The notes under the pieces: generated by a model
Seen by the model: the letters and a program-made list of their open reading frames with translations, nothing else
Databases searched by the model: none
What the model was told of the DNA's origin: nothing
DNA from: Magnetococcales bacterium WMHbinv6
GTDB taxonomy: Bacteria; Pseudomonadota; Magnetococcia; Magnetococcales; Magnetaquicoccaceae
Direction of reading: 5' to 3'
DNA: 63,547 nt
Assembly (NCBI GenBank): GCA_002753135.1
Contig: PDZV01000005.1
Coordinates: forward strand, 1 to 63,547
Translations under genes and position numbers: made by a program
In this document: positions 1-63,547 of the stretch, in pieces
How positions within the stretch are numbered: the first letter of the stretch is position 1
How the letters are laid out: each line of letters opens with the position of its first letter

Positions 1-353
1 AAGAGGCGGTGGTAGAGCGAATCCGAATCGTTGGTGGTATCAGCCATGGGTCAGACATCTCGCCGGGGACACGGATGGGAAACAGCTACGCCGACGCCTC
101 CAGCGTATACCTTTTGGCAATGGTACGTCCAGTCATTTGCGGATCTTTTCGGAACATCGCCCCGTTTCTGGATCTGTGGAATTCTGGGAAATTCCGGTGA
201 CACCCCGACGGGAAAGCGATGATCTCCTTCAGGCGGGTGATCATCAAGTGGTGTCTTGGCTCCCTGTTTGACTGGACACGGAAAGGCCGGATTCGTTTCA
301 TGACACAGACAGGCAAACGGTTCCAGGCCGTTGGCCTTGCTGGCCTCAATCAA
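1..353 (-). pseudogene. Decayed insertion-sequence debris (IS66-type TnpC tail plus a second transposase remnant)
   Basis: Reading leftward from 353, the first codons give a phrase (IEASKANGLEPFACLCH) that matches the conserved C-terminal end of IS66-family TnpC transposases. The match breaks at about 305, where the sequence switches to a 51-bp segment that recurs near 57.25 kb. Around 118 the minus strand encodes VYAGGV, also seen in the transposase remnant near 57.1 kb. No intact transposase frame or terminal repeat is visible, so this is a mosaic of broken elements cut by the left edge of the window. The family assignment rests on a short motif. Confidence 0.5.
252..302 (-). repeat. 51-bp dispersed repeat, copy A
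   Basis: The reverse complement of this segment equals 57247-57297 with one mismatch over 51 positions. Both copies lie in transposase debris, but their order relative to the VYAGGV-coding piece differs between the loci. They are therefore rearranged fragments of one mobile element, not ends of a single intact element. Confidence 0.8.
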
Positions 354-685
354 ACACTACCAGTTGGCTGAAGCTTTCAAGCCACGTACCGTATCAAAAG
401 CCAGTAAAATCGCGGCGATTATCAGAATAGATACCACAAAATCAACCAGATGACTCGTGGTGCCAACTTGTGCGTCGGGCGTTGTTGTCAAGATGTGGAA
501 ATTTGACACTGCAATGTTTGCAAATTTTACTTGCATGTTTATAGTCTGAAATATAAAATTTGGCGGCATAATTTTTTACAAATTGCCGATTGATCCCCAA
601 TGCCACCAGACAACAACCAAAATGGCAAACAGGAGGCAATATCAATCAACACAAAGGGTTGGCAACCAGAAAAGGATAAAAAACC
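354..685. other. Intergenic region upstream of the octahaem cytochrome gene
   Basis: No coding sequence is supported here. The stretch is AT-rich compared with its flanks. A possible promoter for the cytochrome gene is TTGACA at 503-508, a 17-bp spacer and TTTACT at 526-531, but the -10 is weak. A purine-rich ribosome binding site (AAAAGGA) lies about 9 bases before the start at 686. I could not find a clear FNR-type TTGAT-N4-ATCAA site. Confidence 0.3.
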
Positions 686-2008
686 ATGAAGGGAAAACGA
701 TTATTACACATCATGATCGGGCTTGCGGCACTCTTTTATGGGGTGACGGCGAGTGCAGAAGAGGGCAATGCAACGGAAGCAAAAGGCAACAAAGAGGTCA
801 AGTCAGTCGCTTGTCTGGACTGCCATACCCAGGAAACGCCCAATATTGTCTCCGACTGGTTCATCTCCAAGCATCGGACGCGGGGCGTTGGCTGTGCGGA
901 TTGTCATGGTGAAGATCATCAAAACAAGGAGGATGTGGCAAAAGCCAAACAACCCACCCCGGATACCTGCGCCGATAAAGGGTGTCACGGTAAACGGGTG
1001 GAAGAGTACCGCAAGGGCAAACATGCCGCCGGTTGGGCGGTCATGAAGGCGATGCCCACCATTCACTGGCAACCCATGTCGATGATTGATGGCCAAAAGG
1101 GGTGCGGTGGTTGCCACAAGATTGGTGAGAAAAGCGCAGAGGAGGTGAAAAAACTCAAGGAGGCCGGTTCAAAATTCGGGCATGCCGCCTGCGACTCCTG
1201 CCATACCCGGCACACCTTTTCGGTGGCAGAGGCCCGTGAACCACAGGCTTGCCAAACCTGTCATATGGGTTTTGATCATCCGCAATGGGAGATGTATTCG
1301 GCCTCCAAACATGGCGTGCGTCACCTCCTGAAACAGAACAAGGTGATTTCACCCAATGCCGCAGCCCCTACTTGCCAAACCTGCCATATGCAGAAGGGTA
1401 ACCATGAAGTGCGGACGGCATGGGGTTTCCTGGCCGTGCGCTTGCCTCTCTCCGAAGATAAAGAGTGGGCTGCAGACCAGGTGACCATTCTGCAGGCCCT
1501 GGGCGTTTTGGACCCAGAGGGTAAACCGACGGCACGACTCGAAGCGGTCAAGAGCGCAGATGTGGCCCGCTTGACCCAAGAGAGCTTTGACAAAGAACGG
1601 GATAAAATGATCGCCGTCTGCGAACAGTGCCATTCACCGAATTTTGCCCGGGCCGAGTTGGAAAAAGGGGATCAAATGATCCGTGAGGCCGATCGCCTGC
1701 TGGCGGCAGCCATTCGTGAGATTGCAGCGTTGTATAAAGATGGCGTTTTGCGCCAACCGAAAGAGTATGCCTATCCGTTCCCGGACTTGCTCACCTTCCA
1801 CGACGCCCCGACCCCGATTGAGCAAAAATTGTTTGTCATGCATCTGGAACACCGCATGCGCACCTTCCAGGGAACCTTTCATGCCAATCCAGACTATGCC
1901 CTCTGGTATGGTTGGAGCGAAATGCAGCGCGACCTGACCGAAATCCGCCATATGGCCCAGGAGTTGCGCGAGAAGCACGGCAAACACTCGACAACGTCGC
2001 AGAAATAA
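686..2008 (+). CDS. Octahaem c-type cytochrome, hydroxylamine oxidoreductase (HAO)-like
   Basis: This is a 440-residue secreted cytochrome with a Sec signal peptide (about residues 1-24). It has eight haem attachment sites: C43xxCH, C70xxCH, C95x4CH, C130xxCH, C159xxCH, C179xxCH, C220xxCH and C302xxCH. Eight sites followed by a helical C-terminal third fit the octahaem HAO family of hydroxylamine dehydrogenases and the related nitrite or hydroxylamine reductases. In HAO the fourth haem is the P460 active site, cross-linked to a C-terminal tyrosine. A candidate region with several Tyr (NPDYALWYGW, near 400) is present, but I cannot tell oxidase from reductase by eye. The third site has the unusual C-x4-C-H spacing. 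The monohaem cytochrome gene downstream could encode its redox partner. A 10-bp stem hairpin follows the stop codon. Confidence 0.85.
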   Translation: MKGKRLLHIMIGLAALFYGVTASAEEGNATEAKGNKEVKSVACLDCHTQETPNIVSDWFISKHRTRGVGCADCHGEDHQNKEDVAKAKQPTPDTCADKGCHGKRVEEYRKGKHAAGWAVMKAMPTIHWQPMSMIDGQKGCGGCHKIGEKSAEEVKKLKEAGSKFGHAACDSCHTRHTFSVAEAREPQACQTCHMGFDHPQWEMYSASKHGVRHLLKQNKVISPNAAAPTCQTCHMQKGNHEVRTAWGFLAVRLPLSEDKEWAADQVTILQALGVLDPEGKPTARLEAVKSADVARLTQESFDKERDKMIAVCEQCHSPNFARAELEKGDQMIREADRLLAAAIREIAALYKDGVLRQPKEYAYPFPDLLTFHDAPTPIEQKLFVMHLEHRMRTFQGTFHANPDYALWYGWSEMQRDLTEIRHMAQELREKHGKHSTTSQK

Positions 2009-2024
2009 CCGCCGCTTTATCATC

Positions 2025-2048
2025 GCCGGACTCCCTCGGGAGTCCGGC
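2025..2048 (+). terminator. Hairpin after the octahaem cytochrome gene
   Basis: This is a perfect 10-bp stem (arms 2025-2034 and 2039-2048) with a CTCG tetraloop, starting 16 bases after the stop codon. No T-run follows, so it is either a weak or Rho-assisted terminator or an mRNA 3' stabiliser. Confidence 0.55.
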
Positions 2049-2408
2049 TCTGACCATCCCCCCGTGTGACCGAGCAACGGGTTGAGGCAATGCGGGGAGC
2101 CTCTTTCACCCCTATTCTTGCCAATAACTTTTCAATGGGGGAAGGGTTCTTGCCGGGGGCCTGATCTTGCTCAGATTTTTCTGGCAGAAGGCCAAACTCC
2201 TGTGTCACAATGGCCGCAGACGGGTGGATGTCCATTTTGTGAAGGGTGATCTCAGTGGTTGACAGGAGCATGTCGTCACCTTTTTGCCCTTCATCGTTGT
2301 ATTCTGCGACGATTTTTCCGTCAGCAAAATCCATCGCCCTGTGGGGGGCTCCCCTGCTGCCTGGGTTGGATCGACCATTGACATTCAGAGCAAAAAGAGA
2401 ACACAGCC
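2049..2408. other. Intergenic stretch between the two cytochrome genes
   Basis: No gene is supported. An open frame of 133 codons exists on the minus strand but has no recognisable domain or good start. The region could hold a decayed gene or the promoter of the downstream monohaem cytochrome. Confidence 0.3.
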
Positions 2409-2843
2409 ATGCAGCACACACTTGGATTGACCACAGCGATAATTATCGGGCTTCTGCATGGCACAACGATGGCCCAGGCGGATAATGTTCATGCGGTACC
2501 CACCGCACCGGCGGACTATTTGGCGATGAGCAATCCCTTTGGGCCAGAAAATCAAGAAGCTGTCAAATGGGGCGAGCGCCTTTACAAAAGCAAGTGCCGT
2601 AAGTGTCACGGTGCCGAAGGGGATGGCAAAGGATCCAACGCCGAATATCTCGACATCAAGCCTGTCGCCTTCGCCAAAGCGGGCTACCTGGCTCAGCGCA
2701 AAGACGGCCAGCTCTTATGGATCATCGAAAATGGCAGCCCGGGTACCGAAATGCCGTCCCACGGTCGCGGTTCTCGCGATGATCTTCCGGTAGAGGAGTT
2801 GTGGAAACTTGTTTCCTACCTGCGCAGCGCCTTTACCCGCTAA
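2409..2843 (+). CDS. Periplasmic monohaem class I cytochrome c
   Basis: This 144-residue protein has a signal peptide ending around residue 24 and a single haem site CRKCH near residue 62. A downstream Met in the TEMPSHG segment is the likely sixth ligand. Size and motif order fit small soluble cytochromes c that carry electrons in the periplasm. It lies 400 bp downstream of the octahaem protein on the same strand, which suggests an electron donor or acceptor role for that enzyme, although the gap and hairpin argue against tight co-transcription. I cannot assign a specific subfamily. Confidence 0.85.
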   Translation: MQHTLGLTTAIIIGLLHGTTMAQADNVHAVPTAPADYLAMSNPFGPENQEAVKWGERLYKSKCRKCHGAEGDGKGSNAEYLDIKPVAFAKAGYLAQRKDGQLLWIIENGSPGTEMPSHGRGSRDDLPVEELWKLVSYLRSAFTR

Positions 2844-2855
2844 CTCCCTCGGTAC

Positions 2856-3205
2856 CTATAAAGAGTTTGTCAAACTCGCCTCGATCAAAGAGTGGAGGGT
2901 AACCCGAAAGTGCTGGAAATGGTGCGCCATCTGATCGGCATGGGAGGAATGATAATCCCGGTGCATGATGGCGTTACGCAACAGTTGTTGCAAAGCAGCC
3001 AGCGGATAATCCGGGCGACATATTTCGGTGAGTGCCGACGTAATGTCGGTTTTGATGCGGATATGGGCTTTGAGCAGGGCTTCCAACTGGGGGATCAGTT
3101 CTGGTAGAGGGCCGTGCCTCTCTTTTTGAGCGACAATCGGATCACCCCAATTGCACCCTTCCAGACGCAAAAATTGTACATAGGTCCCTGCTCCCCAAAG
3201 TTGCG
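2856..3205 (-). pseudogene. Fragment of an AlbA_2/RecG-like ATP-binding protein
   Basis: The minus strand encodes about 110 residues resembling the middle of the AlbA_2 (Schlafen-like)/ATP-binding regulator family. Visible pieces are a GAGTYVQFLR-like strand, a DPIVAQKE segment and then YPLAALQQLLRNAIMHRDY, which matches the N-box region of that family's GHKL-type ATPase domain. There is no N-terminal domain and no start codon. The upstream side runs directly into the end of the pilQ gene, and only a short, unrelated-looking tail follows the N-box. This is a truncated remnant, not a functional gene. Confidence 0.6.
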
Positions 3206-5758
3206 CTACGACGGATTGACAATCCGCGGGGTGATAAAAACCATCAGCTCGGTTTGGCTGTTGCTGGTGGAGCGGTTTTTGAACAGCCAGCCCAGGCCGG
3301 GAATATCCTTCAATTCGGGGATGCCGCGTTGGTTTTCCGACTGGTTGTGTTGCAGAATGCCGCCGAGTACAATGGTTTGTCCATCTTTGACCAGGGCTTG
3401 TGTTTCCACTTCGCGGGTACTCAGGGCCGGGGGGGCACCGGTGGTGACCGAACCGTGGATGGAGTTGTTTTTGGCGGTGACATCCAGGGTGATAAATCCG
3501 TTGGCGGTGACGTGTGGCGTCACCTTCAGGCTCAAGGCGGCATCTATGTATTGATAGGTGACACCGCCGCTCAAGGCTTCCGTCTGATAGGGCTGGCGGA
3601 TCCCCTGGCTGATGCTGGCCTCTTTGTTGTTGGCGGTCAAGACCCGTGGGCTGGAGATGGTTTTGGCCTTGCCGTTGGTCTCCAAGGCTCCCAGTTCAAT
3701 ATCCAGATCAAGCAGTGGCGAGAGGGAGCCTAAATGGATGCCCAAATTGCTGCTGACCCCCTCCGGCAGTTGGTTGCCGACATTAAAGGCCGGGGTGGTG
3801 CTGCCGGTCATCAGGGCTCGCCGTCCGCTGGCGGCTGCCGCCGCATTTTGTTGCACCAGATAGGCGTTGGCCGCCGAGTTGGAGATGCCAAGCGGGGAAG
3901 AGGCGCTGTTTTTGTAGTTGATGCCCCAGTTGATCCCCAGACCAAAGGTGCTGTTGCGTTCAATCTCGACGATGCGGGCTTCAATCATCACTTGCGGAAT
4001 CGGTTTGTCCAGCTTGGTCACCAGTTCACGGATCCGAACCTGATTGGCGGCGACATCCTTGACAATCAAGGTGTTGGTGCGCTGATCCACCGCCAGGCTG
4101 CCGTTGATCGACAACAGACGGGGATTGCGGCTGCTCTCTCGCGGGTTGGCAGCGGTGCTGCCCCCTTTGTTGGCTGTTGCGCCGCCCCCTTTGGAGTCGC
4201 TTTCCAGCAACAGATCGCGAATTTCGCCGGCTTTGGCAAAGCTGATCGGAATCATTTCCGTCACGATCGGTTCCATGGTTTGTCGGCTTTCGTTGGCCTG
4301 CCAACGGGCATCGGCCAGATTTTGCAGTTCGGCCAGCGGGGCCACCCGCAGCACGTTACCCTGCAACACCTTGCCCAAACCTTTGCTCTCCAGAATCAAA
4401 TCCAGGGCCTGATCCCAGGGAACCTCGACCAGTCGCATGGTGATGGTTCCCTTGACCGCATCGGAAATCAACAGATTGAGCCGGTTGAGATCAGCAAGCA
4501 GGCGCAGGGCGTTATGGATGTTGATCTCTTTAAAATCCATCGTCACCTTGGCCCCGCTGTAGACAGGTGTCTCCAGGCCGCTTTCTGCGCTGGCGGCCTT
4601 GATCTGGATAAGAATATCGCGGCCTTGTTGCACAATTTCATGCCGATCGGCGGCGCTGTGCAGGGCGATCACCACCTGGGTGTCCCTCCCTTGCGCAAAG
4701 GTGTCGATGGTTTTTACCGCACCGCCGAAACTCTGAACATCCTGACGTTGGCCATCGCTGCCTGGTTGGATCAGCTGCGGGGCCAGACGGGTTTTTTTCA
4801 GGGTCAGGGTTAACTGTTTTTCCTCCCGGTGGCTCTCCAGAGAGGGGGTGTCGTTATCGCTGCGCAGGGTAACCAGAGCCGTGGCACCATTCTGGGTGAA
4901 AGAGACCGCTTGCAAGGTTGCCGGGCTGGCCGCCGCCGCTTGCGGGCGTGCGGGGCTGGCCGACAGGCGAATGATCGGCAGACCGTCGATGTTTTCAAAG
5001 TGGTAGCTGGTGTCACTTTGTTGCAGGCCGATCACCAGACGGGTACGATTGCCCTCGCCCAACAGTTGCAGATGATTGACCTCCCGGGAAGAGACCTCCT
5101 GCTCCTGACTGATGGCGGGTCCCTGTACGGCGGCAAAATCAAGAACCAGCCGTGGGGGATTGTGCAGGCGGTAACTTTCCGGCTCTGGCAAGCTGCCGCT
5201 GCCGAGCAGATGAATCCGGGTGCCGCTGGTGCTGTTGCTGACCCGCAGCTGGTTGATCTGGCGACTGCTTTGCCCGCCGTGGCGCGCCTGGCTGCCTTCC
5301 TGGGGGGTGAGCAGGTTCAAGTCCAGGCCGTCGGCACGTTCCAGCAGGGTATACTGCACCCCGCTGTGCAGGGCCAGTTCCAGGCGGCTGCCCTGTTCGC
5401 CTTCGTTGAGCGGATAGATGCCGGTCAGGCCGGGCAGCGTCACCTCTTTGGGCTGAATGGTCGAGGCAAGGCGGGCGTTGTTGAAGGTCAACAACAGGCG
5501 TGGCGGCTCTTGCAAATGGAAAATCTGGTACGGTAACGGGCCATCACTGTGCAGCGAAAGGCGCACCCCTTGCGTGGTTTCCAACAGCTCCAGATCATTG
5601 ATCAGGGTGGCCTGTGCTGCTGGCGAAGGGAGTTGTGTGGCCGCAGGAGAGGGGCCGTTGGCCAAACAGCCAGGCAGCAACAGCGCACTGCCCAGCAGGC
5701 TGCTTAAGAGGAGCAAAAGCGAAGCAGGGCAGCGTCGGGAGATGGTCGGTATGCGCAT
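3206..5758 (-). CDS. pilQ: Type IV pilus secretin PilQ
   Basis: This 850-residue outer-membrane secretin forms the channel through which the pilus leaves the cell. Three AMIN-type peptidoglycan-binding repeats occupy roughly residues 45-375. A secretin STN/N0 domain (VTMDFKEINIHNALRLLADL) starts near 400, an N1 domain follows, and the secretin core runs from about 590 to the end, with the conserved VPVE-equivalent region and a GLGWLFK signature near the C-terminus. The N-terminus contains an LPGC lipobox, so it may be a lipoprotein, which is unusual for PilQ. It is the last gene of the pilus operon, 23 bp after pilE. Low-complexity Gly/Ser/Ala spacers separate some domains. Confidence 0.93.
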   Translation of the reverse strand: MRIPTISRRCPASLLLLLSSLLGSALLLPGCLANGPSPAATQLPSPAAQATLINDLELLETTQGVRLSLHSDGPLPYQIFHLQEPPRLLLTFNNARLASTIQPKEVTLPGLTGIYPLNEGEQGSRLELALHSGVQYTLLERADGLDLNLLTPQEGSQARHGGQSSRQINQLRVSNSTSGTRIHLLGSGSLPEPESYRLHNPPRLVLDFAAVQGPAISQEQEVSSREVNHLQLLGEGNRTRLVIGLQQSDTSYHFENIDGLPIIRLSASPARPQAAAASPATLQAVSFTQNGATALVTLRSDNDTPSLESHREEKQLTLTLKKTRLAPQLIQPGSDGQRQDVQSFGGAVKTIDTFAQGRDTQVVIALHSAADRHEIVQQGRDILIQIKAASAESGLETPVYSGAKVTMDFKEINIHNALRLLADLNRLNLLISDAVKGTITMRLVEVPWDQALDLILESKGLGKVLQGNVLRVAPLAELQNLADARWQANESRQTMEPIVTEMIPISFAKAGEIRDLLLESDSKGGGATANKGGSTAANPRESSRNPRLLSINGSLAVDQRTNTLIVKDVAANQVRIRELVTKLDKPIPQVMIEARIVEIERNSTFGLGINWGINYKNSASSPLGISNSAANAYLVQQNAAAAASGRRALMTGSTTPAFNVGNQLPEGVSSNLGIHLGSLSPLLDLDIELGALETNGKAKTISSPRVLTANNKEASISQGIRQPYQTEALSGGVTYQYIDAALSLKVTPHVTANGFITLDVTAKNNSIHGSVTTGAPPALSTREVETQALVKDGQTIVLGGILQHNQSENQRGIPELKDIPGLGWLFKNRSTSNSQTELMVFITPRIVNPS

Positions 5759-5781
5759 CAGCTCAACTCATTTCTTGAATT

Positions 5782-6234
5782 TTACCACCGGTTTTCCCCG
5801 GCATCGGCATAGCTGTTATTGTTGTTGGCATCACGAAACTGGCTGCCATTGGAGGCCAAAGCCAATTTGCCATCGCTGGCCTGAGCCGCCACCGGTGTGG
5901 CTTCGGCCACAAAGCAGGAGGCGGTCGGACAGTTGCTGTTGAGCAGCACGGCAGCGGTGACCGGTGTCAACAGGGTTACGGTATAGTACCCCTTGTCAGA
6001 CCCTTGCACATCGTTGGCGAAACCAAGCGTGGTCAAGTTGCTGGCATAGGTCATGTTTTCGGTAAACCATCGCTCCTGCAAGGCGGCAATCTGCAGCAAC
6101 AGGGCCTGCCCATCGGCCCGACGTCCTTTGATGACAAAGGCTTGATAGTTGGGCAACGCAACGATGGTCAACAGACTGACGATGGTCAGGGCAATCAGCA
6201 GCTCAATCAAAGTGATGCCACGCTCTCTGTTCAT
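5782..6234 (-). CDS. pilE: PilE-type minor pilin
   Basis: A 150-residue type IV pilin-like protein. A six-residue leader ends at Gly, followed by the class III signal ITLIELLIALTIVSLLTIVALP with the required Glu5. An N-terminal helix and a C-terminal region with two Cys (PTASCF and the preceding NC) suggest the usual disulfide loop. PilE minor pilins of this size typically sit with pilY1 and help prime pilus assembly. A Shine-Dalgarno AAGGA lies 6 bases before the ATG. It lies 17 bp after pilY1. Confidence 0.88.
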   Translation of the reverse strand: MNRERGITLIELLIALTIVSLLTIVALPNYQAFVIKGRRADGQALLLQIAALQERWFTENMTYASNLTTLGFANDVQGSDKGYYTVTLLTPVTAAVLLNSNCPTASCFVAEATPVAAQASDGKLALASNGSQFRDANNNNSYADAGENRW

Positions 6235-6251
6235 GCCGGTTCCTTTGTCAT

Positions 6252-9200
6252 TCAGTGATCCCAGTCAACCTCCCGCCAGGCAATCCGCCCGTTCGGCGGC
6301 GAAGGCAAGCTGACAGTGGTGCGGGTCAAGGCTCCGGTGGAAGATTGGGTGATCAAGGTCGGATTGCTGCTGTTGCCTCGATGGATTACCGGAGCCGATG
6401 CAATTCCTGTTCCTATACTTACCGAACCGACCACCACATCATTGGTGGTGATGCCGCCGACGCTCACCGCCGTGGTATTCAGCGCCGCTGGCGGGCAGGC
6501 GGTACCGGTGGTATAGCAGAGAACGTTGAGGGAGCTGCTGCCTTCAGCTTCGCAGGTGTTGCTGGGGGGGGTGTAGAGGGTAAAGGTGGCCAGCCGTTCA
6601 ATTTGCTTGATCGCCGACAGGCTGCGTTCGCTGGGGGTGGTGCCGGTGGTGTTCAGGGTTTTGTACCAACCGTTGCCTGCCTGGATGGTCTGTTCCAGGG
6701 CCTCATAATCGTTGACCGGCGGGCTGAGGCTGGCCAAAACAGCTTGTGTATCCAACAGGGTTTGCCGGGAGGTGACCAGCAGGCCGGTCACATTTTGCAG
6801 CGTGCTGCTGGCAATTTCGCTGCTGCTGTCGATGGCTTTCAGACCATAGAGCGTTTGTCCGCTGACGCTGCCGTTGTCGGCAGTACTCCACAAGCGCCCG
6901 CTTCCGGCCAGCAACCAGTGGTTGCCGGTGCTGTCGCGGACCGCCAGAGGAGGGGCGGCAAACGGTTTGCCGGGGTTGAACAGCGAAGTGACGGTTGGGG
7001 CGTTCCAGTTGCTCCAATCCATGCGAAACAGGCGTCCGCTTTGACTCAGGTTGCTGCTTTGCAGGCCGTCGGAGCCGAAATAGAGCGCATCGGTGGTAAA
7101 ATCCAGGTTCCAGTCGATGCTGGTAACGGCGGGAATAAAACTGGTGGCAATGCCGCTGTTGTTGCTGGCCGCACCGGCCATGTTGCCCAGATCATAAGGG
7201 GCAAAGCCGCTCATCCAGTTGCGTGTGCGCAGATCGTAGACAAACAGCTGGCCGTTTTGGTTTGAGGTGACCGTGGCCAGTTGGGTCGGGCCGGAACCGA
7301 AGGCCAGACGCCATTCGTTGTACTGCGGGTTGTTCCAGTTGCCATCAGCAGCGGGGGCGCGGCGCACCAAAAGCGCCGGTTGACTGACGGTAAAGCCCAA
7401 AGCGGGGTGGGTGATCTCTGCCAGCAGTTTGGGCGGACTCTCCGGGTTGGTGATATCCAGCACCACATAGGCGGAACGGGTATCGGGGGTGCCGTTGTTG
7501 TCGAGATCAAAATTGCCGCCCCCCAACCCCATGCCCGCCACCAGCACGGTGCCCCAACCGCCGGGGTGGTCGCTGTCCGGGGTGAAAATATTGGCATCGA
7601 AGGCGATGGGGGAACCGTCCATGTAATAGACATGGCTGTAATCGAGACGGGTCAACCATTTCAGGTGCGGCAGCAGGTTGAAGGGAGCATAAGCCCACAG
7701 CTCATCCCCCAGGGCGTGGGCCAGCGCCGTGCCCTGGGTGGTGGCAAAACTTTTGCTGCTTTCGTTCCAAAAGCCGGAGTTGAAGGCATGCAACAGGCCA
7801 TCATTGGCACCGACGTAGACCACCTGGCGCCGTTTGGCGTATTGATTGCGAAAGGTGGCATAACTGCTGTCCCGGTAGAGTTGGTCGTAGCGGCTGCCGT
7901 AGGTTTCACCGGGGGCGGCGACGGCCACCGGCGTGGAGTGGACAATATCGCCCAGACGCCAGACTTTCAGGGTGCCGCTGTTGTTGTAGTCGATGGTGCG
8001 CGAACGAAAGCCGCTGATCTCTTGGCCACGGATAAAGTTGACAATGTTGCTGGCCTCTGTGCTGCTGGTCGCCCGCAGAAAAGTATAACGGGCGGTGCTG
8101 GCAAATTGGCTGCTGTCCAGGTTGATCTGTTCGCCGCTCTCCACCTGGCCGTTGTTGTTGCTGTCGATCCAGGTGGTGATATGGCGACCGGTGCTGGCGG
8201 TTTGCGTGGCATAGTTGCGCTGGCTGGTCAGATTGCTCACCCGTGCCAACATGTTGCGGGCATCCCACAGCGGGCGCAACTGTTCAATCTCCAGCTCCTG
8301 ATAGCTGGCACCCGAAGTGTTGCAATCGGCAGCGGTGCTGTAGCGGCGAATTTTGGTCTGCTTGTTCAGGGCGTCGTAATAAATATCCACCACCGGATCG
8401 GACAGGCAGTCATCCAGGCGACCGTTGCTGTTGCCATCTTCGCGGAAGCGGCTCTGATCATCGATAAACAGGGCATGCAGCACCCCTCCCCATTGCATCT
8501 GACGTCCGTTGGCATTCACTTTCGGGTTGTACAGGGCCTGATAGACGGCACCGGTGCCGGTATAGCTGTTGGCAACCACCGAGGCAGAGGTGCCGGCGCT
8601 GATCCGTTCCATGATGTCGGCAAAAGCCCGGTTCAGACCATCCACCAGCTTGCTCGGATCGGTGGCCAGCACATAATGGTCCGGTTGTCCGTCGCCGTCG
8701 GCATCCCATTCGGTCGCCAGGTTCGGCTCTTCGTTATTGCCGTCGCCGTTGCTGTCCTGATAATCCTGTTCCTTGAAGCCGCCGTATTTGCCCGCCAGCC
8801 AGAGCATGTTCATCCGCCCGACCAGAGGCGTGGCGCTGTACTCCTGGGTATCGACCATAAAGGCGGAGAGGCTCTGTTTGCCGCTCCAGTCGGCACGCAG
8901 ATCCTGTGTGCGGGCGTAATAGGCCAATCCAGCAATATAATAGGAATTTTCCTTGCCCGGATAGGGGCAGCTGCCAAAGACTCGTCCCAAGGCGTTGATC
9001 ACTTTATTGTTCGCCTGCATGTCACAGGTGGTGGCGGTGCAGCCGATACATTGCGCGCTGCCGGTCAACCCCTCCAGATCACCGACCAGATTGGTCCAGC
9101 TGGTGGCGTTGATGTCGGGGTCGGCATTGCCCGGATTGCCAAAATCGTTGGCATCCTGGGCCAGCAGTCGGGAGCTGCCGCCGAAATAGCGGTTGCTGGT

Positions 9201-10427
9201 GACCGCCGTGCCGGGCAACCGTTTGTCCAGCCACGGGTTGGCATCGTTGATGCCGACGATAAAATTTTGCTGGCAGGCGTGTTGGATGGGATCACTCCAG
9301 CTGGTCAAGACGGGAAAGCCATCTTTTTGGCTATCGCTCAGGCCGGAAGCATATTCCGGTGTCGGGCCGCGATGTTTAAAATAGTTGAGACACTCATAGA
9401 ACAGTTCGCCAACCGGATCATACGATTTGTAGCCGTTGGCACCAAATTTGTTCAGATAGTTGATCACTCCGGAATCGTTGACCCCGGCACCCAGGGTGAC
9501 CTGATCCGGATTGGCACGCAACAGGCCGTCGCTGCCGAATTCGGCGTTGGGGTTGCTTTCCAGTCCGCCGCCCGCTGCCGGTCGCCAGGGGCCGACATAT
9601 TTCATATTGGCACGCAACACGCCACCATGGCGGCTCATGCTGTTGTCCCGACTGTAGCTCATCAGGGCAAAACGCATGCGATAGGCATTGTTTTGAATCA
9701 AACCCTGCGGTTTGAAGTAGCTGCTGTAGGGGACACAGTTTTCTTCCAGCGCCACCGTGCTGCTGCACACTTTGACCCGGGCATAGAGGTTGGCCGCCTT
9801 TTGGCTGCCGCCCCAACTGGTGCCGATGTCGAATTGATAATTGTGGTTGTAGATATAAATTTTGCTGTCGCTGTAGGGTGTCACCGTCGAGGGGGCCACA
9901 TTGACGGAACTGGCGATCATTTTGACCGGATACCAGCTGTCTCCCTGGCCCAAGGCCATGTTGGCCCGTTCCAGAACGGTGAGGGTTGTGGTATCGGTTT
10001 GCCGGTTGCCGCCGGTCATCGCCCAGCGAAACTCATCGATGGCGGTCATGGTGGCCCAGTTGAGAAAATTGCCGCTCCACTGGCCGCTGCAGCGATGGCC
10101 GCTGGCCAGAGAGGCCGGTTCAAAGCGGTTGTTGCTGTAGGTGTAACATTTGTCCGGGTCAAAATAGCCGATATAGCTGTTGGCATGGCTGTAACAGATG
10201 CCCACGGTGCCACCATCGTTGATCCGACCGTTGCAGTCGCTGTTGTTGGGCTGGTCGTTGTAGGCTGCCCCCTGCATCGGGGTTTCGATGGAGAGGTTGA
10301 GCATGACGTTGGGATCAACCATGGCGGGCAGGGTCGGGGGCAGGGCGGCATAATCGGCGTTGCTTGCGCCATACACCGTTGGCGCAAGTATTGAGAGAAC
10401 AACGAGCAGGAGCAAAAATTTCGGCAT
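6252..10427 (-). CDS. pilY1: PilY1-type pilus tip adhesin / assembly protein
   Basis: A 1391-residue secreted protein. The start at 10427 is chosen because it begins a clear signal peptide (MPKFLLLLVVLSILAPTVYG) and lies 4 bp after pilX; a longer frame would overlap pilX. The C-terminal half is the PilY1 beta-propeller domain (VYVGANDGLLHAFNSG; VVLDITNPESPP). Several Asp-rich calcium-loop-like segments occur (DGNSNGRLDD, DLDNNGTPD, DSNGDGNNE), consistent with calcium-controlled pilus function in this family. I see no obvious von Willebrand A MIDAS motif in the N-terminal half, so this looks like the non-vWA type. PilY1 acts in pilus priming, adhesion and surface sensing. Confidence 0.9.
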   Translation of the reverse strand: MPKFLLLLVVLSILAPTVYGASNADYAALPPTLPAMVDPNVMLNLSIETPMQGAAYNDQPNNSDCNGRINDGGTVGICYSHANSYIGYFDPDKCYTYSNNRFEPASLASGHRCSGQWSGNFLNWATMTAIDEFRWAMTGGNRQTDTTTLTVLERANMALGQGDSWYPVKMIASSVNVAPSTVTPYSDSKIYIYNHNYQFDIGTSWGGSQKAANLYARVKVCSSTVALEENCVPYSSYFKPQGLIQNNAYRMRFALMSYSRDNSMSRHGGVLRANMKYVGPWRPAAGGGLESNPNAEFGSDGLLRANPDQVTLGAGVNDSGVINYLNKFGANGYKSYDPVGELFYECLNYFKHRGPTPEYASGLSDSQKDGFPVLTSWSDPIQHACQQNFIVGINDANPWLDKRLPGTAVTSNRYFGGSSRLLAQDANDFGNPGNADPDINATSWTNLVGDLEGLTGSAQCIGCTATTCDMQANNKVINALGRVFGSCPYPGKENSYYIAGLAYYARTQDLRADWSGKQSLSAFMVDTQEYSATPLVGRMNMLWLAGKYGGFKEQDYQDSNGDGNNEEPNLATEWDADGDGQPDHYVLATDPSKLVDGLNRAFADIMERISAGTSASVVANSYTGTGAVYQALYNPKVNANGRQMQWGGVLHALFIDDQSRFREDGNSNGRLDDCLSDPVVDIYYDALNKQTKIRRYSTAADCNTSGASYQELEIEQLRPLWDARNMLARVSNLTSQRNYATQTASTGRHITTWIDSNNNGQVESGEQINLDSSQFASTARYTFLRATSSTEASNIVNFIRGQEISGFRSRTIDYNNSGTLKVWRLGDIVHSTPVAVAAPGETYGSRYDQLYRDSSYATFRNQYAKRRQVVYVGANDGLLHAFNSGFWNESSKSFATTQGTALAHALGDELWAYAPFNLLPHLKWLTRLDYSHVYYMDGSPIAFDANIFTPDSDHPGGWGTVLVAGMGLGGGNFDLDNNGTPDTRSAYVVLDITNPESPPKLLAEITHPALGFTVSQPALLVRRAPAADGNWNNPQYNEWRLAFGSGPTQLATVTSNQNGQLFVYDLRTRNWMSGFAPYDLGNMAGAASNNSGIATSFIPAVTSIDWNLDFTTDALYFGSDGLQSSNLSQSGRLFRMDWSNWNAPTVTSLFNPGKPFAAPPLAVRDSTGNHWLLAGSGRLWSTADNGSVSGQTLYGLKAIDSSSEIASSTLQNVTGLLVTSRQTLLDTQAVLASLSPPVNDYEALEQTIQAGNGWYKTLNTTGTTPSERSLSAIKQIERLATFTLYTPPSNTCEAEGSSSLNVLCYTTGTACPPAALNTTAVSVGGITTNDVVVGSVSIGTGIASAPVIHRGNSSNPTLITQSSTGALTRTTVSLPSPPNGRIAWREVDWDH

Positions 10428-10431
10428 GGTC

Positions 10432-11067
10432 TTATCTCGCCGCCAGATAGTAGAGGGGTAGCCCTGGCAGGGGGGTGTTGGCTGCCAGCGTGGCCGGATT
10501 GCAGGGGGTGCAGGTGGGATCCACCACCCGGGTGACCACATAGATCGATTGCAGCATGACCTGGGCCTCTGTGGTACCGCCGCTGCCCAAGGCGGTAATC
10601 CGGTAGGCCCGTTGCGGCAGATCGCTGGCACCCGGATTGGCATCCAACCAGCTTTTTGTGGCATATTCGCACAGATCTTCAATAATATATTTCGGTCGGC
10701 TGACGGTGCCGCGCAGATCGATGCTGTCGGTTTGATGGCGTCCGGCCTGATTCCAGACATCCAGGCTCACGTCGCTCCAGCGCGGCTTGCTGGGGCACCC
10801 TTGTGTACAAAAACCGTTGTTGCACTGGTCGGTAAAGGTGGGATGGCTGCTGCTGACATGGCGTTCCCCAGCCAGCAGGGCGGCCTCGGCGGCCATCATC
10901 GCCAATTGCCGGTCCCGGCTGTTGCGTACCATTTTTTCCTGCATGGCCGACTGACGCATGGATCCCAGGCCGAGCAGGGTAAGAACCAGCAACAAAATCA
11001 ACGCCACCACCAACACGGAACCCTTTTGCGGCGATGGCAGAGAGAAAGTGGGAGAAAGGGTGGTCAT
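10432..11067 (-). CDS. pilX: PilX-type minor pilin
   Basis: A 211-residue protein with a prepilin-like N-terminus in which QKGSVLVVALILLLVLTLLG follows a short basic leader. It then has the PilX_N helix with the family's Arg/Glu-rich QEKMVRNSRDRQLAM segment. The rest is a poorly conserved globular domain with several Cys. Minor pilins PilV, PilW, PilX and PilE form the priming complex with PilY1. It sits 5 bp after pilW and 4 bp before pilY1. Confidence 0.85.
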   Translation of the reverse strand: MTTLSPTFSLPSPQKGSVLVVALILLLVLTLLGLGSMRQSAMQEKMVRNSRDRQLAMMAAEAALLAGERHVSSSHPTFTDQCNNGFCTQGCPSKPRWSDVSLDVWNQAGRHQTDSIDLRGTVSRPKYIIEDLCEYATKSWLDANPGASDLPQRAYRITALGSGGTTEAQVMLQSIYVVTRVVDPTCTPCNPATLAANTPLPGLPLYYLAAR

Positions 11068-11072
11068 GGCCT

Positions 11073-12155
11073 TCAGTCGCGCAATTGAATGGTGGAGGTG
11101 GCGACCAGGCGGAGTCGACGGTCGAGCGGATGGCTGGCGGTGCCGACCACCGGGGTGATGGCGGTGTCGGCAACGGTGTAGGTGGTGTTATCGTTTTGTG
11201 AGCGGATCAGATCGTCGCTCTGCAACAGCAGGCCGATGCGCACACTGACAATCTCCTGCCAGGCGTTGGCGGCATCGACCGCGTCGGCGGTCAGATAGTG
11301 ATTGGCCACCCGGTCGCCGTCGTTGTCCCGGCCATAAAGAATCTGCAGATTGGCCACCCCTTGCACCAGTTCGTTGCGCTGCAGGGTATCTCCCCGATTG
11401 AGCAGTTGCCAAAAGAGCGCCGGTTCACCATGGGTGCCCGTGCCGATGTAAAAGGCGATACTGCGCAGACGGCTCAAGGGGGTGCCGGGGGCATATTGAT
11501 ACCAGGCAGAGGCGCAGTTGCCGCTGCAGTCACCCCCCAGACAGGCGCTTTGATTGCCGATGGAACCCCCGGCAGCGCCATGGGTCAGTGTGCGGTTGCC
11601 ACCATCGGCCTGAATGATCTGAAACAGCGTGGTTTGCCGACAATCGCTGACCGAGACCAGTTCGTTGGGCTGCAGATCATGGCTTTGGGCCAGGGTGAAG
11701 CGGGCTGCACAGGCGTCGTGGCTGGTGATGGTCAACGGTTGATTGTCGATGGCGGTCAGCACGATCACGTCGCTGCCCGGCAGGGCCACTCCCTGCAAGC
11801 TGGCGGCAAGCGTGCCTGGGGTGAGATGATCATAGCCGCGCAAGCGGTTGTTGATGATCCAGGAGAGGGAGTGCGGGCTGTTGAGTTGATTGACAGGTGT
11901 GGTTTGCGCCGTGCAGCCCCAATAGCCGGTCATGCGGATCTCTCTGGAGAGCAGTTCCATGGCCAGGCGTCCGTTTTCCTGCAGGCGGGCGAGTTGATCG
12001 TTCAGGGTGTAGGTCTGCTTCGCGCTGGCAAAAATGGTCAACAAACCGGAGAGCAGCAACAAACCAATGGTCAGGGCAATCATCAGCTCCAGCAGAGAAA
12101 AGCCGGCATTTGCTTTTGGCCACCGTTTGGTGCCAGACTGCGCTCTCCTGTTCAC
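11073..12155 (-). CDS. pilW: PilW-type minor pilin
   Basis: About 360 residues. A GTG start at 12155 overlaps the pilV stop by 4 bp and has GGAG about 9 bases upstream. This puts the prepilin site (ANAG^FSLLELMIALTIGLLLLSG) near residue 18. A longer upstream frame exists but lies inside pilV. The mature part begins with the PilW hallmark, a helix followed by QENGRLAMELLSREIRMTGYWGC. The C-terminal domain is Cys-containing and beta-rich. Confidence 0.86.
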   Translation of the reverse strand: MNRRAQSGTKRWPKANAGFSLLELMIALTIGLLLLSGLLTIFASAKQTYTLNDQLARLQENGRLAMELLSREIRMTGYWGCTAQTTPVNQLNSPHSLSWIINNRLRGYDHLTPGTLAASLQGVALPGSDVIVLTAIDNQPLTITSHDACAARFTLAQSHDLQPNELVSVSDCRQTTLFQIIQADGGNRTLTHGAAGGSIGNQSACLGGDCSGNCASAWYQYAPGTPLSRLRSIAFYIGTGTHGEPALFWQLLNRGDTLQRNELVQGVANLQILYGRDNDGDRVANHYLTADAVDAANAWQEIVSVRIGLLLQSDDLIRSQNDNTTYTVADTAITPVVGTASHPLDRRLRLVATSTIQLRD

Positions 12156-12634
12156 AGCTCGGCACTCCAGGAGAAGGTTGTATAATCGGCGCTGTTTCCT
12201 TTGCGGTTGTCGTTCCAGCGGATGGCAATGCTGACCAACCGTTCCATGCCGCCGGAAGGGAGCAGATTGATTTCGCCGCTGCCATCGGGCAGCAAGGTGG
12301 ACAGATCCTGTTTCCATTGCGCCAGATCATAGAGAACCAATTGTGCGGCGGAGCAGCTGATGTTGCGGCAATCGGGCGGGGAGACGATCATGCTGTCATG
12401 GCTGGTGGTATAGGCACCGGCGCTGGCCAGAGAACGATTGGCCCGCATCCGCTCCAGAATATCGTTGGTGAGCAGCAGGGCCTGACTGCGCAACAGGGCG
12501 CTGTGGTTGAACTGAATGGCGGCCATCTGCAGTCGGGCCAGACCCAGCAGTCCGACCGAGAGGATAACCAGGGTAATCAGCACCTCCAGTAAGGTAAAGC
12601 CAGAGTGGTGTCGCAGCGGGTGGTTCATGAGCAA
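12152..12634 (-). CDS. pilV: PilV-type minor pilin
   Basis: A 160-residue prepilin with leader MLMNHPLRHHSG and mature start FTLLEVLITLVILSVGLLGLARLQ, typical of PilV. An internal ATG two codons later (12628) is an alternative start. It overlaps fimT by about 10 bp and pilW by 4 bp, so translation is probably coupled. It belongs to the pilus-priming minor pilin set. Confidence 0.86.
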   Translation of the reverse strand: MLMNHPLRHHSGFTLLEVLITLVILSVGLLGLARLQMAAIQFNHSALLRSQALLLTNDILERMRANRSLASAGAYTTSHDSMIVSPPDCRNISCSAAQLVLYDLAQWKQDLSTLLPDGSGEINLLPSGGMERLVSIAIRWNDNRKGNSADYTTFSWSAEL

Positions 12635-13182
12635 TAGAGATCCTGGCCCAGGTCGTCTTCGGCGATGCCATTGTGGTTGCTGTCGCGGGCGGTGATGATC
12701 CGTCCCGAGCTGTTGACGATCAGGGCGCGTGCGTAACGGGTGCCACGGCTATCACAGAAGGTCCAGGTTCCGGCATGGGCCGGGCTGAATCCGCGCGCGT
12801 TGAATTGAATGCGATCCGAGTTGTTGCCACTGCTCAAGGCATAGCGCAGGGTTACCCGCCCCTCCAGGGAGGGATAATTTTGTAGCGGGGTGGCACCGAC
12901 AAGGATGATCCAGCCATCCTGCCAGGATCCACCACAGGTCAGGCCGTTGTTGGAACTGCACAGAGTGATGCTGCTGCCCCGCTTCACCGCTTCGCTGCGG
13001 GCCAGTTGCAGGGCACCGGTGAGCAGATTGCTGTAGGTGGTCAGGCGGTTTTCCTGCACCAGGGTGGTCAGCGAGGGGAGCGCCAGGGCCACCAGCACCG
13101 CCAGTATTGCCAGCGCCACCAACATTTCCGTCAGAGTATAACCCATTTCCCTGTTTAAGGAGTCGGGTTGGCAAGCCGACAT
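12625..13182 (-). CDS. fimT: FimT/GspH-type minor pilin
   Basis: A 185-residue pseudopilin. The cleavage site follows NREMG, and the mature N-terminus is YTLTEMLVALAILAVLVALALPS with Glu5. The C-terminal GspH domain contains paired Cys (LCSS...TCGG, FCDSRG). GspH/FimT proteins are low-abundance pilins; some bind DNA during natural transformation, but that cannot be concluded here. First gene of the minus-strand pilus operon. Confidence 0.86.
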   Translation of the reverse strand: MSACQPDSLNREMGYTLTEMLVALAILAVLVALALPSLTTLVQENRLTTYSNLLTGALQLARSEAVKRGSSITLCSSNNGLTCGGSWQDGWIILVGATPLQNYPSLEGRVTLRYALSSGNNSDRIQFNARGFSPAHAGTWTFCDSRGTRYARALIVNSSGRIITARDSNHNGIAEDDLGQDLYCS

Positions 13183-13299
13183 TTTGCGTGTTCCTTGCTC
13201 TGAAAGATAAACAAACCCAATGGTTGACCTGCCTGTATCATAGCATGGGCCCCTGCTGCGGAGAAAGCGGAGAATCTGTCGGCAAGCGGTAGTTTTTTG

Positions 13300-13329
13300 T
13301 TTACAGTACTGTTTTTGCTCTGTTAGAAT
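13300..13329 (+). promoter_or_regulatory. Candidate sigma-70 promoter for the haem-c chemoreceptor gene
   Basis: TTTACA (13300-13305) and TAGAAT (13324-13329) each match the consensus at five of six positions, with an 18-bp spacer. The implied start of transcription is about 35-40 bases before the ATG at 13373. Confidence 0.45.
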
Positions 13330-13372
13330 AGAGAAAATTTGCCAAATATCAAAAATATTGCGGACAATTCAC

Positions 13373-14905
13373 ATGATGCAACTCCTGCGCAGAGGATCGA
13401 TTGGCATGCGTTTGCTACTGGTGGCCGGCATTGCCGGGGCCATCAGTCTGGCCGGAATGGGGGGCGTGGCCTTGCATCGTATGCGCACGGTTTTGTTGGA
13501 ACAACATGAACGCAGCATTCAGCAGATGACGGCCAGCACGACCCGTGGTCTGGAGGCGATCATGCTGGGAGGATCGGCAGAGAGTGCCCGTCATTATGCC
13601 AAGGGTTTGAAAGAGATTGCTGGCATTCAGGGTTTTCGTATCTTGCGTTTGGATGAAAAAGAGGCCTTTCAGGAAGGGGTGGTTACCGAGCCAGACCCGG
13701 ATGGATTTATGGGGTTGACGCGCTATGATGCCAACCGGGTCAGCCACTCCTTTGCCAAAGCGGTGGCAGCGGAGCAGTCGGTCCAGCAATTTACGGTTGC
13801 GGCAGACGGCACACCGCAGGTGCAGTATTGGGTGCCTTTGCTCAACAAGCCGGAGTGTCATGCCTGTCATGGGGCTGGGCACAAGGTGCGCGGGATGTTG
13901 CATTTGACCTTGTCGCTGAGTGATTTTGAACAGGGGATGCGGCGCACGCAGCTTGAGTTGGCGTTGACGGTATTGGTGGCGGTGGCCCTGCTGTTGGGCT
14001 TGTTGCGCACCATTTTTCGCCGATTGGTGACGCAGCCTTTGGCCGCGTTGCAACAAGTGATCGAAACCATTGCCGGAGGTGATTTGCGTCCCCGCCTGCG
14101 TGAGAGTGATGACCAGCGGGATGAAATTGCCCAGATAGGCCGATATTTGAACCGCATGGCCGATAATCTGGCCAACATCATTCGCACGGTCCATCAACAA
14201 TCGCAGGCGCTGACCGGGGGAATCGGCAATTTTTCCGCATTGCGGCAGCAGTTGGAAAAGGGCAGCGGCAACACCTCGGCGGTTTCCGAAGAGGTGGCCC
14301 GCTTCATGAAAATTATTATCGGCGGTATTTGGGAGAGTGTGGATCGTTCCAAAAAAACCGAGCAGGTGGCCCGATCGGCGGCGGAGAGTGCGGTCAAGGG
14401 GGGCGAATCGGTGCAGGAGACCATTCGTTCCATGAGTCAGGCTGTGCAAAAAATGGAAGTCATTCAAGAAATTGCCCGGCAAACCAACCTGTTGGCACTC
14501 AATGCCGCCATTGAGGCAGCGCGAACCGGAGAGGCGGGCAAAGGGTTTGCCGTCGTTGCCGGTGAGGTGCGCAAACTGGCGGAAAGAAGTCGGGAAGCGG
14601 CGCAAGAAATCGGTTCAATGATGACCAACACCATGCAAACCGCCCGTGGTACCGGTGATGTCTTGGCGAAACTGGTGCCACAAATCAGTCGTACTGCCGA
14701 AGAGGTTCGTTTGATTGATCGCTTGTCGGGTGAACAGAACCAAAGCGCGCAAAAAATTGCCGATGCCGTGGCCCGCTTGGATCAAGTGGTGCAAAACAGT
14801 GTGCAGACTTCCAGCCGGGTCAGCGAAATTGCCAACGAGCTGATGAATGCAGCGGAACAACTGGAGGAGACCATTTGCGCCTTTCAGTTGGGGGATGAGG
14901 GGTAG
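13373..14905 (+). CDS. Methyl-accepting chemotaxis protein with a periplasmic c-type haem motif
   Basis: About 510 residues. TM1 is near residues 13-35 and TM2 near 191-213, with a HAMP domain next. The cytoplasmic signalling hairpin contains the conserved [18 protein letters not shown] core (here [15 protein letters not shown]). The roughly 155-residue periplasmic segment contains one haem attachment site, CHACH at 162-166, placed just before TM2. This resembles the c-haem sensor domains of Geobacter-type chemoreceptors that respond to redox state or small gases. An upstream TTG at 13358 would add five residues; ATG 13373 or 13376 is preferred. It is divergent from the pilus operon. Confidence 0.9.
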
Positions 14906-15093
14906 GTGATGGCAATTAACGGCAATATTATATTTGTGAATGGGAGATAATGCACTTGCATCACGATGAGTTATACCGTTTTCTTCCCGTGAAAGTTCTG
15001 GATTCGTCGGGCTGAATCTGCTAGATTTCCTCTGCTTTGCCGTAGGGAGAGTCTGGTTGCCACTGTTGGCCGACAAGAGGGAGGGGATGGAGC

Positions 15094-16968
15094 ATGGGTT
15101 GGCGGGATTTGAGTGTCAGTAAAAAAATTCTGATTGGCTTGGGCAGTGTCATGATCCTGCTGATCGGGGTAAGCGTGTGGTCTTTGCGCGGCATCGGCGT
15201 GATGGTGAACAATGGGCTGGAGGTGGTGGAAGGTAACCGCTTGCGCAGTGAAATTTTGCAACGGGAGGTGGACCATCTCAACTGGGTCAACCGGGTCAGC
15301 ACCTTTATCAACGATGAAAAAGTGAGCGAAATTGGGGTGCAGTTGGATCATACCCAATGCGCTTTCGGCAAATGGTTTTATGGCGAGGGGCGGCGTCATG
15401 CCGAAACGCTGGTTCCCCCCTTGAAGGATATTTTGACCGCAGTGGAGGATCCGCACAAGCTGCTGCACGCCTCGGCGCGTAATATTCAGAAAGTTTTCAA
15501 GCGGGCCGATGCCAATTTGCCGGAATTTTTGGCCCAAAAAGAGACCGATCATCTGGCCTGGTCGGAAAAAATGCTCTCCACCATCCTGGCAGGTGAAAAA
15601 GATTTGACCGTCCAGATTGACCCGACCCAGTGTGCCATGGGCAAATTTATTTATGGTGAGGGCGGCAAAAAAATGGTCGAGTCGGACGCGCAGCAGGCCG
15701 AATTGATGAAAGAGATGGAACCGGCCCACCGTCGTCTGCATGCCACCGGTGAAAAAGTGCGTGACGCCTTGCGGGCGGGTAATGTGGAGTTGGCCAAGGC
15801 GCTCTACCAAAAAGATGTACAAGCGGAACTGGCGGCAGTACGTGGCCATTTGAAAAAAATGCAGGAGACAGCCCGCAACGCGCTGCAGGGGAAAAAAGAG
15901 GCAGAACGCATTTTTGCCACCGAGACACAACCGCAACTGGCCGCCTTGAAGACCCATTTTCACAACCTGGAAAAGACCACCCGCGATCATATTCTTTCCG
16001 AAGAGCAGATGCTCAATCAGGCGACCCAGATCCGCACGGTGTTGATCACGGTGGTGCTGGTTGCCATTCTGGTGGCGCTGTTGATGAGCGTGATCATTCC
16101 CCGTGCCATCGTCAAGCCGATTTTGGCCTCCTTGGGGTTTGCCGAAGATGTGGCGCAAGGCAATCTCTGTTGCAAACTTGCATCGCGCCAGCAGGATGAG
16201 TCGGGCCGTCTGGTGCAGGCGCTCAACAGGATGGTTGAGCGTTTGCAGAAGGTGGTGGGGGAGGTCAATACCACCGCCAACAGTGTGGCTGATGGCAGTC
16301 ACGAACTTTCCGATAGTGCCCAGACCATGGCACAGGGAGCGATCGAACAGGCCGCCTCCATCGAGGAGACCTCTGCGGCCATGGAAGAGATGTCGGCCAG
16401 CATTCGCCGCAATACGGAAAATGCCCAGGCTACCGAACAGATTGCCTTGCAGGCTTCGGCAAGTGCCCAGGAGGGAGGCAAGTCGGTTGCCGAGGCGATG
16501 GCAGCGATGAAGGAGATTGCCAGCAAAATTTCGATTATCGAAGAGATTGCCCGCCAGACCAACCTGTTGGCGCTCAACGCGGCCATTGAGGCAGCCCGGG
16601 CGGGTGAACATGGCAAAGGGTTTGCCGTGGTGGCTGCCGAGGTGCGCAAACTGGCCGAACGCAGCCAGAATGCTGCCGGAGAAATATCCCAGTTATCCGT
16701 CTCCAGTGTGACTGTGGCCGAAAAAGCGGGTGCCGTGATGAGCCGACTGGTGCCGGATATTCAGCGCACCGCCGAGTTGGTACAAGAGATTGCCGTGGCC
16801 AGTCGCGAACAAAACCAGGGTACGGCACAGATCAATCTGGCCATTCAGCAGTTGGACAAGGTCATTCAAAAGAATGCGGGTGCCAGTGAAGAGATGTCGG
16901 CTTCGGCGGATGAGTTGGCCAGTTTGGCCGGGGCGTTGCGGGAGACGATGCGCTTTTTCAAAACCTGA
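15094..16968 (+). CDS. Methyl-accepting chemotaxis protein with two tandem CZB-like zinc-binding modules
   Basis: 624 residues. TM1 is near 11-32 and TM2 near 312-334, followed by HAMP and a full signalling domain ([26 protein letters not shown]). Between the two membrane helices are two consecutive copies of a CZB-like pattern. Copy one, about 58-130, has [14 protein letters not shown] and a paired His (PHKLLHA). Copy two, about 140-215, has [13 protein letters not shown] and AHRRLHA. CZB domains bind zinc through three His and one Cys and can sense zinc or oxidants such as HOCl. The tandem, apparently periplasmic placement is unusual. The C-terminus ends soon after the signalling domain without a pentapeptide tether. 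Confidence 0.9.
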
Positions 16969-16988
16969 ACAACCAAGGGTGGGGGGAG

Positions 16989-17558
16989 TCAGCGGGCCAA
17001 CTCTGGCACGATGACTCCCATGCGGCGGATGATCTGCGGGTCGTTGTGGGTTTTGGCCAGCAAAATGGCCCCCTCAAACAAATTTACCACCGCTTCTGCT
17101 TGCAACGTTGCCTGGCTGCTGCCCGCCTCGTCCAACACTGTCGCCACCCGCTGGCGCAAGGCGGTAAATATTTCGACCAGGGCATGGCGCAACGGCTCAT
17201 CATGGCCGCTCATCTCCAGGGCCAGATTGCCGAAAGGACACCCTTTGACAAATCCGCTCTCGCGCTGAAACTCCTCTTGCAGTACCGCTGCCATATGGAA
17301 CAGACGTATCAACCGTTCAACAGCAGGCAGATCATTGGCCAGGGCCTGATCGAGAAATTGATCGGAAAATTGACGGAAACGTTCCACAACCGCCAGGGCC
17401 AAGGCGCTCTTGGAAGCAAAAAAGTGGTAGAAGCTCCCTTTGCGCACCCCGGCGCGCAAGCAAATATCCTGTACACCGGCCTGTGCATAACCCCCGGCAT
17501 GAATCAAGGCCATTCCGCTTTGAATGAGCCGCTCTTTGGCGTCGCTGGTTCGTCCCAT
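16989..17558 (-). CDS. TetR/AcrR-family transcriptional repressor
   Basis: 189 residues. The N-terminal TetR helix-turn-helix (residues 8-55) includes DICLRAGVRKGSFYHFFASKSAL. The C-terminal half resembles the TetR_C_6/AcuR-like group, with a CPFGNLALEM motif whose Cys may be redox or electrophile sensitive. It faces the PotD-like operon across about 235 bp that contain a palindromic operator and the gene's own promoter, so autoregulation and control of the divergent operon are likely. Its 3' end converges on the preceding chemoreceptor gene with a 20-bp gap. Confidence 0.88.
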   Translation of the reverse strand: MGRTSDAKERLIQSGMALIHAGGYAQAGVQDICLRAGVRKGSFYHFFASKSALALAVVERFRQFSDQFLDQALANDLPAVERLIRLFHMAAVLQEEFQRESGFVKGCPFGNLALEMSGHDEPLRHALVEIFTALRQRVATVLDEAGSSQATLQAEAVVNLFEGAILLAKTHNDPQIIRRMGVIVPELAR

Positions 17559-17618
17559 GGCAGCCGGTCGGTCACGTGTGCAGGCCTCGAATGAGAACAG
17601 GCCCTAAGATGCGAATGG

Positions 17619-17647
17619 GTGTAACAGAAGCGGGTGGTGGTTGTCAA
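17619..17647 (-). promoter_or_regulatory. Candidate promoter of the TetR gene
   Basis: On the minus strand an exact TTGACA (17642-17647) is followed by a 17-bp spacer and TTACAC (17619-17624). It directs transcription into the TetR gene, whose start codon lies about 60 bases downstream. Confidence 0.5.
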
Positions 17648-17660
17648 TTCTCTTTTTAGT

Positions 17661-17674
17661 TGACCGTCCGGTCA
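17661..17674. promoter_or_regulatory. Palindromic TetR-type operator
   Basis: TGACCG-TC-CGGTCA: perfect 6-bp half-sites around a 2-bp centre, 14 bp upstream of the -35 of the TetR gene and about 120 bp before the divergent PotD-like gene. ACCGnnCGGT cores are typical operators of AcuR/NemR-like TetR regulators. Confidence 0.6.
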
Positions 17675-17793
17675 TCAAAGGATGGTTGTACGAAGCTGGT
17701 GCAATAAATTGATTCTGCATTTTTTGCAGACTTGGTATAGTCTCTGTTGCTTTGCTACAATGTGCGCAGTGACACACCTTGAGGAGAGAGCCG

Positions 17794-18867
17794 ATGTTGA
17801 ATCGCCGCTTGTTGTTGCAAGCCGGATGGGGATTATTGACTGCCGCACTGTTTACGGGGCGCTTGGCCTGGAGTGGTGCGGAGAGGGAACGAGAGCTGTC
17901 TGTATTGACCTGGCCTGATTATATTGACCCGGCGTTGATCAAAGCCTTTGAGCAACACAACAAGATAACGGTTCGTCTGATCACCTTTGACAGTGATCAG
18001 GAGCGGGATCAACTGCTGCTGCGCAAGGGGCCGGCTGCTTTTGATGTGCTGCTCGTCAACCGGATCAATCTGCCATTGTACGCCCAGCGGGGTTGGGTGA
18101 GTGCCATTGATACCCGGCAATTGCCTGCCTTTGCCGAACAGGATAAACGGTGGCTGGCAGAGACGGACAGTGGTGGTCAGGTGTTGGGAATACCCTATTT
18201 TTGGGGTAACGTGGGTTTGGCCTATCGGGCTGATTTGCTACGCCAGGCCCCGTTCAGCTGGATGGATTTTTTTCGTCCGGCGGCGGAGTTGCACGGTTTT
18301 CTCAATAGCATGGAGTCGGATCGGGAGTTGTTGGGCATGGCGTTGCGGGCTTTGGGCTATTCGGTCAACGCGGAAGATCCGGCGCAATTGGCGGCGGCAG
18401 AAGCGCTGCTGCTGGAGCAAAAACCCCACGTCAAACACTATCGCTATGTGGATCTGAATGCCCAATCGCCGTTGGTGACCGGGGAGGTCAAGATGGCCAT
18501 TGTCTTTAACGGGGATGCGGTGAAACTGCGGGAATTTCACCCACAGATTCGTTATCTCCATCCCAAGGAGGGGAGTGCCATCTGGGTGGATTATCTGGCC
18601 GTTGGCAGGGTTTCGCCAGAGAGGCACGCTTTGGCGATGGCCTTTATCCAGTTTCTTTCTCAGGCAGAGAACGCCCTGCAGAATGCCCAGTCGCTCCATT
18701 TTGCCACCCCCAACACGGTGGCACTGCGCCAGGCAGAGGCCGATTATCTGAACGATCCGACCATTTTTCCTCCGACTGAGGTGTTGATCAATTCTGAACC
18801 GATTCGTCCGGTAGCCCCGCGCACGTTACGGCGCATCAATGAGTTTGTGGGGCGATTGTTGCGGTGA
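17794..18867 (+). CDS. PotD-like periplasmic polyamine/ligand-binding protein
   Basis: About 357 residues. ATG 17794 is chosen because GAGGAGAG lies just upstream and it begins a signal peptide with an RR pair ([14 protein letters not shown]), possibly Tat-directed. The mature protein is a type 2 periplasmic binding fold of the PotD/spermidine-putrescine family ([17 protein letters not shown] near the start; [14 protein letters not shown] at about 125). No ABC permease or ATPase genes follow. Instead the stop codon overlaps the start of a membrane histidine kinase, so this protein probably delivers a ligand signal rather than serving uptake. Polyamine specificity is not established. Confidence 0.82.
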
Positions 18868-21047
18868 TGGCGATGCGGGCATTCAGGTATTTGATCGGCA
18901 ATAACCTGCAGATGCGTCTGGCATTGCTGGTGCTGCCGTTGCTGGCGGTGTCGCTGGCGTCTTTGGGGGGGCTGGCCTATGATGCCTTGCGAGCCTCCCG
19001 TCTGGCGGTGGCTCAATCGGAACTGGCCAATGCTTTGCAACAGGCGCACAGTCGTATTCAATTGCAACTGGAGACCTTGGATTCTCATCTGGAAGTATTC
19101 AGCCGTTCGGAGGTTCTGGAAAAATATCTGGAGACGCAGGATGAACAAGAGCGGTATACCTTGTTGCAACCGACAGTGATCCGTTTGTTTGCCGGTTTTC
19201 AACAGGCGGTCAGCAGCTATTATACCATTTCTCTTCTGTTGCCGGATGGCATGGAAGATACCCGTGTGACCAGCTTCGATTTGCCCAACCACAGTGAGGA
19301 TGAGCGACAAAACCCGGTCTATCAACAACTGTTGCGCCAACCGCAGCAACCTTTTCATCGGATGACCATCAACCCGGATAATGGGGAGTGGGTGATCATG
19401 GCCGGGGTGGCGGTCAAAAACCGTGCCGGCATCGGGCGTCAGACAGAGAAGGTGCTGGGCTATCTGCTGCTGACCATGCGACCGCAGTTTCTCCACGATC
19501 TGGTAGAACGCTACCGGATCGGCAAGAGCGGTGGCCTGCTGATTGCCGATCAGCAAGGGCAGATCCGTACCAGCTACCGTCCGGCACTGGCAGGGGAAAA
19601 ATTGACGTTGGCAGGGGATGCGGCGAGCTTGCAGGAGGCGACATGGCTGCCCGCCCTGCAGGTACAGCACGAGACTTTTCTGGCGGCGGCATTGGCCATT
19701 GAGCCGGAGTTGCGTTTGCTGGTTTTGCAGCCGTTGGCAGAGGTGGATCGGGAGACCAACCGCTTACTGTTCAGCACGGTGTTGGTGGGGGGGGTGGCGG
19801 TATTGGTGATGGGGGTGGCTTTGCTGTGGCTGCTGCATCATGCGCTGGTGCAACCGGTGCGCATGCTGCATCAAGCCAGTATCCGCATTGGTTCCGGTGA
19901 TTTTCAGACCCCGTTGCCCAAAACAGGGCAGGATGAAATCGGTCAACTGGCACGCAGCATGGATGGAATGCGGCAACGGTTGGGAGATCTGTATCAGGAG
20001 TTGGCCCGGGCCAAAGAGGATGCCGAGAGCGCCAATCGGGCCAAAAGTACCTTTTTGGCCAACATGAGCCATGAAATTTGTACCCCCATGCACGCCATTT
20101 TAGGCATGACTCATCTGGTATTGCAAAGCGAATTGCCGGAGATGCAGCGCCAACGTCTGAGCAAGGTGCAGCTCTCCGCCCACCATCTGCTGCGCCTGGT
20201 CAACGATTTATTGGATTTTGCCCGCCTTGAAACCAAACGGTTGCTGTTGCATCCGGCCCCTTTTCGTCTGGCCGAACTCTGGCAGCCGGTGCAGGAGGCG
20301 TTGTCGGACCGCGCCGAGGATAAACGGTTGCAGTTGCTGTGGCAGAGTGCCATTGCCGAGACGGAATGGTTTGTGGGTGATGTTTTGCGCCTGCGGCAGG
20401 TTTTATTTCATCTTGTTGATAATGCGATAAAATTTACAGAAAACGGCACCATTGTGGTTGCGGTGGAATCTTTTGCTGCCAGTGACGGAGCCGCCAATCC
20501 GCCCCGTTTACGCTTTATGGTGCAGGACAGTGGCATCGGGATGAGTGAAGAGCAGCAGGCTGGTTTGTATCTGCTGTTTCGTCAGGGGGATGGCAGTGCC
20601 AGTCGTCGTTATGGTGGTTTGGGGCTGGGTTTGGCTTTGAGCCGCAGTTTGCTGGAGTTGATGCAGGGGTGCATCGGTGTGGAGAGCAGGCTCGGTGTGG
20701 GCAGTCGTTTTTGTTTTGAACTGCCCTTGGCCACGGCGGTTGCGACAGAATTGCCAACCGAAATGCCGTCGGTGTCAGAGGCCGTACCGCCGCCGATTGC
20801 CGAAAATCCGTTGCCGACGCATGCGTTGATATTGACAAAAGAACAGTGGCAAATCATACAATCCTTGCGCCAGGCGTTGCAAAAGCGGCAACCCAAACAG
20901 TGTCAGGCCCTGCTGCAGCAATTTCCTGCCGAAGGGGTGGCAGAAGCTGTTCTGCACCAGGTTCAGGAGATTTCCCGACTGGTGCAACGCTATCGTTTGA
21001 AAGAGGCGGAACAGGTGTTAGACAGATTTTGGTATGATCATCCCTGA
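18867..21047 (+). CDS. Membrane sensor histidine kinase (Cache-HAMP-HisKA-HATPase)
   Basis: About 726 residues. TM1 (residues 17-38) and TM2 (about 300-322) enclose a roughly 260-residue periplasmic Cache-like sensor. HAMP, a short coiled coil, HisKA with the phospho-His near 402 ([10 protein letters not shown]; Cys replaces the usual Arg), and HATPase with DNAIKF, DSGIGM and GLGLGLALS motifs follow. It has no receiver or Hpt domain. A C-terminal tail of about 75 residues carries [12 protein letters not shown], shared with two other kinases of this operon. The start overlaps the PotD-like stop (TGATG), which implies translational coupling and a shared sensory task. Confidence 0.9.
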
Positions 21048-21077
21048 TGTATTCTGAGGCGATAAGGAGTCGAGGCT

Positions 21078-22220
21078 ATGAAAGTCGGACAAAAAATTTT
21101 CCCCGATGGTCAATTGCAGGGCGAAGCGCTGGCAGAGTTACAGTCGCTCTCCCCGGATTTGCTGCTTGTGTTTGGTCCCAGTGCGTTGTTTGCAGCGGCG
21201 GATTTTTATCAAACATTGCGCAGCCATTTTCCCGATAGCCAACTGGCTGGCTGCAGCACGGCGGGGGAGATTGCCGGAGATCGCTGTTATGATGGGGCCT
21301 GTGTGCTGACAGCGGTACAGTTTGCCGCCACCGAAGTGCGTCTGGCTTCGGCGGTTGTTGACTCGATGGAGAGTTCGTCGTCGGTTGGCGAAGAGTTGGG
21401 CCGTCGTCTACAAAGCGCAGCTTTGCGTGGGGTGATTGTGCTGAGCAGAGGACTGGGGATCAATGGCAGCGCTTTGATTCGTGGCATGGTGGCCGTTCTC
21501 GGCAAAGAGGTGCCGATCAACGGCGGTCTGGCTGGTGATGGCAGCCGTTTTCAGCAAACCATGGTGCTGGACAACGAAGGGATCACTGCCGACAAGGTGG
21601 TGGCCATCGGTCTGTATGGGGAGCGAATTCGTATCGGCTATGGTTCGGTGGGTGGCTGGGAGCCATTTGGTCCGACCCGGCGGGTGACCCGCAGTACGGG
21701 CAATGTGCTGTATGAATTGGATGGTGAACCGGCTTTGCATCTGTATCAGGATTATTTGGGAGATTATGCGCAGGATCTGCCGGCTTCCGGTTTGTTGTTT
21801 CCCTTTGAGATGCTGAGTGCAAATCATGACCGTCTGGGTCTGATCCGCACCATTCTGGCGGTAAATGAAGAGGAGGGCAGCCTGGTCCTGGCTGGGGAAA
21901 TTGATCCCAATGGTTATTTGCGCTTGATGCACGCCTCAACCAACGCCCTGGTGGATGGTGCCGAACTGGCGGCGCAACGGACCCGGCAGATGCTCAGCAG
22001 TCAACAGCCTGGATTGGCGTTGCTGGTCAGTTGCGTGGGCCGTAAACTGGTGATGGGCGATCATGTGGATGAGGAAGTGGAGGTGGTTGCGGATACCTTG
22101 GCCACCGGATCGGTTTTGACCGGTTTTCACTCCTATGGTGAAATCAGCCCTCTGTTTGACACGGTGGAGTGCAAACTGCATAACCAAACGATGACCATTA
22201 CCTTTTTAGTCGAGGAATAA
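21078..22220 (+). CDS. nosP: FIST-domain sensor protein, NosP-like
   Basis: 380 cytoplasmic residues with FIST_N (about 20-215) and FIST_C (about 225-365). The FIST_C end has GFHSYGEISPL, where many FIST proteins show FYSYGEI. FIST proteins encoded next to hybrid kinases include NosP, a haem-based nitric-oxide sensor that regulates its partner kinase. The next gene, 7 bp downstream, encodes such a kinase with the N-terminal helical region seen in NosP-associated kinases. AAGGAG lies 8 bases before the ATG. Haem binding here is inferred from context and the extra His, not shown. Confidence 0.78.
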   Translation: MKVGQKIFPDGQLQGEALAELQSLSPDLLLVFGPSALFAAADFYQTLRSHFPDSQLAGCSTAGEIAGDRCYDGACVLTAVQFAATEVRLASAVVDSMESSSSVGEELGRRLQSAALRGVIVLSRGLGINGSALIRGMVAVLGKEVPINGGLAGDGSRFQQTMVLDNEGITADKVVAIGLYGERIRIGYGSVGGWEPFGPTRRVTRSTGNVLYELDGEPALHLYQDYLGDYAQDLPASGLLFPFEMLSANHDRLGLIRTILAVNEEEGSLVLAGEIDPNGYLRLMHASTNALVDGAELAAQRTRQMLSSQQPGLALLVSCVGRKLVMGDHVDEEVEVVADTLATGSVLTGFHSYGEISPLFDTVECKLHNQTMTITFLVEE

Positions 22221-22227
22221 TCGCCGC

Positions 22228-25200
22228 ATGCACCGACTTCTGGCACGGCAGATCAAGCGGGTTTTTGCGTTGGAGGAGGAGGGTTTTGCTCTGGCGGTGG
22301 CGGAGTTGCGCCAACATTTGGCAACTGCCGGTGTTTCCGAAGCCGCACAGCGGTTGGTTGCCGGTTTGCCCGATTTTTGCCGTCGTGTTGGGGAAAGTTA
22401 TGAGCAACAGGAGCGGGATCTGGAACTGCGCAATCGCAGTTTGCTGTTGAGTTCCGATGAGTTGACCCGTTTCAATGAACGGTTGCGGGCCGAGGCGGCA
22501 GAACAGCGTCGGGTGATTGATGCGCTGCGGGCGACAGCCAACCGTTTGCTGCTCAGCTCCGGGCACGAGCTGTTGGATGAGGATCACTCCAGTCTGCCAC
22601 AATTGACCGCCTTGATGTCCCGTCTGGTGGAAGATTATCTGTTGGCGCAAAGCCGTCTGCAGGAGGCTCATGCCCAGTTGGAACGGCAGAAATTTGCCCT
22701 GGATCAGCATGCCATTGTCAGTATTACCGATACCGCTGGGCGCATTCTGTATGCCAATGACAAATTTTGTCAAATCAGTGGTTTCAGCAAACGGGAGTTG
22801 CTGGGCCAGGACCATCGCATGGTCAACTCCGGGTTGCATGATAAAGCCTTTTTTCGCCAGTTGTGGCAAACCATTGCCAGTGGTGAAGTTTGGGAGGGGG
22901 AAATATGCAACCGCAGCCGCACCGGCGAATTGTATTGGGTGGCGGCGACAATTGTGCCCTATTTGAACGAAAAGGGAAAACCGATCCAATATACGGCCAT
23001 TCGCACCGACATTACGGCCCAGAAGGCGCTGGAAGAGCAGTTGCTGGACAGCCGCAACTTTTTGCAGAGTTTGACCGACTCCATGGGTGAAGGGGTCTAT
23101 GCTTTGGACAGTCGGGGGCGTTGCACCTTTCTCAATCGGGAGGCAGAGCGGTTGTTGGGCTGGAGTCGTAACGAACTTCTTTTTCAATCGCTGCACAATC
23201 TGGTCCATTATCAACGTCTGGACGGTACGTTGTTACTTCCTGAACAGTGCCCGATCTGGTTGGCCAATCAGCAAGGAGAGATTTATCGTTCGGAAGATGA
23301 ACATTTCATCAACCGTAACGGTGCCTTTTTTCCTGTATCGGTGGTGGCGGTGCCCATCGCCGAGGAGGGACGGATTATCGGTTCGGTGGCCGTGTTTCAA
23401 GACATCAGCGCCCGCAAAGCGGGGGAAGAACAGCTCAAGCGGGCCATGCTTACCGCCGAAGCGGCCAGTCGGGCCAAAAGCGATTTTCTTGCCAACATGA
23501 GTCATGAAATTCGCACGCCGATGAACGCCATCATCGGCATGAGCCATTTGGCGCTGCATACCGATCTGTCGCCGCGACAGCGGGATTATATCGGCAAAAT
23601 TCATGCCTCCGCCAAAACCTTGTTGCGCATTTTGAACGACATTCTTGATTTTTCCAAAATTGAGGCCGGACGTTTGGAACTGGAGAGTGTGGTGTTTCGT
23701 CTCGACGAAGTGTTGGAGACGGTGATTACCCTGGTGGCGGTGCGGGCCTATGAAAAGGGGTTGGAACTGCTCTGTTCCCGGGGGCATGGGGTGCCGATTC
23801 ATCTGCGTGGTGATCCGTTGCGCCTGCAGCAGGTGATGTTGAACCTGCTGGGCAATGCGGTCAAATTTACCGAACGGGGTGAGGTGGAGCTGCGGGTGGA
23901 GGTGAATCAGCGCCAGGAGTCGATGGTCGAGCTGCACTTTTCCGTGCGGGATACCGGTATCGGTGTCAAGGCGGAGCAGGTTGACACTTTGTTTGACTCT
24001 TTTACCCAGGCGGACAGCTCTACCACCCGGCAGTATGGTGGCACGGGATTGGGGTTGGCGATCAGTCGCCGCCTGGTGGAGTTGATGGGTGGAACCATCA
24101 AAGCCAGCAGCCGACTGGGTGAGGGGAGCGTTTTTCATTTTACGGTGCAGATGGGTATCACCGAAGAGGAGAATGAAACCTGGCAACCTGCTCCAGAGTT
24201 GCGCGGCTTGAAGGTGGGCTTGTCGGTAGAAAATCAGCGCAATCAGGAAATTTTGTGTGAGCTGTTGAGTTCATTGACCTTCCGGATTTGTGAGCAGCAG
24301 CCACCAGGTCTGAATATGTCTCCCGGTGGCTGGAGCGAGCAACCGGATCTGTTGCTCTCCGACTATTGTTCTGCCGAACAGAACGGTCTGCACTGGTTGA
24401 TCGGGCAACGCAACTGGCAGGAGTTGGCCAATCTGCCAGCGTTGATTCTCTGCCCGCAACCGGAGATGGTGCGGATGCAGGAGGCGTGTGGCAGTCTGGT
24501 CCGGGTACGTGCCTTGCCCAAGCCGGTGACGGCATCGCAGTTGTTCGATGCGGTGGCAGAGCTGTTTGGTGCCATGCCGGTAGGCCACAAAACGGCTGTG
24601 GGACGGGATACGCAATGGATGAGCGGGTTTCACGCTCTGGCCGGTAAACAGGTGTTGTTGACCGAGGATAATCCAGTCAACCAGCAGGTGGCGGTGGATC
24701 TGCTGGAGATGGTTGGCTTGCAGGTGGAGGTGGCAGGCAATGGTCAGGAAGCGGTGGAAATTTTGCGCAAGAAGCGTTTTGATGTGGTATTGATGGATGT
24801 GCAGATGCCGGTAATGGATGGGTACGATGCCACCCGGATGGTTCGCCAGCAGTTGGGTTTGACCCTGCCGATCATTGCCATGACCGCCAACGCCATGGTC
24901 GGTGACCGGGAAAAAAGCCTGCAGTCGGGTATGAATGATCATGTGGCCAAGCCGATTGATCCGCAACATTTGTTCAGCACCCTGCATAAATGGTTGGGCA
25001 GCGGCGATGCCTCCGTACACAGGCAACCGGTGGCCGAAAAAAAATTGGCAGCGACAAGCGCTTTGCTCCAGTCCATACCTGGCATCAATACGGCAGAGGC
25101 CCTGCGTCGTTGTGCCAACAATGCCACCTTGCTGGGACGTTTGTTGCGCCGCTTTGCTGTCGATCAGCAGGATGTTGCCCAGCGCTTGCGCGAGAGTTGG

Positions 25201-25668
25201 GCGCAAGGCGAGCAGCAGGAGTCGGTACGGTTGGCCCATACACTCAAAGGTTTGGCGGGCAGTATCGGGGCGGAATCGTTGCAGGAGGTTGCCCGCCGTC
25301 TGGAGCAAGGGTTGATGGCCTCATCCCCGGAGGTCACCGCTCTGTTGCAGGAGGTGGAAACCATCTTGCAACCCTTATTGCAGGCCTTGATTGCCTTGCC
25401 GGATCCCGACAAACTGGCAGAGGAGAGGCCGCTCAGTGCAGAAATTTCTGTCTCTGAATTGCATGCCCTTTTGCAACCGTTACAGGGACCGGTAAAGGCG
25501 CGGCAGGCAAAACTCTGCCAAGGGTTGTTGGAGCCATTGGAAAAGGCAACTCTGCCGCTTGTCTGGCAGGGAGAGGTCAACGCGCTGCTGCGCCTGATCA
25601 AAAAATACCGTCTCAAAGAGGCGGAGATAGAATTGCAGAAACTTATTACCTCAATGCACCAGCCATAA
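22228..25668 (+). CDS. Hybrid histidine kinase (helical N-term, PAS-PAS-HisKA-HATPase-REC-Hpt), likely partner of the FIST/NosP-like sensor
   Basis: 1146 residues, soluble. An alpha-helical/coiled-coil region (1-155, including LSSDELTRFNERLRAEA) resembles NahK-type NosP-associated kinases. Two PAS domains follow (about 160-275 and 280-400). HisKA has His426 ([16 protein letters not shown]), then HATPase, a degenerate receiver-like stretch (about 655-760) and an intact REC with Asp857 ([14 protein letters not shown]). Hpt has His1004 (LAHTLKGLAGSIGA). The C-terminal tail repeats the KKYRLKEAEIEL element of the upstream kinase. Its phosphorelay could end on the HD-GYP regulator encoded 22 bp downstream. 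Confidence 0.92.
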   Translation: MHRLLARQIKRVFALEEEGFALAVAELRQHLATAGVSEAAQRLVAGLPDFCRRVGESYEQQERDLELRNRSLLLSSDELTRFNERLRAEAAEQRRVIDALRATANRLLLSSGHELLDEDHSSLPQLTALMSRLVEDYLLAQSRLQEAHAQLERQKFALDQHAIVSITDTAGRILYANDKFCQISGFSKRELLGQDHRMVNSGLHDKAFFRQLWQTIASGEVWEGEICNRSRTGELYWVAATIVPYLNEKGKPIQYTAIRTDITAQKALEEQLLDSRNFLQSLTDSMGEGVYALDSRGRCTFLNREAERLLGWSRNELLFQSLHNLVHYQRLDGTLLLPEQCPIWLANQQGEIYRSEDEHFINRNGAFFPVSVVAVPIAEEGRIIGSVAVFQDISARKAGEEQLKRAMLTAEAASRAKSDFLANMSHEIRTPMNAIIGMSHLALHTDLSPRQRDYIGKIHASAKTLLRILNDILDFSKIEAGRLELESVVFRLDEVLETVITLVAVRAYEKGLELLCSRGHGVPIHLRGDPLRLQQVMLNLLGNAVKFTERGEVELRVEVNQRQESMVELHFSVRDTGIGVKAEQVDTLFDSFTQADSSTTRQYGGTGLGLAISRRLVELMGGTIKASSRLGEGSVFHFTVQMGITEEENETWQPAPELRGLKVGLSVENQRNQEILCELLSSLTFRICEQQPPGLNMSPGGWSEQPDLLLSDYCSAEQNGLHWLIGQRNWQELANLPALILCPQPEMVRMQEACGSLVRVRALPKPVTASQLFDAVAELFGAMPVGHKTAVGRDTQWMSGFHALAGKQVLLTEDNPVNQQVAVDLLEMVGLQVEVAGNGQEAVEILRKKRFDVVLMDVQMPVMDGYDATRMVRQQLGLTLPIIAMTANAMVGDREKSLQSGMNDHVAKPIDPQHLFSTLHKWLGSGDASVHRQPVAEKKLAATSALLQSIPGINTAEALRRCANNATLLGRLLRRFAVDQQDVAQRLRESWAQGEQQESVRLAHTLKGLAGSIGAESLQEVARRLEQGLMASSPEVTALLQEVETILQPLLQALIALPDPDKLAEERPLSAEISVSELHALLQPLQGPVKARQAKLCQGLLEPLEKATLPLVWQGEVNALLRLIKKYRLKEAEIELQKLITSMHQP

Positions 25669-25690
25669 GCCGATGGGAAAGGAAGCGATC

Positions 25691-26788
25691 ATGTCGGAAG
25701 AGCAAGCGGCAAAAATTTTTGTCGTCGATGATACCGAAACCAATATTGACATTTTGTTGGAGACGCTGGGCGAACTCTACGATGTCAGTGTGGCGTTGGA
25801 CGGCATGACGGCTTTGGAGGATATTCCAGAACGGCAGCCGGATTTGATCCTGTTGGATGTGATGATGCCGGAGGTTGATGGTTATGAGGTGTGCCGACGA
25901 TTGAAGCAGGGGCCGCTGACCCGCGATATTCCGGTCATTTTTGTTACCGCCAAACAGGAGACCGAGGACGAAACCTATGGCCTGGAGCTGGGTGCGGTCG
26001 ACTACATCACCAAGCCGTTCAGTCCGGCGGTGGTGCTGGCACGGGTGCGCACCCATCTGCAATTGTTGCAGGCCCGTCGGGAGTTGGCAGAGGCCAATGA
26101 GGTGTTGGAAGAGAAGGTGCGGCTGCGCACCGAAGAGCTGCATCAAAAAAATCTGGAACTGGAACAGACCCGGCTGGAGATTATTCGCCGTCTGGGTCGG
26201 GCAGCCGAATATAAAGATAACGAAACCGGTCTGCATGTCATTCGCATGAGCCACTATTCCCGCTTGTTGGCGCAGGCATCGGGCATGAGTGAAAAATGGG
26301 CTGAAACCCTGTTGAACGCCGCCCCAATGCACGATATCGGTAAAATCGGGATTCCAGACATTATTCTTCTCAAACCGGGCCGTTTGACCGACGAAGAGTG
26401 GCAGATCATGCGCAGTCACCCGGAGATAGGTGCCGGGATCATCGGCGAGCAGTCTTCCGAGCTGTTGCGTATGGCCCGTTCGGTGGCTTTGACCCATCAT
26501 GAAAAGTGGGACGGTTCCGGTTATCCCCAGGGCTTGGCCGGCGAAAAGATTCCCATCGAGGCGCGTATTGTGGCCATTGCCGACGTTTTCGACGCCTTGA
26601 CAACCAGACGTCCCTACAAACCGGCCTGGAGCATTGAACAGGCAACCGAGCTGTTGCGCAAAAATGCTGGCAGCCATTTTGATCCGCAGTTGGTACCGGT
26701 GTTCATCGACATTTTGCCCCAGATTCTGGTCGTGCGGGAGAACTGGAAAGAGCAAGAGTATGAGGAATCGTTTGCGGATATGCGTTAG
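25691..26788 (+). CDS. Response regulator with HD-GYP domain, c-di-GMP phosphodiesterase
   Basis: About 365 residues from ATG 25691 (AGGA 8 bases upstream). REC (residues 8-125) has phospho-acceptor Asp56 (LILLDVMMPEVDGYE). A coiled-coil linker (130-165) leads to an HD-GYP domain with HD at 214-215 (MHDIGKIG), HHEKWDGSGYP at 269-279 and the preceding ETGLHVIRM. All signature metal and substrate residues expected for c-di-GMP hydrolysis appear present. Placed after the NosP-like sensor and its kinase, it mirrors NO-responsive circuits in which a kinase controls an HD-GYP phosphodiesterase to tune motility or biofilm formation. Confidence 0.93.
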   Translation: MSEEQAAKIFVVDDTETNIDILLETLGELYDVSVALDGMTALEDIPERQPDLILLDVMMPEVDGYEVCRRLKQGPLTRDIPVIFVTAKQETEDETYGLELGAVDYITKPFSPAVVLARVRTHLQLLQARRELAEANEVLEEKVRLRTEELHQKNLELEQTRLEIIRRLGRAAEYKDNETGLHVIRMSHYSRLLAQASGMSEKWAETLLNAAPMHDIGKIGIPDIILLKPGRLTDEEWQIMRSHPEIGAGIIGEQSSELLRMARSVALTHHEKWDGSGYPQGLAGEKIPIEARIVAIADVFDALTTRRPYKPAWSIEQATELLRKNAGSHFDPQLVPVFIDILPQILVVRENWKEQEYEESFADMR

Positions 26789-26808
26789 GGTGTGTTGAGA
26801 CAGGCAAG

Positions 26809-27801
26809 ATGTCCAAGTCATTTTTGTTAGGCTCCTTGGGGTGGGTGTTGGCGGTCTGTTGTCTGATCGGGGGAGGATGGACACAATCGCTGCAGGCCAA
26901 AGGGTGGGATAGGGAGCCGGTGCAACCGTTGCCTGTCTGTACCCGTCTGTTCCAGGATAAGGTTCGCTTGGGGCGTCAGCTGTTTCATGAAGTGCGTTTA
27001 TCGTTCAACAACAGCCAATCGTGTGCCGATTGTCATCCTTTGCATCGTTGGGGCGCAGACGGTCAACGCCATTCCCGCAAAGCCGATGGTTCGCAAACAG
27101 TCATGAACACGCCGACTGTCTACAATGTTCGCTATTACATTGCCCAGTTTTGGAATGGACGGGTGCGCACGCTGCAAGATCAGGTTGAAGAGGCGGTGCG
27201 GCTTGAAATGGGTTCCCAGTGGCCGGAGGTGGTCAGCAAACTGGCCCAGGATGCCAGCTATCGGCAATCCTTTGCCCAGATCTATTCGGATGGTCTGCAG
27301 GCGGCGAATGTGCGCGATGCCTTGGCCGAATTTATGCGATCCCTGCTGTTGGTCAACAGTCGTTTTGATCGTTATCTGCGTGGCGAGAGCAATGCCATCA
27401 CCCCATTGGAGCAGGAAGGATACCGCTTGTTCAAGGAGGTCGGCTGCGTAGCTTGTCACCAAGGGGTAAATCTGGGTGGCAACCTGCTGCAAAAATCGGG
27501 CATTTTTTTGCGCCGTGCGGTGGAAGAACCAGTGAATACCAGCGTGCAGGAGCGTGTGGAAGCCGATCGTTTCCAGCTGACAGGTAATGAGGAGGATCGA
27601 GAAGTATTTAAAGTGCCCGCCTTGCGTCTGGTGACCAGGACGGCACCCTATTTTCATGATGGTTCGCTGCCAACGGTGGAAGAGGCGGTCGGTCGGATGG
27701 CGCAACTGCAGCTGGGGCGCTCATTGAATCAGGCGGATATTGCAAAAATAGTGGCCTTTTTTCATACGTTGGAAGGTTCGCTGGCCGGGGAGTGCCGATG
27801 A
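26809..27801 (+). CDS. Di-haem cytochrome c peroxidase / MauG-family protein
   Basis: 330 residues with a signal peptide (about 1-31). There are two haem sites: CADCH near 72 (followed by HRWGADGQRHS) and CVACH near 211. The conserved family ending, YFHDGSLPTVEEAV, is present. Domain order and length match bacterial CcpA/MauG-type periplasmic peroxidases that reduce H2O2 with cytochrome c electrons. The stop codon overlaps the start of a membrane hybrid kinase (ATGA), so the pair is translationally coupled. This raises the possibility that the enzyme acts in a signalling module rather than only in detoxification. Confidence 0.88.
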   Translation: MSKSFLLGSLGWVLAVCCLIGGGWTQSLQAKGWDREPVQPLPVCTRLFQDKVRLGRQLFHEVRLSFNNSQSCADCHPLHRWGADGQRHSRKADGSQTVMNTPTVYNVRYYIAQFWNGRVRTLQDQVEEAVRLEMGSQWPEVVSKLAQDASYRQSFAQIYSDGLQAANVRDALAEFMRSLLLVNSRFDRYLRGESNAITPLEQEGYRLFKEVGCVACHQGVNLGGNLLQKSGIFLRRAVEEPVNTSVQERVEADRFQLTGNEEDREVFKVPALRLVTRTAPYFHDGSLPTVEEAVGRMAQLQLGRSLNQADIAKIVAFFHTLEGSLAGECR

Positions 27802-30800
27802 AACGGGGTGGCATCTTGCGCTGGTTGGCGGGCATTGTCATTTCTGCCGTGATGGTCTGGCTGGCCAACCGGACCGGCGTCGAACAACAGCCCTATCAGC
27901 AGTTGGATGAGCTGGTTGTGTGGGCAGCAGACAGGGAGACGCGCATCAATCAACAGCTGGTTTTGGCCCGTTTTGGTCTGTTGCCCCACTATGATGATAC
28001 GGTCAGCTATCAACAGCAAAGCCTGCAGGCATTACAGCAGGCGCAACAGCCCATCTCCTGGCTGGGCCGCGATGCGGCAGAGTATCGGCAGGCTTGGTCG
28101 AGCCTGCAAGAGGATTTGCAGCAAAAACTCTCCTGGATCGAACAGTTCAAATCCGGCCATGCCATTCTGAAAAACTCTTTTGCCTATTTGCCGGTCATCG
28201 CGATGGAGCGGTTGAGCGATGGGCAAGAGCGCTCTGACAGCGCGTCGCAACCACAGACGGACAGGGAGATGATGGCCCTGCTGGCTCTGCTCTCCGAGAT
28301 GATTATCTCGCCGGGGGCGCACGAGGGGGATGTGTTGCTGCGCAAGCTGGAGGTGCATGTGGTCGGCTTGTCCGAGCATCCGCGTTATGCCGATCTGTTG
28401 GCGCATGTCATGTTGATTTTGCAATGGAAACCGCGCACCGATCAATGGCTGTATCAGATTATTGAGTTGCCGCTTGCCGATCGCTGGCATCGCCTGTTGC
28501 GCATTGCAGCCGACCATTTGGAGCGGGATCAACAGAGGGCTGCCGGTTATCAGGTGCTGTTGATTTGTGCTGCATTTTTGTTACTCTGGTTGTTTGGCGA
28601 TGCCTTGTGGCGTTTAAAGGGGGCTGCCTCCCGGCAGTTGCGCTTGCAACGGGTGGTGGAAGATGTGGAGGACGCCATCGCCGCCACGGATCGCAGCGGT
28701 GTCATTCAATACATCAATCCCGGTTTTGCCCGCATGAGCGGTCTGACGGTGGCGGAGGTGACGGGCAAACTGTTTTATGAACTGCAGCAGACGCTGCAGG
28801 AAGCCTCCGACCGGGAGGCGATCCGGCTTGCCATTCTGCGCGGGGTTCCCTGGCAGGCTCTGTTACCGATACGTTGCTGTAACAGCGCAGAGGAGGTGGT
28901 GCGCTGGCATCAGTTTCGTTTAACCCCCATTGTTGCCAAAGGGGGACGTCTGGATGGTTTTGTCATGCTTGCTCATGACATTACTCATATGAAAAAGACC
29001 GAAGAGGCCTTGCTGCAGGCAAAAGAACGGGCGGAAAATGCCGATCGGGCCAAAGGTGTCGTCAACGATATTCTGCAGTTGTCTCTCTTGTCGGAACCGT
29101 TGTCGGTGATCATGCAGCATGCCTTGCAGCGTGTTTTATCTATTCCCTGGTTGCCGGTGGAAAAGAGAGGGGCGGTTTTTCTGCAAGAGATAGGCAAAAA
29201 TTGGCTGCTGATGGTTGCCCAGGTCAATCTGCACCCGGAACTGCAGCGACGCTGCGCCCGGATTCGTTTGGGGGAATGTCTTTGCGGCAGGGTGGCGCAA
29301 AGTGGTGAGATGCTCTTTGTCGAGCAGGTGGATGCGCGGCATGAAATTGCTTTTCCGGGCATGGCCCAGCATGGGCACCTCTGTTTACCGATTCGCGCCG
29401 GAGAGAACCTTTTGGGGGTGTTGAACCTCTATCTGCGCACTGGGGCCAGAGAGGAGGAGTTGGCCAGCGATTTTCTCACCCTGGTGACCACCACCCTGGC
29501 TGGCCTGATCGAACGCAAGCGGGCAGAAGAGATGTTGCAGAAGCTCTATCATGCCGTAGAACAAAGCCCGGTGACGGTGGTCATTACCGATTTGCGCGGC
29601 ATCATCGAGTATGTCAATCCGAAATTTTGTGAAAATACCGGCTACAGTCGGGCCGAGGCCATCGGCCAGCACACCCGCATCCTGAAATCGGGGCACACCC
29701 AGGCGGAAGAGTATCAGACACTTTGGCAATCGATTATGGCCGGTCAGGAGTGGCATGGCGAGTTTCATACCCGGAAAAAGAGTGGCGATTGTTTCTGGGA
29801 ATCGGTCTCCATCTCCCCCTTGCGCGGTCCAAGTGGCGAAATTACCCATTTTGTCGCGGTCAAAGAGGATATTTCGCTGCGCAAGGAGATGGATCAACAG
29901 TTGCGCAACGCCAAGCAGAGTGCCGAAGAGGCCAATAGGGCCAAGAGTGAATTTCTTGCCAACATGAGCCATGAAATTCGTACACCGATGAATGCCATCA
30001 TTGGCATGACCGGTTTGTGCCTGCGCACCGAGTTGAACGAAAAGCAGGAAAATTATCTGCGCAAAATTGAGCGAGCATCTCATTCTTTGTTGCGGATATT
30101 AAATGATATTCTTGATTTTTCCAAAATTGAGGCCCGTCGTCTGGAGATGGAACGGGCTCCGTTTATTCTGGCGGATGTGTTGGAGCATTTGGCCACTGTG
30201 TTGACGGTGGCGGCGGAAGAAAAAGGGATTCTGTTGACCATTGCCCGGCAGGAGGAGGTGCCGGGGCAGTTGATGGGCGATGCCTTGCGCCTGCAACAGG
30301 TCTTGCTCAATCTGGCAGGCAACGCGGTCAAATTTACCGAACGGGGCCGTGTGCAGATCAAGGTGGAAGTGGCTGAACGGCTGTCGGCAGAACGGATCAG
30401 GCTGCGCTTTGTGGTGCAGGACAGCGGTATCGGCATGACGGCTGCCGAACAGAGCAAACTGTTTCAATCTTTTTCGCAGGCAGACAGCTCCACAACCCGT
30501 CGGTATGGGGGGACCGGTTTGGGGTTGTCGATCAGCCGCCATCTGGTGGAGATGATGCAGGGCACCATTCAGGTCGAGAGTGTGGCGGGGGTAGGGAGTA
30601 CCTTCTTCTTTACCGCCTGTTTCGACCTGCCGGCTGCCGGGGAGGAGATGACGACGGAAAGCGGTCTGGGGCGTCATCCTCTGGAACACTATGCCGCTTT
30701 GTTGCAAGAGGTCACTCAACGGGGCCCCATTTTGCTGGTCGAGGATAACGCCTTCAATCAACAGGTGGCACAGGATCTGCTGAATCTGGCCGGTTTTACG

Positions 30801-31763
30801 GTGCGGGTGGCAGAAAACGGTGCCATGGCATTGGAGGCTCTGCAGGAGGGAGAACCCATCGCCGTGTTGATGGATCTGCAGATGCCGGTGATGGATGGCT
30901 ATGAGGCGACCCGGCAGATACGGGCCCAGCCCCGCTGGACGCAGCTGCCAATTCTGGCCATGACCGCCAATGTGATGGCCGGGGAACGGGAGCAGTGTCT
31001 GGCGGTGGGTATGAACGACCATTTGGCCAAGCCGATTGATGTGGATCAGCTGTTTCAGGGTTTATTGCGTCATTTGCATCCGCAAGGATTGGCTCTGCTG
31101 CAGTCGGAGAAGCGACAGCTGCCAGGCGATGCCCCGGCGGCAAAGAGGGGGCTTCCCCCTCTGCCTGGTTTGGCATGGCAGAGCGCCCTGGCCCGTTTGG
31201 GTGGAAACGAGGCGTTGTTAATCAAACTGCTCTTTCGTTTTGCCGAGGGGCAGCGGCATGCCGATCAGCAGTTGCGTCAGCTGTTGGCAACGGGTGAAAG
31301 GGAGTCCGCGCTGCGTCTGCTGCATACCCTGAAAGGGGTGGCAGGCAGCGTGGGGGCCAACGCCCTGCAGGCCTGGTCGGCAAGCTGGGAAGGGGCAATG
31401 CAGCAGGGGGAGATGCCGGATGAAGAGGCGTTGACAAAATTTTCCCTGCTGTTGTCTGAGGTGGTGCGGGAGGTGGACCAGGCCTGTGCCATTATCCAGA
31501 AGGGACAAGCAGGTGTGCCGGGCAGCGATCAGCCGTTGCAGGCCGAACCGTTGCTGGCTTTGCTCGAGCAAATGTTGCCCCATGTCCAGGCCAGCCGTCC
31601 CAAACCCTGCTTACCCATGCTGAACGAAATGCGCACCCTGGCCGGCCAGGGCGAAGAGGCGGCTTTATTGGAGCAACTGGAACAACGTTTACGCAAATAC
31701 CGGATGAAAGAGGCGTTGCAGCTGTTGGTGGCCTTGCGTCAACGTTTGCAGGATCACACATAA
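27798..31763 (+). CDS. Membrane hybrid histidine kinase (DAHL-like sensor, PAS-GAF-PAS-HisKA-HATPase-REC-Hpt)
   Basis: About 1321 residues; ATG 27798 overlaps the peroxidase stop. TM1 (7-23) and TM2 (about 254-272) bracket an all-helical periplasmic sensor resembling the DAHL domain. Cytoplasmic PAS (about 285-400), GAF (about 415-575) and a second PAS (about 580-700) follow. HisKA has His725, then HATPase, REC with Asp1026 ([14 protein letters not shown]) and Hpt with His1176 ([14 protein letters not shown]). The tail carries [12 protein letters not shown], a variant of the element found in two upstream kinases. The translational link to the di-haem peroxidase suggests sensing of peroxide, redox state or the peroxidase itself. 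Confidence 0.92.
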
Positions 31764-31806
31764 TGTTTCGTGAGCAAATCTGCTGGCAAGGTGAGGGTGA
31801 GCCTTT

Positions 31807-32703
31807 TTATGCGCTGCGGCTGTTGACCGTGGTGATCACCGTGTTGCCGTTGCCTTGATACTCCAGGCGATCAAAGCTGGCTGCCTTGGACATGGCCACC
31901 CCGCGACCATGCAGATCGAAAGCCCTTTCCGTGCTGAATTCGAGATATTTCTGCCACTCAAAACCGTTGCCCTGATCGATGATGGTGACGGTGTAGTGGT
32001 CTGGTTGTTTTTCCATGCGCACTGTGACGTACAGGCTGAGAAAACGCGCCTCCTGCAGACGTCTTTCCACCTCTTGCCGCCAGAGGCCATTTAGAACCAG
32101 TTGGCTTTTTTCGCTGTAGGTAATGCCCAGGTTGCCATGTTCGATGGCGTTGATCAGCAATTCGGAATAGCCGCCCACCGTTCTTTCCGGCTGCTGGCTG
32201 ACTTCAGCCAACAGCAGAGACATTTTTTCTGCCTCAGCCAGCGACCGCAAGCGAAATTCTGCCTGGCGCAGCAGATGCAGAGCCATGGTTTTTTGGCCGA
32301 TCAGGGTGCGCAGCTCTTTTTTCTTTTGCGCCTCCTGCAGGGCATTCTGAATGACGCAGCGCAGAACATTTTCCGGCGAGGGTTTGGTCAGATAATAATA
32401 GGCACCCGCCGCCAATCCGGCGGCAATCTCCTGTTGCCGGTCATGGCCGGTCAGCATCACCACCGGCAGTTCGTGGAAACGATCATCGGCCTTCAGACGG
32501 TGCAGCAACTCCATGCCATCCATGCGCGGCATTTGCCAGTCCAACAGCACCAAATCAAAGGGGAGCGGCTGTTCCTGCAACCGTTGCCAGGCATCCAGAC
32601 CATCTTCGGCCCCGGTGACCGTGTAACCGGCTTGTTGCAGCAGATCTTCGGTGACGGAGCGCATGAATTCATCATCATCGACAATCAACAACCGTTCGCT
32701 CAT
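31807..32703 (-). CDS. Response regulator with C-terminal GHKL ATPase domain
   Basis: 298 residues. REC at 4-122 has phospho-acceptor Asp55 (LVLLDWQMPRMDG). A helical linker leads to a HATPase_c domain (about 170-298) with N-box ELLINAIEHGN, G1-like DQGNGFEW and GRGVAM. It has no HisKA, so the output resembles RsbW/anti-sigma-type ATPases. It could bind an anti-sigma antagonist or act as a phosphorylation-controlled kinase for a serine on a partner protein; no STAS partner is encoded nearby. Its start codon overlaps the stop of the upstream hybrid kinase (ATGA), so the two likely form a cognate pair. Confidence 0.88.
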   Translation of the reverse strand: MSERLLIVDDDEFMRSVTEDLLQQAGYTVTGAEDGLDAWQRLQEQPLPFDLVLLDWQMPRMDGMELLHRLKADDRFHELPVVMLTGHDRQQEIAAGLAAGAYYYLTKPSPENVLRCVIQNALQEAQKKKELRTLIGQKTMALHLLRQAEFRLRSLAEAEKMSLLLAEVSQQPERTVGGYSELLINAIEHGNLGITYSEKSQLVLNGLWRQEVERRLQEARFLSLYVTVRMEKQPDHYTVTIIDQGNGFEWQKYLEFSTERAFDLHGRGVAMSKAASFDRLEYQGNGNTVITTVNSRSA

Positions 32704-35700
32704 GGTGTTTCTCCTAAGCTGCGCAGAAAGTGCTGAATCGCTTCACTGCTCTCCTGCAGCTGTTTTTGCAAGAGGGGTTGTTCCTGGTTGCACTGTGCCA
32801 GGTCACTGTTTTTGCCCGCCCGTTCGAGGGATTGCAGCTGTTCGCCGAGGCGCAGGGCACCCACCATGCGGGCCGCCGATTTAAAGGCATGTGCCACCTG
32901 TCCGGCTTTTTCTGCCTGCTCTTGGGCAAGCGCCTCTTCGATGGCTGCCAGCTGTTGCGGGGCGCTTTGCAGAAATTTATGCAGCAGGCGCTGCTGCAGT
33001 TGCGGGTTGTCGCCCACCATACGGCGGATGGTATCGGCATCCCAGATGGCCAATTCGCCGTCCGTTGCGCTTTCGGTTATCGGGGTAGGCTTGGTGGCTG
33101 TGTCAGGGAAGAGGATCGCAGGGGCGGGATCAGTCGGGTGGTGCGCTGCTGCGCTCATCGGCAACCATTTGTTGAGCATGGCACCCAGTTCGTGCATGCG
33201 CAACGGTTTGGAGAGATAATCATCCATGCCGCTGGCAATGCACCGTTCCGCTTCGCCCTGCAGGGCGTTGGCGGTGACGGCGATAATCGGTCGATGTTCG
33301 CCCTCTTTTTCCTCTTGCAGAATGGCCCTGGTCAGGGCAAAACCGTCCCGGTTGGGCATGTGGCAGTCGGTCAACAGCAGGGCATAGCGCCCGCTGCGCC
33401 ACATGTGCAACGCCACTTCCCCATCTTCTGCCACTTCCACGGCATAGCCCAACAGATGCAGCTGTTCGCGGATCACTTCGCGATTGATCTCGTTGTCCTC
33501 TGCCAACAAAATCAGCCGACCACTGCGGATGGCCTGTTCGATGGTGGGCACCTCTTGCCGGGGACGTTGGCGACGATCGGTCATGGCCACCAGAGTGCCC
33601 GCTTTCATCCGTCCTGCCGCCACGGCCAGATGGGCGATCAACTCCTGATAGAGCAGGGGGGTGGCGGCGATGGTGACAGAGTCAGACCAGGAACCCGCCT
33701 GTGCTTGCCGCAACAGGCGGACCAGGCGCATCCCTTCCGGGAGTGAAAAATTGTGTAAGTTGAGGGTTTCATCGGCCACCACCAACAGCGCACCAGAGGT
33801 TGCGCCCGCGTCTGCCCAGTGTTGTCGCAAGGTTTCCATATCACGGAACAGGGTGGTTTCTGCCCGGGCTGCCCGGCAATAGTCGAAGAGTATTTCGCCA
33901 TAAATCGGGTCAGACGCCAAAATCAACAGGCAGACTCCCTCCAGGTCTGTTTCCGGGGGCAGATGGCGGTTGGTGGGTGGGGTGCAGGCTTCCAGCGGCA
34001 AGGTGACGACAAATTCGGTCAAGGTGTCGGGAATGCTGTGTACGGTGATATTGCCGCCCATCAGTTCCACCAAACGGTGGCTGATGCTTAAGCCCAGGCC
34101 GGTGCCGCCATATTTGCGCGAGGTGCTGGCGTCGGCCTGACTGAAGGGTTTGAACAGTTTTTTCTGGGCCTCTGCATTGATGCCGATGCCGTTGTCGCGG
34201 ATGGTAAGTTTAAGTTGGCTCGCCCCCTCTGTCGGGTGGAGGGCTTCGGCCCGCACCGCGACCCGACCGGCATGCAGATCGCGGGTGTTGGTGAACTTGA
34301 CGGCGTTACCCACCAGATTGAGAATAATCTGCCGCAAACGGGTCGGATCGGCCAATAGCCAGCGAGGCAACTGGGGAGCAACGTAGACCGAAAGATCAAG
34401 CCCTTTGCCGGAGGCCGTGGCATACATCAACTGCACCGACCCTTCGACCACTTCACGCAGCGGCGTCGGGGTGCGCTCCACCATCATCTTGCCGGCTTCA
34501 ATTTTGGAAAAGTCAAGAATATCATTTAAAATATTGAGCAGACTGAGCGATGAATCGGCGATGGTGGTCAACATGCGCCGTTGATTGGCGTTCAGTTCGC
34601 TTTGTTGCAGCAGATCAAGCATGCCGATGATGCCGTTCATCGGGGTGCGAATTTCATGGCTCATGTTGGCCAGAAAGTCCGATTTGACCCGGGCCGCCTC
34701 TTCTGCCGCCTGCTTGGCCTCTTCCATGGCCAGCTCCACATCTTTCTGATCGGTAATATCGATGATGGTGCCGGTCATCAACTGGGCCTTGCCTTCGGCG
34801 TTGCGTAGCGAAACATAGCCGCGCACATTGATCCAGCGAATACGCTCCCCGTTGCGCAGCGAGGGAAAGGTGGTGTTGAAAAACGCCTCCTTGCCGATGA
34901 TACAGCCGCGCAGTGCATCCAGGGTTTCATCGACACGATCGGCATGATCGGGACAATTTTCCTTGGCACGATCCAGCAGGGCGAACAGTTCGCTTAAGCA
35001 ATACGATTTATCCACATGGGTCGAAAGCGGCATGCCGAGCAGACGAGCGGTGGTATCGAGAGCGTGAAAGGTATCCGTCTCACTGAAATCGATCCACCAG
35101 GCACCGACCGATGCCGACTCCAACGAGCCGTAGACCAGTTGGTTGAGAATACGCATGCGGTTTTCCGCCTGTCGCCGGGCTGTGACATCGCGAAAGACCA
35201 CGGCAGCTCCTACCAGATGCCCCTCCTGGCGCATGGGCACCGAGCTGTATTCGACGGCGATGCCGGTGCCATCTTTGCGCCAATAGAGTTCATCTTCCAC
35301 ATGGCTGGGAATCCCCTGTTGATAGGCTTTGCGGGTCGGACACTGCCCGACCGGATAGGCATCGCCGTTGGGAAAAGTGTGGTGAATGGTGGCGTGCATG
35401 GGAATGCCGATCAACTCTTCGACATTCCAGCCGAGAATCGAGGCGGCAGCCTGATTGGCAAAGGTGGTGATGCCGTTGGTATCCATGACGAAAATACCAT
35501 CGGCCACCGAGGCGAGAATCAGGGCATGCCGGGCTTCGGAGGCGCGCAGGGCCTCTTCCATCTGTTTGCGGGCGGTAATATCCAGCACGGTTCCTACCAT
35601 GCGCGTCGCTTTTCCTTCCGACGTATGAGCGACGATGGCCCCCCGTGAAACAAACCAGCGGATGGTGCCGCTTTTGGTGATGGCCCGATATTCGGCCAGA

Positions 35701-36188
35701 TAACGATCCTGGTTGCCGAGCAGGCAGGCATGCCCCTGTTGCAGTACCCGTTCCCGATCCGCCGGATGGATGGTATTCAACCAAAAGGAGCGATGCAGCG
35801 GTTCAATCTCTTCCAGGGTATAACCGAGCATCTCTGCCCAGGTGGCGTTGACGACCATGCTTTCGGTCAGCAAATCCACATCCCACAGCCCCAGATTGCC
35901 CCCTTCCAGGGCCAGACTAAGCCGCTGTTCAATCTGGCGGCGCTCCTCCACTTCGCGCCCCAGACGATGGTTCCACAACAACACCACGCCGAGAACCAGA
36001 ATACCGGTTCCCATGGCCAGCAACGATTGCCACAGAGGGAGGGTAGAGGTGGTGAAAACGGCGGTGTTTTCCGAATCTTCCAACCCATAGGCAGAGGCGA
36101 GTGGCAACAGGCTGAAAAAGAGTGCCGTCAGAAGGTGCCGCCAGTCTGTGGCGCTGTGCAGCGCACACAGCAGATCATTTTTTTTCAT
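32700..36188 (-). CDS. Membrane hybrid histidine kinase (three PAS, HisKA-HATPase-REC-Hpt)
   Basis: 1162 residues. A hydrophobic segment at about 16-35 and a TM near 52-72 leave only a small extracytoplasmic part. Three PAS/PAC units cover about 85-210, 215-335 and 340-475. HisKA has His511 ([17 protein letters not shown]), then HATPase ([21 protein letters not shown]), a degenerate receiver (about 755-870) and REC with Asp941 ([13 protein letters not shown]). Hpt has His1100 ([12 protein letters not shown]). It is co-oriented and overlapping with the REC-ATPase gene, which is the probable phosphorelay target. It lacks the YRLKEA tail seen in the 18.9-31.8 kb kinases. Confidence 0.92.
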
Positions 36189-36327
36189 GGCCGGATCGCA
36201 GCACCCGCCACCGAGCCCAGGGGGACATATTGACAGCCGCCAGGCAGCAGAAGAGGCGCTCTCAGCAGGGCGGCAGAGCTGGCTTCACAGGTAAGCGGTT
36301 TCACTCTTCAGCTCCTCTTGCAGTGGG

Positions 36328-36807
36328 TCAGCGCAGACCCAAATCCTGAATGGCATCCACCACCACACGGGTGCCGGCAACAATTTTCAAAATATCACCG
36401 CCGACCCGCACCAGCTTGTAGCCGCTTGCCACCTGACCCAACTGTTGCAGCAGTTCAGCAGGCAGCGCCTCCTGGGGTAAATCGACCGGCAGGGGATACC
36501 CTCTATTCCATTTTTTGGCCTGACCGGGGGGTTGGCAGCCGTTATTTTTTTTGGCCAATCCGGGCGGGCAGGGACGGTTGCCCTGAAAGCCGCTGCTGTA
36601 GTACTGCCGCACGACTTCATTTTGTTCGACAGTAAAATGGCGGATGTTTTGCTCAGGATTGCCCGGCGTGGGCCGGGCAGGCCGCTGTTCGGACTCTTCC
36701 TGGCTGTGTTTATTGCGACCGGCCCAGGGAGGGGGATCTGCCGACAACGGTGCGGCAAACAGTGTACAAAGCGAGGAGAGCAGCAGGACGGAAAACAGGC
36801 GCGGCAT
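36328..36807 (-). CDS. RcnB/CigR-like periplasmic protein
   Basis: 159 residues with a signal peptide (1-23). A Pro/Glu-rich stretch leads to CPPGLAKKNNGCQPPGQAKKW, the paired C-PPG-AKK motif seen in RcnB/CigR-family proteins. A short hydrophobic C-terminal segment follows (ILKIVAGTRVVVDAI), which in this family forms the small RcnB-like fold. RcnB members influence nickel/cobalt homeostasis and CigR proteins act as membrane-associated anti-virulence factors; the actual role here is unknown. Transcribed alone on the minus strand. Confidence 0.68.
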   Translation of the reverse strand: MPRLFSVLLLSSLCTLFAAPLSADPPPWAGRNKHSQEESEQRPARPTPGNPEQNIRHFTVEQNEVVRQYYSSGFQGNRPCPPGLAKKNNGCQPPGQAKKWNRGYPLPVDLPQEALPAELLQQLGQVASGYKLVRVGGDILKIVAGTRVVVDAIQDLGLR

Positions 36808-36958
36808 TGCAGGTTGACTCCGAAAACAGGTATGGCAGGCCCTATTGCTGCCGGTTCAGCGGCACAACAAACCCACTCACTCTATCCCATGGTGAGCAAT
36901 AAAGCAATATTATCGTGTGTATTGTGTGAATAGAACAGCAAACGTTGCAGACGGGTTG

Positions 36959-36997
36959 GCTCCGCTCCGGAGCCGAGAGGTGGGACCGGAGCGGAGC
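36959..36997 (-). terminator. Strong hairpin downstream of the Gly/Tyr-rich protein gene
   Basis: Perfect 12-bp inverted arms (36959-36970 and 36986-36997) with a 15-nt loop start 7 bases past the stop codon of the minus-strand gene. There is no T-run on the exit side, so it may stabilise the mRNA rather than terminate it, as expected for a highly expressed structural protein. Confidence 0.5.
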
Positions 36998-37004
36998 AGG
37001 CATC

Positions 37005-37286
37005 CTACCACCAGTTCCAGGGCATCCAACCGTTGCCCCAGTTCCAGGGTCCGCCACCCCAACCACCGGGATAACCATAGCCACCGTAAGGATAATATCC
37101 TCCCCAACCCGGATAACCGTAGCCGGAATAGGGATAATAACCACCCCAGCCCGGATAACCATAGCCATAGTAAGGATAGCCACCGTAGGGACTACCCCAC
37201 CAGGCTTCACCGCTTGTCGGAACGGTTAGGCTGGCAATGCTCAACAGGCCGGCGATGAGCAATGCCGCGACTGTTTTACGAATCAT
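37005..37286 (-). CDS. Secreted Gly/Tyr/Trp/Pro-rich repeat protein, sulfur-globule-protein-like
   Basis: 93 residues from ATG 37286, with GGAGG about 7 bases upstream. After a signal peptide (about 1-27, ending near GEA) the mature part is built almost entirely of repeated YGYPGWGGYYPY-type units rich in Gly, Tyr, Trp and Pro. It contains no Cys. Composition, size and signal peptide resemble the envelope proteins of sulfur globules in Allochromatium and relatives (SgpA/B/C). A structural role coating periplasmic sulfur globules is inferred. Other Gly/Tyr-rich coat proteins are possible. Confidence 0.62.
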   Translation of the reverse strand: MIRKTVAALLIAGLLSIASLTVPTSGEAWWGSPYGGYPYYGYGYPGWGGYYPYSGYGYPGWGGYYPYGGYGYPGGWGGGPWNWGNGWMPWNWW

Positions 37287-37447
37287 CTTTTTCCTCCCTA
37301 TTGATGGTGTCGATGGATGTACTGCCGATACTTGTACCCATTGCCAAGTGACTTGGCGGGATAGCCTCTGCGCTTGGGTATCAAGCAAGGATGACTATAA
37401 CCCATTTTTCTGCCGTTGCCAAGTATAACTTTGCAAGATTAGCGAAT

Positions 37448-37993
37448 TCAGTTATGCTTTTCCCCATGCCAGAGCGCTTGCAGACGGGGTTGCCGACCGC
37501 TGGCCTGGTGATACGTCTGATAACGGAGCGGATTTTTTTGGTAATATTTTTGATGATAGGCCTCGGCAGGCCAAAAGGTGGTGATGGGCACAATTTCGGT
37601 GACGATCGGTTCCGGGAAGGGTTTATGTTTCTGCAGCCAGGCCAGGGAAGTCATGGCTTGTTGTTGCTGTTCCTGAGAATGGTAAAAGATGGCCGTACGG
37701 TATTGGCTGCCGCTGTCGCAGAATTGCCGATTGCGGGTGGTGGGATCGATATTGTGCCAAAAGATGTGCAGCAGGGTTTCGTAGGAGATGCGTTGCGGGT
37801 CAAAACAGAGCTGCACCACTTCGGCGTGGCCGCTAGAGCCACTGCAGACCGCTTCATAGCTGGGATTATCCAGGCTGCCACCGGCGTAGCCGACGGTGGT
37901 GGCAAGCACCCCTTCCTGGCTATCGAAGGGGCGTTCCATGCACCAGAAACAGCCACCGGCAAAGGTGGCATAGTGTTTGTCGTCACTTGGCAT
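37448..37993 (-). CDS. msrA: Peptide methionine sulfoxide reductase MsrA
   Basis: About 181 residues. It reduces methionine-S-sulfoxide in oxidised proteins. The catalytic motif GGCFWCME lies at residues 13-20, and GYAGG, NPSYEAVCSG and HAEVV follow at expected spacing. ATG 37993 is favoured because GGGAG lies 9 bases upstream and because it puts the catalytic Cys at the usual distance; a longer frame starts at 38035. The C-terminal tail (about 150-181) lacks an obvious resolving-Cys pair, so its resolving mechanism is uncertain. Confidence 0.92.
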   Translation of the reverse strand: MPSDDKHYATFAGGCFWCMERPFDSQEGVLATTVGYAGGSLDNPSYEAVCSGSSGHAEVVQLCFDPQRISYETLLHIFWHNIDPTTRNRQFCDSGSQYRTAIFYHSQEQQQQAMTSLAWLQKHKPFPEPIVTEIVPITTFWPAEAYHQKYYQKNPLRYQTYHQASGRQPRLQALWHGEKHN

Positions 37994-38039
37994 TGTATCA
38001 GACTCCCTACAACATTGATCCGAATATAGAGGCAAGAGG

Positions 38040-38380
38040 GGAGGTCAACCGGTCTCAGTGGAGCAAGCCGCATCACTTTGGCGACATGGGCGTTTTCCAG
38101 AGTCTCTCGCTCGGCCAATGCCGCTATGGTGATTACGTTACCACTCTCCAGTTGCCAAAGCCAGCAGCCGAGAAGGCGGCAGATGGCATCCTTGTCGAAC
38201 GGTCTGCCGTATTTGCCGGTTGCACCCTGCGCGGTTATCCCAAGCCGTAGTCGAACGGGTGACTGCGTTGGCTGCGTCGCTGGCTCCTCGCAGTACTGTT
38301 TGCACTCCACGACTGCGCCGAAAAAATTCCAGACAACAGCGGAAAATTTCAGGTTCAATTCATGTTGATCTGTCATATTC
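38040..38380 (-). pseudogene. Decayed recombinase-type DNA-binding fragment
   Basis: The minus strand encodes a stretch with WQLESGNVITIAALAERETL and AHVAKVMRLAPL. This resembles the helix-turn-helix tail (rmLesG..asi.eLAe.e....yvsrvLRLa.LaP) of a family of phage- or plasmid-type recombinase and associated proteins. The frame runs on into msrA without its own stop or conserved ending, and no strong start is visible. It is most likely a remnant. The assignment rests on this one motif and is uncertain. Confidence 0.35.
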
Positions 38381-38482
38381 ATCCCAGATAGGGGCGGTTG
38401 ATTGAATACGCAGGGTGAATAACAGACCTTGCCTCTTGATCGCTGGTTTTTTGAACTTTTTCTCTTTGCCAAGGTTACCTTC

Positions 38483-38935
38483 ATGCGTGTGCTTCTTATT
38501 ATCGTTTACCTGCTACTGACGATGGTTGCCAATGCAGCAGATTTGTTCGCCGAGTCTCATCAGCATGAACACCAGGCTGAGATACTTTCCTTGGATCACG
38601 GTAAAAAATGGGCAGTGGATGCGCCATTACGCCAGGGCATGGGTAACATTCGTGCATCAGCGATTCGTACACTTGCGCTGCCCCGGGAGGAGGGGTTGCC
38701 GCAATTGGCCAAAACCATTGCAGAGGAGAGTGATCGCATCATAAGAGAGTGTCGTTTACCTTCCGCCGCCGATGCCACTCTGCACACCTTCCTTGCCAAA
38801 CTGCTGGAACATGGACCGAAGCTCGTCGCCGCATCATCCACCGATGAGCGCAATCAGAGCCTGATGGTGATCGTTGAGGTTCTTAACCATTACGGGCACT
38901 ATTTCGACCATCCTGATTGGCAGGATATTCGCTGA
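38483..38935 (+). CDS. DnrO-like periplasmic protein
   Basis: About 150 residues. The ATG at 38483 begins a signal peptide (RVLLIIVYLLLTMVANAADL); a longer frame from a TTG at 38429 would hide it. The mature sequence (KKWAVDAPLRQGM, IIRECRLPSAADATLH, LAKLLEHGPKLV) resembles small secreted proteins labelled DnrO, first noted near NO-responsive denitrification genes. It is helical, has one Cys and a His-rich N-terminus (HQHEHQAE). It is the first gene of a five-gene redox operon, with the reductase gene starting 21 bp downstream. Confidence 0.6.
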   Translation: MRVLLIIVYLLLTMVANAADLFAESHQHEHQAEILSLDHGKKWAVDAPLRQGMGNIRASAIRTLALPREEGLPQLAKTIAEESDRIIRECRLPSAADATLHTFLAKLLEHGPKLVAASSTDERNQSLMVIVEVLNHYGHYFDHPDWQDIR

Positions 38936-38956
38936 CCCATCCACGTGGATCTTGCC

Positions 38957-40147
38957 ATGACAACCCTGGAACTTTTCCTCTATATCCTGCTATCCATTCT
39001 GTTCCAAGTGACTGTTCTGGTTCTGTCCGCCTTTTATCGCCATTGGCAAAATTATCAGGCCCTGCGCATGCAGGTAGCCGGTATCACACGCCTCCCCTTG
39101 GCACCGGTAAAAAACACTTTTCCCGCCTGGGAGGGGTTCCTCCCCTTCCGGGTGGTGCGCAAGGTCTACGAAGACCCGGACCGCACCATCTGCTCCTTTC
39201 ACCTCCAACCTGAAGACCGTCAACCCCCGGCGGATTTTAAACCAGGACAATATCTCACTTTCCAGATTGCCACCGCCGACCGGTTACTCCTGCGCTGTTA
39301 CTCCCTCTCCGACCGCTCCGGTCTCGACCACTATCGGGTGACCATTAAACGCCTTCTCGATGGCCGGGGTTCCAACCACTTTCATCAGCAAGTAAACGAA
39401 GGGGATATGGTGCAGGTCAAAGCCCCAGGCGGCCATTTTATTCTGGAACCGGGAAGCGACCCGGTGGTTCTCATTGCTGGCGGCATCGGTATTACCCCTA
39501 TGCTCTCCATGATCAACGCTGCTCTGGATCAAGAACAGCCTCGGGAAATCCATCTTTTCTACGGGGTGCGCAACTCCGGTGAGCAGGCCATGAAGGAGTA
39601 CCTGGAAGGTTTGGCCCAAAGCCACCACGATTTCCATCTCCACGTCAGCTACAGCAAACCCTTGGCTCAGGATCTCCGGGGGCGGGACTACCATCATGTC
39701 GGCTATGTGGACATAACATTGCTGCGCCTTACCTTGTCTCTGCGTCCTTATCACTTTTTTGTCTGTGGGCCGGTGGCCATGATGGAGAGCCTGTTGCCTG
39801 CCTTGGAAGGGTGGGGTGTCCCCCCAGACCGCATCCACCAGGAGAGCTTTGGTCCCGCTTCCCTGGTCAAGCCGGTTCTGGATAGCGGACCGGTTCCGTC
39901 GGTTACCTTTCAGCGTTCAGCGCAAACCCTCCCTTGGGAGGCTGCGTGCGGTTCTTTGCTGGCCTTTGCGGAAAAAAACCACATCCCCATCGACTCTGGC
40001 TGCCGTGCCGGGGCCTGCGGTACCTGCCAGACCGTTATTGTCTCCGGGGAGGTGGACTACACCCATCCACCGGAGTTTTCTCTCTCTCCCGGTACCTGCC
40101 TGACATGCATCTGCCGACCAAAACGTGATCTTACCCTGCTGGCATAA
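38957..40147 (+). CDS. Membrane-anchored FAD/2Fe-2S NAD(P)H oxidoreductase
   Basis: About 396 residues. An N-terminal TM helix (about 4-26) is followed by a ferredoxin-NADP+ reductase-type FAD domain (about 60-165; RCYSLSD flavin motif) and an NAD(P)-binding domain (about 168-300; IAGGIGITPMLSM and FFVCGPVAMM). A plant-type ferredoxin domain (about 310-396) carries CRAGACGTC plus a distal Cys for one 2Fe-2S cluster. The order FNR-ferredoxin matches phthalate-dioxygenase-reductase/Hmp-like modules. Encoded between a DnrO-like protein and a cytochrome b, it is the likely electron entry point of a transmembrane chain. A soluble paralogue is encoded at 47133-48227. Confidence 0.9.
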   Translation: MTTLELFLYILLSILFQVTVLVLSAFYRHWQNYQALRMQVAGITRLPLAPVKNTFPAWEGFLPFRVVRKVYEDPDRTICSFHLQPEDRQPPADFKPGQYLTFQIATADRLLLRCYSLSDRSGLDHYRVTIKRLLDGRGSNHFHQQVNEGDMVQVKAPGGHFILEPGSDPVVLIAGGIGITPMLSMINAALDQEQPREIHLFYGVRNSGEQAMKEYLEGLAQSHHDFHLHVSYSKPLAQDLRGRDYHHVGYVDITLLRLTLSLRPYHFFVCGPVAMMESLLPALEGWGVPPDRIHQESFGPASLVKPVLDSGPVPSVTFQRSAQTLPWEAACGSLLAFAEKNHIPIDSGCRAGACGTCQTVIVSGEVDYTHPPEFSLSPGTCLTCICRPKRDLTLLA

Positions 40148-40155
40148 GGATTACC

Positions 40156-40728
40156 ATGGAACCATCACTCTGGCACCAAGAGGTGGCACCGTTTTTCAAG
40201 CTCTTCCTCCTGTTGTTCCTGGCCACCTTGCTGGGAGACTTTATCCTGCACCAGTTCAATCTGGTTTGGGTGGGACGCTATCTCGGTATTCCCGGCACAC
40301 TGCTAATTATCGCTTCTCTCCTTTACTCGCTTCGTAAACGTAAAGTCGTTGTCAGCGGTAATCCCAAAATTTTTCTCCGAATCCACGAACTATTCACTTG
40401 GCTTGGAGCATTGATGGTGATGATCCATGCTGGTGTCCATTTCAACGCCATCCTTCCCTGGTTGGCGGTGATAGGCATGGTGATCAATGTGGGGAGCGGC
40501 ATGGTGGGCCGTTATCTCCTGGAACGCTCTCGTCGCCATCTCGCCACCATGGAGAAAAAGTATCGATTGCACGGCAAAACTCGTACTCAGATGGAGATGG
40601 AACTCTTCTGGGACTCAGTGACCTATGACACTATGGCCAAATGGCGGACCATCCACTTTCCCATCTCTTTCGTCTTCGCTGCTTTGGCCCTTGGGCACAT
40701 CCTCAGCATCTTTCTATTCTGGGAATGA
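40156..40728 (+). CDS. Di-haem cytochrome b-type membrane protein
   Basis: 190 residues with four to five predicted TM helices. Conserved His lie in helices facing each other (RIHELFTWLGALMVMIHAGVHF; RTIHFPISFVFAALALGHI), as expected for haem-b ligation. The loop between TM segments is basic (ERSRRHLATMEKKYR). It starts 8 bp after the reductase gene and its stop overlaps the octahaem cytochrome start. It probably moves electrons from the flavin/2Fe-2S subunit through the membrane to the periplasmic c-haems. The substrate is unknown. Confidence 0.8.
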   Translation: MEPSLWHQEVAPFFKLFLLLFLATLLGDFILHQFNLVWVGRYLGIPGTLLIIASLLYSLRKRKVVVSGNPKIFLRIHELFTWLGALMVMIHAGVHFNAILPWLAVIGMVINVGSGMVGRYLLERSRRHLATMEKKYRLHGKTRTQMEMELFWDSVTYDTMAKWRTIHFPISFVFAALALGHILSIFLFWE

Positions 40729-41498
40729 TCATGAACGCGACAATAAAAATTATATTATTGATAAATATGCTCATTATAACGATATTAATAATATATTTCC
40801 CTCACCTGATGGTTGCCCCCGGAAAACTCAGTGAAGGTCATCGTGCCCTGGATCAGGAGTGTTTCGCCTGCCATCTTCCACTGACCGGCGCGGTAGCGGC
40901 CAAATGTATCTCTTGCCACAAGGTGGACGACATCGGTCTGCGCACTACCAAGGGATTGCCCATCGCCGTGCAGAAGAGCAAATTACCCTTCCACCAAAAA
41001 TTGCGGGACCATGATTGCGTTGCTTGCCACAGCGACCACCAGGGCGTGGCCAAATACAGATCTCGCCAACGATTCTCCCACAATTTGCTGGAGACCGCCG
41101 ATCGTGCCCGTTGCGAATCCTGCCATGCCAACCCCTCAGACCCGTTGCACGCCACTCTCTCTGGCCAATGCACCCAATGTCACGGCACCGACTCCTGGAA
41201 GGCCAGTAACATCAACCACGACAAACTGTTCCTTCTGGACCGCAATCACAACGTCCGCTGCACCGACTGTCACACTGGTGGCAACTACAAGCAATACACC
41301 TGCTACGCTTGCCATGAACACTCTCCAGAAAAAATCCGCCGTGAACACTGGAAAGAGGGAATACGAAAATTCGACAACTGCGTTAGTTGCCATCGTAATG
41401 CCAACGAGGATGACGCCAAACGACTCTGGCGTTCTCAGGGAGAAGGTGAGAAAAGGCACGATGACCATCATCGGAGAAAGCACGATGATGATAATTAA
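40725..41498 (+). CDS. Membrane-anchored octahaem cytochrome c
   Basis: About 257 residues. An uncleaved N-terminal helix (about 5-27) anchors a periplasmic domain with eight CxxCH sites: CFACH, CISCH, CVACH, CESCH, CTQCH, CTDCH, CYACH and CVSCH. Many additional His supply distal ligands, as in cytochrome c3/c7-like proteins. The C-terminus is charged and His/Asp-rich (HDDHHRRKHDDD), a possible metal-binding tail. ATG 40725 overlaps the cytochrome b stop (ATGA); 40731 is an alternative. The eight-haem spacing differs from the HAO-like protein at 686. Likely the terminal electron carrier of this operon. Confidence 0.9.
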   Translation: MIMNATIKIILLINMLIITILIIYFPHLMVAPGKLSEGHRALDQECFACHLPLTGAVAAKCISCHKVDDIGLRTTKGLPIAVQKSKLPFHQKLRDHDCVACHSDHQGVAKYRSRQRFSHNLLETADRARCESCHANPSDPLHATLSGQCTQCHGTDSWKASNINHDKLFLLDRNHNVRCTDCHTGGNYKQYTCYACHEHSPEKIRREHWKEGIRKFDNCVSCHRNANEDDAKRLWRSQGEGEKRHDDHHRRKHDDDN

Positions 41499-41545
41499 CA
41501 CTGATGAACCGCCGGCTATGTCGGCGGAGTATAGGAACAATCATC

Positions 41546-42442
41546 ATGACACGTAGCAACTCTGTCTTTTGCCGCCAGCCCGCTTCCTCAGTCAGCATGC
41601 GGGCGGTTGGGGTGTTCATCGTTCTGAACGCCCTGCTTTTTCTGGCCAAGGTGACAGTGGGAGTGAGGTACAATTCGCTGGCGGTTCTTTCGGACGCAGG
41701 CAACTCACTGATTGATGTGCTGACGTCGACCATCATTTTGTTCGCTGTACGGGAAACCGCCAAATTGCCGGATGCGGAACACCAGTTCGGCCATAGTCGC
41801 ACTGAACCACTGACTGCCTTTACCGTTGCGGTACTCACCTGTGTTCTGGCCACGCAGGTCTTTCGGGAGGCGGTCGGGCGATTGATCGATGGTGGGGAGC
41901 CATTGGCAGGCGTGGCACCACTGGTGGTGTTGGCGGTCGTGATTGTTACCAAAAGCGTTATCTGGCAGGTGGCGGGCCGCATGGGACGCAAGCAACGCAG
42001 TCCTGCCATGATCGCTGCCGCCATAGATGCCAAAATGGATGTGCTGATCAGCCTGATGGCCATGGTGGGTGTGGTGGGAACCGATGTTGGTCTGCTATGG
42101 CTGGACGGCGTGGCTGCTCTGTTTATTGCAGCATGGATTGCTTACACCGGTTTTTCCCTGGGCAAGGAAAATATCGAAAAATTGCTGGGCGCGGTCCCAA
42201 ATCCAACCATCGTCCGCATGATACACGCCAAACTGAATCTTCTGAAAAAACAGAATCGTATCCGAAATTTTCACGAATTGCGTATCCACTATGTGGGATC
42301 GGAAATCCATATTGCCGTCCACGTGAACGTAAGTCGACAATTGGGGCTGCAGGCTGTCCATGATCTGGATGAAGATATCCAGGCTATATTGCAGAATATT
42401 CCTGATGTCAAGCATGTGGCACTGCACATAGACCCGGTTTGA
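41546..42442 (+). CDS. Cation diffusion facilitator (CDF) family transporter
   Basis: About 298 residues, six TM helices and a C-terminal ferredoxin-like cytoplasmic domain (about 210-298). Metal-site residues read as Asn/Asp in TM2 (NSLID) and Asp/Asp in TM5 (DAKMD) instead of the common His/Asp sets. From memory this resembles the MamB-like CDF branch rather than zinc exporters. CDFs exchange divalent metals for protons. ATG 41546 has AGGA 8 bases upstream; an ATG at 41504 would add 14 residues. It follows the octahaem gene after 47 bp. Iron or manganese transport is inferred. Confidence 0.88.
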   Translation: MTRSNSVFCRQPASSVSMRAVGVFIVLNALLFLAKVTVGVRYNSLAVLSDAGNSLIDVLTSTIILFAVRETAKLPDAEHQFGHSRTEPLTAFTVAVLTCVLATQVFREAVGRLIDGGEPLAGVAPLVVLAVVIVTKSVIWQVAGRMGRKQRSPAMIAAAIDAKMDVLISLMAMVGVVGTDVGLLWLDGVAALFIAAWIAYTGFSLGKENIEKLLGAVPNPTIVRMIHAKLNLLKKQNRIRNFHELRIHYVGSEIHIAVHVNVSRQLGLQAVHDLDEDIQAILQNIPDVKHVALHIDPV

Positions 42443-42742
42443 TTGCCACCAATCACCAACATGCTGTTCGCTTAATTGCGGTCAAATCCTTTGTATTTGA
42501 TGGTCAGCCAAAAGGAAGCAGCGACTTTGCGCCCTCGGTCTGCAGCCTCAGGCTTGCTTGAGGCTCGCTGCAAAATATTCTCAAATCGTCGTGTTATTCA
42601 GGTTCATTTCAGTTTCCATCTCTACACTATATTGTAACAATTGTGATCGCAACGAGAGATTTTTTTCGGGGAGATGACCCGGAATATGCTTCTGTTCAGC
42701 CACCATTTCTCGACATTTTATGCAATCTTCAGGAGGTGTTCC
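42443..42742. other. Intergenic region with a hairpin after the CDF gene
   Basis: No coding sequence is supported. A 7-bp perfect stem (AGCCTCA, 42544-42550; TGAGGCT, 42559-42565) without a T-run could end the redox operon. The last 80 bp are AT-rich and could hold the promoter of the next gene. Confidence 0.35.
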
Positions 42743-43144
42743 ATGTCGTGCATTCACCATCATTCCCATAAGCCCTATCTGGTTTCTCATACCTTGCATA
42801 TGGAGCATATGGCAGGCAGCGATTTTATTCAGTCAGTACAGGCCCGGTTGTCGGGCTTGCCAGGCGTATCGTCGGTGGAGTGTGACCCCGACGCAGACCT
42901 GGTATCGGTGACTTATGATCTACGCAAAGTACACATGGAAGAGATCGAAACTACCCTGCATGATATGGATGTGGCGTTGAAAGATGATTTTTTCTCGCAT
43001 CTTCGCCATGCAATCAGCCATTTCATGGAAGAGTTGGAGGACGACAATCAAGCCGCCAATCTGAACAAGCCGGACCATTCCTACAACCCGTTCTTTTACC
43101 GCAAATTGTCACAGGAAAAGGAGCCATCCGATCAACTGGGCTGA
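42743..43144 (+). CDS. Small His-rich HMA-like (ferredoxin-fold) metal-associated protein
   Basis: About 133 residues. ATG 42743 is preceded by a perfect AGGAGG at 7 bases; longer frames lack this. The N-terminus is His-rich (CIHHHSHKP, HTLHMEHM). Residues about 22-75 show the HMA-like pattern QARLSGLPGVSSVECDPDADLVSVTYDL, but without the CxxC metal site. A second His-containing helical part and an acidic, Pro/Tyr tail follow. It may be a metal sensor, chaperone or partner for the CDF transporter upstream. I do not recognise a named family. Confidence 0.65.
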   Translation: MSCIHHHSHKPYLVSHTLHMEHMAGSDFIQSVQARLSGLPGVSSVECDPDADLVSVTYDLRKVHMEEIETTLHDMDVALKDDFFSHLRHAISHFMEELEDDNQAANLNKPDHSYNPFFYRKLSQEKEPSDQLG

Positions 43145-43675
43145 TGCATTGCAGACGAACCTGGGCGCATGGACCGATCTGTACAACAATGGGTGGGATC
43201 ACTTGGACCGATGCCTCCATGGCAGACCATCTATGCAGGGTTTTAAACATCAAAATGTTATCCTGTGTTGGTTCAAAAAAGCGAACTGGGGGCGTTGTCG
43301 CCCCCAACCGACCATTGCTTGTTTGGTTTCGACTGGCTGTGCGTCGATCTTGCCAGTATTACAGGCCTCTCTTCGGAGTATTGTCGGGCGGAGTAAAATG
43401 TGACAAACAAAGAAGGCAGACAATTATGACGTTTGAAACAAAATATCCCATTTGGGACGGCAAGTGAGACTTTTTGTCTCAGTGTCAGGAAATGAATCAA
43501 CCCGGTTGCAGCGGTCCACACTGTGCTTTTGCGCTGAAAAGCAATTTTTCCCCCCTGTTGTCGATGTTATTGCCCGCCGACTCGAATGGAACAGGAGATG
43601 CATTGGAAAAAAGCGAAGCGGGGTGTTGTGTGCGCAGAATGGTGCGGTGTGTGATCTTTTTGGAGAGGATGCCAA
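43145..43675. other. Intergenic region with hairpins
   Basis: No convincing gene. A perfect 8-bp stem with a TTGT loop (43287-43306) has a T6 run on the minus-strand exit after 6 bases. A smaller stem TGAGAC-TTTTT-GTCTCA lies at 43465-43481. A 13-codon frame (MTFETKYPIWDGK) ends just before it at 43466. A Cys-containing frame at 43492-43701 overlaps the next gene and has a poorly placed ribosome binding site. Confidence 0.35.
43287..43306 (-). terminator. GC-rich hairpin in the 43.1-43.7 kb gap
   Basis: Perfect 8-bp stem (43287-43294 and 43299-43306) with TTGT loop. An A6 run on the plus strand at 43275-43280 becomes a T6 run on the minus strand. It looks like a minus-strand intrinsic terminator, though no minus-strand gene is seen to its right. 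Confidence 0.4.
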
Positions 43676-45691
43676 ATGAAAAACCTAAAACTCGGTCATA
43701 AACTTGGTCTCGGTTTTGCCGTGGTCCTGATATTGACAGTGATTGTCACTATGACTGGATATAACGGTTTGCGTTCTCTTGGAGGTGGTATTGAGGCTCT
43801 TTCTGGCTTGATGGCGTTGAGCAATCGCTTGTCCAACGTGCAACTGCTGGAAAAAGAGTATGCCTTGCGCAAGGAGGCGCAAGGGGTGACAGAAATCACC
43901 AGATTGTTGAACGAGTTGCAGCAGCAGGCTGAGGCTGCACAGAATAAACGGGAGCATCCAGACGATAAGAAACAGTTGGCGGACTTTGCCAATGCCGCGC
44001 AGCGTTACGGGCAATCGTTTCACCGTTTTGTTGCGGGGGATCATAAACGGCAAGAGGTCGCCGTGCGGGTAACGGCCCTGGCGCGGGTCATTCTGGATGA
44101 GGCCAATGCGCTGCGTAGCGATCAACTGCATAAAACACACAAATTGACCTCCGAATTGGGAGGACAGATTGATGGGGGTGAGGATCGTGGGGTCATCTCC
44201 GGGCAGATTGCCATTCTGGGTGAACGGGCAGACAAACTGGATCGATCCGGGGAGATTGTCCGGTTATTCATGGATGCCCGACTGGCGGAAAAAAATTATC
44301 TGCTCAGTGTCGGCAAAGAGGAGAAAGAGCTGCAACACAATCAGAAGCTGGTGGCTGATGCCGTGCAGATTGCCCGCAAACTGCAACCCGGTTTCAGCAA
44401 GCAGAACAACAAGGATCAGATCAAAAAAATTATCGAGGGGATCGAAGCCTATCAAAAAGAGATGATCCACCTGCAGGAGAGTTTTCAGCAGCAGCAGGTA
44501 AACGTGCAGGAGATGGCGACAGCACGCAAGGCGGCAGATAAGGAGATTGAGAGCATCACCCAGCGGGACCAGGCGGAGTCGGGAGAGGATATCTCTTTTG
44601 CCAACCGCATATTGCTTGGCTTGAGTGGAGCAGCGCTGGTGATTGGCGTTGTGGTCTCGGTGTTGTTGACCCGGGTGATCGTGCAGGCGCTGACCCAGGG
44701 GGTCTCCTGTGCCGAGAGTATCGCCGGTGGGGATTTGACCACCAGCGTCTGCATCAATCAGGGTGATGAGACCGGGCAGTTGGGGGCCGCCTTGACCCGC
44801 ATGGTGGGCAATTTGAAGAAAGTGGTGGCCGACTTGTCCACCGCCGCCGATCAGGTGGCGGTGGGCAGTGATGAAATATCCGACGCGGCGCAAACCCTGG
44901 CCCGGGGGGCCAGCGAACAGGCCGCATCGATTGAAGAGACTTCGGCGGCGATGGAACAAATGGTTGCCAATATTCAGCAAAATACCAGCAATGCCAATGT
45001 GACGCGACAGATTGCCAGCAAAGCAGCCCAGGAAGCAGAAGCAGGCGGCAAGGCGGTGTTCCAGGCGGTACAGGCGATGAAAGAGATTGCCTCGCGCATC
45101 AGTATCATCGAAGAGATTGCCCGCCAGACCAACCTGCTGGCCCTGAATGCCGCCATTGAGGCGGCGCGGGCCGGAGAGCATGGCAAAGGGTTTGCCGTGG
45201 TGGCCGCCGAAGTGCGCAAGTTGGCGGAACGGAGCCAGACCGCCGCCGGAGAGATCAGCCATCTGTCGGTTTCCAGCGTCGGCGTGGCCGAACAGGCAGG
45301 CAGCATCATCGACACCCTGGTGCCGGAGATTCAACGCACGGCTGAACTGATTCAAGAGATTGCCGCCGCCAGTCAGGAGCAGAGCCAGGGGGCATCGCAG
45401 GTCAACCAGGCTATTCAACAGTTGGATACAGTGATTCAACAAAATGCGGGGGCTTCGGAGGAGATGGCGGCGACGGCTGAACAGCTCTCCGCCCAGGCGG
45501 AGACCATGTTGCAAAGCATCGGTTTTTTCTATACTGGTGAGGCTGGTAAGGTGAGCGGGAGGAAAAAGGGGATGCAAAAACCTTCGCCGTCAATAAAAAA
45601 ACTGCCAAAAAGTCAGGCTATTACCACGCAACCGACACTGCCGGTGAGCAAAAAACAGGCGGTTGTCGACAGTGAGTTTGAATCTTTTTAA
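43676..45691 (+). CDS. Methyl-accepting chemotaxis protein with a long helical (HBM-like) periplasmic sensor
   Basis: 671 residues. TM1 is near 11-30 and TM2 near 312-334. The roughly 280-residue, all-helical periplasmic region, with a repeated [15 protein letters not shown] / [13 protein letters not shown] pattern, fits the helical bimodular (HBM) sensor class. HAMP and the signalling domain ([26 protein letters not shown]) follow. A Lys/Pro-rich linker ends in SEFESF; EFESF resembles the C-terminal CheR/CheB tether pentapeptide (x-W/F-x-x-W/F). GAGAGGA lies a few bases upstream of the ATG. Confidence 0.92.
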
Positions 45692-45725
45692 TGCGAGCAT
45701 TGTATAGAAGAGGGGCGAAAACAAG

Positions 45726-46160
45726 ATGAAACAACCGCGACAGATTGTCTGCCCCAGTTGCAGCGCCGTCAATCGACTGCAGGCGGACAAAGCGTTACAC
45801 TTGGGAGTGTGCGGGCGCTGCAAAGAGGGGTTGTTTTTGGGTAAACCGGTTGATTTGACCATGGATTCCTTTGAAACCCACCTGGAAAACAGCGATATTC
45901 CTCTTTTGGTCGATTTTTGGGCCAGTTGGTGCGGGCCGTGCAAAATGATGGCCCCGGTTTTGGCGCAAGCGACGGAACGGCTGGAACCCTATTTGCGGGT
46001 GGGTAAGGTGGATACCGATCGGGAACGCTTTCTGGCCGCCGAGTTTGCCATTCAAAGTATTCCCACCTTGATCCTGTTTCGGGGTGGCGAGGAGAGGGCG
46101 CGGCAGGCAGGGGCGATGTCGTTACCCGCTCTGCTCCACTGGGTAGAAAAAATGGCCTGA
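45726..46160 (+). CDS. trxC: Thioredoxin 2 (zinc-finger thioredoxin)
   Basis: 144 residues. The N-terminal zinc ribbon (CPSC near 9-12, CGRC near 29-32) precedes a thioredoxin fold with active site WCGPC near 68-72 and the cis-Pro region IPTLILF. This architecture is diagnostic of TrxC, a cytoplasmic disulfide reductase usually induced by oxidative stress and inactivated through Cys-zinc release. It lies 20 bp before yaaA, a peroxide-stress gene, which suggests a shared oxidative response. Confidence 0.93.
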   Translation: MKQPRQIVCPSCSAVNRLQADKALHLGVCGRCKEGLFLGKPVDLTMDSFETHLENSDIPLLVDFWASWCGPCKMMAPVLAQATERLEPYLRVGKVDTDRERFLAAEFAIQSIPTLILFRGGEERARQAGAMSLPALLHWVEKMA

Positions 46161-46179
46161 TCAGGGAGTGTGGCAGCCT

Positions 46180-46947
46180 ATGTTGGCAATTCTTTCCCCG
46201 GCGAAAACCCTTGACGAAAAGCCGGTTACGCTGCCTGTAGCGGGCAGTATCCCCCTCTTTGCGGCAGAAGCGTGGCAGTTGGTCGGCCTGCTGCGACAGC
46301 GGGATGCCACCCAACTGGCGGCGTTGATGCAGCTCAGTCCGGCCTTGGCCAGCTTGAATGTGGACCGTTTCCGCCGATTCAAGGCCGAGTTGCCAGCAGA
46401 CGAGGGCAAAGTGGCTGCCTTGCTCTATCGGGGCGATACCTATGCCGGGTTGCAGGCTGACCGCTGGCAGGAGGCAGAGTGGCAGAGGGCGCAACAGTCG
46501 TTGGCCATTCTCTCCGGCTTGTATGGTCTGTTGCGCCCTTTGGATCGCATTCAGCCCTATCGGCTGGAGATGTCCACCCGCTTGCCCAACGCGCAAGGCA
46601 AAGATTTGTATGCCTTTTGGGGCGATCGTCTGCGCCAGACGCTGGCCCGCTGGGCCGGAGAACGGCGGTTGATCAATCTGGCCTCGGAAGAGTACAGCAA
46701 AGCAGTGCAGGGGTTGCCGATGCTTACCCCGGTTTTTCTCGAGCCGAAAGGGGACCGTTTACAGGTGATCGGCCTGCTGGCCAAACGGGCCCGTGGCCGC
46801 ATGGCCGATTTCATCATTCGCCACCGTCTGCAGGAGGTGCAGGCGTTACAGACCTTTCAGGCCGATGGCTATCGCTATCGGGCCGATCTTTCCAGCGACG
46901 ACCGCTACTGTTTTGTGCGCGATCCCGCCGCCCTCAACGCGAGCTGA
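46180..46947 (+). CDS. yaaA: YaaA-family peroxide stress protein
   Basis: About 255 residues, close to E. coli YaaA (258). The N-terminal LAILSPAKTLDEK, a conserved RPLDRIQPYRLEM segment and INLASEEYSKAV are family signatures (DUF328/UPF0246). YaaA lowers free iron during H2O2 stress and binds DNA. ATG 46180 is chosen, with GGGAG 11 bases upstream; a GTG at 46168 is possible but sits too close to that site. It follows trxC by 19 bp, so they form a likely two-gene unit. Confidence 0.92.
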   Translation: MLAILSPAKTLDEKPVTLPVAGSIPLFAAEAWQLVGLLRQRDATQLAALMQLSPALASLNVDRFRRFKAELPADEGKVAALLYRGDTYAGLQADRWQEAEWQRAQQSLAILSGLYGLLRPLDRIQPYRLEMSTRLPNAQGKDLYAFWGDRLRQTLARWAGERRLINLASEEYSKAVQGLPMLTPVFLEPKGDRLQVIGLLAKRARGRMADFIIRHRLQEVQALQTFQADGYRYRADLSSDDRYCFVRDPAALNAS

Positions 46948-47132
46948 TCCCCTCAAGGGTAGACAATTGCGCAAATCGCCGGGGCGGTGCATGGGTGGTA
47001 TAAAAGCTCTTCTTGCAATTCCAGATTGCGTTGCCGGTAGATCTGCTGCCGACAGGATTACAGGTCTCACGCAGCCACAGTTGCTGACGGTTGCGGCTGA
47101 TAGCCTGCTCTTCTGCCTTTTTTGCCTGACTG

Positions 47133-48227
47133 TCAACAATCAAGGATCAGAGGGGTTTTGGGTATGGCGATACAGGGCAGACAATGGCCGGGGCGCGGCT
47201 GGTTGAAGGAGAGTGGCGAGTGATCCACCTCCCCTTGCAGCAACGGCAGTTCGCAGGTGCCACAATTGCCGGCCCGGCAGCCATAGGAGAGGTCGATACC
47301 CTGTTGTTCGGCAGCTTGCAGCAGGGAGGTATGTTGCGGCTGCCAGATAAACTGTTGCCGGGATTGTTGCAACAGGATGGTTTGCGCCGGGCGGGAGCTG
47401 AGCGAGGGCAGCGATAGGCTGGAGCGCTGCAGCGGTGAGCCGCTGAACGATTCGTAATGGATCCGTTCGGCGGACAGGCCGCTCTCTGTCCACTCCTGGA
47501 GCAGGCTGCTCATCATCGCCGCCGGGGCACAGAGCAGCAGATGGCAGTCGGCTAGGCTGGTAAGTTGGCGCAGCATGGCCAGGTTGAGGTGACCGGAGAG
47601 TTGATAATCGACCCCAGGCTGTTCGCCAGGCTGTGGCTTGCTGAAGCAGCAGCTCAGTCGAAAGGGGGGGTGCTGCCGGCTCAGCTGGTTGAGAAAGGCG
47701 GGGGCAATCATGCTGCGGCTGTTCTGCAGGCAATATACGAGATGAACCGGGCGCGGATCCTGCTGTTGTTGCAGCTGATCCAGCATGGCGAGCAGGGGAG
47801 TGATGCCGCTGCCGCCGGCAACCATGAGCAACGGCAGGTTATCGTCAGGCAGAATAAAATTTCCTTCCGGTAGCTTGCCGGACAGCATGTCGCCGACTCT
47901 TAGCCGCTGCAGGTAGGAGGAGGCCAAACCGGCGGGCAGGCCGGGGCTGTTGGCTGGCGGCAGCTGTTTTTTGACGGCAATCTGCCAATGATCAAGACCA
48001 GAACGGCAGCAGAGCGAATAGCAGCGCAACAGACTCAGGGAACGATGGCTGCGCGGATCGTTGATGGTCAGGCGCAGGGGCAGATATTGTCCGGGCAAAA
48101 AAGGGGGCAGTGGCGCTCCGTTGGCTTCGGCAAGGGTGAGCAGGCAGACGCTCTTTTGTGCATCCGCAAACGATTTGGCGACAATACGCAAGCTGAGAGC
48201 GGCTTGCCGGACAGGACATGCAGTCAT
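47133..48227 (-). CDS. Soluble FAD/2Fe-2S NAD(P)H oxidoreductase
   Basis: About 364 residues with no membrane helix. FAD-binding domain (about 10-120; LLRCYSLCC), NAD(P) domain (about 125-245; VAGGSGITPLLAM, LLLCAPAAMM) and a C-terminal ferredoxin (about 275-364) with CRAGNCGTC plus a distal CLPC. It is a paralogue of the reductase in the 38.9 kb redox operon but lacks its anchor. This arrangement occurs in reductase components of oxygenases and in haemoglobin-like reductases. GGAG lies 7 bases before ATG 48227. No oxygenase partner is encoded nearby. Confidence 0.88.
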   Translation of the reverse strand: MTACPVRQAALSLRIVAKSFADAQKSVCLLTLAEANGAPLPPFLPGQYLPLRLTINDPRSHRSLSLLRCYSLCCRSGLDHWQIAVKKQLPPANSPGLPAGLASSYLQRLRVGDMLSGKLPEGNFILPDDNLPLLMVAGGSGITPLLAMLDQLQQQQDPRPVHLVYCLQNSRSMIAPAFLNQLSRQHPPFRLSCCFSKPQPGEQPGVDYQLSGHLNLAMLRQLTSLADCHLLLCAPAAMMSSLLQEWTESGLSAERIHYESFSGSPLQRSSLSLPSLSSRPAQTILLQQSRQQFIWQPQHTSLLQAAEQQGIDLSYGCRAGNCGTCELPLLQGEVDHSPLSFNQPRPGHCLPCIAIPKTPLILDC

Positions 48228-48294
48228 CAAGGGGCTCCGTGCCGGGAGAAAGATCGTTTATTGTTCCCTAGAGTCCTTTTCTGGCAATCGCTTG

Positions 48295-50304
48295 TCAAGT
48301 CTGTGTCGATTCAAAGGTCAAAGAGAACAGAACCTGTTGCATGTAGCACTCTCCCTCCTGGGAAATCGCATCGAGCAGCAGATCCAGTTGCTCTTGCGCG
48401 AGGGTGGGCTGTGGGGCAACCTGCTCTAAATGGGCGCACAGTTGCGCCAAACGGTGGGCGCAGAAAGTGGCGGCGGTTCCCTTCAGTTTATGGGCAAGCA
48501 GTTTGGTCAGCGTGCGGTCTCCCTCCCGTCCGACACGCTGCAGGGCATCAAGCCGTTCGGGAATGCTGACCAGAAAGTTGTTCAAAATCCGCTTGAAGGA
48601 AGAACCAAGTTCCCGTTGCATTTGCTGCAACGCTGCCCGATCGATGCTTTCGGTCTGAGTGGCCTGTTCTGCAGGAGGGGGAACGGGGGGCAGGCTTGCT
48701 GGCGGCTGTTTTTCTTGTTGCAGGCTGGTGAGCAGGTCGAGCAGTTGCTGGCGGCGCAGGGGTTTGCTGTAATGGTAATCGCATCCGGCCTGCATGGCCG
48801 CTTCCATCTCCTCTTTCATGGCGTTGGCGGTCAAAGCGACGATGATGGCACGGGGACGGGCATGGCTGTTTTCCCACTGGCGCATGCGGCGCGTGGTGGT
48901 CAACCCGTCGAGAACCGGCATCATCACATCCATCAGGACCAGATCAAAAGGCTGTTCGGTAAAGTATTGCAGCGCCTGCAGGCCATCTTCGGCCTCGACG
49001 ACGGTATGGGGCAACGTTTCCAGATAGACCTGAATGATCATGCGATTGTCGGCGACATCGTCCACCAGCAGTATGCGCAGGGGAGAGATGAGGCTGTTTT
49101 CGCCAGCAGTATGTCCATCGTTGGCGGCTTGCAGTTGCGATACTGACGGCTGCAGCAGCGTCACGGTTGGCAGGTGGGCGGTAAAGGTAAAGGTGCTGCC
49201 CTCTCCGGGTTGACTCTCCACCCAAATTTCGCCACCCATTTTTTCCACCAGCTGACAACAGATATTCAGACCTAAGCCGCTGCCGCCGTAGCGACGGGCG
49301 ATGGAGTTTTCCGCCTGGGTAAACGGGTTGAAGATGGTCTGCAAACACTCTTCCGGGATGCCGATCCCGCTGTCGGCGACGGCAAAAAGCAGCTGATTGC
49401 GGGCCGATTTGCGCACCCGCAGAGAGATGGAACCCTGGGAGGTGAATTTTATGGCGTTGCCGAGCAGATTGATGAATATTTGCCGCAACCGGTTGGCATC
49501 GCCACGCACCAGCGCCGGTAACGGATTGTCCAGCTGCAGGTGCAGATCAAGCAGCTTTTTCTGGGCCAGATCCTGCATCATGGCCAGGGTCTGCATGGCC
49601 AGTTCAGCGGGAGAAAAGACCATTGGTTCCAAATGGAGCTGCCCGGCTTCAATTTTGGACAGATCGAGAATATTGTTGATCAGAGCCAGCAGGGTCTCTC
49701 CGGCGCGGTGCAACACGGCGATACGTTGTTGATCCTGGGCAATCAGATGGGGGGAGTGGCTGAGCAGTTCGCCCAAACCGAGAATCGTGTTCAACGGGGT
49801 GCGAATTTCATGGCTCATGGTGGCCAGAAAACGACTTTTGGCCTGATTGGCCTCTTCGGCAGCGGTTTTCGCCTCTTGCAGCTGCAGGGCCAGTTTTTTG
49901 CGTTCGCTGATATCGCTGATAATGCCGTATACGCTGTGTACTTTGCCGGATTGCCACTCGGCCCGTCCTTGAATGAACAACCATTTTTCTTGGCCGGATG
50001 GGGTGGTGTACGGCAACTCCAGATCATACGGTTCGCCAAGGGAGATGGCTTTCTGGAAGGCCAACAGCATGATTTCCGCCTCTCGCGGGCCATAAAGGCG
50101 GATGAACTGTAGGGTGTCGTTGGGATCAAAATCGTGTCCGACTTCGTAGATGCGGTAGATCTCTTCGGTCCAAAAGAGCTGACCATTGGCCGGATTGTAC
50201 TCCCAACCTCCGGTCTGGCTGAGACGTTGGCTGCGGTTGAGCAGTCGCCACTCCCACATGGGGGGAGATTCTGCCACTTCATTCCTTTCAATGAGATCGT
50301 GCAT
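48295..50304 (-). CDS. Soluble hybrid histidine kinase (PAS-HisKA-HATPase-REC-Hpt)
   Basis: About 669 residues. ATG 50304, preceded by AGAGGGG, starts just before a PAS domain (about 18-135; RSQRLSQTGGWEYNP and a PAC-like IISDISERKK). HisKA with His165 ([17 protein letters not shown]), HATPase (GNAIKF, DSGIGI, GSGLGLNI), REC with Asp459 (LMDVMMPVLDG) and Hpt with His605 (LAHKLKGTAATF) follow. A longer upstream frame exists but shows no domain. It diverges from the giant cNMP-binding protein across about 325 bp, which may link the two in regulation. Confidence 0.9.
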   Translation of the reverse strand: MHDLIERNEVAESPPMWEWRLLNRSQRLSQTGGWEYNPANGQLFWTEEIYRIYEVGHDFDPNDTLQFIRLYGPREAEIMLLAFQKAISLGEPYDLELPYTTPSGQEKWLFIQGRAEWQSGKVHSVYGIISDISERKKLALQLQEAKTAAEEANQAKSRFLATMSHEIRTPLNTILGLGELLSHSPHLIAQDQQRIAVLHRAGETLLALINNILDLSKIEAGQLHLEPMVFSPAELAMQTLAMMQDLAQKKLLDLHLQLDNPLPALVRGDANRLRQIFINLLGNAIKFTSQGSISLRVRKSARNQLLFAVADSGIGIPEECLQTIFNPFTQAENSIARRYGGSGLGLNICCQLVEKMGGEIWVESQPGEGSTFTFTAHLPTVTLLQPSVSQLQAANDGHTAGENSLISPLRILLVDDVADNRMIIQVYLETLPHTVVEAEDGLQALQYFTEQPFDLVLMDVMMPVLDGLTTTRRMRQWENSHARPRAIIVALTANAMKEEMEAAMQAGCDYHYSKPLRRQQLLDLLTSLQQEKQPPASLPPVPPPAEQATQTESIDRAALQQMQRELGSSFKRILNNFLVSIPERLDALQRVGREGDRTLTKLLAHKLKGTAATFCAHRLAQLCAHLEQVAPQPTLAQEQLDLLLDAISQEGECYMQQVLFSLTFESTQT

Positions 50305-50630
50305 GGGCCCCTCTGTTTCGTGTGCAGTGCAACCCTGTTTCACGGATGACCCTGGCGACTGGTTTTTGCTGGAATAAAATGATCTGCTTAATGACAGGAT
50401 AAGATGATATGGAATTGTTTTCCTTTTTTGCCAAAAATGCAAGGGAAATTCTTGTCGGCTGCTCTCCCAGCGTTGGATGTCAGGAAGCAGGCAGTTTCGC
50501 TCTGGTTTTGAGGAGGAGAGCATGTTAAAGTAACCCGAGGCAGTGTGCTTTTTGCGGCAAGCGAGGGGGTCTGCGTCTCACCACGCAGGCAGACAGGGAG
50601 TGTAATCGTTTTGAACAAGGGGCTGGTAAT

Positions 50631-53600
50631 ATGTCATTTTTAAATATTTTCAAAAAAGGCAGTGAAGAAGAGAACAAACCGGTAGAACGGCAGGCCACCT
50701 TGCCCCATCCAGATCTGTTGCCCAATCACTATTATGCCTTGTCCAGCGCCTATACGCCGGTGGAGGTGGGTTCCCAGGGGGTTTCCTGTCACGTCGAGTA
50801 TCGCGGCCATGGGGAATATTATGTGACCACCCGCTCCAAAGGGCGGATCATGCTGCAAGAGAGTCTCAACGCCCGTGACCGGCGCAAGCTGTTTGTCAGC
50901 AACTTCGATTACAAGGGGCTGGTTGGTGTCCATCTGCATCCGGCGGGTATTGTCATGACCCTGGATCAGGAGAAAAACGAAAAGGGGGAGGTGCGTCCCA
51001 ATCAGCCACCAGCCACCATCCGCAGCGGTCCAGCCCCCCTCAACCTGGAAGCGTTGCTCAAAGAAAGAGTGGTCACCATCGATCTGGCCACGGTGAGCGA
51101 AAGCAGCCCGCTGTTGATTGCCAGCAACAACCGCATGATGCACATGATGATCAAGCCGGTTTCGGCGGAAAGCAGCAACTGGGGACTCTATTTGTCCAAT
51201 ACCAACGGCATTATTCGCCCCAATACGCAGCCCTCGGTGGTGTTGCAGCGGGAAAGCTCTCTGGTGGTGGATCGGCAATTGTTCATTCGACTGGCCGCCA
51301 ATCCAGAGGCCAGCATTATTGCCCGCTCCTGGAATGTGGAGACCCTCGATCCGATTTTGTTGCGTTTGTCGGTGGATGCGCAAGGCATGCTCACCCTGGA
51401 GGAGATGTTCACCACCCACGGTTTGAGCGTGGTGTTGGGTGATGGTGAAGTCTTTGCGTTGGGCTCGTTGGGTGATTCTCCTTCGCCCCAGCAGGAGCTG
51501 TTGCGCAAGCAGTATGCCGATACGTTGCGCAAGCTGCGGGATCGGACGCAAACCCATGTGGCAGCCCACGGACAGGAGGAGCGGTTTCAGGGGATACGCG
51601 ATCATCTGTTGGCCGATGTGGCCCAGGCGCTGCGCAAAGAGACCAGTAACGGTGTGGTGATGCTGGCCCTGGAGTTGGCAGTCAAGGAGGTGTTGGCCCC
51701 GCTCTACAGCGAAGCCATGGGCAAAGAGAATATTACCAGTGTCGATCATCAGACGGTGGCTTTGTTGAACGCCATCCTCAACGAATTGAGCGGCTGGATT
51801 CAGACCGACTCTTCGGTGAGTCTGTCGTCGTCGGCCATTGTCACGGTGATCGATGAAATTGCCGGCGAATTGCCGATGCCCGGCCTGGATGCGCTGATGA
51901 AACAGGAGCTGCCGCAAACCCAGTCGGAGTTTCTCGAAGAAGAGCAGATTCATTTCGACGATTTGTGCCGCAACGCCAAAACCTTTTTGGTCTCCTTTTT
52001 GACCACCAGCAGCGCCAGCAAGGATGTCTATCATCTGGCCAAACAGCTCGGCAAGGGGGATCCCTCCGCCGATCAGAATTCCGTGCGCAACGAACTCAAA
52101 CAGGCCGTGCAGCGGATGATGCGAGAAACGCTGTTGCAGACCTTGATCCGTCTGGTGATTCGTGGCCATTTGGCCCGGGTGGAGCAGGAAAAACGTCAAG
52201 CCCTGGGTATCGAGTTGCAAAAGGGCGATGGCAACAAGTTGATTGCCCGCAACCATCTGGATGACATTCTCAAACGCTACAACGAATATGCCCGTTTTAT
52301 CGCACCGGCTTTTTCCGAGCGGCTCAAAGGGTTGATCAATGCGGCGATCAAAGGGTTTCAGGATGGCACGGCCACCGAATCATCGGTGGCCATCAACTGC
52401 AACGGTTTTATCTCCTATCTGGCCTTGTTGCGCAACACTGGCGGCAATCTGGAAGGAGGGGCCGAGAAAACCGCCCCGGCGATGACCTGCCTGCATGCCA
52501 TTCCAGACGTGGTGCCGGATATTCATGTGGAGCAGCCAGACCGCAGTGTTGCCAAAGCCTTCGTGCGGGTGGTGCATCGGGAAGGGTTGTTGATGGAGGC
52601 CGATTTTGCCCCGAAAACGGTGGAAAAATTATTGCCGGACGGTGTGCCGGAAGTGTTGTGGAACGCCGGCAACGAGTTGGCCTTGCGCTATATGGAATAC
52701 AATTTGGGCAGCGGCAAGGGGGATGGGCAGCAGCTTAATCGGGTGGCGCAACGGTGGACCCGCACGCTGTTGTTGAAGCTGTTCAACCTGTTGCGTGGTG
52801 GACGTTCCTTGTCGCCACAGGCCGATTTTACCGGCATGCAGCCCTTTCTGGAAGAGACGACAGGGGTGGTCGAGATGCGCCCGGGTGAAGAGCCCGGCGA
52901 AGAGTTGCTGGACCTGCGCGGTCGCCCGGAGGGGATGCGGGAAGCCGCTCTGGATCTGAAAAAGGAGCTGCGACAGGTGCTGGTGGCCTTGCAGAAAGAG
53001 GGGGTGATCAAGCCGGAGAGTTTTCGCTTCAAACAGCGGATGCGCTCCTTTGCCATGTCCGGAGGAGGTGGTCAGGCGCTGGAGTTGCCTTTGTCGATTA
53101 CGGTCCGGCGTGGGGTGATCAGCCTGGAGGCAACCATCGACGAAAAGCCCTACAAAAAGCTGATTTCCCTCTCCGGTCAGCTGGCGGATGAGCAAAATTT
53201 GGCAGCAGAGGCGGAAGCTGAACGGCAGGCGGCCCAGGCCAAACAGGTTTCCCGGCAGGAACAGGTGCGGGAGCAGACGGAAAAACTCAGCCGCAAAGGC
53301 ATCGCCCAATCTCTGCGGACCATCGAATTTTTTAAAGATTTTTCCGAATACGAAAAGGATCGGGTGGCGGAGTTTGATGTCAGCTTTCAGGTGATTGCCC
53401 CGCAGGAGGTAGTGATTCGAGAAAACACCCGCGACACCGCCTTTTATATTTTGCTCAAGGGGCGGGTTGCGGCGGTCAAGGGTGATCTGCAGCGCGGCAA
53501 AGGCAAACAGCTGTTTGAATTACCCGCCGGGGAGATGCTCGGTGAACTGGCCTTTCTGGCAGGCACGCCGCGCACTTTGAATATTGTCGCCATGGAACGG

Positions 53601-54233
53601 GGGCTGTTGTTGCGGGTCGACAGCGAACTGCTGGGACGTCTGGGCAGCGACAGTCGGGAAAAATTCAAAGATCAGGTGATCAACAAACTGGTGCATCGAT
53701 TGGCCGATACCACCGACCGTTTGTTGAAAATGCCGACAGGGAACCGTGATCAGAGCAAGCTGATGATCAGGCAAGTCGATCATGCTGAACGGGGGGAACT
53801 CAAACAGTTGACCCGCGAAGAGACCATCGAAAAGATTGACCGGATTCCTTTCTTTGAAACCTTCTCGGTCTTTGAACGGCGACGGGTGACCGCTTTCAAC
53901 ACCTCCTTTTTGACCTATCCGGCGGGAACGGATGTCATTTATGAAGGGGATATTGATACCGCCTTCTATATCCTGATTGACGGGGCGGTGACAGTCTTTA
54001 AGGGAGAGAGTATGGTGGTGGAGTTGGGGCCGGGAGAATTTTTCGGCGACATGGCATTTCTGACCAGCCTGCCGCGCAGCACCGGCGTGCGCAGTAAGAG
54101 TGATATTCTGGTGATGAAAGTGGACCAAAGCCTGTTGCAACGGTTGGGTTCAGAAATACGCGAAAAAATCAAAGACCGCTTCATCCGCAAACTGTGCGAA
54201 CGGGTAATTCAAACCACCGGCATGGTGATGTAG
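50631..54233 (+). CDS. Giant protein with two C-terminal cyclic-nucleotide-binding domains, unknown N-terminal region
   Basis: 1200 residues, apparently soluble. The first 850 residues show no domain I recognise; they alternate beta-rich (about 30-300) and helical stretches. A charged coiled coil (about 855-895) precedes two cNMP-binding folds, about 900-1010 and 1070-1185. The first phosphate-binding cassette is GEMLGELAFLAGTPRT and keeps the Gly-Glu and Arg pair. The second is GEFFGDMAFLTSLPRS, where Asp replaces that Glu. No DNA-binding, kinase or transport domain follows, so this is not a CRP-type regulator. AAGGGG lies about 9 bases before the ATG. It stands alone, followed by a strong hairpin. 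Confidence 0.85.
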   Translation: MSFLNIFKKGSEEENKPVERQATLPHPDLLPNHYYALSSAYTPVEVGSQGVSCHVEYRGHGEYYVTTRSKGRIMLQESLNARDRRKLFVSNFDYKGLVGVHLHPAGIVMTLDQEKNEKGEVRPNQPPATIRSGPAPLNLEALLKERVVTIDLATVSESSPLLIASNNRMMHMMIKPVSAESSNWGLYLSNTNGIIRPNTQPSVVLQRESSLVVDRQLFIRLAANPEASIIARSWNVETLDPILLRLSVDAQGMLTLEEMFTTHGLSVVLGDGEVFALGSLGDSPSPQQELLRKQYADTLRKLRDRTQTHVAAHGQEERFQGIRDHLLADVAQALRKETSNGVVMLALELAVKEVLAPLYSEAMGKENITSVDHQTVALLNAILNELSGWIQTDSSVSLSSSAIVTVIDEIAGELPMPGLDALMKQELPQTQSEFLEEEQIHFDDLCRNAKTFLVSFLTTSSASKDVYHLAKQLGKGDPSADQNSVRNELKQAVQRMMRETLLQTLIRLVIRGHLARVEQEKRQALGIELQKGDGNKLIARNHLDDILKRYNEYARFIAPAFSERLKGLINAAIKGFQDGTATESSVAINCNGFISYLALLRNTGGNLEGGAEKTAPAMTCLHAIPDVVPDIHVEQPDRSVAKAFVRVVHREGLLMEADFAPKTVEKLLPDGVPEVLWNAGNELALRYMEYNLGSGKGDGQQLNRVAQRWTRTLLLKLFNLLRGGRSLSPQADFTGMQPFLEETTGVVEMRPGEEPGEELLDLRGRPEGMREAALDLKKELRQVLVALQKEGVIKPESFRFKQRMRSFAMSGGGGQALELPLSITVRRGVISLEATIDEKPYKKLISLSGQLADEQNLAAEAEAERQAAQAKQVSRQEQVREQTEKLSRKGIAQSLRTIEFFKDFSEYEKDRVAEFDVSFQVIAPQEVVIRENTRDTAFYILLKGRVAAVKGDLQRGKGKQLFELPAGEMLGELAFLAGTPRTLNIVAMERGLLLRVDSELLGRLGSDSREKFKDQVINKLVHRLADTTDRLLKMPTGNRDQSKLMIRQVDHAERGELKQLTREETIEKIDRIPFFETFSVFERRRVTAFNTSFLTYPAGTDVIYEGDIDTAFYILIDGAVTVFKGESMVVELGPGEFFGDMAFLTSLPRSTGVRSKSDILVMKVDQSLLQRLGSEIREKIKDRFIRKLCERVIQTTGMVM

Positions 54234-54249
54234 TCTCCAATTGAGCGAC

Positions 54250-54284
54250 ACTCTTGCAAGTAGGTAAACGATACTTGCAAGAGT
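54250..54284 (+). terminator. Strong hairpin after the cNMP-binding protein gene
   Basis: Perfect 13-bp stem (54250-54262 and 54272-54284) with a 9-nt loop, 17 bases after the stop codon. There is no T-run, so it may need Rho or serve as an RNA stabiliser. Confidence 0.6.
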
Positions 54285-54398
54285 CCCTTGCCTCCGCCTG
54301 TCTAAAAACGGCAAATTTCGGATACCCCTTTGCCCCCAAAGTTCCACCCCACCAGCCATCCCACAAACATGCCGCCCCGCCGCGCACGAAAGCGAACA

Positions 54399-54427
54399 TT
54401 GACAACCGCCAGCAGAGCATGTTACCT
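54399..54427 (+). promoter_or_regulatory. Candidate promoter of the tRNA-Ala gene
   Basis: Exact TTGACA (54399-54404), 17-bp spacer, TG-extended TTACCT (54422-54427) and a GC-rich discriminator, as usual for stable-RNA promoters. It leaves a leader of about 65 bases before the tRNA. Confidence 0.45.
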
Positions 54428-54499
54428 TGCCCTCTGCCGTCAGAGGAGCAGGGAAAAAGCCTCAGTGCCCACCCTCCCCGCTCCTCCCCGCACGACCCT

Positions 54500-54575
54500 G
54501 GGGGTGTAGCTCAGTTGGGAGAGCGCCTGCTTTGCAAGCAGGAGGTCATCGGTTCGATCCCGTTCACCTCCACCA
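54500..54575 (+). tRNA. tRNA-Ala (anticodon TGC)
   Basis: A 76-base cloverleaf with encoded CCA. The acceptor stem GGGGGTG pairs with CACCTCC and contains the G3:U70 wobble pair that marks alanine tRNAs. The anticodon loop CTTTGCAAG sits in a perfect 5-bp stem, and the D loop (AGCTCAGTTGGGAGAGC) and T loop (GGTTCGATCC) are canonical. The stretch downstream is accessory, but I see no duplicated tRNA 3' end that would mark an attachment site. Confidence 0.97.
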
Positions 54576-54607
54576 GTTTAAGTTTTAAGACTTTTCTTTG
54601 CAAATGC

Positions 54608-54631
54608 GCCGCCTTCGTGGGCGGCTTTTTT
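54608..54631 (+). terminator. Intrinsic terminator after tRNA-Ala
   Basis: A 6-bp GC stem (GCCGCC/GGCGGC, 54608-54613 and 54620-54625) followed directly by T6. Confidence 0.85.
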
Positions 54632-55341
54632 GTGTCTAAAAACTCCAACGTTTCCAATGGTTAGCGCAGGTATTCTCGCGGGGTATCCGGCCATTTTCCG
54701 TACCTCTCTCTCCCGATTTCCGCCCCTTCTCTTCTCCTCTCCGTCATATTCTCCACAACCTGTTGACTTCGCGCCCGGAAGTACGCAATTTGCGTACTTC
54801 ATAAAGTTCAATCAAAACAGCCTTGTATCGAAGTCAACAGCTCCGTACTGGTTTGATTTTCGGTATCCTGTCGTCTGGGGGTTGAAATGGGGTACGGTAC
54901 GCCAGTTTGATGCTGGTTTTGGCACCTCCGATGCCGTTTCCAAAGGAAGAGGTTCATCTCATTACCATACATATTTCCAATGGTTAAATGCGTATAGTGT
55001 CCCTCGATTTCCTCGATTTTGCGCACTACTTTGGTGTATGGGGTAACCGGTGTCAAGTAGACTACTTCGAGGAAAGATTTGACTTGAATACTTTGATAAG
55101 ATTGTTATAACATTTCATCATGTAGTTTCATTCTGGCTGTACTCTTCCTTGTCTGCAGCCCGCACTCATTCAAATCCTGAATTGTCCTTCTGGACGTGAT
55201 ATGGCCTTTGTTCTGGAAGAGGGGTAGAGGCTGCCGCACAGACTTGGAGGTTAGATGCTGGCGAGCAAGGGCCAGGAGAGGGGAATGGACCTTCGGTTCC
55301 GGTGATTCGGTTATTCACGCACTCTTTGCGACGGATGTGGA
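54632..55341. other. Non-coding stretch downstream of tRNA-Ala
   Basis: No gene is supported in about 700 bp. A palindrome at 54778-54800 is listed separately. Short GTGTCCCTCGA-like segments near 55000 recur in inverted form near 56660, suggesting debris of an integrated element between them. Confidence 0.4.
54778..54800. promoter_or_regulatory. Perfect 10-bp-arm palindrome, possible operator
   Basis: GAAGTACGCA-ATT-TGCGTACTTC. The arms match perfectly around a 3-bp centre, the form of a site bound by a dimeric helix-turn-helix regulator such as an antitoxin. No matching intact regulator gene is adjacent. Confidence 0.4.
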
Positions 55342-55425
55342 GGGGGCGTTGTACGAGTAGTGCCTGCCTATCGTCCAGCCCTGTCCGAGTGAACAACGGA
55401 CATGAAGAGGAGGATCAACAGATGA
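55342..55425 (+). pseudogene. Possible remnant of a DUF4258-type toxin gene end
   Basis: The frame gives VVRVVPAYRPALSE, then an in-frame TGA at 55390-55392, then TTDMKRRINR and a stop that overlaps the next ATG (ATGA). DUF4258 proteins often end in a VYxPDxxxW..d...R pattern and precede YgiT-type genes with such overlaps; the TGA stands where Trp would be expected. Too short to be sure. Confidence 0.35.
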
Positions 55426-55585
55426 AATGCCATATTTGCGGTTCTGAACTGTTGGACACGGTCACAACCCTCCCCTTCAAAGTCGGTCGGGACGTTATTG
55501 TGTCTTGAAGGATCTGCCAGTCACTCAGTGCAGTAATTGCCAGGCGTTCCTGACTTATGACGCGGTTATCCAATGCACTGATTAG
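55422..55585 (+). pseudogene. Frameshifted YgiT/MqsA-type zinc-finger antitoxin
   Basis: The first 28 codons (MKCHICGSELLDTVTTLPFK...) match the N-terminal zinc finger and the TTLPFKVG segment of YgiT-type proteins. They run into TGA at 55506. In another frame from about 55502 the family sequence resumes as VLKDLPVTQCSNCQAFLTYD and stops at 55585. A one-base deletion (or two-base insertion) near 55500 explains the break. AGGAGGA precedes the start. It is a small broken antitoxin. Confidence 0.7.
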
Positions 55586-55634
55586 TAGCTGATCTGCTCC
55601 TTGATTTCGTGGAAACAAAATTCGGAGATATGAT

Positions 55635-56639
55635 TTGAACACAATCAATCGACACGACTGGAGCGCCAAATTTTATTGCTTAATGAATAAGGCAAGATCT
55701 TTGTTAATGGTTGCTGATTGGCATTGGTTTAAATATCATTTTACGACAGATCCTATACATCGATTTGCTTATCATTTAATTGAAACAGTTGTTGATTGCG
55801 ATATCGTTATTAACAACAATTTTGGAGAGATTTTTCTAGATAGATTGTTGGCGATTCAGAATAGAGAAAAAAATAGAGATCACTACAATCAATTGATACA
55901 GCTGTTAGCAGAGTTAATTATTATAAAACAGTCAATTGCAATCCGCTGCGAAGAGCCAATTTATATTATTGAGCCGGTCGTAGATAGATCTATTGTCAAG
56001 TCAAAGAAGAGCCCAGACTTGTTGATTCTTTCTAAAACCATCAATATTTCAATTGAAATAAAGGCACCGTCATATCTAGAAATACAAGCATTGAGGGAAT
56101 CACCATACCAGCTTATCAGTAGATTGCCATTTACACCGCAGGAGAGAGCTGATCTTTTTGGTTCCAATGTAACTCTGCCAAGGGATAATGCAGTAAAAGA
56201 TTTTTTGATTAGTGCAGATGAAAAATTTGCAAATATTAAGAAAAAATATGATTGCTTATCATTATTAGTTATTGTTTGGGATGATTACGTCCAGGAAGTG
56301 ATATCCTGTTTGACACATGAAATGTCAGGGCTATTAACACAAAATAGCTTTGCAAAAGATAGAGACGGCACTCCCCTTTTATACAATAATATAGATGCAA
56401 TAATTGTTGTTAGACAGCTACATTATATTGCCTGTTGCGCTGGAGACAAAATGTTAGATAGAAAGAATGGTTTTGATTTTGGAGATATAAATTCCGTACC
56501 AAATATTTTTATCGGAAACAATATCAAAGAGATAAACAGTATAATTATAGAACCATTTAGAGTTATATCGTTAAGCGATGAATTTGCTTCTAATTTTGCA
56601 GAACACACACCTATGGATTTGATAATATGGTTGCCATAG
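55635..56639 (+). CDS. Putative PD-(D/E)XK nuclease-like protein of an AT-rich accessory island
   Basis: 334 residues. GC content is visibly far below neighbouring genes, indicating recent acquisition. The TTG start at 55635 has GGAG 7 bases upstream; the next ATG is at 55683. A segment at about 127-143 reads SPDLLI...INISIEIKAP, the D-(x)n-ExK pattern of PD-(D/E)XK nucleases, preceded by a helical N-terminal half. No partner methyltransferase or helicase is present. It may be a solitary restriction- or defence-type protein; the fold assignment needs structure prediction. It lies between a broken toxin-antitoxin pair and a broken transposase. Confidence 0.6.
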   Translation: MNTINRHDWSAKFYCLMNKARSLLMVADWHWFKYHFTTDPIHRFAYHLIETVVDCDIVINNNFGEIFLDRLLAIQNREKNRDHYNQLIQLLAELIIIKQSIAIRCEEPIYIIEPVVDRSIVKSKKSPDLLILSKTINISIEIKAPSYLEIQALRESPYQLISRLPFTPQERADLFGSNVTLPRDNAVKDFLISADEKFANIKKKYDCLSLLVIVWDDYVQEVISCLTHEMSGLLTQNSFAKDRDGTPLLYNNIDAIIVVRQLHYIACCAGDKMLDRKNGFDFGDINSVPNIFIGNNIKEINSIIIEPFRVISLSDEFASNFAEHTPMDLIIWLP

Positions 56640-56872
56640 AATTCCAAGTGGGGGAATTCGAGGGACACCCACCTGCATTCCTCTGCCATAGTGAATTGAG
56701 TAGACTGTTCGGCATTCTCCCCACACGACGTCCAGCATCAAGCCCCGTTTAAGAAAAGGACCGTTGATGCCACCCTTCCGGTGAATCGAGGGACTGTCTT
56801 GCCCCCGGTTGCCTGGAAACGGCAAGTTTCGGATAATCACCCGAACAACCGACAAGAACAGGAGGAGAGAAC

Positions 56873-57236
56873 ATGGCTCAAGCATCCAATTTGACCCCAG
56901 AACAGCGCACAGAGATTGTATTGGCTTTGTTGCGGCGAGAAGAACCGGCGTCTATACTGGCTCGCCGTTATGGTGTCAGCACAAAAACCATTAGCCAATG
57001 GAAGGATGACTGGCCATTGCCGTCAGAGCCTGGACGCCTATCAAGAGGTTTACAACACAATCAGGCCGCATTAGGCCTTGAGGCCGGAGAGTGGTGGCGA
57101 TCCGGTCACTCCAGCAGACGTCTATGCTGGTGGGGTCTCCATCACGATTCCGAAGTGGCGGCACTGGGCCAAGGCCGCCAAGAAAAAGCTGCAAGAAATG
57201 ATGGATGCTGATGCAGACAAGGATCTGGCGGCATGA
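56873..57236 (+). pseudogene. Internally deleted integrase-core transposase
   Basis: The first 43 codons form an intact helix-turn-helix of a transposase (LTPEQRTEIVLALLRREE, RRYGVSTKTISQWKDDW). At about 57010 the sequence jumps, in a different frame, to the C-terminal end of an rve integrase-core transposase (SLDAYQEVYNTIRPH). A TAG follows where Gln is expected before ALRPE, then VYAGGVSITIPKWRHW and a natural-looking end at 57236. The catalytic DDE core is missing. It has at least three disabling changes. Confidence 0.75.
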
Positions 57237-57246
57237 CCATCATGGA

Positions 57247-57297
57247 CATGAAACCAATCCGGCCTTTCCGTGTCCAGTCAAACAGGGAGCCAAGACA
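57247..57297 (+). repeat. 51-bp dispersed repeat, copy B
   Basis: Near-identical, inverted copy of 252-302 (one mismatch), starting 11 bp after the end of the broken transposase. Confidence 0.8.
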
Positions 57298-57478
57298 TAC
57301 CGCCCCTAGCAGACAGAGGCAGGGGGTGGTGAATAGTTACATCTCGCGGAGCTTTGTTCATGCTGTTTGCCACCACAATTATGGCGGTGAATGAGAGTGC
57401 TGGTGCAGGATCACAGCCGTCGGGCGAAACAGAAGCGGGCTCCGCTGGGGGCATCCCAGCAAGCTGTGCGGATAAGAA
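57298..57478. other. Gap between mobile-element debris and the DUF5675 gene
   Basis: No gene, RNA or clear regulatory structure is recognisable in this stretch of about 180 bp. Confidence 0.3.
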
Positions 57479-57988
57479 TCAGCTTGCCGGTACACACCCT
57501 TCTGCCCATTGATATTGGACGGTAATCGGTTCGGAACCGATACATTGCACCAGTTGCTGCAAGGTGGTGCGGCTGTCGAGAATGGCAATCTGCGATTGGC
57601 CATTGCCATTGTTCAACAGGCCGAAACTTTTGCCAACCAGGGTACACCCCTGCACGTCCGTTTTGTAGCCGAGCGCACTGTCCCCGGCAAAATTGCCGGG
57701 ATGAATCAGGCAGTCGGTACGTCCGTTTTTATCCTCCAAACGCAACACCTGGCGGCGAAAACGTCTGGAAAACCAGATAATGGCTGGGTAACTGTCGCTG
57801 CAGATACAGGAGATGGATTTTTGATTATCGCGCCAGGGCAGCTCAAAGGTTTTGCAGCGAAAAATCTTCCCTGCCTCATTGATGGCCAACAGTTCACCGG
57901 GAGTGCCGCTATCTTGCGAGGCGCTGCGGGTAATAATAATTTGCAATTCGGATCTCGTTATCGGTATTACAAAGTCATGTGATGGCAT
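57479..57988 (-). CDS. DUF5675-family protein
   Basis: About 169 residues from ATG 57988; a TTG at 58027 would add 13. The sequence follows the DUF5675 pattern: CKTFELPWRDNQKSISCI, then a segment ending in LIHPGNF and GYKTDVQGCTLVG. The family's Cys, His and Gly-Cys positions look retained. DUF5675 proteins are often phage- or mobile-element-associated and their activity is not known to me. It lies at the right edge of the accessory stretch, reading back towards it. Confidence 0.75.
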   Translation of the reverse strand: MPSHDFVIPITRSELQIIITRSASQDSGTPGELLAINEAGKIFRCKTFELPWRDNQKSISCICSDSYPAIIWFSRRFRRQVLRLEDKNGRTDCLIHPGNFAGDSALGYKTDVQGCTLVGKSFGLLNNGNGQSQIAILDSRTTLQQLVQCIGSEPITVQYQWAEGCVPAS

Positions 57989-58191
57989 ACCAGGTGTGCC
58001 AAAGAGAAAGCGCTTGCAAGAAAGCAAGCAGATTCAATATAATATGGCTACTGTAGCATGATTAATACCCTGTTTTCAAGGAAGACCCAAGCGTTAGCCG
58101 TTTTCCTGCCACAGTGGGATGCCAACACCCTCTCCACAAGGGAAATCATCGAAGGCTTATTCACTTGCCATGATAGGAGCTTGTTTTATCT

Positions 58192-60771
58192 TTGGATATC
58201 TGTCTGCCTTCTCACACCCGTGCAACCCGTCGCCAAGGGAAGCTGTTTCCCGCGTTGAACCGCTACCAAAGCCAATGGTTTTTGTTGATTGGGGCAATTC
58301 TGTTGATGTTTGCTGTTGTTCTCGTGCTGTTTGAGCAACAATATCAACAACTGCACCGACAAGAACGAGAGCGACTGGCTGCCCAGGCGCAAGTGATTGA
58401 CCACAATCTGGTCCGCCAATTGGCGTCGGTCTATGAGGTGTTGCGTTACCTGCGGGTTGAAGTTCCCCGTTGGCAACAGCTGTCCGATTGGCAAAATGAA
58501 TTGCAAAACCATTTGCAATTATTATCACTTGCCATGCCTGGAGTGCGAACCCTGATTTTTTTCGATCCAAATGGTAACGCCATCTCCTCCAATCGCCGCG
58601 AAATTATCGGAAAAAATTTTGCCTACCGGGAATATTTTCAAAGAACAAAACAGTTAAATAATCCAGATATATTAACGCTTTCTTCCCCTTTCACAACTGT
58701 ATCCGGCATCTGGTCTTTGAATCTTTCTCTTCCCCTGCAAGATGACAACAAAGCGTTTGTCGGCATGTTGAGCGCCAGCCTCGACTCCAGTTATTTCAGC
58801 ACTCTGTTATTGTCGGTGCTTTATGCACCGGATATGTTAAGCACCATCATCCATGAGGAGGGCACACTCTATCTGACTGAACCCGGCAAAAAGGAACTTT
58901 CGGGACGTCCTATGCGTCAACCCGGCACTTTTTTGACGCAACATTTGGCGAATGGCCAACAACAAAGTGTTTTTTCAGGATTTTCCACATCTTTGCAGCA
59001 GGAACGTCTGGCCATTTTTCGCACCATCCAAGACGATTCATTGCCTTTGGATCGTGCCTTGATTGTGGTAACCAGTCGACTGCTCTCGGCTTTGGAGAAA
59101 CCGCTTTACCAGCAATTTTTCTTGCAAATCGGCCTGCTGCTCCTGACCAGTTTGCTGCTTTGCCTGGGACTTTTGTTTTATCAGCGTCGGCAACAGGCCA
59201 TCGAAAAAGAACGTCTGGCCAATGAACAACGCTTGCGCCAGGAACGGGATTTTGTGCGACAGATGATCAATGCCTTGCCAGGAATGTTTTACCTGATCGA
59301 TCTGTCTGGTCGTTTTCGACTGTGGAACAAGGCGTTGGAAGAGGCAACCGGTTTTTCGAGTCAAGAGGTGGAGTTGGCTTCTGCACTGGAATTTTTCCAG
59401 GGAGATGAGCAATCCTTGATTGCCGAGCGGATTCAGGTGGTGTTTCAGCAAGGTTTTGCCACTGCCGAAGCCTCTGTTGTGCATCGCAACGGCAGCGCCA
59501 CTCCCTACTATTTTGTCGGTCATCGGGTTGAAGCGGAAGGCGAACTGCTGCTGATCGGCATGGGACTGGATATTTCAGAACGCAAGCGCATGGAGGTTGC
59601 TCTGCAACAGGCCAAAATGGCTGCCGAAGCGGCCAACCAGGCGAAAAGTGAATTTCTCGCTGCCATGAGCCATGAAATTCGCACACCGATGCAGGTGGTG
59701 ATTGGCATGGGTGACATGTTGCTGGAGGCCGGTTTGCATGCACAAGAACAGGCCTATGTCCGCAAACAGCAGAGTGCTGGCAACGCTTTACTGGAACTGA
59801 TCAATCAAATTCTTGATTTGGCCAAAATTGAATCTGGTCATATGCAGCTACAAGAACAGGCCGTCGATTTGCCCGCCCTGTTGCAAGAGTTGATCCTCTT
59901 GCTGCAGGATGTGGCAAAGGGCAAGGCACTGCAACTCAACTTGCAGGTTGATCCGCAACTGCCGATATGGCTGCTGGCCGATCCTTTGCGGCTGCGTCAG
60001 GTATTGTTCAATTTATTGAGCAATGCCATCAAGTTTACCGAGCAGGGTTCCATCCGTTTGACTGCGGTAAAAGAGGATGAAGAACGCCTGTTATTGACCG
60101 TAGAAGATACCGGCATCGGTATCGAGGCTGCCCATTGGGAGCAAATTTTCGACCGCTTTTCGCAGGCAGACTCCAGCATCACCCGTCGTTACGGCGGAAC
60201 CGGCCTGGGTTTGGCCATTGCCCGGCAATTGGTCCAATTGATGGGGGGAAGCATTACCATGCACAGTGTCATGGGTGCGGGCAGTACCTTCCGAATATTC
60301 TTGCCGCTGCGTCCGACGACGGCACCCTTGACACCTGTCATCCCCTTGCCGCATCTGGCAGAACGCTCCTCCCCTGCTTTGACAATTCTGCTGGCCGAAG
60401 ATACGGAGGACAATCAACTATTGATACAAGCCTTTCTGAAACATACGCCCCATCGCTTACTGTTTGCTGTCAATGGCCAAGAGGCGGTACGTCTCGTCCA
60501 AGAGCAGACAATTGATCTGGTATTGATGGATGTACAGATGCCGATCATGGATGGCTATACCGCCACCCGTTTGATCCGCCAGTGGGAAGCCGAACAGCAA
60601 CGTTCTGCCTTACCGATCATTGCCTGCACGGCCCATGCTTTTGAAGGCGAGGCCGAGCGCAGCCGACAAGCCGGTTGCAACCAACATTTGAGCAAACCGA
60701 TCAAGAAGCGCCAGTTGTTGGAAGTGATTGCCCAGCATGCCCAACAGATTACGGCTGAATCAATACCTTGA
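58192..60771 (+). CDS. Membrane hybrid histidine kinase (Cache-PAS-HisKA-HATPase-REC)
   Basis: Up to 859 residues. The first in-frame candidate is TTG 58192; later TTG codons (for example before LNRYQSQW) are possible because no ATG precedes TM1. TM1 (about 30-48) and TM2 (about 315-337) bracket a dCache-like sensor with the YREYFQRTK motif. PAS (about 355-465), HisKA with His494 ([17 protein letters not shown]), HATPase ([21 protein letters not shown]) and REC with Asp780 ([14 protein letters not shown]) follow. It has no Hpt, so phosphotransfer must go to a separate protein. Confidence 0.9.
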
Positions 60772-61705
60772 GAGCCCCTTTTTGCCGGGCATGGGTGATG
60801 GCCTGCGCGGCCTGCTCGAGAGGATAACAGGCAGTGATCAACGCTTGTATCGGCAGCGGCTGCTGTTGCAGAAAAGCGATGGCTTTGGCAAAGGGCCCGC
60901 ACCGGGAACCGATGATCTGAACTTCGCGCACCACCCAGTCGGCAGGCTGCAGCGGGATGGCAGATGGCAAGGTGCTTTTCAAAACAATCCGTCCACCTGG
61001 TTGCACCTTGCTCAAGGCGAAGCCAAGCCCCTGCCCCGAGCCGCTGCACTCAATCATGGTATAAAAAGAGAGGTTTGCAGGTATCTCTTCCGGCAGATAA
61101 TAGGCTTTGAGTGTGGCAGGCAGCAAAGGCTGGTGTTCTGGATGGTGGCCGATGACAGTCAGATCACAGCCGCTGGCAGCCAGCACATGGGCCACGAGAA
61201 TTCCCAGGCGACCATCACCCACCACAGCAACCGGTTCGCCTGCGGTCAGATGAATCTGCTCGCCGATACGCAACGCGGCGGCCAATGGTTCCACCAACAC
61301 CCCCTGTTGGTCGCTCAGGGAGGCAGGTAAACGGTGCAAATTGGCCAGCGGCAGGGTGCAATAGTCGGCAAAAACACCATCCCGCTTGCTGATCCCCAAA
61401 ACGGTGCGTTGCGGGCAATGGTTGGCGGAGCCGCAACGACATTGGGCACAGAGACCACAGCCACAATTGATTTCGCCGACAATCCGCGCTTGCAGCCAGG
61501 AAGAGTCGGCACAGGCAACCACCTCACCGACAAATTCGTGGCCAAGAACCCCCTGAAATCCTTTGTATCCCCGCAAAATGGCCAGATCGGTGGCACAGAT
61601 ACCGGCCAGCTTGATTCGAATCAGGGCTTCGTGCGCTGCCGGTTGTGGCGTGGGATAGGATTCCAGCAACTGCAACTGCTGTTCATGAAAGCGCAAGGCA
61701 CGCAT
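60749..61705 (-). CDS. Zinc-dependent medium-chain dehydrogenase (MDR family)
   Basis: About 318 residues from ATG 61705; a longer frame overlaps the upstream phosphoesterase. The alcohol-dehydrogenase-like N-terminal domain has a catalytic Cys in GICATDLAIL, GHEFVG, and a structural zinc lobe CGCGLCAQCRCGSANHC. The Rossmann part has VAVVGDGRLG. This matches the threonine/sorbitol dehydrogenase-like MDR branch oxidising an alcohol with NAD(P). The substrate is unknown. Its 3' end overlaps the convergent kinase gene by about 23 bp. Confidence 0.88.
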   Translation of the reverse strand: MRALRFHEQQLQLLESYPTPQPAAHEALIRIKLAGICATDLAILRGYKGFQGVLGHEFVGEVVACADSSWLQARIVGEINCGCGLCAQCRCGSANHCPQRTVLGISKRDGVFADYCTLPLANLHRLPASLSDQQGVLVEPLAAALRIGEQIHLTAGEPVAVVGDGRLGILVAHVLAASGCDLTVIGHHPEHQPLLPATLKAYYLPEEIPANLSFYTMIECSGSGQGLGFALSKVQPGGRIVLKSTLPSAIPLQPADWVVREVQIIGSRCGPFAKAIAFLQQQPLPIQALITACYPLEQAAQAITHARQKGALKVLIQP

Positions 61706-61710
61706 CGGAT

Positions 61711-62577
61711 TCAAACAGGAGCCAGTGCTGTCGCCGACAAAGCTCCCCCCGCTCGCACCGGTTGAATGCTGCGACAAAGCCCATCCTTCAGGGAGAGGCG
61801 GACCACACTGCCGCACAGTGTCCCCTCCTCTTGTGCCTGTTCAAAGTGAGTCGGCATCTGCCGCAGAAAACGGGGCATCACGCTTTCCGCCTTCATGCCG
61901 ATGATCGAACGATAGCAACCGGTCATGCCCACATCGGTTTGAAAGGCGGTGCCATGCGGTAAAATCTGCTGATCGGCGGTGGGAATATGGGTATGGGTTC
62001 CCAGCACCGCCGATACCCGGCCATCGAGATGATAGCCCATGGCCCCTTTTTCTGAGGTGGCTTCGGCGTGCATATCGACGATGATGGCATCCACATCACG
62101 ACCCAAGCGAACTTTTTCCAAAAAATGGTCAGCTGCCTGAAAAGGACAATCCAACGCATCCATGAACACCCGACCAGAAAGATTCAACACCGCCACCCGG
62201 CGACGACTGCGCGTTGTGTAGAGTACAAACCCTTTACCGGGTGCCCCGGCAGGATAATTCAGAGGGCGCAACAGGCGGTTGGTGCTGTCGAGATAGGAAA
62301 ATATCTCTTTGTATTTCCAGATATGGTTGCCAGAGGTGATCACATCGACCCCGTTATGCAGCAATTCATCGGCAATGGCCGGGGTGATACCGATGCCTCC
62401 GGCACTGTTTTCTCCATTAACAATAACCATATCTACGGAAAAATTCTGTTGCAGGGTGCCCAGATAACGATCCAGAGCCCGCCGACCACTCTTGCCAAAC
62501 AGATCGCCAATAAACAGAATGGTCAGCATTTCCTCTTGCGACGCCTTCAACTGGGAGAGATTTTCTGTTAAATTCAC
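61711..62577 (-). CDS. YmdB-family metallophosphoesterase (TIGR00282)
   Basis: About 288 residues from GTG 62577 with AAGGAG 6 bases upstream. Family members usually start at MLTILFIGDLFG (ATG 62529), which would give 272 residues; both are possible. Metal-binding motifs are GDLFG, NGENSAGG, SGNHIWK, DMHAEATSEK and GTHTHIPTAD, all in order. YmdB-type enzymes hydrolyse 2',3'-cyclic nucleotides and other cyclic nucleotides. It is followed 5 bp later by the dehydrogenase. Confidence 0.9.
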   Translation of the reverse strand: MNLTENLSQLKASQEEMLTILFIGDLFGKSGRRALDRYLGTLQQNFSVDMVIVNGENSAGGIGITPAIADELLHNGVDVITSGNHIWKYKEIFSYLDSTNRLLRPLNYPAGAPGKGFVLYTTRSRRRVAVLNLSGRVFMDALDCPFQAADHFLEKVRLGRDVDAIIVDMHAEATSEKGAMGYHLDGRVSAVLGTHTHIPTADQQILPHGTAFQTDVGMTGCYRSIIGMKAESVMPRFLRQMPTHFEQAQEEGTLCGSVVRLSLKDGLCRSIQPVRAGGALSATALAPV

Positions 62578-62622
62578 CACCATCTCCTTGGTACGTTACA
62601 GCTTATTACAGGATAGATTCCA

Positions 62623-62874
62623 TTGGCACGAATACTCTATTTTGCCTGGGTGCGAGAAAAAATCGGTAGCCCGGAAGATCGTTTCACCCTGCCCCAGTCC
62701 GTCGACTCGGTGGAACGGTTGTTGGCACACCTGCGGGCAAAAGGTGAACCCTATCACTCGGTACTGGCCGATACGCAATTGCGGGTTGCCGTCAATCAAC
62801 GCTACGCGCAAGCTTCCGATGCGCTAACCGATGGAGACGAAATTGCCATTTTTCCTCCGGTGAGCGGCGGATGA
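62623..62874 (+). CDS. moaD: Molybdopterin synthase small subunit MoaD
   Basis: 83 residues with the ubiquitin-like fold of MoaD: FAWVREKIG near the start, DGDEIAIFPPVSGG at the end. The C-terminal Gly-Gly is activated as thiocarboxylate to donate sulfur to molybdopterin. TTG 62623 has AGGA about 9 bases upstream. It overlaps mobB by 4 bp. No moaE gene is visible in the window. Confidence 0.93.
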   Translation: MARILYFAWVREKIGSPEDRFTLPQSVDSVERLLAHLRAKGEPYHSVLADTQLRVAVNQRYAQASDALTDGDEIAIFPPVSGG

Positions 62875-63395
62875 ACCCTTCGCCGACACCGGTTCTCGGT
62901 TTTTCTGCAGCCAGCGGCACCGGTAAAACCACTTTAATGGCTGCAGTTATCGCCCATTTACACCAGGTCGGTTTACGGGTGGCTGCCATCAAACACGGTC
63001 ACCATCCCGCTGACCCGGATATGCCCGGCAAGGATACCTTTCGCTTCCGTCAGGCCGGGGCAGCTACCGTTCTTTTTGCTTCGCGAGAGCGTTGGTTTTT
63101 GATCCAGGAGTTGCGCGATCAGGCAGAACCAACACTGGCAGAACAGGTCAACTATCTGCCGGGGCATGATTTGATTTTGGTGGAGGGGTACAAAAACGAG
63201 GCCCATCCCAAAATTGTTGTCCACCGTTTAGCCAGCGGTTCGGCCAGCCTGCACGATCAATTGCACCATGTCATCGCCGTGGTTACCGACGATCCGCAGC
63301 TGAAAACCACACTGCCACGCTTTGCTTTGGACGATACAGCGGCCATCGCGCAGTTTATCTGCGACTATTTTGGCCTGCGCACACAATCTATTTGA
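62871..63395 (+). CDS. mobB: Molybdopterin-guanine dinucleotide biosynthesis protein MobB
   Basis: 174 residues with a P-loop GFSAASGTGKTTLM at 10-23, IKHGHH and a VEGYKNEAHPKI motif typical of MobB. It supports attachment of GMP to molybdopterin with MobA. The start overlaps the moaD stop (ATGA), so they are translationally coupled. Molybdenum cofactor supply would fit a respiratory organism with nitrogen-oxide enzymes. Confidence 0.93.
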   Translation: MNPSPTPVLGFSAASGTGKTTLMAAVIAHLHQVGLRVAAIKHGHHPADPDMPGKDTFRFRQAGAATVLFASRERWFLIQELRDQAEPTLAEQVNYLPGHDLILVEGYKNEAHPKIVVHRLASGSASLHDQLHHVIAVVTDDPQLKTTLPRFALDDTAAIAQFICDYFGLRTQSI

Positions 63396-63547
63396 ACTGA
63401 TAAAACGCACGGTTCAAATATTCGACGACATTGGCTTCATCTTCCGGCCACCACAGGGTATTCAGTACCTGCTGGTTGCAAAAGGCCACCTGCGCTTTCA
63501 ATTTTTCCAGTGAATCGCGGCGTCCTTTACGGGTATAGATATCATAG
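63388..63547 (-). CDS. Partial hypothetical protein cut by the window edge
   Basis: Only the last 52 codons are visible (YDIYTRKGRRDSLEKLK... NRAFYQFK, stop TAG at 63388-63390). The frame is open to the edge and protein-like (WWPEDEANVVEYL). It converges on mobB with an 8-bp overlap. I do not recognise the family. Confidence 0.65.
   Translation of the reverse strand, partial: YDIYTRKGRRDSLEKLKAQVAFCNQQVLNTLWWPEDEANVVEYLNRAFYQFK

Follow-up and report, generated by a model that had tools for sequence, protein, structure and literature searches.

The window, by which we mean the whole 63,547-nucleotide stretch of DNA that was analysed, carries five forward-strand open-reading frames, A to E, at exactly the positions given in the initial annotation and separated by gaps of 21, 8, -4 and 47 bp. 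Gene A (38483..38935) encodes a small DnrO-like protein with an N-terminal signal-like helix and a His-rich start; gene B (38957..40147) encodes a predicted membrane-anchored NAD(P)H reductase, in which Pfam domains and motifs indicate a transmembrane (TM) helix with FAD, NAD and 2Fe-2S modules; gene C (40156..40728) encodes a predicted five-helix di-haem cytochrome b, as judged from an alignment of 72 sequences and an AlphaFold2 model; gene D (40725..41498) encodes an octahaem c-type cytochrome with an N-terminal TM anchor and an Asp-rich C-terminus; and gene E (41546..42442) encodes a CDF cation transporter (PF01545 and PF16916) with the site A residues N-D-D-D. A small His-rich protein had also been assigned to this group: it exists and contains an HMA domain (PF00403, 5e-8), but its gene, F (42743..43144, forward strand), lies outside the span 38483-42442. 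We prefer ATG 38957 as the start of B, giving 396 aa, because homologues align from that codon, with GTG 38945 as a possible alternative. A scan for promoters and terminators gave no excess over shuffled sequences. Upstream of A-E and divergent from them, the reverse-strand open-reading frame at 37448-38035 encodes what we take, by eye, to be an MsrA-like methionine sulfoxide reductase, and a small reverse-strand frame at 37005-37388 contains Gly/Tyr/Pro-rich repeats (YGGYPYYGYGYPGWGG...).

To determine which of these genes belong together, relatives of C were collected by scanning 85,000 species genomes, which gave at least 529 confirmed relatives, of which the best 80 were kept, so that with the window itself the locus set comprised 81. 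The kept relatives (best 80 of at least 529) come from Magnetococcales and from alpha-, beta- and gammaproteobacteria. In 73 of the 81 loci B lies directly upstream of C, usually at a distance of 0-20 bp, and 77 of the same set contain D, a linkage of B-C and D that is far above chance. A CDF gene occurs in only 13 of the 81 and is not adjacent in all 13, whilst a DnrO-like gene occurs in five, the window counted, and the isolates Magnetovibrio MV-1, Terasakiella and Aromatoleum carry B-C-D alone. The conserved unit is therefore B-C-D, and the five-gene arrangement is local. The co-occurrence search bears out a core of redox genes but not the five-gene operon as the unit: A and E are optional passengers, both of which change position between genomes. 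The open reading frame of A is real, but the label DnrO-like matches no curated family found here, as A has no Pfam family above cut-off, its relatives share 26-35% identity with 14 invariant residues in the alignment, and a literature search for "DnrO" returned no relevant protein. Among 41 Magnetococcales genomes 13 have a DnrO-like gene, which adjoins B-C-D in three (G000, G017 and G018), in G018 downstream of D. A tblastn search of a plasmid collection with C gave no match. The description of the system as undescribed has held, in that we found no described enzyme or named system for B-C-D in the open-access literature searched and no such enzyme in the family libraries.

The cytochrome b assignment of C is supported by its invariant histidines and topology but by no Pfam family above cut-off. 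H77, H91, H95, H167 and H181 are invariant in all 72 aligned homologues, and four of them form two H-x13-H pairs, H77/H91 and H167/H181. The AlphaFold2 model (pLDDT 75.5) has helices at 5-33, 44-64, 70-94, 99-130 and 158-187, placing the first pair in helix 70-94 (TM3) and the second in helix 158-187 (TM5). Lys/Arg-rich stretches occur at 60-75 and 119-143, and by the positive-inside rule the N-terminus of C would be inside and the C-terminus outside. Predictions on the single proteins give five TM helices in C and one in B. The nearest Pfam family is DUF4405 (PF14358), which 39 of 72 members match weakly (best E 3.6e-5), with the window C scoring 12.7 bits against a curated cut-off of 26.7 bits. 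There was no PF01794 profile match for the window C; a single member of the 72 reached E 0.019, and hhalign gave a probability of 2%. Sequence searches of the PDB with C, both as a single sequence and as a profile, returned nothing, and Foldseek with the model returned no E-value < 0.001. Structural matches of the model to NOX, STEAP and b561 reached Z 6.7-8.5 in VIA-align, values which were rejected as evidence of fold since they are not separable from unrelated helical bundles, which reach Z 10.2. C thus appears to resemble both NOX/MsrQ and DUF4405 in layout, with membership of either family not established. In another genome (G155, L132:1396-3388) the gene for a distant relative of C (308 aa) has that of a multihaem cytochrome c as its immediate downstream neighbour, which suggests that pairs of a cytochrome b and a multihaem protein form a broad superfamily.

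In B, the domains FAD_binding_6, NAD_binding_1 and Fer2 follow the N-terminal helix, and the homologues retain RxY[ST] (52/53), GGxGxTP (48/53), the 2Fe-2S Cys motif (53/53) and a predicted N-terminal TM segment (52/53). A conserved, positively charged RHWxxY comes after this helix, so the catalytic domains should face the cytosol. Together with the ligands of C and D, these domains predict the chain from NAD(P)H through FAD, 2Fe-2S and haem b to the c haems much as it had been proposed. That the wire is complete applies to the genomes in which B is present, but its NAD(P)H end is missing from several Magnetococcales. A new finding is that B has been eroded to its TM helix in four relatives, as three stubs of 44-48 aa and one damaged remnant: a 44-codon gene precedes C in G008 and G013 and a 48-codon gene in G018, each encoding a single TM helix and overlapping the start of C, whilst B of G001 consists of the TM helix and a damaged 2Fe-2S end. 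One of the two copies in G026 is frameshifted, possibly through an assembly error. L6 and Q17 of the helix are invariant in all 57 sequences, stubs and remnant counted, and as these residues are retained in stubs after loss of the catalytic domains, the helix is plausibly a structural subunit of the cytochrome. The juxtamembrane HW...Y is missing from the G008 and G013 stubs, and a count by eye of the codons that differ between these two gave four silent and four amino-acid-changing, so purifying selection on them is not shown. Both genomes have a reductase homologue elsewhere that covers the lost part (query residues 49-394, 46-48% identity); the G013 homologue adjoins a large sensor-like gene and has no evident helix at its start. 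The reductase copy of G018 lies within another multihaem cluster. Several Magnetococcales genomes carrying C-D have no close B homologue anywhere in the genome. NAD(P)H input is thus not universal, some Magnetococcales retaining only the TM helix of B or no B at all.

C-D loci without B (G010, G023, G024, G029, G034, G035 and others) suggest that C may receive its electrons from quinol or from some other donor. C-D could then be a quinol-fed module resembling the CytB-DHC part of SHP operons, whose CytB has been proposed to be quinol-fed (PMC2909971), B then providing a supplementary or alternative route of entry and NAD(P)H not being the main donor; weak matches of 17 of the 72 C members to prokaryotic cytochrome b561 point the same way. 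The close adjacency of B and C described above, and the retention of the B helix in some genomes that have lost the rest of the gene, speak against this, and we consider such a quinol-fed module unlikely. The window also encodes a second, soluble B homologue (47136-48230, reverse strand; about 39% identity, no TM helix), adjoined by a sensor kinase with HATPase, HisKA, receiver and Hpt domains (48298-49980, reverse strand), and a comparable reductase-kinase pair was found in G004.

D was confirmed as an octahaem cytochrome, with exactly eight CxxCH motifs in 257 aa and matches to Cytochrom_c3_2, class III and C7 models. Its homologues have eight such motifs in 53 of 69 cases and ten in 10 of 69, more being rare, and a membrane anchor is predicted at the N-terminus in 61 of 67. 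Nine further histidines outside the motifs are invariant or nearly so, each kept in 42-43 of 43 homologues, so that with nine spare histidines for eight haems all the haems could be bis-His ligated. The last six residues contain at least two Asp in 56 of 67 D sequences, vs. 0/79 for C and 1/53 for B, and such an Asp-rich end would fit a docking tail. AlphaFold2 modelled D poorly (pLDDT 55), making the model unfit for a fold search. D might itself be an enzyme that receives electrons from B-C and uses its eight haems to reduce nitrite, tetrathionate, chromate or ferric iron. The haem number could be taken to indicate this, as could matches below threshold to models of decahaem DmsE and of MtrC/OmcA, and weak profile matches to sixteen-haem cytochrome and NrfA-type chains. 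We regard this as improbable, since the protein is small, has only CxxCH motifs, offers spare histidines enough for every haem and no obvious open site, and belongs to a family whose haem number of eight or ten, rarely more, is that of repeat-type wires; no match to the OTR, ONR or HAO families was found in NCBIfam or Pfam. D looks like an electron wire or carrier rather than an enzyme, and the periplasmic reduction of a nitrogen oxide by D, one of the roles first proposed, loses ground with it. No outer-membrane porin of the MtrAB/MtoAB type is encoded among A-F; a PF13557 gene follows D in G010.

E scored 143.2 bits (1.2e-41) against PF01545 and 41.8 bits against ZT_dimer, both above cut-off, and in the alignment its site A residues N, D, D and D stand opposite D, D, H and D of the solved YiiP/FieF structures. 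An identity as MamB or MamM was rejected because E scored 102 and 95 bits where the cut-off is 350. In UR-1 (Candidatus Magnetaquicoccus) a CDF 79% identical to E adjoins B-C-D, and the order in UR-1/G004 is E-F-B-C-D; as E and F are adjacent there too, they travel together. Of the loci, 62 have sufficient flanking sequence, and in 9 of these a CDF gene starts no more than about 250 bp downstream of D; with 6-7 CDF genes per genome of about 3,600 genes (a gene total that is our estimate), the expectation is about 0.12. These loci are related to each other, so that a count of independent events is safer. The CDFs beside B-C-D belong to two unrelated subfamilies, 24-28% identical, with site A residues N-D-D-D in the window and UR-1 and E-N-H-D in other lineages; the two appear from their sequences to have been recruited independently, and the chance probability of two or more independent joinings is about 0.007, which supports a link of B-C-D to metals. 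An ECF sigma factor, a zf-HC2 gene and a Metal_resist gene occur together in four loci (L088, L091, L092 and L101), the first three of which have near-identical neighbourhoods, and in the distant relative G024 ArsR and ArsP precede C-D. The suggestion of metal redox therefore gains evidence from context, in the two CDF subfamilies, the Metal_resist sets and ArsR/ArsP, but E is not a fixed part of the unit.

In another reading, B-C-D supplies electrons to the oxygen- or NO-binding SHP/DHC/DUF1924 system. DHC and DUF1924 genes lie near B-C-D in five loci (L034, L037, L063, L072 and L101), frequently accompanied by cytochrome b561 and PepSY/QseBC-type regulators; SHP operons have also been linked to CzcD (PMC2909971); and on contig G000:C69 (51031-52537) a DHC cytochrome gene and a CDF gene are same-strand neighbours separated by about 570 bp, a pairing also seen in G001, G004 and G020. 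DHC co-occurrence with B-C-D across 398 genomes nevertheless revealed no clear link, the Magnetococcales showing no clear excess (about 12 of 20 module-bearing genomes vs. 13 of about 28), no SHP or DHC gene stands beside the operon in the window, and MV-1, Terasakiella and Aromatoleum have B-C-D with no such companion. We judge this electron supply for SHP/DHC to be improbable.

From the linkage, motifs, predicted topology and ligand conservation we infer the assembly, haem content, electron direction and redox partner of a putative complex. B-C-D is probably an electron-export complex, in which B and C would form an NOX/MsrQ-like flavocytochrome that feeds the octahaem D. B would contribute TM6 with the FAD/NAD and 2Fe-2S domains and C would contribute TM1-5 with two b haems, making one flavocytochrome divided in the periplasmic loop that would join TM5 to TM6. 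Electrons would pass from NAD(P)H to FAD, to 2Fe-2S, to the inner haem (H77/H167), to the outer haem (H91/H181) and on to D, a direction which the membrane potential would favour. D would be periplasmic, held by its N-terminal helix, and its eight bis-His c haems would store or pass on low-potential electrons. Against this model, D has no constant neighbour that could serve as its partner enzyme. The likely use would be redox of periplasmic metal ions, or a response to oxidative or nitrosative stress, tied to metal export; owing to the repeated CDF linkage metal chemistry is the better guess, albeit a tentative one that we hold possible rather than probable. More speculatively still, B-C-D may represent a new split NOX-type class of exporter, in which the sixth helix of B is indispensable and outlives the enzyme, and the octahaem protein delivers electrons for redox-coupled metal export with the help of recruited CDFs, a reading to which we give low credence. 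If the export model is true, B-C-D would be a widespread and apparently unnamed quinone-free route from NAD(P)H to low-potential periplasmic haems in proteobacteria, with magnetotactic and iron-cycling proteobacteria among its users, and would extend the NOX/MsrQ-like flavocytochromes by a split form. The natural losses of the reductase provide a test of the role of the sixth helix.

Four known systems bear comparison with B-C-D. SHP-DHC operons likewise combine a membrane cytochrome b with periplasmic c haems, and have CDF (CzcD) and two-component regulator neighbours, but DHC is dihaem, their CytB belongs to PF01292 and is presumed quinol-fed, and they have no NAD(P)H reductase; SHP/DUF1924 and DHC genes are absent among A-F, the DHC gene of the genome lying on contig G000:C69. 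Work on DUF4405 has demonstrated a haem b cytochrome whose four histidines are arranged as in C (PMC11334425), and the family member FezC, for which a role with iron transport in ferrosomes is proposed, shares with C four central histidines that bind haem b, as predicted in the case of C; C differs in scoring below the DUF4405 cut-off and in its linkage to a multihaem cytochrome, not to ApbE/flavinylated proteins. E. coli MsrQ/Fre, with MsrP, resembles B-C-D in passing electrons from a separate flavin reductase (PMC11031084) to a membrane haem b protein and a periplasmic partner, yet Fre is soluble and lacks 2Fe-2S where B is membrane-anchored and has it, C is not PF01794, and the partner of C is a multihaem cytochrome; no MsrP gene occurs among A-F. 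A larger, separate cluster in G035 (L197:4089-12379) combines pentahaem and trihaem cytochromes with a B-like reductase that has a TM helix of its own, a CRP-like protein, a cytochrome b of 273 aa and a decahaem protein, and with similar clusters at L198 and L195 it is apparently a second reductase-cytochrome b-multihaem system. The prokaryotic NOX SpNOX, a fusion of FRD and FNR, has six TM helices, with haems held by H69/H129 (inner) and H82/H142 (outer) in TM3 and TM5 (PMC11031084). B and C differ in being two chains split before TM6 in reversed gene order, in a PaaE/Hmp-type reductase with a C-terminal 2Fe-2S, and in a His spacing of 14 vs. 13, with no significant profile match, but like NOX they have His pairs in TM3 and TM5, and by prediction on the single proteins they would have six TM helices in sum and a cytosolic FAD/NAD domain after TM6.

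Follow-up and report, generated by a model that had tools for sequence, protein, structure and literature searches.

Cyclic-mononucleotide signalling in bacteria is usually told through CRP. The Xanthomonas protein XC_0249 is a cNMP-gated bacterial enzyme that joins a cNMP-binding domain (CNBD) to a GGDEF domain (PMC3770947). In eukaryotes, PKA regulatory subunits and cGMP-dependent kinase (PKG) carry two consecutive CNBDs with GE...PR-type cassettes. The trypanosome PKA, which is cAMP-independent (PMC6440977), is a precedent for ligands of another kind in CNBD proteins. We analysed a protein of Magnetococcales bacterium WMHbinv6, encoded in a window of 63,547 nucleotides (the whole stretch of DNA studied; coordinates are positions in it). 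Like PKG and the PKA regulatory subunits it carries a pair of CNBDs, and like XC_0249 it would be a bacterial effector of cyclic mononucleotides, with the attached module under CNBD control; XC_0249 differs in having a single N-terminal CNBD and a known output enzyme (PMC3770947).

The open reading frame at 50631-54233 (forward strand) runs for 1200 codons from ATG to stop. It is a real gene and not a chance frame, as it has full-length homologues (56-71% identity within the genus, 26-38% across the order Magnetococcales) and a low dN/dS of ~0.14 against its L007 orthologue, with substitutions most frequent at third codon positions (substituted fractions 0.24/0.14/0.48 at positions 1/2/3). The whole protein is under purifying selection. 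The homologue with 71% identity (L032) lies on a contig of isolate YD0425bin7, of the same genus as the source genome; YD0425bin7 has been grouped with 'Ca. Magnetaquicoccus' UR-1 (PMC6783814). Pfam matched cNMP_binding (PF00027) in two stretches, at residues ~893-1008 and 1068-1172 (E 3.6e-29; 101 bits against a curated cut-off of 27.5), and no other Pfam family even at E<=10. This agrees with the first-pass annotation, which had claimed two CNBDs with cassettes of the forms GE...R and GD...R, here placed at residues 971-982 and 1139-1150. NCBIfam gave CNBD-type matches only, all below cut-off; TIGR03896 (bacteriocin-type transport-associated protein) scored 43.1 bits against a cut-off of 161.05. 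The gene and its parts are as follows.

50631..54233, + strand: whole gene, 1200-residue protein (open reading frame from ATG to stop, homologues and dN/dS)
50706..51500, + strand: beta-rich N-terminal part, residues 26-290, holding the best-conserved stretch (R84, G99, H101, H103-P104, W234-N235) (conservation; strands from low-confidence models)
51048..51503, + strand: beta-sandwich-like segment, residues 140-291 (weakly FHA-like in a low-confidence model; no support from profiles)
51498..53000, + strand: conserved, predicted largely helical residues 290-790 (conservation, low-confidence model)
53013..53180, + strand: orphan module's predicted beta tail, residues 795-850 (alignment, low-confidence model)
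53178..53306, + strand: variable linker, residues 850-892 (boundary where homologues exchange C-terminal parts)
53307..53750, + strand: cNMP-binding domain A and its C-terminal helices, residues 893-1040 (Pfam, alignment, CNBD tree)
53541..53576, + strand: phosphate-binding cassette A, GELAFLAGTPRT, residues 971-982 (translation, alignment)
53796..54221, + strand: cNMP-binding domain B and its C-terminal helix, residues 1056-1197 (Pfam, alignment, CNBD tree)
54045..54080, + strand: phosphate-binding cassette B, GDMAFLTSLPRS, residues 1139-1150 (translation, alignment)

By sequence, the solved structures nearest to the CNBDs are from eukaryotic PKG (E 6e-20), followed by PKA regulatory subunits (E ~5e-15). 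The earlier claim that the protein does not resemble PKA regulatory subunits was therefore correct for its architecture as a whole but not for the CNBDs themselves. Unlike PKA regulatory subunits and PKG, the protein has no kinase domain and no recognisable dimerisation/docking domain; residues 1-850, modelled with low confidence only, gave no Pfam match to the latter. Translated residues 850-893, in the linker before domain A, were read directly and contain no copy of the inhibitor sequence of PKA regulatory subunits (pseudosubstrate R-R-x-S/A/G). The two pairs also differ in origin, the window pair having arisen by duplication within Magnetococcales. The earlier exclusion of CRP and channels was supported. 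No CRP/FNR helix-turn-helix family was found; the protein ends ~28 residues past the domain B match and reaches 36.6 bits with the CRP model, against a cut-off of 266. It is soluble by sequence, with no channel family, membrane segment or transmembrane pore segment found (top 19-residue Kyte-Doolittle mean 1.52).

A tree of 52 CNBDs was used to trace the pair; its long branches lie elsewhere and none touches the node joining A and B. The A domains form one clade (98/95) and the B domains another (98/87), and the two are sisters (96/92). Next to this pair (95/93) stand a free-standing CNBD of the source genome itself and the CNBDs of L138 and L139. This arrangement indicates that one CNBD was attached and then duplicated in place before the families diverged, its nearest kin among those compared being free-standing or single-CNBD proteins of the order. 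Free-standing Magnetococcales CNBD proteins (C31:15619-16071 in the source genome) have the CNBD subtype of the window protein, with its C-terminal REKxKD helix, and are 45-47% identical to domain B. They differ from the window protein in being sensor only, at ~150 residues. Five other proteins of the order (L135, L137, L140, L143 and L144) resemble the window protein in ending in a CNBD pair, but an FHA domain can be recognised in them. In the tree their CNBDs lie outside the window-pair clade, so their tandem arrangement is separate. The window protein is a defined case of sensor-module capture and duplication, and supplies a candidate new output domain.

Other CNBD proteins were seen along the way. 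L138:1336-2871 and L139:1756-3210 encode proteins of ~500 aa with a C-terminal CNBD, each preceded by a free-standing CNBD gene. In both, short R-G-x-I/L-P repeats form a long run, and the N-terminal part resembles a universal stress protein by eye, with no Pfam match. Two further Magnetococcales genes (L134:216-1796 and L136:1907-3520) join a Ser/Thr protein kinase domain to a CNBD of the window-protein subtype at the C-terminus, an architecture resembling that of a bacterial cyclic-nucleotide-dependent kinase. The source genome has about twenty CNBD matches; in three of its large proteins (L093, L095 and L100, on C40, C36 and C11) the CNBDs follow what resembles, by eye, a metallo-beta-lactamase-fold domain.

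We next consider the ligand sites. In the window protein both cassettes have the acidic residue and the arginine (R981 and R1149). Across the 20 homologues with tandem CNBDs, window protein included, site A keeps E and R in 13 (families f1, f13 and f14), while all seven f8 proteins have Q, H or N in place of the arginine. Site B keeps E or D with R in 18/20, Asp replacing Glu in 11/20, and both sites are kept in 13/20. Loss of the ligand-binding residues among homologues, which the first-pass annotation had named as evidence against its reading, thus gave a mixed picture: they are kept in three families and partly lost in f8. This erosion indicates that two-site binding is not essential everywhere. 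Two f8 proteins, L028 and L029, each the second paralogue of its genome (G037 and G041), show erosion at both cNMP sites, the site B acidic residue being Gly in the alignment; from sequence they are probably non-binding. The residue following the cassette arginine in the window protein is Thr in cassette A and Ser in cassette B. A hydroxyl residue at this position is common in cGMP-binding CNBDs but found in CRP too, so it says nothing on ligand preference. The proposed genome search for cyclases found six of class III in the source genome, and at least one is present in 48/48 Magnetococcales genomes. Cyclases also occur in genomes without the protein, which makes their co-occurrence uninformative.

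The module formed by residues 1-850 was found in 22/48 Magnetococcales genomes (8/17 genera); the single-contig genome of family f11 lacks it. Among ~350 genomes of the same phylum sampled outside the order, only G105 gave a match, on the strand opposite an argA-like gene, and this was taken as chance; collections of plasmid, phage and viral contigs held no homologue. On this sample of one phylum, these collections and a scan of species genomes that reaches close relatives only, the module has so far been found only in Magnetococcales, an order whose members mostly sense magnetic fields, and distant homologues in other phyla are possible. Not all copies carry the sensor pair. L023, of 854 aa, has nothing beyond the module. 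In L024, L025 and L030 a different beta-rich part takes the C-terminal place. In a tree of the N-terminal part, one branch (support 100/100) splits tandem-CNBD from other homologues. A single gain or loss would explain the C-terminal parts, its direction depending on the root. The f14 homologue L026/L031 (G030:C27) is divided between two open frames, one of 270 aa and one of 1317 aa, through a frameshift or an assembly error.

As the first-pass annotation had stated, no known output domain was detected: residues 1-850 gave no match in Pfam, NCBIfam, PADLOC or PDB sequences. Outside the CNBDs, domain scans of 15 homologues gave only scattered weak matches. A profile of the N-terminal part found nothing convincing among solved structures, the weak matches to ribosomal uL11 having E 0.017 or worse. 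DUF1631 (PF07793) was not matched anywhere in the genome at E<=1, no internal repeats were seen among the N-terminal segments compared, and our search for literature on the family found nothing. A structure model of the whole N-terminal part, made from the window sequence and L032 only, was unusable (pLDDT 35). Low-confidence models suggest that the part appears to run from beta (26-290) through helical (290-790) to beta (795-850).

We consider it probable that the protein is a stand-alone soluble cAMP/cGMP effector specific to Magnetococcales, with an output or scaffold module, specific to the order, under the control of the sensor pair at the C-terminus. The cAMP or cGMP made by the cell's class III cyclases would bind to one CNBD or to both, and the helices that follow each domain (motif REKxKD) would then move. 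That movement would release or alter the activity of the N-terminal module, the presumed output, or its binding to partners. The earlier proposal of a scaffold or enzyme under cyclic-nucleotide control, judged by sequence and by the six cyclases, thus remains the best reading. Between its two forms we lean towards a scaffold or interaction module, given the lack of any enzyme family match and the homologues with no sensor or with a different tail, which make the sensor pair look like an add-on regulator. That the module is instead an unrecognised enzyme gated by cyclic nucleotide, with catalysis as the output, is a tentative version of the same reading. About 48 N-terminal positions are invariant across 25 divergent homologue rows, many of them polar, and conserved residues such as R84, H101, W234-N235, E257, R323, E353, E518, R522 and H649 would suit an enzyme, of which XC_0249 is a known cNMP-gated example (PMC3770947). 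However, neither Pfam, NCBIfam and PDB sequences, nor the homologue scans, nor the N-terminal profile revealed the known enzyme domain that would have spoken against the first-pass reading, and some homologues dispense with the sensor. Equally tentative is the idea that the module is a new output domain, of new fold and activity, put under cyclic-nucleotide control through a captured and duplicated free-standing sensor.

A very doubtful alternative places a diverged FHA-like phosphopeptide-binding domain at residues ~147-270. The protein would then read phosphoproteins under cNMP gating, as a counterpart of the genuine FHA and tandem-CNBD proteins of Magnetococcales. When the model of residues 140-291 was structurally re-aligned (VIA-align), FHA domains made up most of the ten best rows, the best at Z 5.8 and rmsd 3.1 over 91 residues. 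The segment was folded alone from two sequences with low model confidence (pLDDT 65), and Z scores below 8 may reflect a common arrangement. Foldseek found nothing significant (best E 0.17), and there was no Pfam match to FHA (PF00498) in residues 140-291. In hhalign, the region gave a probability of 0.9% against 54 FHA sequences, inside the range of column-shuffled scores, compared with 98.7% for a true FHA positive control. It is unlikely, though less so, that the CNBDs have a chiefly structural role, or a ligand that is not a 3',5'-cyclic mononucleotide, in a protein acting as a constitutive scaffold. The lost site A arginine in f8 (7/7), the loss of the site B acidic residue in two proteins, the frequent Asp at site B and the trypanosome precedent (PMC6440977) fit this, but the cassettes are otherwise well kept and selection has preserved the whole protein. 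As far as the evidence goes, the Magnetococcales effector that we favour combines known sensors with an uncharacterised module in a new way and does not amount to a new signalling principle. The order has several cyclases in nearly every genome and one CNBD subtype joined to many outputs, the 850-residue module among them.

The first-pass annotation had noted that the protein stands beside a soluble hybrid kinase; a link between the two found no support. The kinase (HisKA-HATPase-REC-Hpt, with a sub-cut-off PAS match) is divergently oriented and is not a common neighbour. Across 21 loci compared there was no conserved neighbour or operon partner, and no synteny or conserved neighbour across families. 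A cyclase shares the contig with the module gene in a few genomes (e.g. G035, G041, G045), with no neighbour family common to the loci. Shortly 3' of the gene, the window contains a tRNA-Ala (TGC) at 54500-54575.
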